Shown: piece after piece, positions 1 to 34,097 of the stretch | How the letters are laid out: each line of letters starts with the position of its first letter | Position numbering within the stretch: position 1 is the first letter of the stretch | NCBI GenBank assembly: GCA_012269745.1 | Contig: JAAXJR010000036.1 | Coordinates: forward strand, 2,556-36,652 | Direction of reading: 5' to 3' | DNA from: Flavobacteriales bacterium | GTDB taxonomy: Bacteria; Bacteroidota; Bacteroidia; Flavobacteriales; Schleiferiaceae | DNA length: 34,097 nucleotides | Position numbers and translations under genes: made by a program | The notes under the pieces: model-generated | Databases searched by the model: none | What the model was told of the DNA's origin: nothing | The model's input: the letters and a program-made list of their open reading frames with translations, nothing else

Positions 1-276
1 GAAACTGAAGGTATCATCATGATTGGTGAGATCGGTGGTCAGCTAGAAGCAGAAGCTGGTAAGTGGATCAAAGAGAACGGTACGAAGCCTGTAGTTGCTT
101 TCATCGCTGGCGAGACGGCTCCTGCAGGACGTACAATGGGACACGCAGGTGCCATTGTAGGTGGTGCTGAAGATACAGCTGCTGCTAAGAAAGCGATTCT
201 TCGCGACTGTGGAATCACTGTGGTAGATTCGCCGGCAGACCTAGGTACTGCTATGGCTAAGTTGCTTGGTAAATAA
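1..276 (+). CDS. sucD: Succinyl-CoA ligase alpha subunit, 3' part
   Basis: This is the C-terminal 91 residues of the alpha subunit of succinate-CoA ligase, the TCA-cycle enzyme that interconverts succinyl-CoA and succinate with ATP or GTP formation. The 5' part lies outside the window. The motif MGHAGAI is visible; its histidine (codon 142-144) is the phosphohistidine that carries phosphate between the active sites. The downstream GITVVDSPADLG segment is typical of the end of the family. A strong hairpin terminator follows 20 bases after the stop, so this gene ends its transcript. Confidence 0.96.
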   Translation, partial: ETEGIIMIGEIGGQLEAEAGKWIKENGTKPVVAFIAGETAPAGRTMGHAGAIVGGAEDTAAAKKAILRDCGITVVDSPADLGTAMAKLLGK

Positions 277-296
277 TCCAACATTTAATAAATACA

Positions 297-329
297 GAGC
301 CGCTTCACCATGTGAGGCGGCTTTTTTGT
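297..329 (+). terminator. Rho-independent terminator after sucD
   Basis: Ten-base-pair stem GCCGCTTCAC (299-308) with GTGAGGCGGC (312-321), one G-T wobble, loop CAT, followed at once by six T. It closes the sucD transcript. Confidence 0.92.
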
Positions 330-341
330 TTCAAACCGCCT

Positions 342-349
342 TACCTTTA
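342..349 (+). promoter_or_regulatory. Candidate -7 element, zinc-ribbon operon
   Basis: TACCTTTA matches 7 of 8 positions of the Bacteroidota -7 consensus TAnnTTTG and sits 5 bases before the ATG at 355. The transcript would start at or next to the start codon. No convincing -33 TTG at normal spacing is seen. Confidence 0.4.
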
Positions 350-354
350 CTACA

Positions 355-645
355 ATGAAACAAGTGAAATGCCCCTCATGCGCTCATTGGTATGAGGTTG
401 ATTCAGCACTAGATAAGTACCAGTACCAGTGCACACATTGCGAATCCGCCTATGCTGTGAAGACTGAAAAACAGTTGGAACGCGAAGAGGGTATGAAAGC
501 TCCGGTAAGTAAGCCGCCGTTGACGTGGAAGCGGTGGGGAGATATGCATTGGTCACTTGTTATTTTGAATAATATTGGCGTGGTCATTCAGACGATTATT
601 TTCGCTATTGCCACCATTATTGGAATACTAGTAGCACCGTTGTAG
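355..645 (+). CDS. Small zinc-ribbon membrane protein
   Basis: A 96-residue protein of unknown function. Residues 6-9 (CPSC) and 26-29 (CTHC) form a four-cysteine zinc ribbon of the MJ0042-like kind; a charged linker follows, and residues about 66-96 form one or two hydrophobic C-terminal membrane segments. The zinc ribbon probably faces the cytoplasm. It is the first gene of a tight + operon: the next ATG lies 3 bases after its stop, leading to a SPOR-like membrane protein, fabG and a VWA-like membrane protein. The shared operon suggests an envelope role, but nothing in the sequence fixes one. Confidence 0.75.
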   Translation: MKQVKCPSCAHWYEVDSALDKYQYQCTHCESAYAVKTEKQLEREEGMKAPVSKPPLTWKRWGDMHWSLVILNNIGVVIQTIIFAIATIIGILVAPL

Positions 646-648
646 GAT

Positions 649-1167
649 ATGGAATTCTTATCACCGAAAACCAAAGATAAAATAGCTAAGCTCGAGGCTG
701 ATAATGCTGAACTTCAGCGTCAATTAGCGGATAAAAAGGGGAGTGGTACTAATAAATCATTGCTGCCTTTGGTTGCCGTTATAGTATTGTTATCCGCTTT
801 ATCGGTATACCAATTCTTGGGACAATCTAGACTGAGTGAAGATGAAATCGCTCAAAAAAGCGTAGAGTTGTGGCGTGCTGGTGAGCGTATTGATACGGTT
901 TTTACTCCGTCAGATGAACTTGTCTATTCAATTCAAATAGGAGCGTTTAAAAATCAGCCAATCAGAGAATTGAGTGCTTCATTCGTTGACGCATCTTTGG
1001 TTCAGAAAGATAGTCTTACCCTGTTTGTTTTGGGCGAGTACAGCTCCTTGCCAGATGCACAAAGGGCATTGGGTGTCGTGGTAAAATTAGGTGTTGAAAA
1101 TGCCTTTATTATTGCGCAGAAAAACGGAAAAGCAGTAGGTTTGCTCACTGAACAAAACCGCGAATAA
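649..1167 (+). CDS. Single-pass membrane protein with SPOR-like periplasmic domain
   Basis: 172 residues. Residues 5-30 are a charged, heptad-like segment (KIAKLEADNAELQRQLADK) likely to form a cytoplasmic coiled coil. Residues about 38-58 are a transmembrane helix (LLPLVAVIVLLSALSVYQFL). Residues about 90-165 (starting YSIQIGAFKN) have the pattern of a SPOR domain, the fold that binds denuded peptidoglycan glycan strands at division sites. I infer an inner-membrane protein with a periplasmic wall-binding domain; a divergent SPOR domain is likely but not proved by eye. The gene lies between the zinc-ribbon gene and fabG in one operon. Confidence 0.7.
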   Translation: MEFLSPKTKDKIAKLEADNAELQRQLADKKGSGTNKSLLPLVAVIVLLSALSVYQFLGQSRLSEDEIAQKSVELWRAGERIDTVFTPSDELVYSIQIGAFKNQPIRELSASFVDASLVQKDSLTLFVLGEYSSLPDAQRALGVVVKLGVENAFIIAQKNGKAVGLLTEQNRE

Positions 1168-1176
1168 TTAAACACT

Positions 1177-1923
1177 ATGGGTTTATTAGCAGGAAAGACG
1201 GCCATTATTACCGGCGCGTCGAAAGGAATTGGAAAAGGAATTGCTGAAGTTTTTGCCAAGCAAGGTGCGAACGTAGCTTTTACTTTCTTAAGCTCTGTTG
1301 AAAGAGGACAGGCACTTGAAGATGAATTGAAAGCTCACGGAGCAAATGTGAAAGGCTACCGTTCTGATGCTTCTAAAATGGAAGATGCAGAGGCTTTGGT
1401 TGCTCAGGTAGTTGAAGACTTTGGTGGCGTTGATATCGTCGTCAACAATGCTGGTATCACAAAGGACACGCTCCTTATGCGAATGACTGAAGAGGATTTC
1501 AACCGCGTTATTGAGGTGAATCTGAATTCTGTATTTAACATGACGAAGGCAGTGCAACGCACGTTCTTGAAGCAGCGTTCAGGATCTATCGTAAACATCA
1601 GCTCAGTGGTTGGTGTGAAGGGTAATGCTGGTCAAGCAAACTATGCAGCTTCTAAAGCAGGTATTATTGGATTTACAAAGTCAGTGGCGCTCGAATTAGG
1701 TTCTCGAAACATTCGTTGTAACGCGATTGCACCAGGTTTTATTGAGACGGAGATGACTGCCGTATTGGACGAGAAAACTGTACAGTCTTGGAGAGACGGT
1801 ATTCCACTCAAGAGAGGTGGTAGCCCAGAAGATGTGGCTAATGCTTGTTTATTCTTGGCTTCAGACATGAGTGCCTACGTTAGCGGACAGGTCCTCAATG
1901 TTTGTGGTGGAATGTTGACTTGA
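1177..1923 (+). CDS. fabG: 3-oxoacyl-ACP reductase
   Basis: 248-residue short-chain dehydrogenase that performs the NADPH-dependent reduction of 3-oxoacyl-ACP in cytosolic fatty acid synthesis. The cofactor motif TGASKGIG is at residues 12-19, NNAG at 90-93, and the catalytic triad Ser143, Tyr156, Lys160 is in the order expected for FabG (138/151/155 in E. coli). The C-terminal NAIAPGFIETEMT stretch is characteristic. Length is normal. The stop codon overlaps the next start (TGATG), which points to translational coupling with the downstream membrane protein. Other SDR activities are possible, but FabG is the best fit. Confidence 0.93.
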   Translation: MGLLAGKTAIITGASKGIGKGIAEVFAKQGANVAFTFLSSVERGQALEDELKAHGANVKGYRSDASKMEDAEALVAQVVEDFGGVDIVVNNAGITKDTLLMRMTEEDFNRVIEVNLNSVFNMTKAVQRTFLKQRSGSIVNISSVVGVKGNAGQANYAASKAGIIGFTKSVALELGSRNIRCNAIAPGFIETEMTAVLDEKTVQSWRDGIPLKRGGSPEDVANACLFLASDMSAYVSGQVLNVCGGMLT

Positions 1924-3524
1924 TGACTAGTGTAGTAGCTGCCTTAATTGCACTTGTTGCAGGAGTAGCGGTTGCTGCGTTGTTATATTTTAAGCGAAGC
2001 GCTGAATCCCGTTGGGATTTGGCGCTTCTGCGTTTAACATGGACTGGGCTGCTCGTTTATGCTTTGCTAGCTCCGGAAAAGTTCGTGCAAAGTGAAAGGG
2101 AGATAAGACCGGTACTTACAGTGCTATTGGATTCCTCTAAATCTTTGGGGGTAGATGCCGATAGCTTGTCGGAGGTCGCTCTTCAAAAATTCGAAGATTT
2201 GGGATATGAGCCCATCTTGCGTGAGTTTGATCCTAATAAGATACCTTCTAATGTCTTTTGGGCCTACGTTGGTGATGGTCATGTAGAGAATATTGATCAA
2301 GAGTTTTTACCTGAATATTTCCTTCTTGCGAAATCGCAGAAACTACAGCCACTGTCTCTGCTGCAAGGAATTGCTTTGCCGCAGCGTGTACTTCGAGGTT
2401 CGAGGTTTCATGTTGATGTGTTGTCTGCTGCAACAGCAGATGTAAGCGTTGTTTTTGATGGAAAGTCTTACCCTAGTAGCAGCATGGAGCTTCTAGCGCC
2501 TAAACAGGCAGGATCCTATTCTTTGCTTGCTGTGGCGCGTTCTTCAGGAAGGACCGATTCTCTAAAAACTACAGTGGTTGTTCAAGAAAGCTTAGCTACC
2601 GTGGTGGTTGCGAGTAATGCGCCGCACCCTCACGAAGCAATGATAAGACGTTGGTGTAAGAAACAGGGTATAGAAGTGCAGAGCCTTAGATGGAAGGATT
2701 TAGACAAGGTGGATTCATTTAAGGGTCCCTTAATCACCATTGGTGGCGGTGATGCGGCAATTGCAAGAATTTCAAAGCTCATTTCTGTGCCAATGCTTCA
2801 TTTGGATGCAGGCGCTGCGCCAGCGTTTAAGGAGGAGGTACGGCTAGAATCCTTGCTTCAGGAAAAGAACATTTCCGTATATGCGAAGGCCAAGAAACCC
2901 CAGGTGAGACTTTCTGAATCACTGGATGCTCGAGGTATTCATTGGTATAAAAGTGGGCTTGCTTCCCAGCGAGCCTTTGAGGTTTTCCAAGAATTGCTCG
3001 AGGAAGTAATGCAGCGTTACGCACCGGCGCAGTTGAGAATAGTGCACAGCCAGCAAGTAGCATCATCTCAGCGTGTAGAGGTCAGTGGTGCGGTTGTCAA
3101 TAGCAGATTGGAGGTGTTACCAGCAGAATTTAAAGTCCAGATTAAGCGCCACAGCGAATTGGTAGAACAATTGACATTGCGTGAAGATGGTGGGAGTGTT
3201 AAAGGAAGTTTCAGGCCTATTGAGCCTGGTGATTATGAGGTCCTTTCAGAAGCTATTTGGGAAGGAGGTGCTCTTTCATCTAGAACGACACTTCAGGTCA
3301 ATGCAGTTGATGTGGAATTGATCCGTGAACGCAATGACAACCTTCTTGCACAATGGAGAGAAAATGGAGCGCGAGACGCACTTTCAGTATCGCAAAAAGT
3401 TGCAGCGCAGAAGGTGTCGTATGAAAAGAAAAATCCCCAGCACTTTCATTGGTGGTACTGGGGACTTGCTTTATTAGCAGCGGCCACCGAATGGACACTG
3501 CGTCGCCGAAGCGGTTTGATTTAG
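1923..3524 (+). CDS. Membrane protein with VWA-like motif
   Basis: 533 residues starting at the ATG that overlaps the fabG stop. A start 21 bases upstream is open but lies inside fabG and is less likely. Two N-terminal membrane helices (about 3-24 and 33-50) are followed by PVLTVLLDSSKS (63-74), which has the DxSxS order of a von Willebrand A metal site. A large extracytoplasmic part follows, and one membrane helix near the end (HWWYWGLALLAAATEWTL) leads to a basic tail. The layout resembles BatA/BatB-like or glutamine-amidotransferase-like membrane proteins of Bacteroidota, for which no firm function is known. The 3' end overlaps the convergent gene by 4 bases. Confidence 0.7.
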   Translation: MTSVVAALIALVAGVAVAALLYFKRSAESRWDLALLRLTWTGLLVYALLAPEKFVQSEREIRPVLTVLLDSSKSLGVDADSLSEVALQKFEDLGYEPILREFDPNKIPSNVFWAYVGDGHVENIDQEFLPEYFLLAKSQKLQPLSLLQGIALPQRVLRGSRFHVDVLSAATADVSVVFDGKSYPSSSMELLAPKQAGSYSLLAVARSSGRTDSLKTTVVVQESLATVVVASNAPHPHEAMIRRWCKKQGIEVQSLRWKDLDKVDSFKGPLITIGGGDAAIARISKLISVPMLHLDAGAAPAFKEEVRLESLLQEKNISVYAKAKKPQVRLSESLDARGIHWYKSGLASQRAFEVFQELLEEVMQRYAPAQLRIVHSQQVASSQRVEVSGAVVNSRLEVLPAEFKVQIKRHSELVEQLTLREDGGSVKGSFRPIEPGDYEVLSEAIWEGGALSSRTTLQVNAVDVELIRERNDNLLAQWRENGARDALSVSQKVAAQKVSYEKKNPQHFHWWYWGLALLAAATEWTLRRRSGLI

Positions 3525-4597
3525 AGGTTGTTCGCTAGGAAATCTCCAAGCTGTGCTGGCTCCATATTCTTCGCAACGATCACACCGTTATCATCGATTA
3601 AGATGTTTTGAGGGATAAATTGGATGCCATAGTAAGTAGAAATTTCATTTTGCCAGTATTGCAAATCTGAAACTTGCGGCCAAGGCAGTCCATCTTCGGC
3701 AATACCCTTCTGCCATGCAGCACCATCACGGTCCAAACTTACCCCAAGAATGTTGAAGCCTTTCTCGTTGTAGGTGTTGTACAGTTCTACAAGCGCAGGG
3801 TTTGCAGCGCGACATGGACGACACCATGAAGCCCAAAAATCAACTAATACATATTTACCGTCCACGGCTAAAACGTTCAGAGACCCGCCGTCAGGAGTAG
3901 CCTGAGCAAAGTCTTTAAACTGCATACCTACAGCTGAACGACCCATAGTCTCAACTCTTTCAGCAAGACGCGTATAGTCTGGAGCCTCATGGAATTCAGG
4001 GCTTACCTGGTCCAATACCGCTTTTAGATCTTCGTAAGTCAAGTTGCTGCTTTGAGAAGAAAGGGCAATTGCCGCACCGAGGATGTCATTGCGCTTGGCA
4101 AATTCAATCTTCATGCGCTCTTGGCTCTCCATCAAACTCATTGCTTCTTCACGAATCTGGTTCTGAGCATCTACATTGCCCGAATCCATAGCAGCCATGT
4201 ATTTCTGCTCCAATACTTGCATGGTTTGTCCGAAGAATGCGCTTTGATCGTTCAATGCGTTGGCGCTATCGTTCATTACACCTGCATCAATTTTGAAGCC
4301 AGCACCCTCTTCGAAAGTGATAGTAACATCTGCTCCGTCGTGGAAGTAAACGGCAGGTTGACCCAATTCCATGATTTGTACCATGGCGAATTGGTGTCCG
4401 AAGTTTGCTACCTCAGCGATTAAGGAACCATCAGTAAGTGTGCCTTCGTAAATGACAGAATCGCCTTCTAGAGAGACCTTTACAGGGCTATTGTTGGCAC
4501 TAGGAATATCAATGCTTAGCTGGAAGCCGTCAGAGCTTTCACTGCTACAAGCAAAAAGTAGGGAAGCAACAGCGGCTCCCATGAGTATTTTCTTCAT
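3521..4597 (-). CDS. TlpA-like thioredoxin lipoprotein with DUF4369-type N-terminus
   Basis: 358 residues. A lipoprotein signal ends at LLFAC (Cys17). Residues about 24-110 look like the beta-rich DUF4369 domain that Bacteroidota attach to periplasmic thioredoxins. A helical linker follows to about residue 215, then a thioredoxin fold with WASWCRPC (active cysteines 259 and 262) and the cis-proline region FIPQNILID. It would act as a membrane-anchored periplasmic thiol-disulfide reductase, for example in cytochrome c maturation or disulfide repair. A di-heme cytochrome c peroxidase is encoded about 3 kb away on the other strand. Its real partner cannot be told from sequence. Confidence 0.88.
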   Translation of the reverse strand: MKKILMGAAVASLLFACSSESSDGFQLSIDIPSANNSPVKVSLEGDSVIYEGTLTDGSLIAEVANFGHQFAMVQIMELGQPAVYFHDGADVTITFEEGAGFKIDAGVMNDSANALNDQSAFFGQTMQVLEQKYMAAMDSGNVDAQNQIREEAMSLMESQERMKIEFAKRNDILGAAIALSSQSSNLTYEDLKAVLDQVSPEFHEAPDYTRLAERVETMGRSAVGMQFKDFAQATPDGGSLNVLAVDGKYVLVDFWASWCRPCRAANPALVELYNTYNEKGFNILGVSLDRDGAAWQKGIAEDGLPWPQVSDLQYWQNEISTYYGIQFIPQNILIDDNGVIVAKNMEPAQLGDFLANNL

Positions 4598-4638
4598 TGT
4601 TTGATTAAGTTTATACCACGCAAATTACAACACTTACG

Positions 4639-6633
4639 ATGAAGAAATTTCTTTCCCTTCTGTTAATTCTTTCTAGTGTCCAATTCTCTTCTGCAAAGGA
4701 GGGCATGTGGATCCCAATGCTCCTAAATAACAACATCGCAGATATGCAGGCGATGGGCTGCGAGCTCAGTGCCGAAGACATTTACAGCATCAACCACAGC
4801 TCGCTGAAAGATGCCATCGTCAGCTTTGGAGGTTTCTGTACGGGCGAGTTCATTTCTTCAAAGGGCCTAGTGCTCACCAACCACCACTGTGGCTATGGTC
4901 AGATCCAAAAGCAAAGCTCGATGGAGCATAACTACCTCAAAGACGGCTTTTGGGCAAATTCTATGGCTGAAGAGCTCAAGAATCCGGGATTGTTTGTAAA
5001 GCAATTGGTGTACATGGAAGATGTGACTAATACAGTGTTATCCTCTTCGGATAAAGAGGAGGCCGTTCAAAACCTCATCGCTGCGAAAAATGATGCAGAT
5101 CCAGCATTGTTGTATGAGGTAGTTCCTTTCTTCGAGGGCAATCAATACTACCTGTTGGCCACCAAGAAATACAACGATGTTCGCCTCGTGGGCGCTCCAC
5201 CAAGCTCTATTGGTAAGTATGGTGCAGATACAGACAACTGGGTGTTCCCGCGCCATACGGGAGATTTCAGTCTCTTCAGAGTATACGACGAAGAAGGCGC
5301 ACCGTTTTCACCTGCACAGCATTTAAAAGTGAACGTAGCTCCTCGCACACCTGGGGAATTTACCATGGTTTTTGGCTATCCTGGTCGTACGCAGGAGTAT
5401 CTGACGGCAGTAGAAATGGACCAATTGGTCAACGTAGAGAACGCTCGTCGCGTAGAAATCCGCGATGTACTTTTATCCATCATGGATGCTGAAATGCGCG
5501 CAGATGCTGCTGTTCAGTTAAAATATGCTTCAAAGTATGCTCGTATCGCCAACGGATGGAAAAAGTGGATCGGCCAGATTGAAGGGGTAGCATTTACCAA
5601 AGGTGTTGACAGAAAACGCAAGCTAGAAGCAGAGTTCACCGCTCGTATCGCGGCCGATGCTAACCTTTGGGACAAATACAGTAGTCTTTTAAACGATATC
5701 GCCGTCGTAAGTACACAGATGTCCGAAGGGACCTACAAGCGCAATGAATTCATCGAAACGGTGTACTACGGAATGGAGTGGTTCAACCTGGCCAACCGAT
5801 TGGGCAGAATGGAAGGAGAAGGAATGAATGCCGCTATTTTGAGCTTCGACAAAGACTTTAGCTATGAGGTTAGCGCCAAAACAACCGCGGCCATGCTCGA
5901 GATGGCTGCATCAGAGTTACCTGAAATCTCAGAACTTACAGGTGATGCGGCTTCGTTCAACACTGCTGTTCACAACGAATTAAAATCCATTACAGCTGCA
6001 GCGCAGCGTGGCGACATTTTCGAATTGGACAGCTTGGCGCCAAAGATGTCAGCATTTACAGTTGGAGCATTTGGAATCTACAGAGCGAATTCTCCGTCGG
6101 CGGAATTGGCCTCGAAAGCTTCTGAGTTGAAATCAACTTATATGAAAGCCTTAATTGAAGTATTTCCTGAGCGCAACTTCTATCCGAATGCCAACAGTAC
6201 ACTCCGTGTCACCTACGGAAAGCTAGAAGGGGTGAGCCCTCGCGATGCTGTATCCTACGGAACTACCACGTACCTCGACGGAGCGATGGCGAAATACAAG
6301 CCAGGGGATTACGAATTTGATATGCCTAGTAAACTGATAGAATTGTACGACAACAAAGACTACGGTGACTATGCAGAGAACGGAAAACTACCCGTCTGTA
6401 ACATTGCTTCAAACCATACCACAGGTGGGAACAGCGGTTCACCAGTGCTGAATGCACGTGGAGAGCTTATTGGCTTGAATTTTGACCGCATTTGGGAAGG
6501 TACCATGAGTGATGTGAACTTTGATGCAAACATCTGCCGCAACATCATGGTTGATAGTAGATATGTCCTGTTTATCATCGACAAATTTGCCGGCCAGCGC
6601 TGGTTGATCGATGAAATGGAGTTGATTAAATAA
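4639..6633 (+). CDS. S46 dipeptidyl-peptidase, DPP11-like (Asp/Glu-specific)
   Basis: 664 residues with a Sec signal peptide (cleavage near residue 19). This is a periplasmic serine exopeptidase that removes dipeptides from peptide N-termini. Landmarks: TNHHCGYGQIQ around 80-90 with the catalytic His, TDNWVFPRHTGDF 198-210 containing or near the catalytic Asp, and TGGNSGSP with catalytic Ser599. The residue 18 positions after that serine is Arg617; in the P. gingivalis enzymes this position is Arg in DPP11 (acidic P1) and Gly in DPP7 (hydrophobic P1), so acidic P1 specificity is inferred. The protein is shorter than the roughly 700-residue archetypes. The next gene starts directly after its stop, so the two are co-transcribed. 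Confidence 0.92.
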   Translation: MKKFLSLLLILSSVQFSSAKEGMWIPMLLNNNIADMQAMGCELSAEDIYSINHSSLKDAIVSFGGFCTGEFISSKGLVLTNHHCGYGQIQKQSSMEHNYLKDGFWANSMAEELKNPGLFVKQLVYMEDVTNTVLSSSDKEEAVQNLIAAKNDADPALLYEVVPFFEGNQYYLLATKKYNDVRLVGAPPSSIGKYGADTDNWVFPRHTGDFSLFRVYDEEGAPFSPAQHLKVNVAPRTPGEFTMVFGYPGRTQEYLTAVEMDQLVNVENARRVEIRDVLLSIMDAEMRADAAVQLKYASKYARIANGWKKWIGQIEGVAFTKGVDRKRKLEAEFTARIAADANLWDKYSSLLNDIAVVSTQMSEGTYKRNEFIETVYYGMEWFNLANRLGRMEGEGMNAAILSFDKDFSYEVSAKTTAAMLEMAASELPEISELTGDAASFNTAVHNELKSITAAAQRGDIFELDSLAPKMSAFTVGAFGIYRANSPSAELASKASELKSTYMKALIEVFPERNFYPNANSTLRVTYGKLEGVSPRDAVSYGTTTYLDGAMAKYKPGDYEFDMPSKLIELYDNKDYGDYAENGKLPVCNIASNHTTGGNSGSPVLNARGELIGLNFDRIWEGTMSDVNFDANICRNIMVDSRYVLFIIDKFAGQRWLIDEMELIK

Positions 6634-7806
6634 ATGAAGAGATACGCATTCCTACTAGGTATTTTGATACTGGCGGCCTGTGGTCGCACAGGGGAAGGTG
6701 CCTACGAATTGGATGCGGCTTACACTTACTTAGGGGCCGATTTTCCATTAGAGCCCCCCTTAGATTATAGCAGTACTGCACCGGATTATATCACTCGTGA
6801 CAATCGCCTAGACGGGGATGTAGATAATCGCAAAGCTACTTTGGGCCGAGTGCTGTTCTACGACAAGCAGCTCAGTCTAAACAACTCTATCGCCTGTGGT
6901 TCGTGCCATATTCAGGCGCACGCTTTTGGCGATACTTCCCAGCAAAGTGTTGGGTTAGACGGTGGTTTGACTTCGAGACAAAGTATGCGATTAGTAAATA
7001 CACGCTTTGCTGATTTACCGGCCATGTTTTGGGATAGACGCGCTATGCAATTAAGAGATCAGGTAATTCAACCTATTAAGGACCATGTAGAAATGGGATT
7101 CAGTGGCACTGGGGACCAACCCAGTTTCGACAGTCTTTGCACGAAACTCTCTGCTAGGGAATACTACACACAACTTTTTGATTGGGCCTTTGGTCAAGAT
7201 GGGGTCGAAATTAATGAGCAGCGTATCGCCCAAGCTCTAGAGCACTTTGTAAGCTCTATTGAGAGCTTCGATTCTAAATTTGATGAAGGATTAGTGCAAG
7301 TAGCTGCAGTCCAGAACCCATTTCTGAATTACACCACCGCCGAGAACAATGGAAAGGCTTTGTTTTTAGCGCCTCCTGAGTTAAATAATCAAAATGTACG
7401 TACTTCAGGTGGTGCTGGATGTGCAGGCTGTCACCGACCTCCAGAATTTGACATCGATCCTATGAGCGGAAACAATGGTGTAGACAAAGAGGCTGGCAAT
7501 CCAGCAGGCTTTGACACGACCAATACGCGATCACCTTCGCTTCGAGATGTATTTGGACCTAACGGTGGTGTTAATACTCCCATGATGCATACAGGGAACT
7601 TCTTGGAGTTCACAACCATAGTGGAGCATTACAACGAGGTTATTCCTGATGTTAATAATCGTACGGTCGACGGACGTTTGGTTCGTGGATTAACCTCCGT
7701 AAAACTTGAGTTAACATCAACTGAACGTGCAGATTTAGAGGCATTCATTAGGACCCTTACAGGTTCAAATATGTATTCTGACGAGCGTTGGTCTACGCCG
7801 TTTTAA
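6634..7806 (+). CDS. Di-heme cytochrome c peroxidase (MauG/CcpA family) lipoprotein
   Basis: 390 residues. A lipoprotein signal ends at LAAC (Cys16). Two c-type heme sites are visible: CGSCH (88-92) and CAGCH (262-266), with the typical spacing and with HTGNF (after PMM) near the C-terminus. The protein would reduce H2O2 to water with electrons from periplasmic cytochromes, or perform a MauG-like oxidation; the sequence alone does not separate these. The ATG abuts the stop of the S46 peptidase gene, so translation is probably coupled, though no shared pathway is evident. Length is usual for the family. Confidence 0.92.
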   Translation: MKRYAFLLGILILAACGRTGEGAYELDAAYTYLGADFPLEPPLDYSSTAPDYITRDNRLDGDVDNRKATLGRVLFYDKQLSLNNSIACGSCHIQAHAFGDTSQQSVGLDGGLTSRQSMRLVNTRFADLPAMFWDRRAMQLRDQVIQPIKDHVEMGFSGTGDQPSFDSLCTKLSAREYYTQLFDWAFGQDGVEINEQRIAQALEHFVSSIESFDSKFDEGLVQVAAVQNPFLNYTTAENNGKALFLAPPELNNQNVRTSGGAGCAGCHRPPEFDIDPMSGNNGVDKEAGNPAGFDTTNTRSPSLRDVFGPNGGVNTPMMHTGNFLEFTTIVEHYNEVIPDVNNRTVDGRLVRGLTSVKLELTSTERADLEAFIRTLTGSNMYSDERWSTPF

Positions 7807-7832
7807 TGTGTAAAACTTACGGGCACTGATTA

Positions 7833-7864
7833 TTGGGCAATTACGGGTGTTCGCCGTAATTTTA
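7833..7864 (+). promoter_or_regulatory. Candidate glyA promoter with inverted repeat
   Basis: TTG at 7833-7835 and TAATTTTA at 7857-7864 (7 of 8 with TAnnTTTG) are 21 bases apart, a normal Bacteroidota spacing. Between and overlapping them is a perfect 8-bp inverted repeat, AATTACGG (7839-7846) and CCGTAATT (7854-7861), spacer 7. The repeat could be an operator for glyA or a weak terminator for the preceding gene, since TTTT overlaps its end. Confidence 0.4.
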
Positions 7865-7882
7865 GCGCTTCAATAATTGATC

Positions 7883-9157
7883 ATGAGAGATACTACAATT
7901 TTCGACCTAATCGCACAGGAAAACCAACGTCAGATCAATGGCATCGAGCTTATTGCATCTGAGAACTTCGCCTCGCCTCAAGTTATGGAAGCGCAAGGTT
8001 CAGTTTTGACCAACAAATACGCAGAGGGATACCCTGGTAAGCGTTACTACGGCGGTTGTGAGATTGTCGATGTAGTTGAAGATTTGGCACGCGATCGTGC
8101 TAAAGAACTCTACGGTGCGGCTTACGTAAATGTTCAGCCTCACTCAGGTTCTCAAGCAAATGCAGCAGTGTATTTGGCTGTGATGAAGCCTGGTGATACT
8201 GTTCTCGGTTTCGATTTGAGCCATGGTGGTCACTTGACCCACGGATCTCCAGTTAACTTCTCAGGTAAAACCTACAATGCAGAGTTTTATGGTGTAGAGA
8301 AGGAGACCGGCCTATTGAACTACGATAAAATCGAAGCCAAAGCAAAAGAGTGCAAGCCACGCATGATCATCGCGGGTGCTTCTGCATACAGCCGTGATAT
8401 TGATTTCAAGCGTTTCCGTGAAATCGCTGATGAAGTAGGCGCCATCCTCCTTGCAGATATTTCGCACCCATCCGGTATGATCGCTAAAGGCATCTTGAAT
8501 GACCCAATGCCGCACTGTCACATCGTAACAACTACAACCCATAAGACCTTGCGTGGTCCTCGTGGTGGTATGATCATGATGGGAGAAGATTTTCCGAATC
8601 CTTGGGGTGAAACTAACATGAAAGGTGAAGTAAAGATGATGTCCAACGTCTTAGACATGGCCATCTTCCCAGGTATCCAAGGCGGTCCTTTGGAGCACGT
8701 AATCGCAGCAAAAGCAGTTGCCTATGGTGAAGCTTTGAGCGACGGATTCTTTGAGTACCAACTTCAAGTGAAGAAAAATGCTGCTGCGATGGCGCAGTCT
8801 TTCGTCAACCGTGGTTACGACATCATTTCAGGTGGAACCGATAACCACTTGATGCTGATTGACCTTCGTAACAAAGGTGTTACGGGTAAGGCAACAGAGC
8901 AAGCTCTAGTTAAAGCACACATTACTGCTAACAAGAACATGGTACCGTTTGACGATAAGAGTCCATTTACGACTTCTGGTATTCGTCTAGGTGCTCCTGC
9001 AATCACTACTCGTGGTTTGAAAGAGGAACACATGGATACTATTGCAGATCTAATCGACCGTGTAGTCACTAACATTGATAATGAGAGCATTATCACTGAG
9101 GTGGGCAATGAGGTTGTAAAAATGATGCAAGACCGCCCATTATTTACTTGGGAGTAA
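7883..9157 (+). CDS. glyA: Serine hydroxymethyltransferase
   Basis: 424 residues from the ATG at 7883; an in-frame TTG two codons earlier is less likely. The enzyme uses PLP and tetrahydrofolate to interconvert serine and glycine and supplies one-carbon units. Visible landmarks are [13 protein letters not shown] (22-34), [14 protein letters not shown] (45-58), and [14 protein letters not shown] with the PLP lysine at 221. The C-terminal [15 protein letters not shown] is also typical. Length and motifs are normal. It is probably a single-gene transcript, as the PAP2 gene follows after 33 bases without a clear terminator. Confidence 0.98.
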
Positions 9158-9190
9158 GTACATTCGTGAGGTAACCAATAAACCCTCACA

Positions 9191-10150
9191 ATGCAGAAAT
9201 TGAATTTCAAGCGCTGTGGCTCTCTGGTCGCAGCGCTTTTGTTTTGCGGCCTAGTACAAGCCCAAATCCAATTCGAGCCAGATCGCACAATCAAAGAGTC
9301 TCGATTCGGCATCATCAAGAACACCATTTTGACCATTGACGACGACGCTAAGGCCATTGTTATGCGTCCACTCAAGAATCCTAATCTTGAAAAAAACGCG
9401 GTCAAGCTCTTCACACTAGTCGCCACAGACTACATGACCACCAAGCTCTTCCAAGACCACATCGAGCCGTTGGATGTATACGTTAGAAGTGTAGTTTCAT
9501 TCCCACATCTTTTTCCAAATAATAGATACCTACGTCCTGTAGCTTATGGCGTCGATGGCTATATGTATACAGGTGTTACAGCAATGTACGCTGCTGGGCT
9601 ACTGACTGGAAATGAGAAAATGCAAGAAGCTGGTGTGTTGACTGTGAAGGCTGTAGTTGAATCTTATGTTGTTTCTCACCTCATTTTAAAATCGGTAGTA
9701 GGCAGACATCGCCCAGCTCGACCATTGGGTGATTATACACAAACTGATAGAGATAGCGAATATCCTTTTGTGCATAGTCCCTTAGATTTTTTTAATCTGC
9801 ACATCAACGTTCTGGGCTCTAAAGCCTATGGCACTGGGTTTCCTTCGTACCATGCAACCATGTTCTTTGCCTTTGCAAGTGTGAATGCTAAGGTCTTTGA
9901 GAACAAGTGGATTCCTTATGGTTTAGCGACAACAGCACTCCTTTATGATATCCGTGGCCATAACCACTGGGTCAGTGAATTAGTTGCTGGTGCCGTGATC
10001 GGTGAATTCATAGGAAAGGTGGTGTATGAAAATTACCACAAGCAGAGAAGTGAGTCGAACACCACACGAAAAAAGAAGAAGTTTAATACAGATTTTAGCG
10101 TTGGGCAAACTTTTGGAGTGATGGGGCCATCTTTAACCGTTAGTTGGTAG
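9191..10150 (+). CDS. Divergent PAP2-family protein, exported
   Basis: 319 residues. A signal peptide or N-terminal anchor (about residues 9-25, ending VQAQ) precedes a PAP2 (type 2 phosphatidic acid phosphatase) fold. Motif 1 is KSVVGRHRP (167-175), motif 2 is FPSYH (217-221, normally PSGH), and motif 3 is YDIRGHNHWVSE (252-263). In motif 3 the usual SR is replaced by YD and the final Asp by Glu, although His259 is kept. Such proteins normally dephosphorylate lipid phosphates or undecaprenyl pyrophosphate in the envelope. The motif changes make activity uncertain. A canonical PAP2 gene lies 1.4 kb downstream. Confidence 0.82.
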   Translation: MQKLNFKRCGSLVAALLFCGLVQAQIQFEPDRTIKESRFGIIKNTILTIDDDAKAIVMRPLKNPNLEKNAVKLFTLVATDYMTTKLFQDHIEPLDVYVRSVVSFPHLFPNNRYLRPVAYGVDGYMYTGVTAMYAAGLLTGNEKMQEAGVLTVKAVVESYVVSHLILKSVVGRHRPARPLGDYTQTDRDSEYPFVHSPLDFFNLHINVLGSKAYGTGFPSYHATMFFAFASVNAKVFENKWIPYGLATTALLYDIRGHNHWVSELVAGAVIGEFIGKVVYENYHKQRSESNTTRKKKKFNTDFSVGQTFGVMGPSLTVSW

Positions 10151-10196
10151 ATTCGGCATTATTCTTGCTTCATTAGGCGCGAAGAAAATTGATTTC

Positions 10197-10613
10197 ATGA
10201 GAAAACTTGTTTTGTTTGTTTTTGCACTTGGGTTGTTCACTTCATGTGAGCCTAGGGAGTCCACAAATACCAATACTGAGCGCTTCTACAGCTCGCCTTG
10301 GAATGTGGAGGTAAATAGAACACATAACGCTGTAGGGACGCTAGCGGCTGCCGATGAGGACCACAGCGGTACAGCAACCTTAGATAAGGGGGGCTCGTTT
10401 TTATACGACATTTCAGCACTTAATGATCACATGTATCAATACTGGGGCTATAGCTGGTCAACGGATCAGTTTTATATGAATTGGAACCCGTGTTTAGATT
10501 GGTACATCAATGAAGAGGCGGATAGCATGTATTTGAATTATGATCATTACGATTATGATCCAAATTCCGGGAATAGCTTCTATTGGAACTATTCGGTATA
10601 CATGACCAGATAA
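10197..10613 (+). CDS. Small lipoprotein of unknown function
   Basis: 138 residues. A lipoprotein signal MRKLVLFVFALGLFTSC ends at Cys17. The mature part is unusually rich in Tyr, Trp, Asn and Asp (MYQYWGYSWS, DHYDYDPNSGNSFYWNY) and looks like a small secreted beta-sheet protein. No family recognised. It stands alone after the PAP2-like gene (46-base gap) and ends at a strong terminator. A surface or periplasmic location is likely; the function is not visible. Confidence 0.75.
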   Translation: MRKLVLFVFALGLFTSCEPRESTNTNTERFYSSPWNVEVNRTHNAVGTLAAADEDHSGTATLDKGGSFLYDISALNDHMYQYWGYSWSTDQFYMNWNPCLDWYINEEADSMYLNYDHYDYDPNSGNSFYWNYSVYMTR

Positions 10614-10617
10614 CAAG

Positions 10618-10641
10618 AAACCGGCCCTGAGGCCGGTTTTT
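10618..10641 (+). terminator. Terminator, probably bidirectional
   Basis: Perfect 9-bp stem AAACCGGCC (10618-10626) with GGCCGGTTT (10631-10639), loop CTGA, followed by a run of T. It ends the lipoprotein transcript and lies just beyond the stop of the small minus-strand gene at 10642, which it could also terminate. Confidence 0.92.
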
Positions 10642-10761
10642 TTATTCCTGTAATTGCTTTTTCAAACTTGCTACTTCCTTCGCTAATGTGTTCAAAATCT
10701 TGAAGGTAATGACTGTAGTGGCTAAAAGTCCCACAGTTAAAATGTAGATCAGGTATTCCAT
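10642..10761 (-). CDS. 39-residue single-pass membrane protein
   Basis: ATG at 10759-10761 on the minus strand, TAA at 10642-10644. The product starts MEYLIYILTVGLLATTVITF and continues KILNTLAKEVASLKKQLQE. Residues 3-20 are hydrophobic and form one membrane helix; residues 21-39 are a charged amphipathic helix with heptad-like leucines (L23, L26, V30, L33, L37), suited to coiled-coil pairing. It stops exactly at a strong hairpin shared with the convergent lipoprotein gene, which supports a real gene end. No homologue recognised. It was found by reading the gap between the lipoprotein and the tRNA. Confidence 0.62.
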   Translation of the reverse strand: MEYLIYILTVGLLATTVITFKILNTLAKEVASLKKQLQE

Positions 10762-10886
10762 ATGTGTTACTGTTTTAATGGATAACCCACAAAGCCAAGT
10801 AGGGTTCTAAGAATGGTGCAATAAATTCTTGCTGAGAAATTTCAGCAAGTGCAGCAAAAAAGCCTTTTATATTTCTACTTCGTGAT

Positions 10887-10894
10887 TATATTTG
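10887..10894 (+). promoter_or_regulatory. tRNA promoter, -7 element
   Basis: TATATTTG is a perfect match to TAnnTTTG. It ends 13 bases before the first base of the tRNA, giving a 5' leader of roughly 5-8 bases. A T-rich TTTT (10865-10868) lies 18 bases upstream at about the -33 position. Confidence 0.75.
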
Positions 10895-10907
10895 CACCCC
10901 CAACGAT

Positions 10908-10981
10908 GGCGAGGTAGCTCAGTTGGTTAGAGCGCAGGATTCATAACCCTGAGGTCACGGGTTCAACTCCCGTCTTCGCTA
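10908..10981 (+). tRNA. tRNA with CAU anticodon, probably elongator Met
   Basis: 74-base cloverleaf without encoded CCA. Acceptor GGCGAGG pairs with CTTCGCT (G1-U72 and G6-U67 wobbles), D stem GCTC/GAGC, anticodon arm CAGGA-TTCATAA-CCCTG with CAU at 10942-10944, T arm ACGGG-TTCAACT-CCCGT, discriminator A. The anticodon stem has an A-C mismatch at its loop-closing pair (31-39). The three G-C pairs next to the anticodon loop and the unpaired 1-72 of initiator tRNA are absent. Elongator Met is favoured; a lysidine-modified tRNA-Ile is the alternative. Confidence 0.93.
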
Positions 10982-10985
10982 CAAG

Positions 10986-11016
10986 AAAGCCCGAGACAAT
11001 GTCTTGGGCTTTTTTA
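10986..11016 (+). terminator. Terminator after tRNA
   Basis: 12-bp stem AAAGCCCGAGAC (10986-10997) with GTCTTGGGCTTT (11001-11012), one wobble, loop AAT, T-run continuing to 11015. Confidence 0.92.
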
Positions 11017-11101
11017 TTCCAAGAAAAGTGAATTCCAAAGGTGCGTCTGTGTCTTTTTTAGTAAAACTCAATTGTATTAAGGCATACTAATACCAAGATG
11101 G

Positions 11102-11132
11102 TTTGGCTATTAACCACTTAATGCTATATTGC
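11102..11132 (+). promoter_or_regulatory. Promoter of START-like gene
   Basis: TTTG (11102-11105), 19 bases, then TATATTGC (11125-11132), close to the Bacteroidota pair TTTG / TAnnTTTG. Transcription would begin near 11139. This excludes the in-frame TTG at 11129 as a start codon and supports the ATG at 11153. Confidence 0.6.
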
Positions 11133-11152
11133 AAAAACTATTGAACCAGAGC

Positions 11153-11539
11153 ATGGATAAAGAAAAATTCGAATTAGAGTTTCCATTAAGAGCATCCCCT
11201 AAAATGTTGTTCCCATTCTTGAGCACGCCTTCAGGGCTAAGTGAATGGTTTTGTGACGATGTAAATTCGCGTACTGAACTCTTCACGTTCTTTTGGGACG
11301 GATCTGAGGAGCAGGCTATATTGCTCAAGAAGAAGCAAGACAGTTTGGTGCGTTTCAGATGGGTTGAAGATGATGAAGAGGGGTTAGATACCTACTTCGA
11401 ATTCAAAATTCAAGTAGACGATCTTACGAAAGATACTTCTATCATCGTGACCGATTTTGCCGAACCTGACGAGATTGAAGAGGCCAAGCAACTTTGGGAC
11501 AGCCAAATTCACGAACTACAGCATATTATCGGCGCATAA
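11153..11539 (+). CDS. START-like domain protein
   Basis: 128 residues, starting MDKEKFELEFPLRASPKMLF. It has the SRPBCC/START-like (AHSA1-related) helix-grip pattern: FPLRASPKMLFPFLSTPSGLSEWFCDDV, then FTFFWDGSEE, RFRWVEDDEE and a C-terminal helix EEAKQLWDSQIHELQHIIG. A compact cytosolic protein of this type is strongly conserved in Flavobacteriia, but its ligand is unknown. The last codons overlap the start of the PAP2 gene (TAATG), so the two are translated together. Confidence 0.85.
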   Translation: MDKEKFELEFPLRASPKMLFPFLSTPSGLSEWFCDDVNSRTELFTFFWDGSEEQAILLKKKQDSLVRFRWVEDDEEGLDTYFEFKIQVDDLTKDTSIIVTDFAEPDEIEEAKQLWDSQIHELQHIIGA

Positions 11540-12192
11540 TGCTAAAGATGAAATACTTTTTACTTCCCGCAAGTCTATTCTTATTGGCTTGCGGGATTTT
11601 TTTATTCGCAGCAGGAGGGAAAGAGGCTGCGCAGCTTGCCTTTCACAATGCGCTTTACAACGACTCAGGACGTTGGATCATGTCCATGGTGACCACTTGG
11701 GGAGAAGGTGCGTTATTCGCTATTGTGATTATCGCTTTTGTCTTTGATCGCCGGTGGAAGATGGTATTCCCCTTGATAACCGGGGCAGCCTTGAGCGCTT
11801 TACTAGTGTCGTTCTTCAAAAAGATAGTTTTTGCACCGTCTCCGAGACCGTTAGCTGTTTTAGATGCCACGCAGCTTCTAATATCTGATTCAACGGGCAT
11901 ACCGCTTCAATATGCATTTCCTTCAGGTCACACTACCACTGCGTTTGTCCTGTTTACCATGCTGGCGCTATTCACCACTCGCAAGGTCATCCAAGTAGCC
12001 TTAGCTGTTTGTGCCATTATGGTTGGACTTTCAAGGGTATACCTGATGGCACACTGGTTTACAGATATCATGGCCGGCGCAGTATTGGGTATGGCCATTG
12101 CCTGGCTGAGTGTTTGGTTATGGAGGGGGTACCAACAAAAAAATCCGCCCTTGAGTGCAAGAGCGGATTCTAAATTTAGGTTGCCGTTTTAA
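11539..12192 (+). CDS. PAP2-family phosphatase, integral membrane
   Basis: 218 residues from the ATG that overlaps the upstream stop; an ATG three codons later is also possible. Several hydrophobic helices carry the full PAP2 signature: KIVFAPSPRP, FPSGHTTTAF and SRVYLMAHWFTDIMAG. It would dephosphorylate a lipid phosphate at the outer face of the inner membrane, such as undecaprenyl pyrophosphate, phosphatidylglycerol phosphate or phosphatidate; substrate cannot be read from sequence. The last 18 codons contain the hairpin that terminates the convergent peptidase gene, which constrains the C-terminal residues NPPLSARADSKF. Confidence 0.92.
   Translation: MLKMKYFLLPASLFLLACGIFLFAAGGKEAAQLAFHNALYNDSGRWIMSMVTTWGEGALFAIVIIAFVFDRRWKMVFPLITGAALSALLVSFFKKIVFAPSPRPLAVLDATQLLISDSTGIPLQYAFPSGHTTTAFVLFTMLALFTTRKVIQVALAVCAIMVGLSRVYLMAHWFTDIMAGAVLGMAIAWLSVWLWRGYQQKNPPLSARADSKFRLPF
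12137..12169 (-). terminator. Terminator of the C1 peptidase gene, inside the PAP2 coding region
   Basis: Read on the minus strand, the stem AATCCGC + CTTG / CAAG + GCGGATT (plus-strand 12142-12153 and 12158-12169, one C-A mismatch, loop AGTG) is followed by seven T (plus-strand A-run 12137-12143). It lies 24 bases past the peptidase stop, within the last codons of the opposing PAP2 gene. Confidence 0.8.
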
Positions 12193-13374
12193 CTACAGGC
12201 CTAGTTTCTTTCTTACTGACTTTGGCAGTGCATCTTTATGCATCATTACACTAATGGTCTTAAGACGCATGTAACTATCTGAAGCGTACAAGTAACCTGG
12301 CTTGAAGTCGTTCGGGATATCGCCCCATGAATTCTTTACGATGAAGAATTGGTTGCCTTCTTGGTCTTTTACGATCCCTTGAAGTACCATGCCGTGATCG
12401 TCTTGTGTCAGGTAGTTATCGTACTGTTCTTGACGCATTTCCTGAGTAATCTCAGCCTCAGCATGCGGCGCAGAGTAAACTGCGTTTACTTCTTCGTCTG
12501 ACATCTCTTTCCAACTTTGGTTTGGCATTACTGCAATACCGTTGCGAATAGAGAATCCTTTGTCGCTTACATCACAGGCCCAAGCTACAGGGAATTTGTC
12601 CATCAAAGCACCTTCAACAACTTCCATCATTTCGTCCAACGGGAGGTTGTAAGAAGTGCCCCATGTCCAGTTATCAGGAACTTGGATCTGACACGCTTCA
12701 TACATCGGGAAGTGCGTCCATGAGGTTAGTTGTACGTAATCGTCAGGATTAACACCTACAACTTCATCAGCGAAAGTACGTGGGGTATAGGTCTTGCCGT
12801 TGTAGCCGAACTGTGCTGGGTCATCACCTAGGTATGCATCGAGCACTCCGTTGAAGCCTTTCTTCCAGCTTGGGCTCAATTTCCCGTTCTTATTTTCAAT
12901 CACTGCGTCTAGAATTCCTTTCAACGAAGCTTCCATTTCGCCGTGACGATTGATCTCTGTACCATAGTTCAGACCGTTGTAAGCCTCTTGAGGCACTGCG
13001 CCGTAGTTTTTGATCACATACATCACATCAGGAAGTGCGCCGCCCTGAGCGAAGTTTAAGTAACCGTGTAGACGCACGTATTTCTCTCCTTTGTCCTCGT
13101 ATACCTTGCGAACGGTGAACATTTCAGAGATATCAATTGGCTCTTTACCCATACGGATCATCTCACTCTCTACAAATGAAGTAGTGGCGTATGACCAACA
13201 TGTACCTGAAGCACCTTGGTTCTTCACTGGTGTAGCTTCGATATCTACCACAGTTTCCCATTCGTAGCCTAGAGGTGCATCGGCACCATTGTCTTTTACT
13301 TTGTTGATTAGATCAACTTGTGCAAATGCTGCAGTTCCAATAAGAGCAGCAGCTAGAGTTGCGCGTAATTTCAT
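12193..13374 (-). CDS. Exported bleomycin-hydrolase-like cysteine aminopeptidase (C1B)
   Basis: 393 residues with a clear Sec signal peptide (MKLRATLAAALIGTAAFAQ). Papain-fold catalytic residues are in order: Gln53 and Cys59 in KNQGASGTCWSYA, His327 in TQDDHGMVLQGI, Asn348 in KNSWGD. The insertions between them and the overall length fit aminopeptidase C/bleomycin hydrolase (PepC), which is usually cytosolic; this one should act in the periplasm or outside the cell. It follows the 3-hydroxyacyl-CoA dehydrogenase gene after 15 bases, so they probably share a transcript. The terminator lies within the opposing PAP2 gene. Confidence 0.9.
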   Translation of the reverse strand: MKLRATLAAALIGTAAFAQVDLINKVKDNGADAPLGYEWETVVDIEATPVKNQGASGTCWSYATTSFVESEMIRMGKEPIDISEMFTVRKVYEDKGEKYVRLHGYLNFAQGGALPDVMYVIKNYGAVPQEAYNGLNYGTEINRHGEMEASLKGILDAVIENKNGKLSPSWKKGFNGVLDAYLGDDPAQFGYNGKTYTPRTFADEVVGVNPDDYVQLTSWTHFPMYEACQIQVPDNWTWGTSYNLPLDEMMEVVEGALMDKFPVAWACDVSDKGFSIRNGIAVMPNQSWKEMSDEEVNAVYSAPHAEAEITQEMRQEQYDNYLTQDDHGMVLQGIVKDQEGNQFFIVKNSWGDIPNDFKPGYLYASDSYMRLKTISVMMHKDALPKSVRKKLGL

Positions 13375-13389
13375 AGTGTTTTTGTGTTG

Positions 13390-14277
13390 TTATTTGAATT
13401 GTGAACTTACCGGAGCTTCTTTTACCCCGTTTGAATAATCGTAAAAACCTTCTTTCGATTTCACGCCCAATTTACCTGCGGTAACCATATTCACGAGCAG
13501 TGGGCAAGGGGCGTACTTTGGATTTCCCAATCCCTCGTGCAGCACGTTTAGGATGCTAAGACATACATCGAGACCAATAAAATCTGCCAATTGCAAAGGA
13601 CCCATAGGGTGCGCCATTCCTAATTTCATGATGGCATCAATCTCAGCAACGCCAGCAACGCCTTCATGCAGAGAGATGATAGCTTCATTGATCATCGGCA
13701 TCAAAATACGGTTAGCGACAAAACCTGGGTAGTCGTTACAAGCCACTGGAATCTTGCCCAGCGATTTACTCATCTCCACCACTGCATCACATACCTCATC
13801 GGAAGTACTGTAGCCGCGGATAATCTCTACGAGCTTCATCACAGGTACTGGATTCATAAAGTGCATACCAATGACCTTTTCTGGGCGTGAAGTTTGCGCA
13901 GCAATCTTAGTAATGCTGATAGATGATGTGTTTGAGGCGAGGATACAATCAGCTGGGGCCAATTCATCCAAGTCCTTAAAAATCTTGAATTTGAGGTCTG
14001 CATTCTCAGTTGCCGCTTCAACTACTAAACCTGCTTTGCTTACCGCTGCCTTTAAGTCTGTACCGGTAGCCAATCGAGCAAGGGCTGCAGTTTTATCAGC
14101 CTCTGTGAGCTTCTCTTTGGCGATCATGCGATCCATGTTTTTAGTGATGGTCGCAACGGCACGCTCGAGAGCAGCCTCATTGATGTCAAATAGCTGAACA
14201 TCATAGCCGCTTTGGGCAAAAACGTGGGCAATTCCGTTGCCCATAGTTCCTGCGCCAATGACAGTAATGTTTTTCAT
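13390..14277 (-). CDS. 3-hydroxybutyryl-CoA dehydrogenase
   Basis: 295 residues. Rossmann motif GAGTMG (8-13) binds NAD(P). His139 in GMHFMNPVPVM and Glu151 form the catalytic pair, and the C-terminal dimer domain contains NRILMPMINEA and GMAHPMGPLQLADFIGLD. The enzyme oxidises (S)-3-hydroxyacyl-CoA or reduces acetoacetyl-CoA in fatty-acid or butanoate metabolism. It is a stand-alone HBD, not fused to a hydratase. It lies 24 bases downstream of the WcaJ-like gene and 15 bases upstream of the exported peptidase, apparently a mixed-function operon. Confidence 0.95.
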   Translation of the reverse strand: MKNITVIGAGTMGNGIAHVFAQSGYDVQLFDINEAALERAVATITKNMDRMIAKEKLTEADKTAALARLATGTDLKAAVSKAGLVVEAATENADLKFKIFKDLDELAPADCILASNTSSISITKIAAQTSRPEKVIGMHFMNPVPVMKLVEIIRGYSTSDEVCDAVVEMSKSLGKIPVACNDYPGFVANRILMPMINEAIISLHEGVAGVAEIDAIMKLGMAHPMGPLQLADFIGLDVCLSILNVLHEGLGNPKYAPCPLLVNMVTAGKLGVKSKEGFYDYSNGVKEAPVSSQFK

Positions 14278-14301
14278 ATGTGATAAGTGTATTTGGGTTC
14301 T

Positions 14302-15726
14302 TTACTTGCCTCTTCCTTGTAAGACGGTAACTAAGGTATAGAAGAGGATTTTGATATCACTCAATAGGGTGATATTTTCTGTGTAGATCAGATCGTAACG
14401 TGCTCTTTCGAGCATTTCTGCGACATTTTCAGCATAACCATATTTCACCATACCCCATGAGGTGATACCCGGTTTTACGCGTAAGAGGAATTTGTACTGT
14501 GGTGCCTTCTCGATAATTTGGTCAAAGTAAAACTTGCGCTCCGGTCGAGGACCTACGATCGCCATGTCTCCGAAGAGCACATTCAGGAATTGCGGTAGCT
14601 CGTCGATGCGGTATTTACGCATGGTACGTCCCCATGAAGTGATGCGAGGGTCATCTTCACTGCTGAGCTGCGGACCGAGCTTCTCAGCGTCGACCACCAT
14701 GCTGCGAAGCTTGATTATTTTAAATGTCTTCCCATTCTTGCCAAGTCGGGATTGGCGGTAAAAAATTGGCCCGGGAGAAGAAGTTTTAACTCCAATGATT
14801 CCTACCAGTAGAATGGGTGAGAGTACTAGCAAGGCAATGAGAGATAGAACGATGTCGAAAATGCGTTTGATGACAGCTACGTGTGGAGGAACAAGCTCGC
14901 GCTTGACTTCAATCATGGAACGGCCAAAACTGTCCATCTTGACTTGACCACTAAGGATACTGAAGAGGTTAGGGAGCACGTGAATGCGCAGCGATAAGTC
15001 TTCGAGATCACTCACGATACGAGCGATAACCTCACTGTTTCCCGTGGCTAAGGCGATAATGACATCTTCGATATTGTTATCGTTGGCAACATCTTTTACC
15101 TGTGAAGTGGTTCCTAGATAAGGTAGATGTGCCACGCGAGAATCAATCTCTTCACCGTTCATGGTCATATATCCTATGAAATCATAACCCTTGGTGCGCT
15201 CTTTATTAAAGCTGTCTAGTAAATCTCCTGCTTCTTTTCCAGCACCTACAAGTATGGAGCGAAAGGTGAGCTTTTTGGTGTCCAATTGATGCCTCACATA
15301 CGAAGCCATGGTAAACCTAAAAAATCCGCTAAAGACCAACAGGGTCAGAGTATAGGTTCCTAAAGTAGTGTAATACTGACTGTAGAATTTGATGTAATCG
15401 TCCAGGAATATCAAGAAGAATAAGGCTACGGACGTTACCAAGGTCGCTGAGAAGGTGTTGAAGGCTTGCTTTAAACGACTTTTTCTTGTTAAGTCTCTAT
15501 ACGTTCCTCCTAGAGCACTGATTAATACATACAGGCCTGAAGTTAGGGCAGTAGCGAGCCAGAATTTCTCGTTGAACTCAAGCGGTAATTCCACACCGAA
15601 TCGCTTCGGTTCAACGACGAGTTTTCGCACTAAATGAAGTGCCAGATAAGCTGTCGCTCCTGAAGCGAGGTCCAATAGTATGTACAGATACCTTAGGCGT
15701 CCCTCAAGTTTTTCTGATCGATTCAA
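14302..15726 (-). CDS. Polyprenyl glycosylphosphotransferase (WcaJ-like)
   Basis: 474 residues that begin the lipid-linked oligosaccharide for exopolysaccharide or O-antigen by moving a sugar-phosphate to undecaprenyl phosphate. About four N-terminal membrane helices (to about residue 145) are followed by a CoA-binding-like domain (TFRSILVGAGKEAGDLLDSF), then the bacterial sugar transferase domain: KRIFDIVLSLIALLVLSP membrane segment, SRLGKNGKTFKIIKLRSM, DELPQFLNVLFGDMAIVGPRPE, KPGITSW. The start is TTG, overlapping the upstream stop as TTGA; no in-frame ATG exists upstream before a stop and none downstream before about residue 140. Translation is therefore probably coupled to the lipoprotein gene. 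Confidence 0.93.
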   Translation of the reverse strand: MNRSEKLEGRLRYLYILLDLASGATAYLALHLVRKLVVEPKRFGVELPLEFNEKFWLATALTSGLYVLISALGGTYRDLTRKSRLKQAFNTFSATLVTSVALFFLIFLDDYIKFYSQYYTTLGTYTLTLLVFSGFFRFTMASYVRHQLDTKKLTFRSILVGAGKEAGDLLDSFNKERTKGYDFIGYMTMNGEEIDSRVAHLPYLGTTSQVKDVANDNNIEDVIIALATGNSEVIARIVSDLEDLSLRIHVLPNLFSILSGQVKMDSFGRSMIEVKRELVPPHVAVIKRIFDIVLSLIALLVLSPILLVGIIGVKTSSPGPIFYRQSRLGKNGKTFKIIKLRSMVVDAEKLGPQLSSEDDPRITSWGRTMRKYRIDELPQFLNVLFGDMAIVGPRPERKFYFDQIIEKAPQYKFLLRVKPGITSWGMVKYGYAENVAEMLERARYDLIYTENITLLSDIKILFYTLVTVLQGRGK

Positions 15727-16592
15727 TACAGTAGTTTTAGGTTGTCTACCAACACCGTAGCAGTATCGCCAGTGTTGTTAATAGCACCAAAAAATAAATT
15801 AAAGTCACCAGCGTTGGGGTAGCCGCTTACTTCAGTAACGAGGTTTAGGTACACTTTATTCCATTCTTCATTAGGGAAAAGTGTGACCACTGGGGCCTGA
15901 AGGCTTTGGAATTGCTCATTGGCAATCACCCCAAATGTCAGGGGAACATCAGTTTTATAGTTAACCTCCAACCATACATTAGCCCCTGCTTGTGGCAATT
16001 CAAATGCTTGTGGAGTTCTGAATTCCGCAATGGTAGTGGGGAGCATGGTAATTTTCCCACTTTTATTTGGGGTTTCACCAGGGTGGATAAATGCACCTTC
16101 ACTTTCGTCAATGACCTGGAGTGTAGTGTCGCTTTGAGGAGCTCTATTGAAACTAAGACCAACACCGTCGAAATCTTCGACCACTTCTATGGTGTAGACG
16201 TTATTATAAGTGAATGTACTTTGATTCTGGCTCAGCGCTCTTTTACTATAAGGGGCAAGGTCCCAATTAAAGGTCTTCGCGTTCAACATTTCGTATTGAT
16301 TGCGCTGCGTATAACTTCCGTTAATGCTAATTCCGGGAATGATCCGTATTTCTTGATCATCGCCCGCAAGCACAGGGACTTCGCATGGGGGGATAAAAGC
16401 ACCTATTTGAGCACCGTTCTGTTCCACCCAAAAGGTATTGATCTTTGAAGAACTGGTTCCTTGTCCACCGGATGCGCTGACCACTAAGGTATCGACAGTA
16501 ATGTAGGCTACTTCAGGAGCTGGTGCGGTATCGCAACTGGTCGAAAGCAAGGCAGTAATACCTGCGATAAAAGGAAGAAAGGTGTACTTCAT
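15723..16592 (-). CDS. Conserved lipoprotein linked to the WcaJ-like transferase
   Basis: 289 residues. The lipoprotein signal ends at LLSTSC (Cys20). The mature part is beta-rich with an N-terminal segment around KINTFWVEQNGAQIGAFIPPCEVPVL and a C-terminal jelly-roll-like part ending TATVLVDNLKLLY, which resembles carbohydrate-binding modules. I know similar lipoproteins beside sugar transferases in Flavobacteriia but no defined function. The 4-base overlap with the transferase start suggests a linked role in surface polysaccharide; that is inference. It is the first gene of the minus-strand run. Confidence 0.8.
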   Translation of the reverse strand: MKYTFLPFIAGITALLSTSCDTAPAPEVAYITVDTLVVSASGGQGTSSSKINTFWVEQNGAQIGAFIPPCEVPVLAGDDQEIRIIPGISINGSYTQRNQYEMLNAKTFNWDLAPYSKRALSQNQSTFTYNNVYTIEVVEDFDGVGLSFNRAPQSDTTLQVIDESEGAFIHPGETPNKSGKITMLPTTIAEFRTPQAFELPQAGANVWLEVNYKTDVPLTFGVIANEQFQSLQAPVVTLFPNEEWNKVYLNLVTEVSGYPNAGDFNLFFGAINNTGDTATVLVDNLKLLY

Positions 16593-16599
16593 TGGGGCT

Positions 16600-16607
16600 C
16601 AAAGTTA
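16600..16607 (-). promoter_or_regulatory. -7 element for the lipoprotein/WcaJ operon
   Basis: On the minus strand TAACTTTG is a perfect TAnnTTTG. It ends 7 bases before the ATG at 16592, so the transcript would have at most a very short leader. No clear -33 TTG at 19-21 bases. Confidence 0.5.
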
Positions 16608-16693
16608 ACGAATGAAAGCCAATGGGTATTTGTTAAAAACTAAGCAAGGTTCGCGCCAAAATCAGATGTGTTCTTGGGTACTTTCAAACCACT

Positions 16694-17335
16694 ATGAATA
16701 GCGATTCTCCAATTTTTCAAGGTCAGCGTAAACAGCTCTGCGAGCGATTGTTAGCGGAAGGGTATGCCACTGAAAAAGTGTTGCAGGCGATGATGCGAGT
16801 GCCGCGTCATTTGTTCTTGGAGAGTGGCTTTCACCAGCATGCCTATTTGGATAAAGCATTCCCAATAGCTGCAGGTCAGACCATAAGTCACCCATCTACT
16901 GTGGCCTGGCAAAGCGAATTATTGCAAGTCGAACCAGGCATGAAGGTATTGGAGATAGGAACTGGATGTGGCTATCAAGCTGCCGTCCTGGTGGAGCTTG
17001 GGGTGAAGCTTTTTACTATTGAACGCCAAAAGGAATTGGTCGATTTCTCCAAACGAATGCTTAAAACTCTGGGATTGCGAGCAGAACAGAAATTTGGAGA
17101 TGGATTTAAGGGAATGCCAGTTTTTGCGCCCTTCGATCGCATCATTGTAACCTGTGGTGCTCCCTATGTTCCTAAAGCATTACTCTCGCAATTAAAGGTC
17201 GGGGGCATCATGATAATTCCTGTGGGAGAGGGCACTCAGAAGATGGTACGTATTCAAAAGAATGCAGATGGATCCTTTGTTCAAAAGGTGTTGGGAGATG
17301 CAGCGTTCGTTCCTATGCTAAAAGACAAGGAGTAG
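16694..17335 (+). CDS. pcm: Protein-L-isoaspartate O-methyltransferase
   Basis: 213 residues. This SAM-dependent enzyme repairs isoaspartyl residues in aged proteins. Motifs: QTISHPSTV (62-70, the PIMT-specific loop, usually ISQPYIV), LEIGTGCGY (86-94, SAM motif I), and FDRIIVTCGAPYVPKALLSQLKVGG. Length is normal for bacterial Pcm. The gene lies divergent from the lipoprotein/WcaJ operon across 101 bases. smpB follows after 15 bases but has its own promoter element. Confidence 0.95.
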   Translation: MNSDSPIFQGQRKQLCERLLAEGYATEKVLQAMMRVPRHLFLESGFHQHAYLDKAFPIAAGQTISHPSTVAWQSELLQVEPGMKVLEIGTGCGYQAAVLVELGVKLFTIERQKELVDFSKRMLKTLGLRAEQKFGDGFKGMPVFAPFDRIIVTCGAPYVPKALLSQLKVGGIMIIPVGEGTQKMVRIQKNADGSFVQKVLGDAAFVPMLKDKE

Positions 17336-17337
17336 CG

Positions 17338-17345
17338 TACCTTTG
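17338..17345 (+). promoter_or_regulatory. -7 element directly before smpB
   Basis: TACCTTTG, a perfect TAnnTTTG, ends 5 bases before the GTG start at 17351. A start site 5-7 bases downstream would fall on the start codon, giving a leaderless smpB mRNA. Confidence 0.6.
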
Positions 17346-17350
17346 CCTCT

Positions 17351-17797
17351 GTGAAATCCATTGAAATCAAAAATAAGAAGGCCAAATTCGATTACGAATG
17401 GCTAGATACCTTCACGGCTGGGCTACAGCTTCAAGGCACTGAGGTTAAAAGTATCCGTCTAGGAAAAGCTTCTATTGCTGAAGGGTATTGTTATTTCAAG
17501 GATGGCGAGTTATTCATTAAGAATATGAATATCGCCGAGTGGTCGCACGGAAATATATACAATCATGATCCTATCAGAGAACGCAAGCTTTTGTTGGCAA
17601 AGCGGGAATTGGAAAAGATTGAAAAAGCCACTAAAGACCAGGGTATTACTGTAGTGCCTACGAAGCTATTTATCAGTGAAAAGGGTTGGGTTAAACTCAA
17701 TATAGCTGTGGCACGAGGAAAGAAGAATTACGACAAGCGCCAGTCTTTAAAAGACAAAGACGCAAAACGAGATTTAGCACGATTAAAACGATACTAG
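17351..17797 (+). CDS. smpB: SsrA-binding protein
   Basis: 148 residues starting at GTG. It binds tmRNA and delivers it to stalled ribosomes for trans-translation. Landmarks are [57 protein letters not shown] and the basic C-terminal tail ([15 protein letters not shown]). Length and motifs are normal for the family. The start codon is confirmed by the usual N-terminus; a perfect -7 element lies immediately upstream. pyrD follows after one base. Confidence 0.97.
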
Positions 17798-17798
17798 C

Positions 17799-18815
17799 AT
17801 GTACAAAGGCCTTATTCGACCTTTACTGTTCTTGATGAACGCTGAACAGGCGCATCACTTCACGTTTAAAACTATAAAATTCCTTTTTAAAATACCCGGG
17901 GTACAGGCAATTACGGCATTGTTCTTTGGTAGCATAAAAGGCAAGGAGAAGCAGGTCATGGGTTTGACCTTTAAAAACCCAGTAGGACTCGCCGCCGGTT
18001 TTGATAAGGACGCGAAGCTCTACAACGAATTAAGTGCTTTTGGATTTGGATTCATAGAAGTCGGGACACTTACCCCTAAGCCACAAGACGGTAACCCCAA
18101 ACCTCGTCTTTTTAGATTGGTGGAAGATGAAGCCGTCATCAATAGAATGGGCTTCAACAATGGAGGTCTAGATGAAGCTGCCCTTCGATTGGCGAAAAAG
18201 ACGACGGATATCGTTATCGGTGGTAACATCGGTAAGAATAAGGTTACTCCGAACGAGGTTGCCACTTCGGATTATATCAAAGGAGTAGAGGTGCTTCACG
18301 ATGTGGTAGATTATTTCGTGGTCAATGTGAGCTCACCGAACACGCCTAATCTTCGCGAACTTCAAGAAAAAGAACCCCTAAAAGCGCTGTTGCAGGAGGT
18401 TAAAGCTAAAAATGAAGAGCTAGGTGCTAAACCATTGATGCTCAAGATTGCACCGGATTTGACCGAGGGGCAGCTGGACGATATCGTAGAGATTGTAAAT
18501 GAGCTTCAACTCAGCGGGGTTGTGGCTACGAACACGACCATTTCCCGCGAAGGATTAAAGGCCTCTGATGCCAAAGTCGAAGCCATTGGTGCAGGTGGTT
18601 TAAGTGGTAAAATCCTCAGAGAAAGAAGTACTGAAGTTGTGCGTTACTTGCGCAGCAAGCTTTCCAAGGATATCGCTATCGTTGCCGTGGGTGGTGTATT
18701 CACTGGAGCGGATGCCAAAGAAAAATTGGATGCTGGAGCAGATTTAGTACAAGTGTGGACAGGCTTCCTGTATGAAGGACCTGCCATGGTGCGTAGAATG
18801 CTTCGTTCTTTGTAA
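17799..18815 (+). CDS. pyrD: Dihydroorotate dehydrogenase, class 2 (quinone)
   Basis: 338 residues. This FMN enzyme oxidises dihydroorotate to orotate in pyrimidine synthesis. The N-terminal amphipathic segment ([20 protein letters not shown]) that docks on the membrane and quinone marks class 2. Further landmarks are [33 protein letters not shown] with the catalytic serine, and [14 protein letters not shown]. The ATG lies one base after the smpB stop, so the two are co-transcribed. Length is typical. Confidence 0.97.
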
Positions 18816-18844
18816 CTTCGGGAAAGAACCCAATTACAGACCCA

Positions 18845-19714
18845 ATGACCCATATTTCCATTGTAGAGTGTCCTCGTGATGCTTGGCAAGGATTCAGAGA
18901 CTTTATTCCCACAGGGGAGAAAGTCAATCATATCAAAATGCTCGCTAACTGCGGGTTTCACACTATTGATGCCGGATCTTTTGTAAGCCCTCGCGCGATG
19001 CCTCAAATGGCGGATGCACGAGAACTGTTTTCGGCGCTCGAGGGAGTGAAAGAAACCACAAATACTCGGCTGTTGAGCATCATTGCCTCTGAAGGTGGTG
19101 CCAAGCGAGCTACCCAATTCGATTTTATAGACTCTTGGGGTTATCCTTTTAGCGTTAGTGAAGAATTCCAATTGCGTAATTCAAGGAAGAACATTAAGGA
19201 TGGATTAGATGATCTTAAACGAGTCAAAGAATTAGCGCAAAAACATGGCGTAGAGTTGGTTGTGTACCTGAGCATGGCTTTTGGAAATCCTTACGGAGAA
19301 GTGTATCATCAAGAGATGGTATTAGAAAGACTACGTCAAGCCGAGGACGCTGGGGCTGATTTGATCTCACTCAGCGATACCACAGGTGAAGGAACCACAG
19401 AAAAGGTGGTTGAGCTTTGTTCTTTAGTCAAAAATGAAAGTAAGGTCCAGTGGGGTGCTCATATGCATAGTACCTATGAGGAGGCGGCTGCCAAAACTAC
19501 GGCAGCTATAGAAGCTGGATGCACCAGGATCGATACAGCTCTTAGGGGATTTGGTGGATGTCCGTTCGCTTCTGATGCATTGATCGGTAATATGCCCACA
19601 GAAAAGGTGCTAACAGCCATAGAACGAATGGAAGATGTCTCTCACGATTTGGATCCACTCGCATTAGAAAGTGCATATAATAGTGCATTGAGTGTCTTTA
19701 GTGACCGTCATTAA
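18845..19714 (+). CDS. Hydroxymethylglutaryl-CoA lyase
   Basis: 289 residues. This TIM-barrel metal enzyme splits HMG-CoA into acetyl-CoA and acetoacetate, the last step of leucine breakdown. Visible: ECPRDAWQGF (catalytic Arg-Asp, usually GPRDGLQ), HTIDAGSFVSPRAMPQM, the metal HxH in GAHMHSTYEEA, and GFGGCPFA with the active-site cysteine. These variants match the form common in Bacteroidota. The promoter of the B12 operon begins 2 bases after its stop, and its last codons must hold that promoter's upstream part. Confidence 0.9.
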   Translation: MTHISIVECPRDAWQGFRDFIPTGEKVNHIKMLANCGFHTIDAGSFVSPRAMPQMADARELFSALEGVKETTNTRLLSIIASEGGAKRATQFDFIDSWGYPFSVSEEFQLRNSRKNIKDGLDDLKRVKELAQKHGVELVVYLSMAFGNPYGEVYHQEMVLERLRQAEDAGADLISLSDTTGEGTTEKVVELCSLVKNESKVQWGAHMHSTYEEAAAKTTAAIEAGCTRIDTALRGFGGCPFASDALIGNMPTEKVLTAIERMEDVSHDLDPLALESAYNSALSVFSDRH

Positions 19715-19716
19715 CG

Positions 19717-19724
19717 TAAATTTG
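19717..19724 (+). promoter_or_regulatory. B12 operon promoter, -7 element
   Basis: TAAATTTG, a perfect TAnnTTTG. Start of transcription is expected at about 19729-19731, which coincides with the 5' strand of riboswitch helix P1 (19728-19735). This agreement supports both calls. Confidence 0.75.
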
Positions 19725-19727
19725 TAC

Positions 19728-19885
19728 TTGTAGGTTGGGTCGCGGAAGCGATCCTTAAAAAGGAACTCGGTAAAAGTCCGAGGCAGTGCCAGCTACTGTA
19801 ACTCATGTTGAAAGCTTAATACAGCCACTGCTATTAGCGGGAAGGAATTAAGTGGGAGTGAGGAGCCAGGATACTTGACCTACAA
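19728..19885 (+). ncRNA. Cobalamin riboswitch aptamer
   Basis: The class-I adenosylcobalamin aptamer features are all present: closing helix P1 TTGTAGGT (19728-19735) with ACCTACAA (19878-19885); AAAAAGGAACTCGGTAAAAG with the stem CTCGG/CCGAG (about 19757-19782); GGCAGTGCCAGCTACTGTAAC (P5/L5 and following); GCCACTG (19824-19830); GGGAAGG; and the B12 box GAGCCAGGATACTTGACC ending at 19880. It lies directly upstream of a TonB receptor of the BtuB type. In this family, binding of B12 shuts off expression. Confidence 0.95.
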
Positions 19886-19898
19886 TGAATTAGAAAAA

Positions 19899-19918
19899 AT
19901 TGCTCTGGGTCAAGCAAT
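19899..19918 (+). promoter_or_regulatory. Riboswitch regulatory hairpin (P13-like)
   Basis: Stem ATTGCT (19899-19904) with AGCAAT (19913-19918), loop CTGGGTCA. Loop bases CTGG (19905-19908) can pair with CCAG in aptamer loop L5 (19789-19792), the known L5-L13 kissing interaction of cobalamin riboswitches. Bases GGTCAAG (19908-19914) can instead pair with CTTGACC (19874-19880), which would break both P1 and this hairpin. The hairpin ends 9 bases before the btuB ATG and no T-run follows, so control of translation is inferred. Confidence 0.65.
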
Positions 19919-19927
19919 GCTGATGTT

Positions 19928-21697
19928 ATGAAAAAATGGTACTTGCTTGCCTTCATGGCGAGCGCCTACATCGTTACCGCACAATCTGCGGACACCTTAA
20001 GCACTGCGACTATTCTCGCAGACGGTCTTGAGTTCTCAGAAAACAGGACACTTGTCGATTCGACAATCCACGGCTTGAGTGATGTGGCTAACTATCTTCA
20101 AAAAGACTCTAGATTTCAGATTCGTCAATATGCACCGGGTTCTGTTGCAACGCTCAACCTAGGTGGAGCCAATAGTACTCAAAGCCGCATTCTTTGGGAG
20201 GGGATAGATATTTCAAGTATGGCTTCAGGGGTCTTAGATCTCAGTCTAGTACCCTCAGTACTGTTGTCCAAGCAAGCCGTTTCTACTGGGGCAAACGCTG
20301 CTCTTGGTAATGAAAGCGGGATGATCGGAGGGTTGGATCTGGGATGGAATGCTACGTCTAAATCGTTCTTTTCCACGGCTTTTGGTGCCAACAGCATAGG
20401 TATGAGATCCTTCGTCGTCCAAAATGGTGGTGAATTCTCAGGTGTTCGCTACCGGTCTTTTATCAAAACCGAGCAAAGCGATAATGCATACCCGTACTCT
20501 TTGGGCAATAATGAGTTTACCATGAGCGGAATGGAGTATTCTACTTTGACATTGCTGCAACGCTACCAAGGAAAAGTCGGTAGGGTTCGTTGGAATACCA
20601 ATATCTGGTACACCGAAGGGAACAAAAATAGTCGTGGATCAGTCTTGACCGCTGGAAATCGTAATCATCTGGAGGACAGAATTGTGCGTGGTCTTATGAG
20701 CGCTCAAAAAAGAGACCTGAAGGCTACTTTGTTCTATGGTAAAGAATGGCAATCGTATACGGATACGGCTTCTTTCTTGAATCTAAGAGATACGAATACA
20801 TACGATCAATTGTCTTTGCGCTTGGCTAAGGACGCTAAAAACTACACAACTAGCTTAGTGGCTGCATATGTGCAGGGCGCAGGAACCTCTAGAAACGTAT
20901 CAATGGCTCAGCTGAATGCAAGCCACTTGCATAAATTAGGAAAGGCTTTTTCGGTTACCGGTAAGTTGTCTTATTGGAACAATATTGTAGTGGGAGGCGC
21001 GCAGTTGAATTGGGCCGGTAAAAACACCGCAGGGAAACACCACATCACGGCGGGGACATTCTACCGTTTACCAACAATTAATGAGCTGTTTTGGACGCCC
21101 GGGGGAAATCCTGATTTGCTTTCTGAACGTTCTTACGGTGCTAAGTACAGTGTTCTTAAAAAATGGAATGCACTATCACTTTATGTGAGTTCAGATCAAT
21201 TGTACTTCTCAAACCTTATACAGTGGACACCGGGAACAAATGGGTTCTGGAGTCCAGAGAATATAGAGCAGGCTTATACCTCAACATCTTCGTTGATTGG
21301 CAGTTATTCTAATGGCAATTGGTTTAACGAATTCTCATTAACGCATCAGTACAGTAGAGTAATTTCCTCTGTAGTGCCAGGTAATGAAGGGAAATCCTTG
21401 TTGTATCGCCCTGATTTTAATGCAGTGTATACCGTTACTTACGATGCAGGTAGATTCAATGCCCAGATTCGGACACATTACCTGGGAAAGCGGCAGACAT
21501 TACGTGATAATTCTCCGCTTGGAACCATGCCGAGTGAATTATGGATGGATGTAAGTTTGACCACCAAGGTGCTCAATAAAGTCCGACTATTAGCAACGGT
21601 GCACAACATCACAGACGCAAAGCGAAACTTCTTTTTAAACTATCCGATGCCGGGTAGGTATCTTTCTTTAACGCTTCAATTAAACTCTAAATCATGA
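19928..21697 (+). CDS. TonB-dependent cobalamin receptor (BtuB-like)
   Basis: 589 residues. A signal peptide (ending near VTAQ, residue 19) is followed by a short N-terminal stretch, a plug domain (about 40-150, with SVATLNLGGANSTQSRILWEGIDI), and an outer-membrane beta-barrel ending in an alternating aromatic/hydrophobic strand (GRYLSLTLQL). Bound substrate would be vitamin B12: the gene sits 42 bases after a cobalamin riboswitch. It is somewhat shorter than E. coli BtuB and no clear carboxypeptidase-like N-terminal domain is present. The stop overlaps the next start (ATGA). Confidence 0.9.
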   Translation: MKKWYLLAFMASAYIVTAQSADTLSTATILADGLEFSENRTLVDSTIHGLSDVANYLQKDSRFQIRQYAPGSVATLNLGGANSTQSRILWEGIDISSMASGVLDLSLVPSVLLSKQAVSTGANAALGNESGMIGGLDLGWNATSKSFFSTAFGANSIGMRSFVVQNGGEFSGVRYRSFIKTEQSDNAYPYSLGNNEFTMSGMEYSTLTLLQRYQGKVGRVRWNTNIWYTEGNKNSRGSVLTAGNRNHLEDRIVRGLMSAQKRDLKATLFYGKEWQSYTDTASFLNLRDTNTYDQLSLRLAKDAKNYTTSLVAAYVQGAGTSRNVSMAQLNASHLHKLGKAFSVTGKLSYWNNIVVGGAQLNWAGKNTAGKHHITAGTFYRLPTINELFWTPGGNPDLLSERSYGAKYSVLKKWNALSLYVSSDQLYFSNLIQWTPGTNGFWSPENIEQAYTSTSSLIGSYSNGNWFNEFSLTHQYSRVISSVVPGNEGKSLLYRPDFNAVYTVTYDAGRFNAQIRTHYLGKRQTLRDNSPLGTMPSELWMDVSLTTKVLNKVRLLATVHNITDAKRNFFLNYPMPGRYLSLTLQLNSKS

Positions 21698-22707
21698 AGA
21701 AACTCACCCTAGCTATCGCGGCACTATCCTTAGCTGCGTGCACTAAAACTCCACTTCCTGGCGAACCTACCGTGTATGAGGATGCCTTGATCATTTTAAA
21801 TGAAGGTGCATTTACAGGAGGCACAGCAACCTTGGACGCAGTAGGTGGTACTATTGATACAGTAGTTCAGTCAGCCTTTAGTACTGAGAATGGATTTGCC
21901 TTAGGAAATATTGGTCAGCACATGGTGTTGGCAGATTCACTCCTTGTGGTTTCCGTAAATAACGCCGGAGTGGTGCGTGGAATTAGTAGAAAGTCTTTGC
22001 TTGAGCGTTGGTCAACTTTGGTGGCAGGTCCGAGGTATTTGGCCAATTCTGGGAATAGCCTAATAGTCACCACCTGGTCTTCAGATTATATTAAGATTTT
22101 AGATAAATACTCTGGTCAGCTCTTAGACAGTATTGACGTATTCGGTGTGAGCGAACAAGTCCATGCAGATGGAGATATGGTCTATGTTGGACTCAACGGT
22201 GGATTCGGGAACGATAATAGGGTAGCTGTGGTCGATTTGAATACCAAAAGTGTGGATACTTTAGTAGTCGGAGACAAACCCAACTCATTTGTTCAGGTCG
22301 GTTCGGTCGTATATGTCCTTTGTGCAGGGTACGAAGATTGGGCGGGATCTGCTTCTACACCAGCCAGTCTATGGAAGATAGAGAACGGCATAGCGACAGA
22401 AGTGCTTGCTGCTCCAACGAGTGCAGATCATGCCATTGCCTTGAAAACGGACGGTACAGATTTATTTTTCCTTAATGCTTCTTACTCAGGAGCGGTTGTC
22501 AAAACTTCATTGAGCCCTACTGCATGGCCAATGTCGCCAATTACTAATGCCGGAGGCTATAACCTTGATTTGATTAATGACGTACTATACGTACATGACG
22601 CAAAGGACTATGCAAGTGCTGGAAAAATCTATCAGTACGACCTTAATGGTGCCTTAATAGATAGCTTAGACGCGGGAATCATTCCACGTCAAGCAGTAGT
22701 GAATTAA
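21694..22707 (+). CDS. BtuG-like surface lipoprotein (YncE/DUF5074 beta-propeller)
   Basis: 337 residues. Lipoprotein signal MKKLTLAIAALSLAAC (Cys16). The mature part repeats a blade pattern every 40-45 residues (SLLVVSVNNAGVVRGI, NSLIVTTWSSDYIKIL, DMVYVGLNGGFGNDNRVAVVDL, SVVYVLCAGYED, TDLFFLNASYSG, DVLYVHDAKDYASAGKIYQYDL), as in YncE-type seven-bladed propellers. In Bacteroides, BtuG is a surface propeller lipoprotein that captures B12 for BtuB. Here the same partner arrangement, with ATGA overlap to the receptor gene and B12-riboswitch control, makes a BtuG-like capture protein likely. Confidence 0.8.
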   Translation: MKKLTLAIAALSLAACTKTPLPGEPTVYEDALIILNEGAFTGGTATLDAVGGTIDTVVQSAFSTENGFALGNIGQHMVLADSLLVVSVNNAGVVRGISRKSLLERWSTLVAGPRYLANSGNSLIVTTWSSDYIKILDKYSGQLLDSIDVFGVSEQVHADGDMVYVGLNGGFGNDNRVAVVDLNTKSVDTLVVGDKPNSFVQVGSVVYVLCAGYEDWAGSASTPASLWKIENGIATEVLAAPTSADHAIALKTDGTDLFFLNASYSGAVVKTSLSPTAWPMSPITNAGGYNLDLINDVLYVHDAKDYASAGKIYQYDLNGALIDSLDAGIIPRQAVVN

Positions 22708-23228
22708 GCTTTCACAGTTGCTTCAACTCTAGTTTCTGCGTAACCGGCAAGAGCAGAGAACAAGAAGCTAGAAAGAAGCTCAGGAGCATAGAACGGGATT
22801 GCTGCAGTGTAAGCTGCTAGTAGTCCCGTTCCTGTTTTTGGATAAGGACTTAAAGCGCTCGCCCAAACACCAAAGTTGGAAATAGCGAAAAATGCAAGGC
22901 TACCAACAATAAGACCTAGGGCTGCAGTTTTACGGGATTTACTGAAATATCCAGTGATGCTGTAAGCAGCGAAACCTAAGTAGGTGAAGATGCTACCTGC
23001 GTACATGAAGACAAATTCGCCCGAAGGGTAGACGATGTTGTTCAGGATCAAATCTGTCACCATCATCGTTCCAGCCATTAATGCTAAAGACTGCCCAACC
23101 TTTTTTCCTGAAAAAGCAGTATAAAAGGCCAAGGCCCCCATCGCTGTGAAGTTAGGGTAATGAGGGAATAAGCGGCTTAGTGCAGCTACTAAAACTAAAA
23201 CGGTAAATACGGTTGCTTTTGAATTCAT
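22704..23228 (-). CDS. DUF6580-type multi-pass membrane protein
   Basis: 174 residues with about five hydrophobic helices. The N-terminal ALSRLFPHYPNFTAMGALAFYTA segment is the hallmark of DUF6580 family proteins, which look like substrate-binding (S) components of ECF or related vitamin transporters; this resemblance is from memory. It lies convergent to the BtuG-like gene with a 4-base TTAA overlap of the stops. Being next to the B12 operon suggests, but does not prove, a role in B12 or precursor passage across the inner membrane. It has its own promoter. Confidence 0.75.
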   Translation of the reverse strand: MNSKATVFTVLVLVAALSRLFPHYPNFTAMGALAFYTAFSGKKVGQSLALMAGTMMVTDLILNNIVYPSGEFVFMYAGSIFTYLGFAAYSITGYFSKSRKTAALGLIVGSLAFFAISNFGVWASALSPYPKTGTGLLAAYTAAIPFYAPELLSSFLFSALAGYAETRVEATVKA

Positions 23229-23247
23229 TGTGCTATCGTTTGCCTCA

Positions 23248-23255
23248 CAAATATA
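23248..23255 (-). promoter_or_regulatory. -7 element for the DUF6580 gene
   Basis: On the minus strand TATATTTG is a perfect TAnnTTTG, about 20 bases before the ATG at 23228, giving a leader of about 13 bases. It lies between this gene and the stop of the upstream regulator gene (23264), so the gene is transcribed on its own. Confidence 0.65.
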
Positions 23256-23263
23256 CTACGCTA

Positions 23264-23614
23264 TTATTGCTCTACGAAAGATTTATACGTTCCATCACCA
23301 TTGAGTACAATCATAGTGTTCTTACCTGTATTGACCTCTTTTATTCTTTCAACGATTTTAGTCTCCACCATTACCTCACTAGGCCCACTGGATTCTGATA
23401 GAGTGGGTGAGCGCCTACCGGTAAGTAAAAATCGAAGGTCTATTTCAGGATCGTGATTAGCTAGGTTGATTATAAACTGCAGAGAAGGCTTATTGCGACC
23501 ATTCATGATGTGTACAACGGTCGATCGATTCATATCTAAGGCTTTTGCTAAATCTGGAGCAGCCATACCTTTTTGCTGCATCCATTGCTCAATTCGTGCT
23601 ACTACTTCATCCAT
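23264..23614 (-). CDS. XRE-type helix-turn-helix regulator
   Basis: 116 residues. The N-terminal half holds a Cro/CI-type helix-turn-helix: VVARIEQWMQQKGMAAPDLAKALDMNRSTVVHIMNGRNKPSLQFIINLAN (residues about 4-54). A short linker leads to a C-terminal beta segment (IVERIKEV ... MIVLNGDGTYKSFVEQ) seen in Flavobacteriia regulators of this size. Such proteins bind DNA palindromes as dimers, often next to their own gene. Two bases upstream of its ATG lies a perfect 7-bp inverted repeat that could be its operator. Targets other than itself are unknown. Confidence 0.85.
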   Translation of the reverse strand: MDEVVARIEQWMQQKGMAAPDLAKALDMNRSTVVHIMNGRNKPSLQFIINLANHDPEIDLRFLLTGRRSPTLSESSGPSEVMVETKIVERIKEVNTGKNTMIVLNGDGTYKSFVEQ

Positions 23615-23615
23615 A

Positions 23616-23630
23616 GAACTAAATTAGTTC
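23616..23630. promoter_or_regulatory. Candidate operator of the XRE regulator
   Basis: GAACTAA-A-TTAGTTC is a perfect 7-bp inverted repeat 1 base upstream of the regulator's ATG. A second repeat, AATGAAC (23667-23673) and GTTCATT (23689-23695), shares the GAAC/GTTC core within the same AT-rich 157-base gap (23615-23771). Nothing else, including no ORF, is seen in that gap. Confidence 0.4.
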
Positions 23631-23771
23631 AAATGAAACAAGCTTCTGTAGTTGAATTTTGGAAGAAATGAACAGTTTTAGATGAGTAGTTCATTAGTCT
23701 CTCATATCCTAAACTCTTAGTTTATATAGTATAAATTAAATCACTGAGGTACAGGATTTAATGTTTCAAAA

Positions 23772-24740
23772 TTAAAGTGTTTCACGTAGCTCAAACAACA
23801 CTTCGTTGCTGGTGCCAATTAGCCTGATGTCAATAGAGGTCGCTGAAGTTCCCGTAAAGTTCACCTGTAATAGCCCAAAGTGATTTGTTTCAGTTGTATT
23901 CGAATGAGTGCGGTAAATATTGTTTTCTTCATGGTGCGGAAAGCTCTTTGCGGTTAAAGGAGAGGCAGTTGCATCATAAATAACTTTACCGTTATCAGCA
24001 ACTAGCTTACTGATTTCTCCATGGTGGCGGTCCCCTGTGAGGACAATAGGAACACCCGAACCATTTGTAAACAGATCAATAAGGCTTTGTCTTTCTTCCG
24101 GGTAAATGCTCACATTCTCAAAGGTTTGCGCAGAGTTGAGGAATTGGCCGCCCATCAATACAATCTTCACAGCGGCTTCAGATTTCATGTAAGCATCTTC
24201 AAGCCACGCCAGTTGTTCCGCGCCATAGAGCGTGGCACCTTCCATATCAACGGGTATCTTAAATGTTCTGTTGTCTAGGAAAAAGAACTCTAGGAGGCCT
24301 TCATGGCTAGTCTTGGAACCGTAGTAGCTCTTTGAGTTCGGCATGGGGTAGGAGGGTTTCCAGAAGGCCTTAAAATGCTTCATAGTTAAATCTAGGCCCT
24401 CACTCAAGCTACTGCAATCATTAGGCCCTGCGTCGTGATCGTCCCAAATAGCAAGATGGTTGGACTTGCCCAGTAATTCCTTGAACTCATCACGCTCGAA
24501 TACCTCGTCATACTTAGCTTTAATACTGTCCTCGTACTTCCACTGCTCATTTTTAAGGTAGACGTTATCACCAAGCCAAATCATGTAATCTGCAGTGTCT
24601 AAAGCGCTTGAAACATGCGGTAGAAGGTCAAGGCTGTATTCGGGATCATTACAACTGCCAAAGGCAATAGTTAGAGATGTTTCATTTGTATCACATGATT
24701 GATTCAAAAGAAACAAAGCGAGTAAATAGTGTGGTTTCAT
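23772..24740 (-). CDS. PhoD-like metallophosphatase lipoprotein
   Basis: 322 residues from the ATG at 24740, which places a lipoprotein signal (MKPHYLLALFLLNQSC, Cys16) at the N-terminus; an ATG 33 bases upstream would bury it. PhoD/alkaline phosphatase D motifs are present: AFGSC (26-30), WLGDNVY (55-61), IWDDHDAGPND (98-108), FLDNRTF, and LTGDRHHGE. The enzyme would be a periplasmic or surface phosphodiesterase/phosphomonoesterase using a metal centre. The gene stands alone, back to back with an M14 peptidase gene. No phosphate-response element is visible. Confidence 0.88.
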   Translation of the reverse strand: MKPHYLLALFLLNQSCDTNETSLTIAFGSCNDPEYSLDLLPHVSSALDTADYMIWLGDNVYLKNEQWKYEDSIKAKYDEVFERDEFKELLGKSNHLAIWDDHDAGPNDCSSLSEGLDLTMKHFKAFWKPSYPMPNSKSYYGSKTSHEGLLEFFFLDNRTFKIPVDMEGATLYGAEQLAWLEDAYMKSEAAVKIVLMGGQFLNSAQTFENVSIYPEERQSLIDLFTNGSGVPIVLTGDRHHGEISKLVADNGKVIYDATASPLTAKSFPHHEENNIYRTHSNTTETNHFGLLQVNFTGTSATSIDIRLIGTSNEVLFELRETL

Positions 24741-24792
24741 TTGTACTGGGTATTTGAATCTCAATTTCGGCAATGATTCTTAAATATCACGT

Positions 24793-24800
24793 TAAATTTG
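24793..24800 (+). promoter_or_regulatory. -7 element of M14 peptidase gene
   Basis: TAAATTTG, perfect TAnnTTTG, 18 bases before the ATG at 24819. The expected start site near 24806 leaves a leader of about 12 bases that contains AAAGGA 5-6 bases before the ATG, one of few Shine-Dalgarno-like sequences in the window. Confidence 0.65.
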
Positions 24801-24818
24801 GGGCAGATAAAAGGAACC

Positions 24819-25874
24819 ATGTCATACACCTATAGTAACAATCAATACCTGCCATACAACGAGCTCATTGGCTTGTATAACTGGGAGATCTTGGGGTATT
24901 CTTCTGAGGAGCGTCCCATATTAAGCACTTCCATAGGTACAGGTGCACGAAAAATATGCATCTGGGCAGGAATGCACGGTAATGAGACCACGGGTATTCA
25001 CATAATTCTGGAGCTTATCGAGTTGTTACAATCGAAACAAATTGATTTAACCGACTTCACCTTGCACATTATTCCTGTTATCAATCCAGATGCTTATGTC
25101 AGGTATACCCGTAGAAACGGAATGGGAGTTGATTTAAATAGAGACTTCAGAGCCTTTCAAACGGTGGAAAGCGCCAAGCTCATAGGTTGGATTCGAATGA
25201 ATGAACCTGAGCTTTGTTTCAATCTGCACGATCAACGCACCATATTCCATGTAGGTGGCACGAGTGCATTTACCTCTTTGTTAGTGCCTTCTTCTGAGGT
25301 TACAAGAGAGATTACACCGCAAAGAAGAGCAGTAATGAACAGGCTTGGCAACGCACTTGCAGCAATGGAGCATAATTTATCCGGTGTCGGCAGATATACA
25401 GATGAGTTTTATCCAACGGCGGTAGGTGATTACCTTATGTCTCAAGGTATTCCTAATATTCTCATTGAGAGTGGTGTCGCCAAAGGTGATCTCAATAGGT
25501 CACAAGCGCGAGAATTTGGTGTTCAAGTGATTATAAACACCTTGAAATCGGACACAGAAGAGTGTCACGTATACGGTGAGCTGCCCGTAAATCAACAAGG
25601 GCAGTTAGAATGGGTGTTCACTAACGTATTATACGCACACATGCGAGTAGATGTTGCTGTGAAGCGCGTAGTGGCGATGAACGGTCATCATAAGGCCGTT
25701 ATTTATACGGTTGATGATCTTGGTGATCTCGCATCTAGACCTAGACTTTATGAGATTGATGCAACTGCGGTTGGATTGGCAGAAGCATTGATCGTTGATC
25801 GCCCAATTACCGGTGATTTCGGCAGTGTCGTGTTTGAGGACGGGATCATTATCAGCGGCAGTCTAGAAGAGTAG
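24819..25874 (+). CDS. M14-family zinc carboxypeptidase
   Basis: 351 residues from the ATG at 24819; a TTG 21 bases earlier overlaps the -7 element. M14 landmarks: zinc ligands His53 and Glu56 in GMHGNETT, RRNGMGVDLNRDF (98-110, substrate-binding Asn-Arg), third zinc ligand His137 in FNLHDQ, and catalytic Glu217 in ILIESG. No signal peptide is present, so it should act in the cytosol, on peptides or peptidoglycan-derived peptides. The C-terminal 120 residues form a separate beta-rich domain of unknown role. An alternative is the related aspartoacylase-like group. Confidence 0.85.
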   Translation: MSYTYSNNQYLPYNELIGLYNWEILGYSSEERPILSTSIGTGARKICIWAGMHGNETTGIHIILELIELLQSKQIDLTDFTLHIIPVINPDAYVRYTRRNGMGVDLNRDFRAFQTVESAKLIGWIRMNEPELCFNLHDQRTIFHVGGTSAFTSLLVPSSEVTREITPQRRAVMNRLGNALAAMEHNLSGVGRYTDEFYPTAVGDYLMSQGIPNILIESGVAKGDLNRSQAREFGVQVIINTLKSDTEECHVYGELPVNQQGQLEWVFTNVLYAHMRVDVAVKRVVAMNGHHKAVIYTVDDLGDLASRPRLYEIDATAVGLAEALIVDRPITGDFGSVVFEDGIIISGSLEE

Positions 25875-25904
25875 GCCCCTCTGCAAGCAGAGAGGCCTTG
25901 GTTC
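25874..25904 (+). terminator. Probable terminator after M14 peptidase gene
   Basis: Stem GGCC-CTCTG / CAGAG-GGCC (25874-25883 and 25888-25897, one C-A mismatch, loop CAAG) right after the stop codon, followed by the weak T-tract TTGGTTCTT. Confidence 0.5.
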
Positions 25905-26237
25905 TTATTCCGGCTTCTTTCCACCAAGCATTAGCATGTCTTTGGCAATGACTTCGGTGAAGTATTTCTTAACGCCGTCTGCGTTCTCATAGGAACGGGT
26001 AACCAATCGGCCTGAAATGCCAATTTTATCACCTTTCTTAAGGTATTGCTCCATGGTTTGGGCCAGGCCGCCCCAGGCAATGATATTGTGCCAGTCGGTC
26101 ATGGTCTTCTTATTGCCATCCGAATCCTTGTACACCGTATTTGTGGCCAAGGTGAAGGTGGTTTTAACCGTTTGGTTGATTTGTTTCGCATCCGGGTCCA
26201 TTCCCAGACGTCCGATAAGCTGGACTTGATTTTCCAT
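25905..26237 (-). CDS. ssb: Short single-stranded DNA-binding protein
   Basis: 110 residues forming one OB fold: MENQVQLIGRLGMDPDAKQI, TTFTLATN, DWHNIIAWGGLAQTMEQYLKKGDKIGISGRLVTRSY, YFTEVIAKDMLML. It coats single-stranded DNA during replication, recombination or repair. It lacks the flexible tail and acidic C-terminal hook (DDDIPF-like) by which SSB recruits partner proteins; the protein ends GGKKPE. It is therefore probably a secondary SSB. It lies alone between two unrelated genes, about 3 kb from the mutagenesis cassette. Confidence 0.92.
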   Translation of the reverse strand: MENQVQLIGRLGMDPDAKQINQTVKTTFTLATNTVYKDSDGNKKTMTDWHNIIAWGGLAQTMEQYLKKGDKIGISGRLVTRSYENADGVKKYFTEVIAKDMLMLGGKKPE

Positions 26238-26317
26238 TGTTTAGGGTTTAAAATGTTACTCTAATCAAATTGGCTAGCGTGATTTTAAACACCAAGTATT
26301 GTGGAAAACTAAAGCTT

Positions 26318-26977
26318 TTACACGGGTCGTTTGATCGTATTGATTGTGGTAAATGCAGAGTTTACATCCTCGCTGTGGACGATGAAAGTGGCTTCATTCG
26401 TCGTTGAAATGATCTCCTTGATAGGCACTCCAGCTGAAGCGATATGCTTGAAAAAGAAATAGTAAAGACCAATAACCTCGGAACTACTTGAAGGCAGGCG
26501 AAGCGTGATCGAACTTAGGTCTTTCTCTGTGCTGAGTATTTCTTCGCCTTTCATAGCATCTTCAAGGTATAAGCGGTATTTCTCACTTACGATAATGGTA
26601 GTTTCTTCCATTCCTCCAGTAAAGCTGTGGAATCCATCGGTATCACCTTTGATAGAGGCTAGAAAGGCGGCTTGTTTTGCCGGTAGCCCACTGGTTTTGA
26701 CGTAGGTATAGGTGACCAAGTTTGAACGAACTATGATATCTCCAAGCGAAGCAATGAACTGTTGCAGTTTGTGTTGCATTTTTAGCTGAAGTCTAGGCTC
26801 ACGGCGGCGAATGGCCATCACGAGTGCACTTTCTTTTACCTCTTTTCCAGTTAGCTTAGCAATCTCTGGTTGAAGTAGTCGTGCCAATGAACTGAGGTTA
26901 ATCAACTCTTCCTGAAGGGCTTCCTCCAAAAATGGGCGCTTTCTCAATGCTTCTTCTAGTGCTTCACGTAAATTCAT
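26318..26977 (-). CDS. ACT-like regulatory protein of unknown ligand
   Basis: 219 residues from the ATG at 26977. An earlier in-frame ATG at 27025 lies upstream of the promoter and is unlikely. The N-terminal 65 residues (REALEEALRKRPFLEEALQEELINLSSLARLLQPEIAKLTGKEVKESALVMAIRR) look like a small helical domain. The C-terminal half (from about 95) has two beta-alpha-beta units, TTIIVSEKYRLYLEDAM and SSEVIGLYYFFFKHIASAGVPIKEII, as in the ACT domains of aspartate kinases. No kinase domain is present. I infer a ligand-sensing protein; the function is not known. Confidence 0.65.
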   Translation of the reverse strand: MNLREALEEALRKRPFLEEALQEELINLSSLARLLQPEIAKLTGKEVKESALVMAIRRREPRLQLKMQHKLQQFIASLGDIIVRSNLVTYTYVKTSGLPAKQAAFLASIKGDTDGFHSFTGGMEETTIIVSEKYRLYLEDAMKGEEILSTEKDLSSITLRLPSSSSEVIGLYYFFFKHIASAGVPIKEIISTTNEATFIVHSEDVNSAFTTINTIKRPV

Positions 26978-26994
26978 GCCTGTTGCGTTTGTGG

Positions 26995-27002
26995 CAAATT
27001 TA
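26995..27002 (-). promoter_or_regulatory. -7 element of ACT-like gene
   Basis: On the minus strand TAAATTTG is a perfect TAnnTTTG, 17 bases before the ATG at 26977. It fixes the start codon choice and forms a divergent pair with the promoter at 27067-27074. Confidence 0.7.
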
Positions 27003-27066
27003 TCACCTTGTTTATTTTTACACAAACCAATTCTTTTTTAATCAAACTCCATCTTTTTCTAATGCG

Positions 27067-27074
27067 TAAATTTG
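27067..27074 (+). promoter_or_regulatory. -7 element directly before the flavoprotein gene
   Basis: TAAATTTG, perfect TAnnTTTG, ends only 4 bases before the ATG at 27079. The mRNA should start at the ATG itself, that is, be leaderless. Confidence 0.65.
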
Positions 27075-27078
27075 GCGC

Positions 27079-28302
27079 ATGAATAACGTTGTAGTCATAG
27101 GAGGCGGTGCCGCCGGATTCTTTGCAGCTATTGCTTGCGCCGAGGCCAATCCGGACATGAATGTCTTGCTGCTTGAAAAAGGCAAGGATGTTTTGGGCAA
27201 GGTTCTTATCAGTGGTGGTGGGCGCTGTAACGTAACGCATGCCTGCTTTGACCCGAAAGAATTGGCTACGTTTTATCCCCGCGGTTCAAAAGAACTCTTG
27301 GGTCCCTTCCATAAATTCCAACCAGGCGATACTATGGAATGGTTCGCTGACCGAGGCGTTGAATTAAAGATTGAAGCGGATAACCGCGTGTTTCCGGTGA
27401 CCGATTCCTCATCAACCATTGCAGATTGCCTCATTGAAATGGCTGAAGCTGTAGGGGTAGAGGTGCGTACCGGTAGTGGTGTAAAGGCGTTCACACAAAT
27501 AGAGGACGGTTCTTGGCACATTCTAACCACCAAAGGAGAAGCGCTCGAAGCTGATAAAATCATGGTCGCTCCAGGTTCTTCAAAGGCTATTTGGGACCAA
27601 TTGAAGAAAATTGGACACAAGATTGTACCTCCAGTACCTTCTTTATTCACGTTCAATATCAAGGATCCTCGTATCAAAGGTCTGAGTGGTATTAGCCTAC
27701 CGCACGCAACTGTCCAGGTCGCGAGCTCGGATCTAGAGGCCTCTGGGCCGCTACTGATCACACATTGGGGAATGAGTGGACCCGCAGTGTTGCGTTTAAG
27801 TGCATGGGGCGCGCGTGAGCTCAATGATAGATTTTACCGTTTTCCCATCCTGGTGAATTGGATAGGCAGAGACGAAGAAATGGTTGTTGCAGATTTTATG
27901 CAGGAGAAGAAGGAGAGCGGTAAAAAGAGAATAGGTAACCACGCCCACTATGAAGTCCCTTTGCGTTTGTGGAAATCTATGGTAGCTGCTTCAGGAATAG
28001 CGAATACAGCGACTTGGGGCGATATTTCTACTAAACAGGTTAAAGCCTTGGCGAGCGAACTTTGTAGTGCAGTTTTCCAAGTCGCGGGCAAGAGTACTTT
28101 TAAGGAAGAATTTGTCACTGCCGGTGGAGTAGACCTCAAGGATGTGAACTTCAAGACGTTCTCTTCTAAGGTGGTTTCGAATTTATACTTTGCTGGTGAA
28201 ATCCTAGATATAGACGGCATTACAGGCGGATTCAACTTCCAAGCGGCTTGGACGGGAGGTTTCCTTGCAGGCAATGCTATGGCAGGTTTTCCACTAGATT
28301 AA
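27079..28302 (+). CDS. HI0933-like FAD flavoprotein (BaiN/YhiN, aminoacetone oxidase family)
   Basis: 407 residues. Dinucleotide motif GGGAAGF (8-14) binds FAD; SGGGRCNVTH (45-54) is the family signature; the C-terminal AGEILDIDGITGGFNFQAAWTGGF closes the FAD site. The family members characterised act on diverse substrates, including bile-acid intermediates for BaiN, and its general role is unresolved; I make no substrate claim. It is cytosolic. The 3' end overlaps the convergent helical-repeat gene by 9 bases. Confidence 0.9.
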   Translation: MNNVVVIGGGAAGFFAAIACAEANPDMNVLLLEKGKDVLGKVLISGGGRCNVTHACFDPKELATFYPRGSKELLGPFHKFQPGDTMEWFADRGVELKIEADNRVFPVTDSSSTIADCLIEMAEAVGVEVRTGSGVKAFTQIEDGSWHILTTKGEALEADKIMVAPGSSKAIWDQLKKIGHKIVPPVPSLFTFNIKDPRIKGLSGISLPHATVQVASSDLEASGPLLITHWGMSGPAVLRLSAWGARELNDRFYRFPILVNWIGRDEEMVVADFMQEKKESGKKRIGNHAHYEVPLRLWKSMVAASGIANTATWGDISTKQVKALASELCSAVFQVAGKSTFKEEFVTAGGVDLKDVNFKTFSSKVVSNLYFAGEILDIDGITGGFNFQAAWTGGFLAGNAMAGFPLD

Positions 28303-28830
28303 ACCCCGCTTTTGAAGGTCTTTCAAGATCTTTTGACCCCGATTCTTCATTCCAGCGCTCCCATTTTCTAATACCATATCAATACTTTCTGCAAGTTCGT
28401 GGGCCAATTCTGGGTACCGCAGTACCAGTTTATGAATGATGCTCATGCTGTACACTCTTGGTGCTACTGCCTCGCTGGGTGTAAGCAACACTTTGAAGCA
28501 ATAATCCAATAATTCGCCTTCGCGTTCCTCGTGTCTAGGTAATCTGTATTTCGAATAATAGCGAAGTATGAATCTTACTTCTGCATCTGTAATGGTATGC
28601 TGTAGCTGTTCTATCATCATTTCCTCCTTAACATAAAACACCTCTGGACGTCGATCACTGACGTGATGTAGGATCCAATTCGCCCTTTTGCGCTCTTTCT
28701 CACTTCCATTAAAAGCGCGTTCCATGACTTCGCTAAGCTTATTTCTGTCTTCGGCCGCCCATTGTATCCATCCTTGATACACATGGTCTTTGTCAATAGT
28801 GAACTGGTTTAGAGCGGTTTTTAGGTCCAT
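28294..28830 (-). CDS. All-helical HEAT-like protein of unknown function
   Basis: 178 residues, almost entirely predicted helix (EVMERAFNGSEKERKRANWILHHVSDRRPEVF, EVRFILRYYSKYRLPRHEEREGELLDYCFKVLL, PRVYSMSIIHKLVLRYPELAHELAESIDMVLENG). The repeating pattern of about 35 residues with HHVSDRRPE resembles ARM/HEAT repeats used for protein binding. No catalytic motif or signal peptide is seen. It lies divergent from the LexA-like regulator across an 88-base AT-rich gap with a palindrome, so the two might share regulation. Function unknown. Confidence 0.75.
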   Translation of the reverse strand: MDLKTALNQFTIDKDHVYQGWIQWAAEDRNKLSEVMERAFNGSEKERKRANWILHHVSDRRPEVFYVKEEMMIEQLQHTITDAEVRFILRYYSKYRLPRHEEREGELLDYCFKVLLTPSEAVAPRVYSMSIIHKLVLRYPELAHELAESIDMVLENGSAGMKNRGQKILKDLQKRGLI

Positions 28831-28864
28831 TTTTAGAAAAAAGAAGACTTATAATGATGAAAAT

Positions 28865-28878
28865 ATTAGAAATCTAAT
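28865..28878. promoter_or_regulatory. Candidate operator between the HEAT-like gene and the S24 regulator
   Basis: ATTAGA-AA-TCTAAT, a perfect 6-bp inverted repeat, in the AT-rich divergent intergenic region 28831-28918. A further half-site, AATTAG (28881-28886), follows. It is a reasonable autoregulatory site for the S24 repressor, but AT-rich palindromes arise easily by chance. Confidence 0.3.
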
Positions 28879-28918
28879 TAAATTAGCATTGTAAAACTAC
28901 CGATTAAAGATAGGTCTT

Positions 28919-29701
28919 ATGAATTACGTAAAAAACAACCTCAAATTTCTTCGCAAGAAGGAGGCGCTTACACAAGAGCAGTTGGCAACGAAGATTGGCG
29001 TTAAACGCGCCATGATTGGTGCATATGAAGAGGGAAGGGCGGAACCTAGATTGCATACGTTGCAGCATTTAGCGGCGTATTTTCAGGTGCGCTTGGACGA
29101 TTTCGTAAACAAAGACCTTAGCGGTTCTGGCTCTATCCCTAAGGCGGATGTAAGCGGTGCACAACTGCGTATCCTTCCTGTTATCGTAGACGGTACAGAG
29201 GAGAAAGAGCTGGGCACGCTAGTACCTGTTAAAGCTTCTGCAGGCTATCTGTCGGGCTATGGCGACGCAGATTACATCGGCGCCCTACCTCGTTTTTCTA
29301 TGCCGTTCCCTGAACTCCCACAGGACCGTACATACCGCGTTTTCCAAATTCGCGGCGAGAGCATGCTTCCCATTAAACCCGGATCTTATGTCATTACTGA
29401 ATACATCCAGGATTGGAAGTCCATTCGCAATGACGAATGTTATGTCCTTATTACTAAGGATGAAGGCGTAGTATACAAGCGTGTCATCAACAACTTACAC
29501 ATCGGTGAACTCATGCTAAAGTCGGACAATCCTCAGTTCGCACCATATACCGTTCCTGTAGACCGCCTGGTTGAAGTGTGGCGCGCTGTGGGGTACACCA
29601 GTTTCGAATTACCTGCCGCAGGAAGTAACCAAGACATGTCGCAGATTATGCACATGATGGCAGATTTGAAAAAGGAAATGAATCAGCTGAAAGACAACTA
29701 A
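28919..29701 (+). CDS. LexA-like XRE/S24 self-cleaving regulator
   Basis: 260 residues. N-terminal Cro/CI helix-turn-helix (about 6-60: RKKEALTQEQLATKIGVKRAMIGAYEEGR). The C-terminal peptidase S24 domain has Ser148 in RGESMLP and Lys187 in VVYKRV as the catalytic dyad, and a candidate cleavage bond Ala108-Gly109 in KASAGYL. The last 20 residues form a coiled coil. Such repressors are cut when RecA is activated by damaged DNA. The next genes encode DinB, an SRAP protein and a DnaE2-like subunit, so it is probably their damage-responsive regulator. It is not orthodox LexA, whose HTH is a winged type. Confidence 0.9.
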   Translation: MNYVKNNLKFLRKKEALTQEQLATKIGVKRAMIGAYEEGRAEPRLHTLQHLAAYFQVRLDDFVNKDLSGSGSIPKADVSGAQLRILPVIVDGTEEKELGTLVPVKASAGYLSGYGDADYIGALPRFSMPFPELPQDRTYRVFQIRGESMLPIKPGSYVITEYIQDWKSIRNDECYVLITKDEGVVYKRVINNLHIGELMLKSDNPQFAPYTVPVDRLVEVWRAVGYTSFELPAAGSNQDMSQIMHMMADLKKEMNQLKDN

Positions 29702-29738
29702 TTAATACCCTATTTTACTGGATTTTCTCCTTCAAATT

Positions 29739-29758
29739 GAGCGGCTCTTGGGCCGCTC
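29739..29758 (+). other. GC-rich hairpin between the regulator and dinB
   Basis: GAGCGGC (29739-29745) and GCCGCTC (29752-29758), loop TCTTGG, perfect 7-bp stem. The following bases are GACTTGCC with no T-run, so it is not a good terminator. It may weaken or protect the transcript entering dinB, or be an operator. Confidence 0.45.
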
Positions 29759-29791
29759 GACTTGCCTGAGGACTGTCCAAACCCTGCCCAA

Positions 29792-31003
29792 ATGGAACGT
29801 TCAATCCTACATATGGACCTCGACACCTTCTTTGTTTCTGTCGAAAGATTGATGGATTCAAGGCTGAATAACCGTCCCATCATTATCGGTGGAACCGGAG
29901 ATAGAGGCGTGGTTGCCGCCTGTAGTTACGAGACCCGTAAGTTTGGTGTCCACTCCGCCATGCCCGTTCGCATGGCTCGTGAACTCTGCCCAGAAGCCAT
30001 TATTATCCGGGGGAATTCCGCGAACTACTCCAAATATTCCAACCTAGTTACGGACGTAATCAAAGAGCAGGTTCCCGTCTATGAGAAAACCTCTGTCGAC
30101 GAATTTTATGCCGACCTCACAGGCATGGACCGCTTCTTCGGTACCTTCAAATTCTCAAGTGAGCTTCGAGACCGTGTTATTCGCGAAACAGGACTCCCCA
30201 TCAGCTTTGGTCTTTCCATAAACAAGACAGTGAGCAAGGTTGCTACAGGTGAAGCCAAGCCCAACAACAAGATCTATGTAGAAAAAGGTCTCGAGCGTCC
30301 TTTCTTAGCGCCCTTATCAGTGCGTAAAATCCCAATGGTAGGAGAGAAGACCTACCAGACCCTGCGTAACCTTGGTGTACGGCGCATCCAAACTTTGCAG
30401 GAAATGCCACTAGAGATGATGCAAAGTGTTATGGGAAAGCACGGCTCGGTCATTTGGCACAAGGCTCAGGGCGTAGACCAAAGTGCCGTGATCCCATACC
30501 AGGAACGCAAGAGCATCTCTACGGAACGCACTTTTGCTAAGGACACCATTGATGTGGTCAAACTCGAGGGCATCATTGTAGCCATGGCCGAAAACCTAGC
30601 TTACCAGCTTCGCAGAGGAGATAAACTCACCTCGTGCATTACTGTGAAAATCCGCTATTCAGATTTCAATACGCACACCCTTCAGGCCCGTATTCCTTAC
30701 ACAGCTGCCGACCATGTACTCATTCCTAAGGTAAAAGAGCTCTTCAAACGCCTCTTCGAGCGTCGTCTTCTAGTACGATTAGTGGGCGTCCGCTTCTCGC
30801 ATCTTGTGGGCGGTGGCTACCAGATGAACCTCTTTGAAGAAAGTGAAGAGTTGAGCCGTCTATACGGTGCCATGGACCACATCCGTCAGCGCTTTGGCGA
30901 TCGCTCGGTGCTGCGTGCTGTGAGCCTAGGCGCCAAGACCATAGGGCGTACTAACCCGTTCAATGGAGAACCACCGCCGTTATTGGCCAATAGACATCGA
31001 TAA
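29792..31003 (+). CDS. dinB: DNA polymerase IV (Y-family)
   Basis: 403 residues from the ATG at 29792; a TTG 30 bases earlier is rejected because the family N-terminus starts at MERSILHMDLDTFF. This error-prone polymerase copies past damaged bases. Metal-binding Asp9 and Asp103-Glu104 (SVDEFYADLTGMDRFFG) are intact, so it should be catalytically active. The little-finger domain follows, and QMNLF (344-348) is a beta-clamp binding motif. It lies between the S24 regulator and an SRAP gene. Confidence 0.95.
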   Translation: MERSILHMDLDTFFVSVERLMDSRLNNRPIIIGGTGDRGVVAACSYETRKFGVHSAMPVRMARELCPEAIIIRGNSANYSKYSNLVTDVIKEQVPVYEKTSVDEFYADLTGMDRFFGTFKFSSELRDRVIRETGLPISFGLSINKTVSKVATGEAKPNNKIYVEKGLERPFLAPLSVRKIPMVGEKTYQTLRNLGVRRIQTLQEMPLEMMQSVMGKHGSVIWHKAQGVDQSAVIPYQERKSISTERTFAKDTIDVVKLEGIIVAMAENLAYQLRRGDKLTSCITVKIRYSDFNTHTLQARIPYTAADHVLIPKVKELFKRLFERRLLVRLVGVRFSHLVGGGYQMNLFEESEELSRLYGAMDHIRQRFGDRSVLRAVSLGAKTIGRTNPFNGEPPPLLANRHR

Positions 31004-31027
31004 AAGAACTAACTTAATACTCCGCAT

Positions 31028-31837
31028 ATGTGTGGTAGATACGTAAATATCAGTAAGATTAAGGCCGTTGAAAAACGCTTTAGCGCTATTGTAGAGCGCC
31101 CAGACCTCTATGCACCCAATACCAACATAGGCATTGGGACCGTGGCGCCAGTCATTACTCAGGAACGTCCGGATGTGATCAAACACTACCAGTTCGGCTT
31201 TACGCCCTATTGGGCAAAGAAACCGTTCCACCTGTTCAATGCCCGCTCGGAAGGCGACCACAACAAGGAAAACGATACTTCCTACCGCGGTGCTAAGGGT
31301 ATTACTACTAAGCCTGCTTTTCGTCAAAGCATACGCTCGAAGCGTTGCTTAGTCTTGGCAGATGCTTTTATTGAAGGTCCTAAGGTTGAGCGCTTGTCAA
31401 AGCCCTATGTGATGTACAAGAGAGACGGCAGTCCCTTTGCTTTTGCGGGCATCTACGATACTTGGGTGAACCCAGATACCGGTGAAATGATCGACTCTTT
31501 TGCCATCATCACTACGGTGAGCAACAAGATCACAGCAGCCATTTCTCACCACCGCTCCCCAGTGATCCTTCATGAAGAAGACGAGAGTATTTGGCTAGAC
31601 CCAACTACACCCTTGGCAGAGGTAACAGATGTGCTTCAGCCTTATCCAGCAGAGGAGCTCAATGCATATCCTATTTCAGCGGCGATAAAGAATCCTAGGA
31701 GCAACGGTCCAGAGCTACTCAAACCCATAGGTCAGCGCATTATCCCTGAATACGATTATGAGATCTATTCCCACCTCAGTCTACAGGGAATGGGAATGAC
31801 TCAGGCACGGCAACGCAAGCTAGATTTCGGTTTCTAA
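31028..31837 (+). CDS. SOS response-associated peptidase (YedK/HMCES, SRAP)
   Basis: 269 residues. The catalytic Cys2 (MCGRY) becomes the N-terminal residue after Met removal and forms a stable thiazolidine crosslink with abasic sites in single-stranded DNA. Other SRAP residues are in place: Asn71 (NARSEG), Glu116 (AFIEGPK, usually GYYEW) and the His-Arg-Pro motif at 174-178 (SHHRSPV). It shields abasic sites that stall replication. The gene starts 24 bases after dinB and leads into the DnaE2-like gene (20-base gap), consistent with one damage-response operon. Confidence 0.94.
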   Translation: MCGRYVNISKIKAVEKRFSAIVERPDLYAPNTNIGIGTVAPVITQERPDVIKHYQFGFTPYWAKKPFHLFNARSEGDHNKENDTSYRGAKGITTKPAFRQSIRSKRCLVLADAFIEGPKVERLSKPYVMYKRDGSPFAFAGIYDTWVNPDTGEMIDSFAIITTVSNKITAAISHHRSPVILHEEDESIWLDPTTPLAEVTDVLQPYPAEELNAYPISAAIKNPRSNGPELLKPIGQRIIPEYDYEIYSHLSLQGMGMTQARQRKLDFGF

Positions 31838-31857
31838 ACAGCACTTAATTTTCTACA

Positions 31858-34097
31858 ATGCTCGTAAATACGCACAGTTACTACAGTTTGCGTTATGGGG
31901 CCGTGTCCCCTAAAGATTGGGTTAGCTTCTTTGAGGCACAGCCCTGGACACACATGGCCCTAACCGATATCAACAATACATCGGCGTGTATGACCGCATT
32001 GTACCTGCTAAAAGACAATGCTGCCAAACACCCCGTCATCGGTGTCGATTTCAGAAACGGCACACAGCAGAAATATGTTGTCTTGGCGCGTAATTGGGAA
32101 GGGTTTAAACAGATCAACGACCACCTGTCGTGGCATTTGGCCCACAAGGTAAAGTTTCCCGACCGCGCCCCTGTGACCGATTTGCCGGACACCTGGATCA
32201 TTTACAAGAACTACGAAGCCGTTGATGTCCAATCCTTAAAGAACAACGAGCTCATCGGCGTTGTGCCGGAGCTTATCAGCTCGTTACACATTCATAAGTT
32301 GCATGCTCACCAGCACAAACTCATCGCTTTGCCAACAGCTACATTCCGCGGCAAGCGCGACTTCAACGCGCACCGTCTGTTGCGTGCTATCGATGAAAAC
32401 ACCTTGCTGAGCAAGCTCGAGAAGGACAAGCAAGCACCGCCGACAGATTTATACCTAAACGACGAAGATTTAAGGTCTACCTACAAAGAGTACCCGTGGC
32501 TGCTGCGCAATGCTGAACAAGTGTTGGAATCTTGCCAGGTTGAGCTGCCAGAAGATCCCGCGTTAAACCTTCAGACCTACACAGGGTCCCGTGAAAAAGA
32601 CGTCAAACTTTTGAAGAAGCTGTGCTACGATGGGTTGACCTACCGTTATCCACAGGCCGATTTCAAGGTACGTGAAAGGATAGAAAAGGAATTGCAACTC
32701 ATTGAGCAAAAGAACTTTGTATCCTACTTTTTGATCAATTGGGACATCGTGAACTATGCCCAAAAGCGCGGCTATTTCTACGTAGGGCGGGGGAGTGGAG
32801 CTAATTCTATCGTAGCCTACCTGCTCAAAATAACGGATGTCGACCCCATTGAGCTCGACTTATATTTTGAACGCTTCATCAACCTTTATCGAACGTCACC
32901 TCCAGATTTCGACCTCGATTTCTCTTGGCGCGACCGTGATGATATCACCCAATACATCTTCAAGCGTTTCCCCAATACCGCCTTGCTGGCAACCTATAAC
33001 ACCTTTCAGTACAAAGCGGTAGTACGAGAACTAGGAAAGGTGTTCGGTCTCCCAAAACACGAGATTGACAAGCTTAGCATAGGAAAATTCAATAGCGGAG
33101 ACCTGGACCATCTCGCGCACCTTGTATTGCGATACAGCACTTATATACAGGGTTTTCCAAGTCATTTGAGCATACATGCAGGAGGGATTCTTATTGCCAA
33201 TGATAGCATACACTACCGCACAGCGACCTTCATGCCGCCCAAAGGCTTTCCAACGGCCCAGTTTGATATGGTCGTTGCAGAAGATATAGGCCTTCATAAA
33301 TTTGACATCTTGAGCCAGAGGGGACTGAGTAAAATTCAAGATGCATTGGCGCTGGTACGCAGAAACCATAAAAACGCCGAACCTTTCGATATCAGAGACC
33401 TGCAGCGGTTTAAGGAAGATGAAAAAGTGAAGGATTTATTGAGAAACGGCAAGGCCACTGGGTGCTTCTACGTAGAATCTCCAGCCATGCGCATGTTGTT
33501 GACCAAGCTTCGGGTAGATACCTATTTAGGACTCGTTGCTGCAAGTTCTATTATCCGGCCAGGTGTGAGTAACAGCGGTATGATGCGAGAGTATATTCTT
33601 CGCTTTACCGATCCTTCAAAGCGCAAAGATGCACATCCAGTGATGTTGGAGATCATGCCGGATACCTTTGGGGTGATGGTCTACCAGGAAGATGTCATCA
33701 AAGTAGCACACTATTTCGCTGGTTTAACCTTGGGAGAAGCCGATGTTTTACGCCGTGGTATGTCTGGTAAATTCAGGTCAAGAGATGAGTTTAAACGCGT
33801 TGAACAGCAGTACTTTAAGAACTGTAAGGAGCGCGGCTATTCAGATGATTTGGCCCGAGAGATATGGCGGCAGATTGAGAGCTTTGCGGGCTATGCCTTT
33901 GCTAAGGGACACAGCGCATCCTATGCAGTGGAGAGTTACCAAAGCTTGTATTTGAAGGCACATTATCCTTTAGAATACATGGTGGCTACCATCAATAATT
34001 TTGGTGGATTTTACCGCACTGAATTTTATGTTCATGAAGCACGTAAAAACGGCGGTAGGATAGAGCCTCCTTGCGTGCAACACGGCGATTATCCAAC
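31858..34097 (+). CDS. DNA polymerase III alpha subunit, DnaE2/ImuC-like (3' end outside window)
   Basis: Open from the ATG at 31858 to the window end (746 codons) with no stop. N-terminal PHP segment LVNTHSYYSLRYG has Asn where the first metal-binding His of HxH normally stands. Polymerase core: GRGSGANSIVAYLLKITDVDP, catalytic Asp350 and Asp352 in PDFDLDF, third Asp483 in HKFDILSQRGL, SIHAGGILIAN. Context after DinB and SRAP, and the short segment between PHP and core, indicate the error-prone second alpha subunit rather than the main replicase. It probably extends translesion products. Confidence 0.92.
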   Translation, partial: MLVNTHSYYSLRYGAVSPKDWVSFFEAQPWTHMALTDINNTSACMTALYLLKDNAAKHPVIGVDFRNGTQQKYVVLARNWEGFKQINDHLSWHLAHKVKFPDRAPVTDLPDTWIIYKNYEAVDVQSLKNNELIGVVPELISSLHIHKLHAHQHKLIALPTATFRGKRDFNAHRLLRAIDENTLLSKLEKDKQAPPTDLYLNDEDLRSTYKEYPWLLRNAEQVLESCQVELPEDPALNLQTYTGSREKDVKLLKKLCYDGLTYRYPQADFKVRERIEKELQLIEQKNFVSYFLINWDIVNYAQKRGYFYVGRGSGANSIVAYLLKITDVDPIELDLYFERFINLYRTSPPDFDLDFSWRDRDDITQYIFKRFPNTALLATYNTFQYKAVVRELGKVFGLPKHEIDKLSIGKFNSGDLDHLAHLVLRYSTYIQGFPSHLSIHAGGILIANDSIHYRTATFMPPKGFPTAQFDMVVAEDIGLHKFDILSQRGLSKIQDALALVRRNHKNAEPFDIRDLQRFKEDEKVKDLLRNGKATGCFYVESPAMRMLLTKLRVDTYLGLVAASSIIRPGVSNSGMMREYILRFTDPSKRKDAHPVMLEIMPDTFGVMVYQEDVIKVAHYFAGLTLGEADVLRRGMSGKFRSRDEFKRVEQQYFKNCKERGYSDDLAREIWRQIESFAGYAFAKGHSASYAVESYQSLYLKAHYPLEYMVATINNFGGFYRTEFYVHEARKNGGRIEPPCVQHGDYP

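Follow-up and report, generated by a model that had tools for sequence, protein, structure and literature searches.

Four adjacent genes at the end of the window (the whole stretch of DNA analysed, 34,097 nucleotides) probably form a DNA-damage operon, in which two lesion-bypass polymerases and an abasic-site protein lie behind a self-cleaving repressor. It is very likely that this cassette is the SOS mutagenesis operon of the Flavobacteriales bacterium and works by the mechanism proposed below. As a whole this reading is well supported and mostly ordinary, and nearly all parts and pairings have already been described. The genes follow each other on the plus strand in one stretch (S24/HTH repressor, DinB, SRAP, second DnaE), just as the initial annotation had placed them, and each open reading frame carries its Pfam domains: HTH_3 and Peptidase_S24; IMS and IMS_C; SRAP; DNA_pol3_alpha with the finger domain. 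Profile matches in the whole genome number one for S24, one for Y-family polymerase, one for RecA and two for DnaE. Among named relatives, the closest are MAGs that carry the label Flavobacteriales, Bacteroidetes, Schleiferiaceae or Cryomorphaceae. The features of the locus are as follows.

28866..28886, no strand assigned: predicted operator, CTAA-N5-TTAG at 28874-28886 with TTAG-N4 ahead of it from 28866; exact match to the motif of PMC8565304
28919..29701, plus strand: non-canonical LexA (HTH_3 and S24 peptidase), 260 aa; ORF, Pfam, residue alignment
29240-29245, plus strand: predicted cleavage site Ala108-Gly109; alignment
29360-29362, plus strand: Ser148 of the S24 repressor; alignment
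29477-29479, plus strand: Lys187 of the S24 repressor; alignment
29739..29758, plus strand: predicted RNA hairpin GAGCGGC-loop-GCCGCTC in the gap between repressor and dinB; one place in the genome, predicted fold
29792..31003, plus strand: DinB with intact active site, 403 aa; ORF, Pfam, alignment
30821..30835, plus strand: QMNLF, clamp-binding-like motif, DinB residues 344-348; alignment
30836..30916, plus strand: segment like the RecA N-terminus, DinB residues 349-375; profile comparison
31028..31837, plus strand: SRAP protein, 269 aa, with Cys2, N71, E116 and H174; Pfam, alignment
31858..34097, plus strand: second DNA polymerase III alpha subunit (DnaE2-like), N-terminal 746 aa, running past the window; ORF, Pfam, alignment

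The repressor, a non-canonical LexA of the Bacteroidetes type, would recognise CTAA-N5-TTAG ahead of its own gene and, within the genus, ahead of recA as well. Judging by its family, RecA filaments on damaged DNA would trigger its cleavage at Ala108-Gly109 and thereby free the operon. DinB could be tethered to the clamp by QMNLF and to RecA by its RecA-like tail. Together with DnaE2 it would make up a two-polymerase mutasome, one enzyme presumably inserting opposite the lesion and the other extending. SRAP, by analogy with YedK/HMCES, would act at the same stalled forks, capping abasic sites in their single-stranded DNA, beside the mutasome and not as its ImuA.

On the NCBIfam Pol IV model PRK02406 DinB scores above the cut-off. 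Its open reading frame is listed from a TTG at 29762, and the ATG at 29792 yields the numbering Asp9, Asp103 and Glu104. All three residues are retained, here and throughout the 48 aligned DinBs (48/48), so that the description of this polymerase as catalytically intact holds. QMNLF resembles a clamp-binding motif. For the segment behind it, the comparison of the DinB-tail profile with RecA N-termini gave E 3e-5 and probability 73, and full-length profiles gave E 0.0075 and probability 5. The pairwise match between the DinB tail and RecA is not significant, 168 of 2000 shuffles being as good; by manual count the best pairwise RecA match fell in the tail for 40 of the 48 DinBs and elsewhere for 8. 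A RecA-like tail of this kind is the published ground for proposing RecA in the place of ImuA (PMC6511836, PMC12926913). The profile search of the genome detected no ImuA, with a single PF00154 match, and no separate ImuB, since PF00817 matches once; a very divergent ImuB might escape such a search. An apparent DinB of 1413 aa in one relative (L137) was considered as a DinB-DnaE2 fusion and rejected, because it consists of two frames with a stop between them.

DinB and DnaE2 are linked in 50 of the 54 usable DnaE2 loci. The four-gene arrangement also recurs in relatives: 13 of these 54 loci and 18 of 80 repressor loci show its exact order, with the cultured Phaeocystidibacter luteus among the carriers; kept in this way, it cannot be a product of chance. 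One genome of the same genus (G198, 92% complete) has no S24 and no Y-family match, and its DnaE2 match is partial.

The third gene encodes a SRAP protein whose C2, N71, E116 and H174 are invariant in 8/8 aligned sequences; C2 was seen in 15 of 16 proteins of a wider set, the exception (L113) being interrupted by a contig end. These residues presumably are the counterparts of the YedK (YedK/HMCES) active-site residues. SRAP proteins of the YedK/HMCES type cap abasic sites in single-stranded DNA. The initial annotation had SRAP replacing ImuA, and this part is not supported: 35 of the 54 loci pair DinB with DnaE2 in a cassette that lacks SRAP, and DinB itself has a seemingly RecA-like tail, of the kind on which RecA was proposed as the ImuA stand-in (PMC6511836, PMC12926913). 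The related possibility that SRAP is an integral mutasome subunit in ImuA's stead, coupling abasic-site capture to bypass, is improbable. It would fit the presence of SRAP within the cassette in 15/54 loci, its retention in the permuted order S24-SRAP-DnaE2-DinB (2/54 DnaE2 loci, 4/80 repressor loci), a distant SRAP match directly downstream in two further loci (L106, L127), and the connection of SRAP-like proteins with UmuC-like polymerases made in PMC12926913. However, the same 35 loci and the same tail speak against it, and by Pfam SRAP stands outside the RecA family.

The gap between the repressor gene and dinB contains the hairpin, and this intergenic stretch has a fold z of -4.12. In 9 of 11 loci from the genus all nine predicted pairs are standard, and in the other 2 they are partly broken. 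Compensatory changes were found in 0/9 pairs among the genus loci, so a structural role of the hairpin is not proven; the terminator scan listed nothing at this place. There is only a slim chance that SRAP works within a DinB-DnaE2-RecA mutasome, cross-linking abasic sites at the stalled fork and passing them on to two-polymerase bypass, with one repressor setting the cycle and the hairpin restraining the polymerases relative to the repressor.

Returning to the reading with SRAP beside the mutasome, we assigned its regulator to the Bacteroidetes non-canonical LexA proteins by domains, residues and operator motif. S24 regulators were described as such in PMC8565304 (2021), with a CTAA-N5-TTAG group; for other members of the family the motif was tested there by mutational EMSA and mitomycin C induction was shown. 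The S24 Ser and Lys are conserved in 30/30 aligned repressors, and directly before the scissile Gly 21 of these 30 have Ala, as here (Ala108), and the other 9 have Met. One exact CTAA-N5-TTAG begins 45 bp upstream of the repressor gene and a second begins 25 bp upstream of the recA start codon. The extended form TTAG-N4-CTAA-N5-TTAG, which was defined after both sites had been seen, matches exactly at just two sites of the 2.27-Mb genome, the repressor operon and recA. Among relatives, 48 of 80 S24 loci have the exact operator within 150 bp upstream, against 205 of 16,000 random 150-bp stretches from the same loci. It is missing from 18 of 30 S24 promoters in the DnaE2-anchored set and from that of P. 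luteus (L154). At recA the operator was found in 3 of 30 loci, all three from the same genus (0/27 others).

Two further candidates were rejected. The first was mutS as a member of the regulon: an exact CTAA-N5-TTAG lies 35 bp upstream of mutS, and it is retained in just 5 of 18 same-genus mutS promoters (a count that leaves out two loci without the N-terminus and one match without a locus). The other same-genus mutS promoters have a TACATTTG-like sequence nearby, which we take to be a promoter box, and CTAA-N5-TTAG at mutS is probably an overlap with the promoter. The other published motif, GGA-N5-TCC, does not occur before S24 here; we took it as chance where seen, namely 72 bp upstream of dinB in L003 and L081, and it is absent in L083 and L084 of the same genus.

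A prophage or mobile-element repressor standing beside repair genes by accident is very unlikely. Its HTH_3 domain belongs to the phage-repressor type, and the best NCBIfam match is a phage RstR model with 50.5 bits, under the cut-off of 80. In 38 of 80 S24 loci none of the three partner genes was found in the fetched flanks, which means that this family of repressors is not bound to the cassette. On the other hand, this is the sole S24 match in the genome, it holds its position ahead of the cassette across genera, the predicted operator is present before recA too, and inspection by eye found no phage genes among the surrounding listed ORFs.

The cassette DnaE exits the window at a 100-base N-run; in the genome it has 973 aa, of which 33 are X. 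D350, D352 and D483 are present in 58/58 aligned proteins. The cassette gene is not the only alpha subunit, because contig C5 carries a standard replicative DnaE, which reaches 1197 bits on PRK05673 against a cut-off of 1002. In a same-genus relative the cassette DnaE is complete (1015 aa); it has 519 bits on PRK05673, below that cut-off, clears the general model for alpha subunits, TIGR00594 (487 vs 434 bits), and remains below the cut-off of the error-prone model PRK05672 (426 vs 939 bits). The name DnaE2 therefore depends on context and on the grouping in the literature. Reading the second DnaE as a spare alpha subunit for replication, in a cassette that serves replication and not mutagenesis, would agree with the three retained polymerase aspartates and the TIGR00594 score, but is hardly credible beside the replicative enzyme on C5, the low PRK05673 score of the relative and the linkage in 50/54 loci. 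The gene and residue content favours, as first suggested, one damage-type repressor over two catalytically intact polymerases and SRAP.

A Bacteroidota version of two-polymerase bypass, as the initial annotation proposed it, is not new. The active PolY and DnaE2 pair in Bacteroidetes was published by Timinskas and Venclovas in 2019 (PMC6511836) and is also the subject of PMC12926913 (2026). The S24 regulator followed in 2021, and PMC3765255 (2013) reports operons in which SRAP and DinB are joined by LexA or a DnaE paralog. Still new are the SRAP gene with its fixed place within the cassette in some genera, the recA operator found solely in this genus and the genus-conserved hairpin separating the repressor from the polymerases. 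The locus is a compact instance of the two-polymerase mutasome predicted for Bacteroidetes and the only one in its genome; a cultured carrier, P. luteus, belongs to the same family. It also raises a testable question: when both are induced together, does the capping of abasic sites by SRAP cooperate with translesion synthesis or compete with it?

With the non-canonical LexA proteins of PMC8565304 the repressor shares HTH_3 and S24, the Ala-Gly bond, the Ser-Lys dyad, the self-operator and the operator at recA, and dinB and dnaE are among the predicted targets in both; here just two operator places lie outside ORFs of at least 90 aa (own operon, recA). In PMC3765255 the SRAP operons have the same gene families as optional partners, and here all four stand in a single fixed order; the word Bacteroidetes has 0 occurrences in the main text of that paper. 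The imuA-imuB-dnaE2 mutasome likewise has a Y-family protein and DnaE2 under an SOS-type repressor, whereas here no ImuA was detected and the Y-family catalytic residues (D9, D103, E104) are retained. Close in content, too, is the PolY2-DnaE2 or DnaE2B-PolY-RecA module of Bacteroidetes (PMC6511836, PMC12926913), a likeness drawn from gene content and residues, with the DinB tail as a possible further trait. In common are an active Y-family polymerase, perhaps with a RecA-like tail, adjoining an active DnaE2 and, for DnaE2B-PolY-RecA, the lack of a detected ImuA in the present genome; in contrast to these modules, the cassette described here has SRAP between the polymerases and the repressor as its first gene.

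The initial annotation read four adjacent genes on one strand as a damage-response cassette, and their order and place are confirmed by open reading frames and Pfam domains:

28919-29701, + strand: S24 repressor (HTH_3 and Peptidase_S24, Pfam)
29792-31003, + strand: DinB (IMS and IMS_C, Pfam)
31028-31837, + strand: SRAP protein (SRAP, Pfam)
31858-34097, + strand: cassette DnaE (DNA_pol3_alpha and finger, Pfam)

The preferred DinB start codon is the ATG at 29792, and the protein scores above threshold on the Pol IV model of NCBIfam, PRK02406 (267 bits, cut-off 256). A 100-base N-run interrupts the DnaE gene at the window end (window 34097, or from 7654 in L003, the same locus fetched past that end) and hides part of the C-terminal half; the complete cassette DnaE of a same-genus relative has 1015 aa. 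The DinB residues D9, D103 and E104 are conserved in all 48 DinBs aligned, in agreement with the proposal of a catalytically intact polymerase. The DnaE residues D350, D352 and D483 (58/58 DnaEs aligned) line up with the PDFD and KFD motifs of E. coli alpha, which are catalytic. The SRAP protein, which matched solved YedK and HMCES-type chains, has C2, N71, E116 and H174 unchanged in 8/8 aligned sequences. Since catalytic residues are kept in both polymerases and SRAP, all three look active. The S24 Ser and Lys are conserved in 30/30 aligned proteins, and the residue ahead of the scissile Gly is Ala in 21 and Met in 9 of them.

The window sits on contig 13 of a genome of 2.27 Mb in 87 contigs, with two DnaEs and one match each to the Y-family, S24 and RecA family; UmuD and ImuA were not detected in it. 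The cassette DnaE is, as had been supposed, not the sole alpha subunit: the other, on contig C5, clears the PRK05673 cut-off of 1002 with 1197 bits. The complete cassette DnaE in the relative stays below that threshold (519 bits) and below that of the error-prone model PRK05672 (426 bits against 939), but passes the general model TIGR00594 (487 bits against 434). Of 41 Schleiferiaceae genomes, counting this one, a Y-family match was found in 40 and an S24 match in 37, and multiple matches per genome were frequent.

How far is this gene order conserved? A DnaE2 search (E <=1e-80) of 246 genomes from the order turned up 109 places, spread over 91 of them; 60 of these places were inspected, our own included. 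Six had less than 3 kb of upstream sequence and were set aside, so that 54 remained. The exact order S24-DinB-SRAP-DnaE2 occurs at 13 of these 54 DnaE2 loci and at 18 of 80 S24 loci (the best 80 of at least 572 relatives in named genomes), two surveys that are not independent because they have genomes in common, and the suggested synteny in relatives is thus borne out. The other DnaE2 loci have S24-SRAP-DnaE2-DinB (2), S24-DinB-DnaE2 (1), a DinB/DnaE2 pair with divergent S24 (14), DinB-DnaE2 without S24 (17, one of them, L138, by a 25%-identity Y-family match), DnaE2-DinB without S24 (3), or neither partner (4). DinB and DnaE2 are therefore linked at 50/54 loci, S24 adjoins at 30/54, and SRAP lies inside the cassette at 15/54, with distant SRAP matches directly downstream in loci L106 and L127. 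Among the same best 80 of at least 572 S24 loci, 2 have the order cut off beyond SRAP, where the contig stops, 4 have it permuted, 2 show S24-SRAP-DnaE2 with DinB missing, and 38 have no DinB, SRAP or DnaE2 partner in the flanks obtained. The closest named relatives among the matches listed are MAGs labelled Flavobacteriales, Bacteroidetes, Schleiferiaceae or Cryomorphaceae. A cultured carrier is Phaeocystidibacter luteus LMG 25704 (L154), where the exact operator was not found before S24. One MAG (L170) is labelled Chryseobacterium gleum, probably wrongly.

CI-like S24 LexA proteins of Bacteroidetes are described in PMC8565304; one group binds CTAA-N5-TTAG (EMSA with mutants), mitomycin C induces target genes of such proteins, and RecA-dependent cleavage was deduced there from conserved residues. 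A predicted operator of this form lies at 28874-28886, its start 45 bp ahead of the S24 gene, and another upstream of recA, where it begins 25 bp from the start codon. The exact motif occurs at 23 places in the genome, against 65 for the reversed control pattern; only the S24 and recA sites fall outside script-called ORFs of >=90 aa. The extended form TTAG-N4-CTAA-N5-TTAG is exact only at these two sites, a uniqueness partly by construction because the form was defined after seeing both. Loci L114 and L116 carry two operators each, 17 bp apart. In 48/80 S24 loci (best 80 of at least 572; 79 have that much upstream sequence) the 150 bp ahead of the gene contain an exact operator, compared with 205/16,000 stretches drawn at random from these loci; in the DnaE2-anchored survey 12/30 have one within 160 bp. 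The recA operator is present in 3/3 same-genus recA loci and 0/27 others of the family (loci obtained for 30/41 genomes).

As a regulon member mutS was rejected: its exact motif (locus L018, 1501-1513) is kept in just 5/18 genus promoters and probably overlaps a promoter box. Divergent from the repressor is a gene for a protein of 178 aa (28294-28830, - strand) that matched no Pfam or NCBIfam model; with its start 44 bp from the operator, it could be co-regulated. Some 7 kb further downstream than the cassette (L003 15252-16520, - strand) a protein resembles by eye the DnaQ/GIY-YIG exonuclease type, a putative SOS target in PMC8565304; the genome-wide scan found no exact operator near it. At locus L133 a divergent S24 gene of another family has TTAC-AAATT-GTAA in its promoter, the published site of Elizabethkingia anophelis (PMC8565304).

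Between S24 and dinB lies a hairpin, GAGCGGC-loop-GCCGCTC (29739-29758), the sole such place in the genome, in a stretch with a fold z of -4.12. Its nine predicted pairs are all standard in 9/11 genus loci and several are broken in 2; no compensatory changes were found across the 11. In seven other-genus loci folded (L154, L155, L191, L197, L204, L207, L218) the gap is just 0-15 bases. The hairpin may separate the levels of repressor and polymerases.

The genes, catalytic residues, operators and synteny can be read from the sequence itself, and motif binding and damage induction have been demonstrated by others in other species (PMC8565304). On damage the S24 repressor would be cleaved, DinB and DnaE2 would together perform bypass, and SRAP would cap abasic sites. 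The exact four-gene order was not found described in titles and abstract openings of top-ranked open PMC papers. PMC3765255 reports operons that combine SRAP and DinB, with LexA or a DnaE paralog as possible further members. The initial annotation had SRAP replacing ImuA. The DinB tail beyond QMNLF appears to resemble the RecA N-terminus: a tail profile matches RecA N-termini at E 3e-5 (probability 73), full-length profiles of the two match at the same place at E 0.0075 (probability 5), and the pairwise match of own RecA and own DinB is weak, with 168/2000 shuffles equally good. PMC6511836 names a system in Bacteroidetes in which DnaE2 accompanies an active Y-family polymerase, and proposes that a RecA-N-terminus-like motif binds RecA, and PMC12926913 lists DnaE2B-PolY-RecA for Bacteroidetes. 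This tail and these proposals suggest that RecA is a better candidate than SRAP for the part of ImuA.
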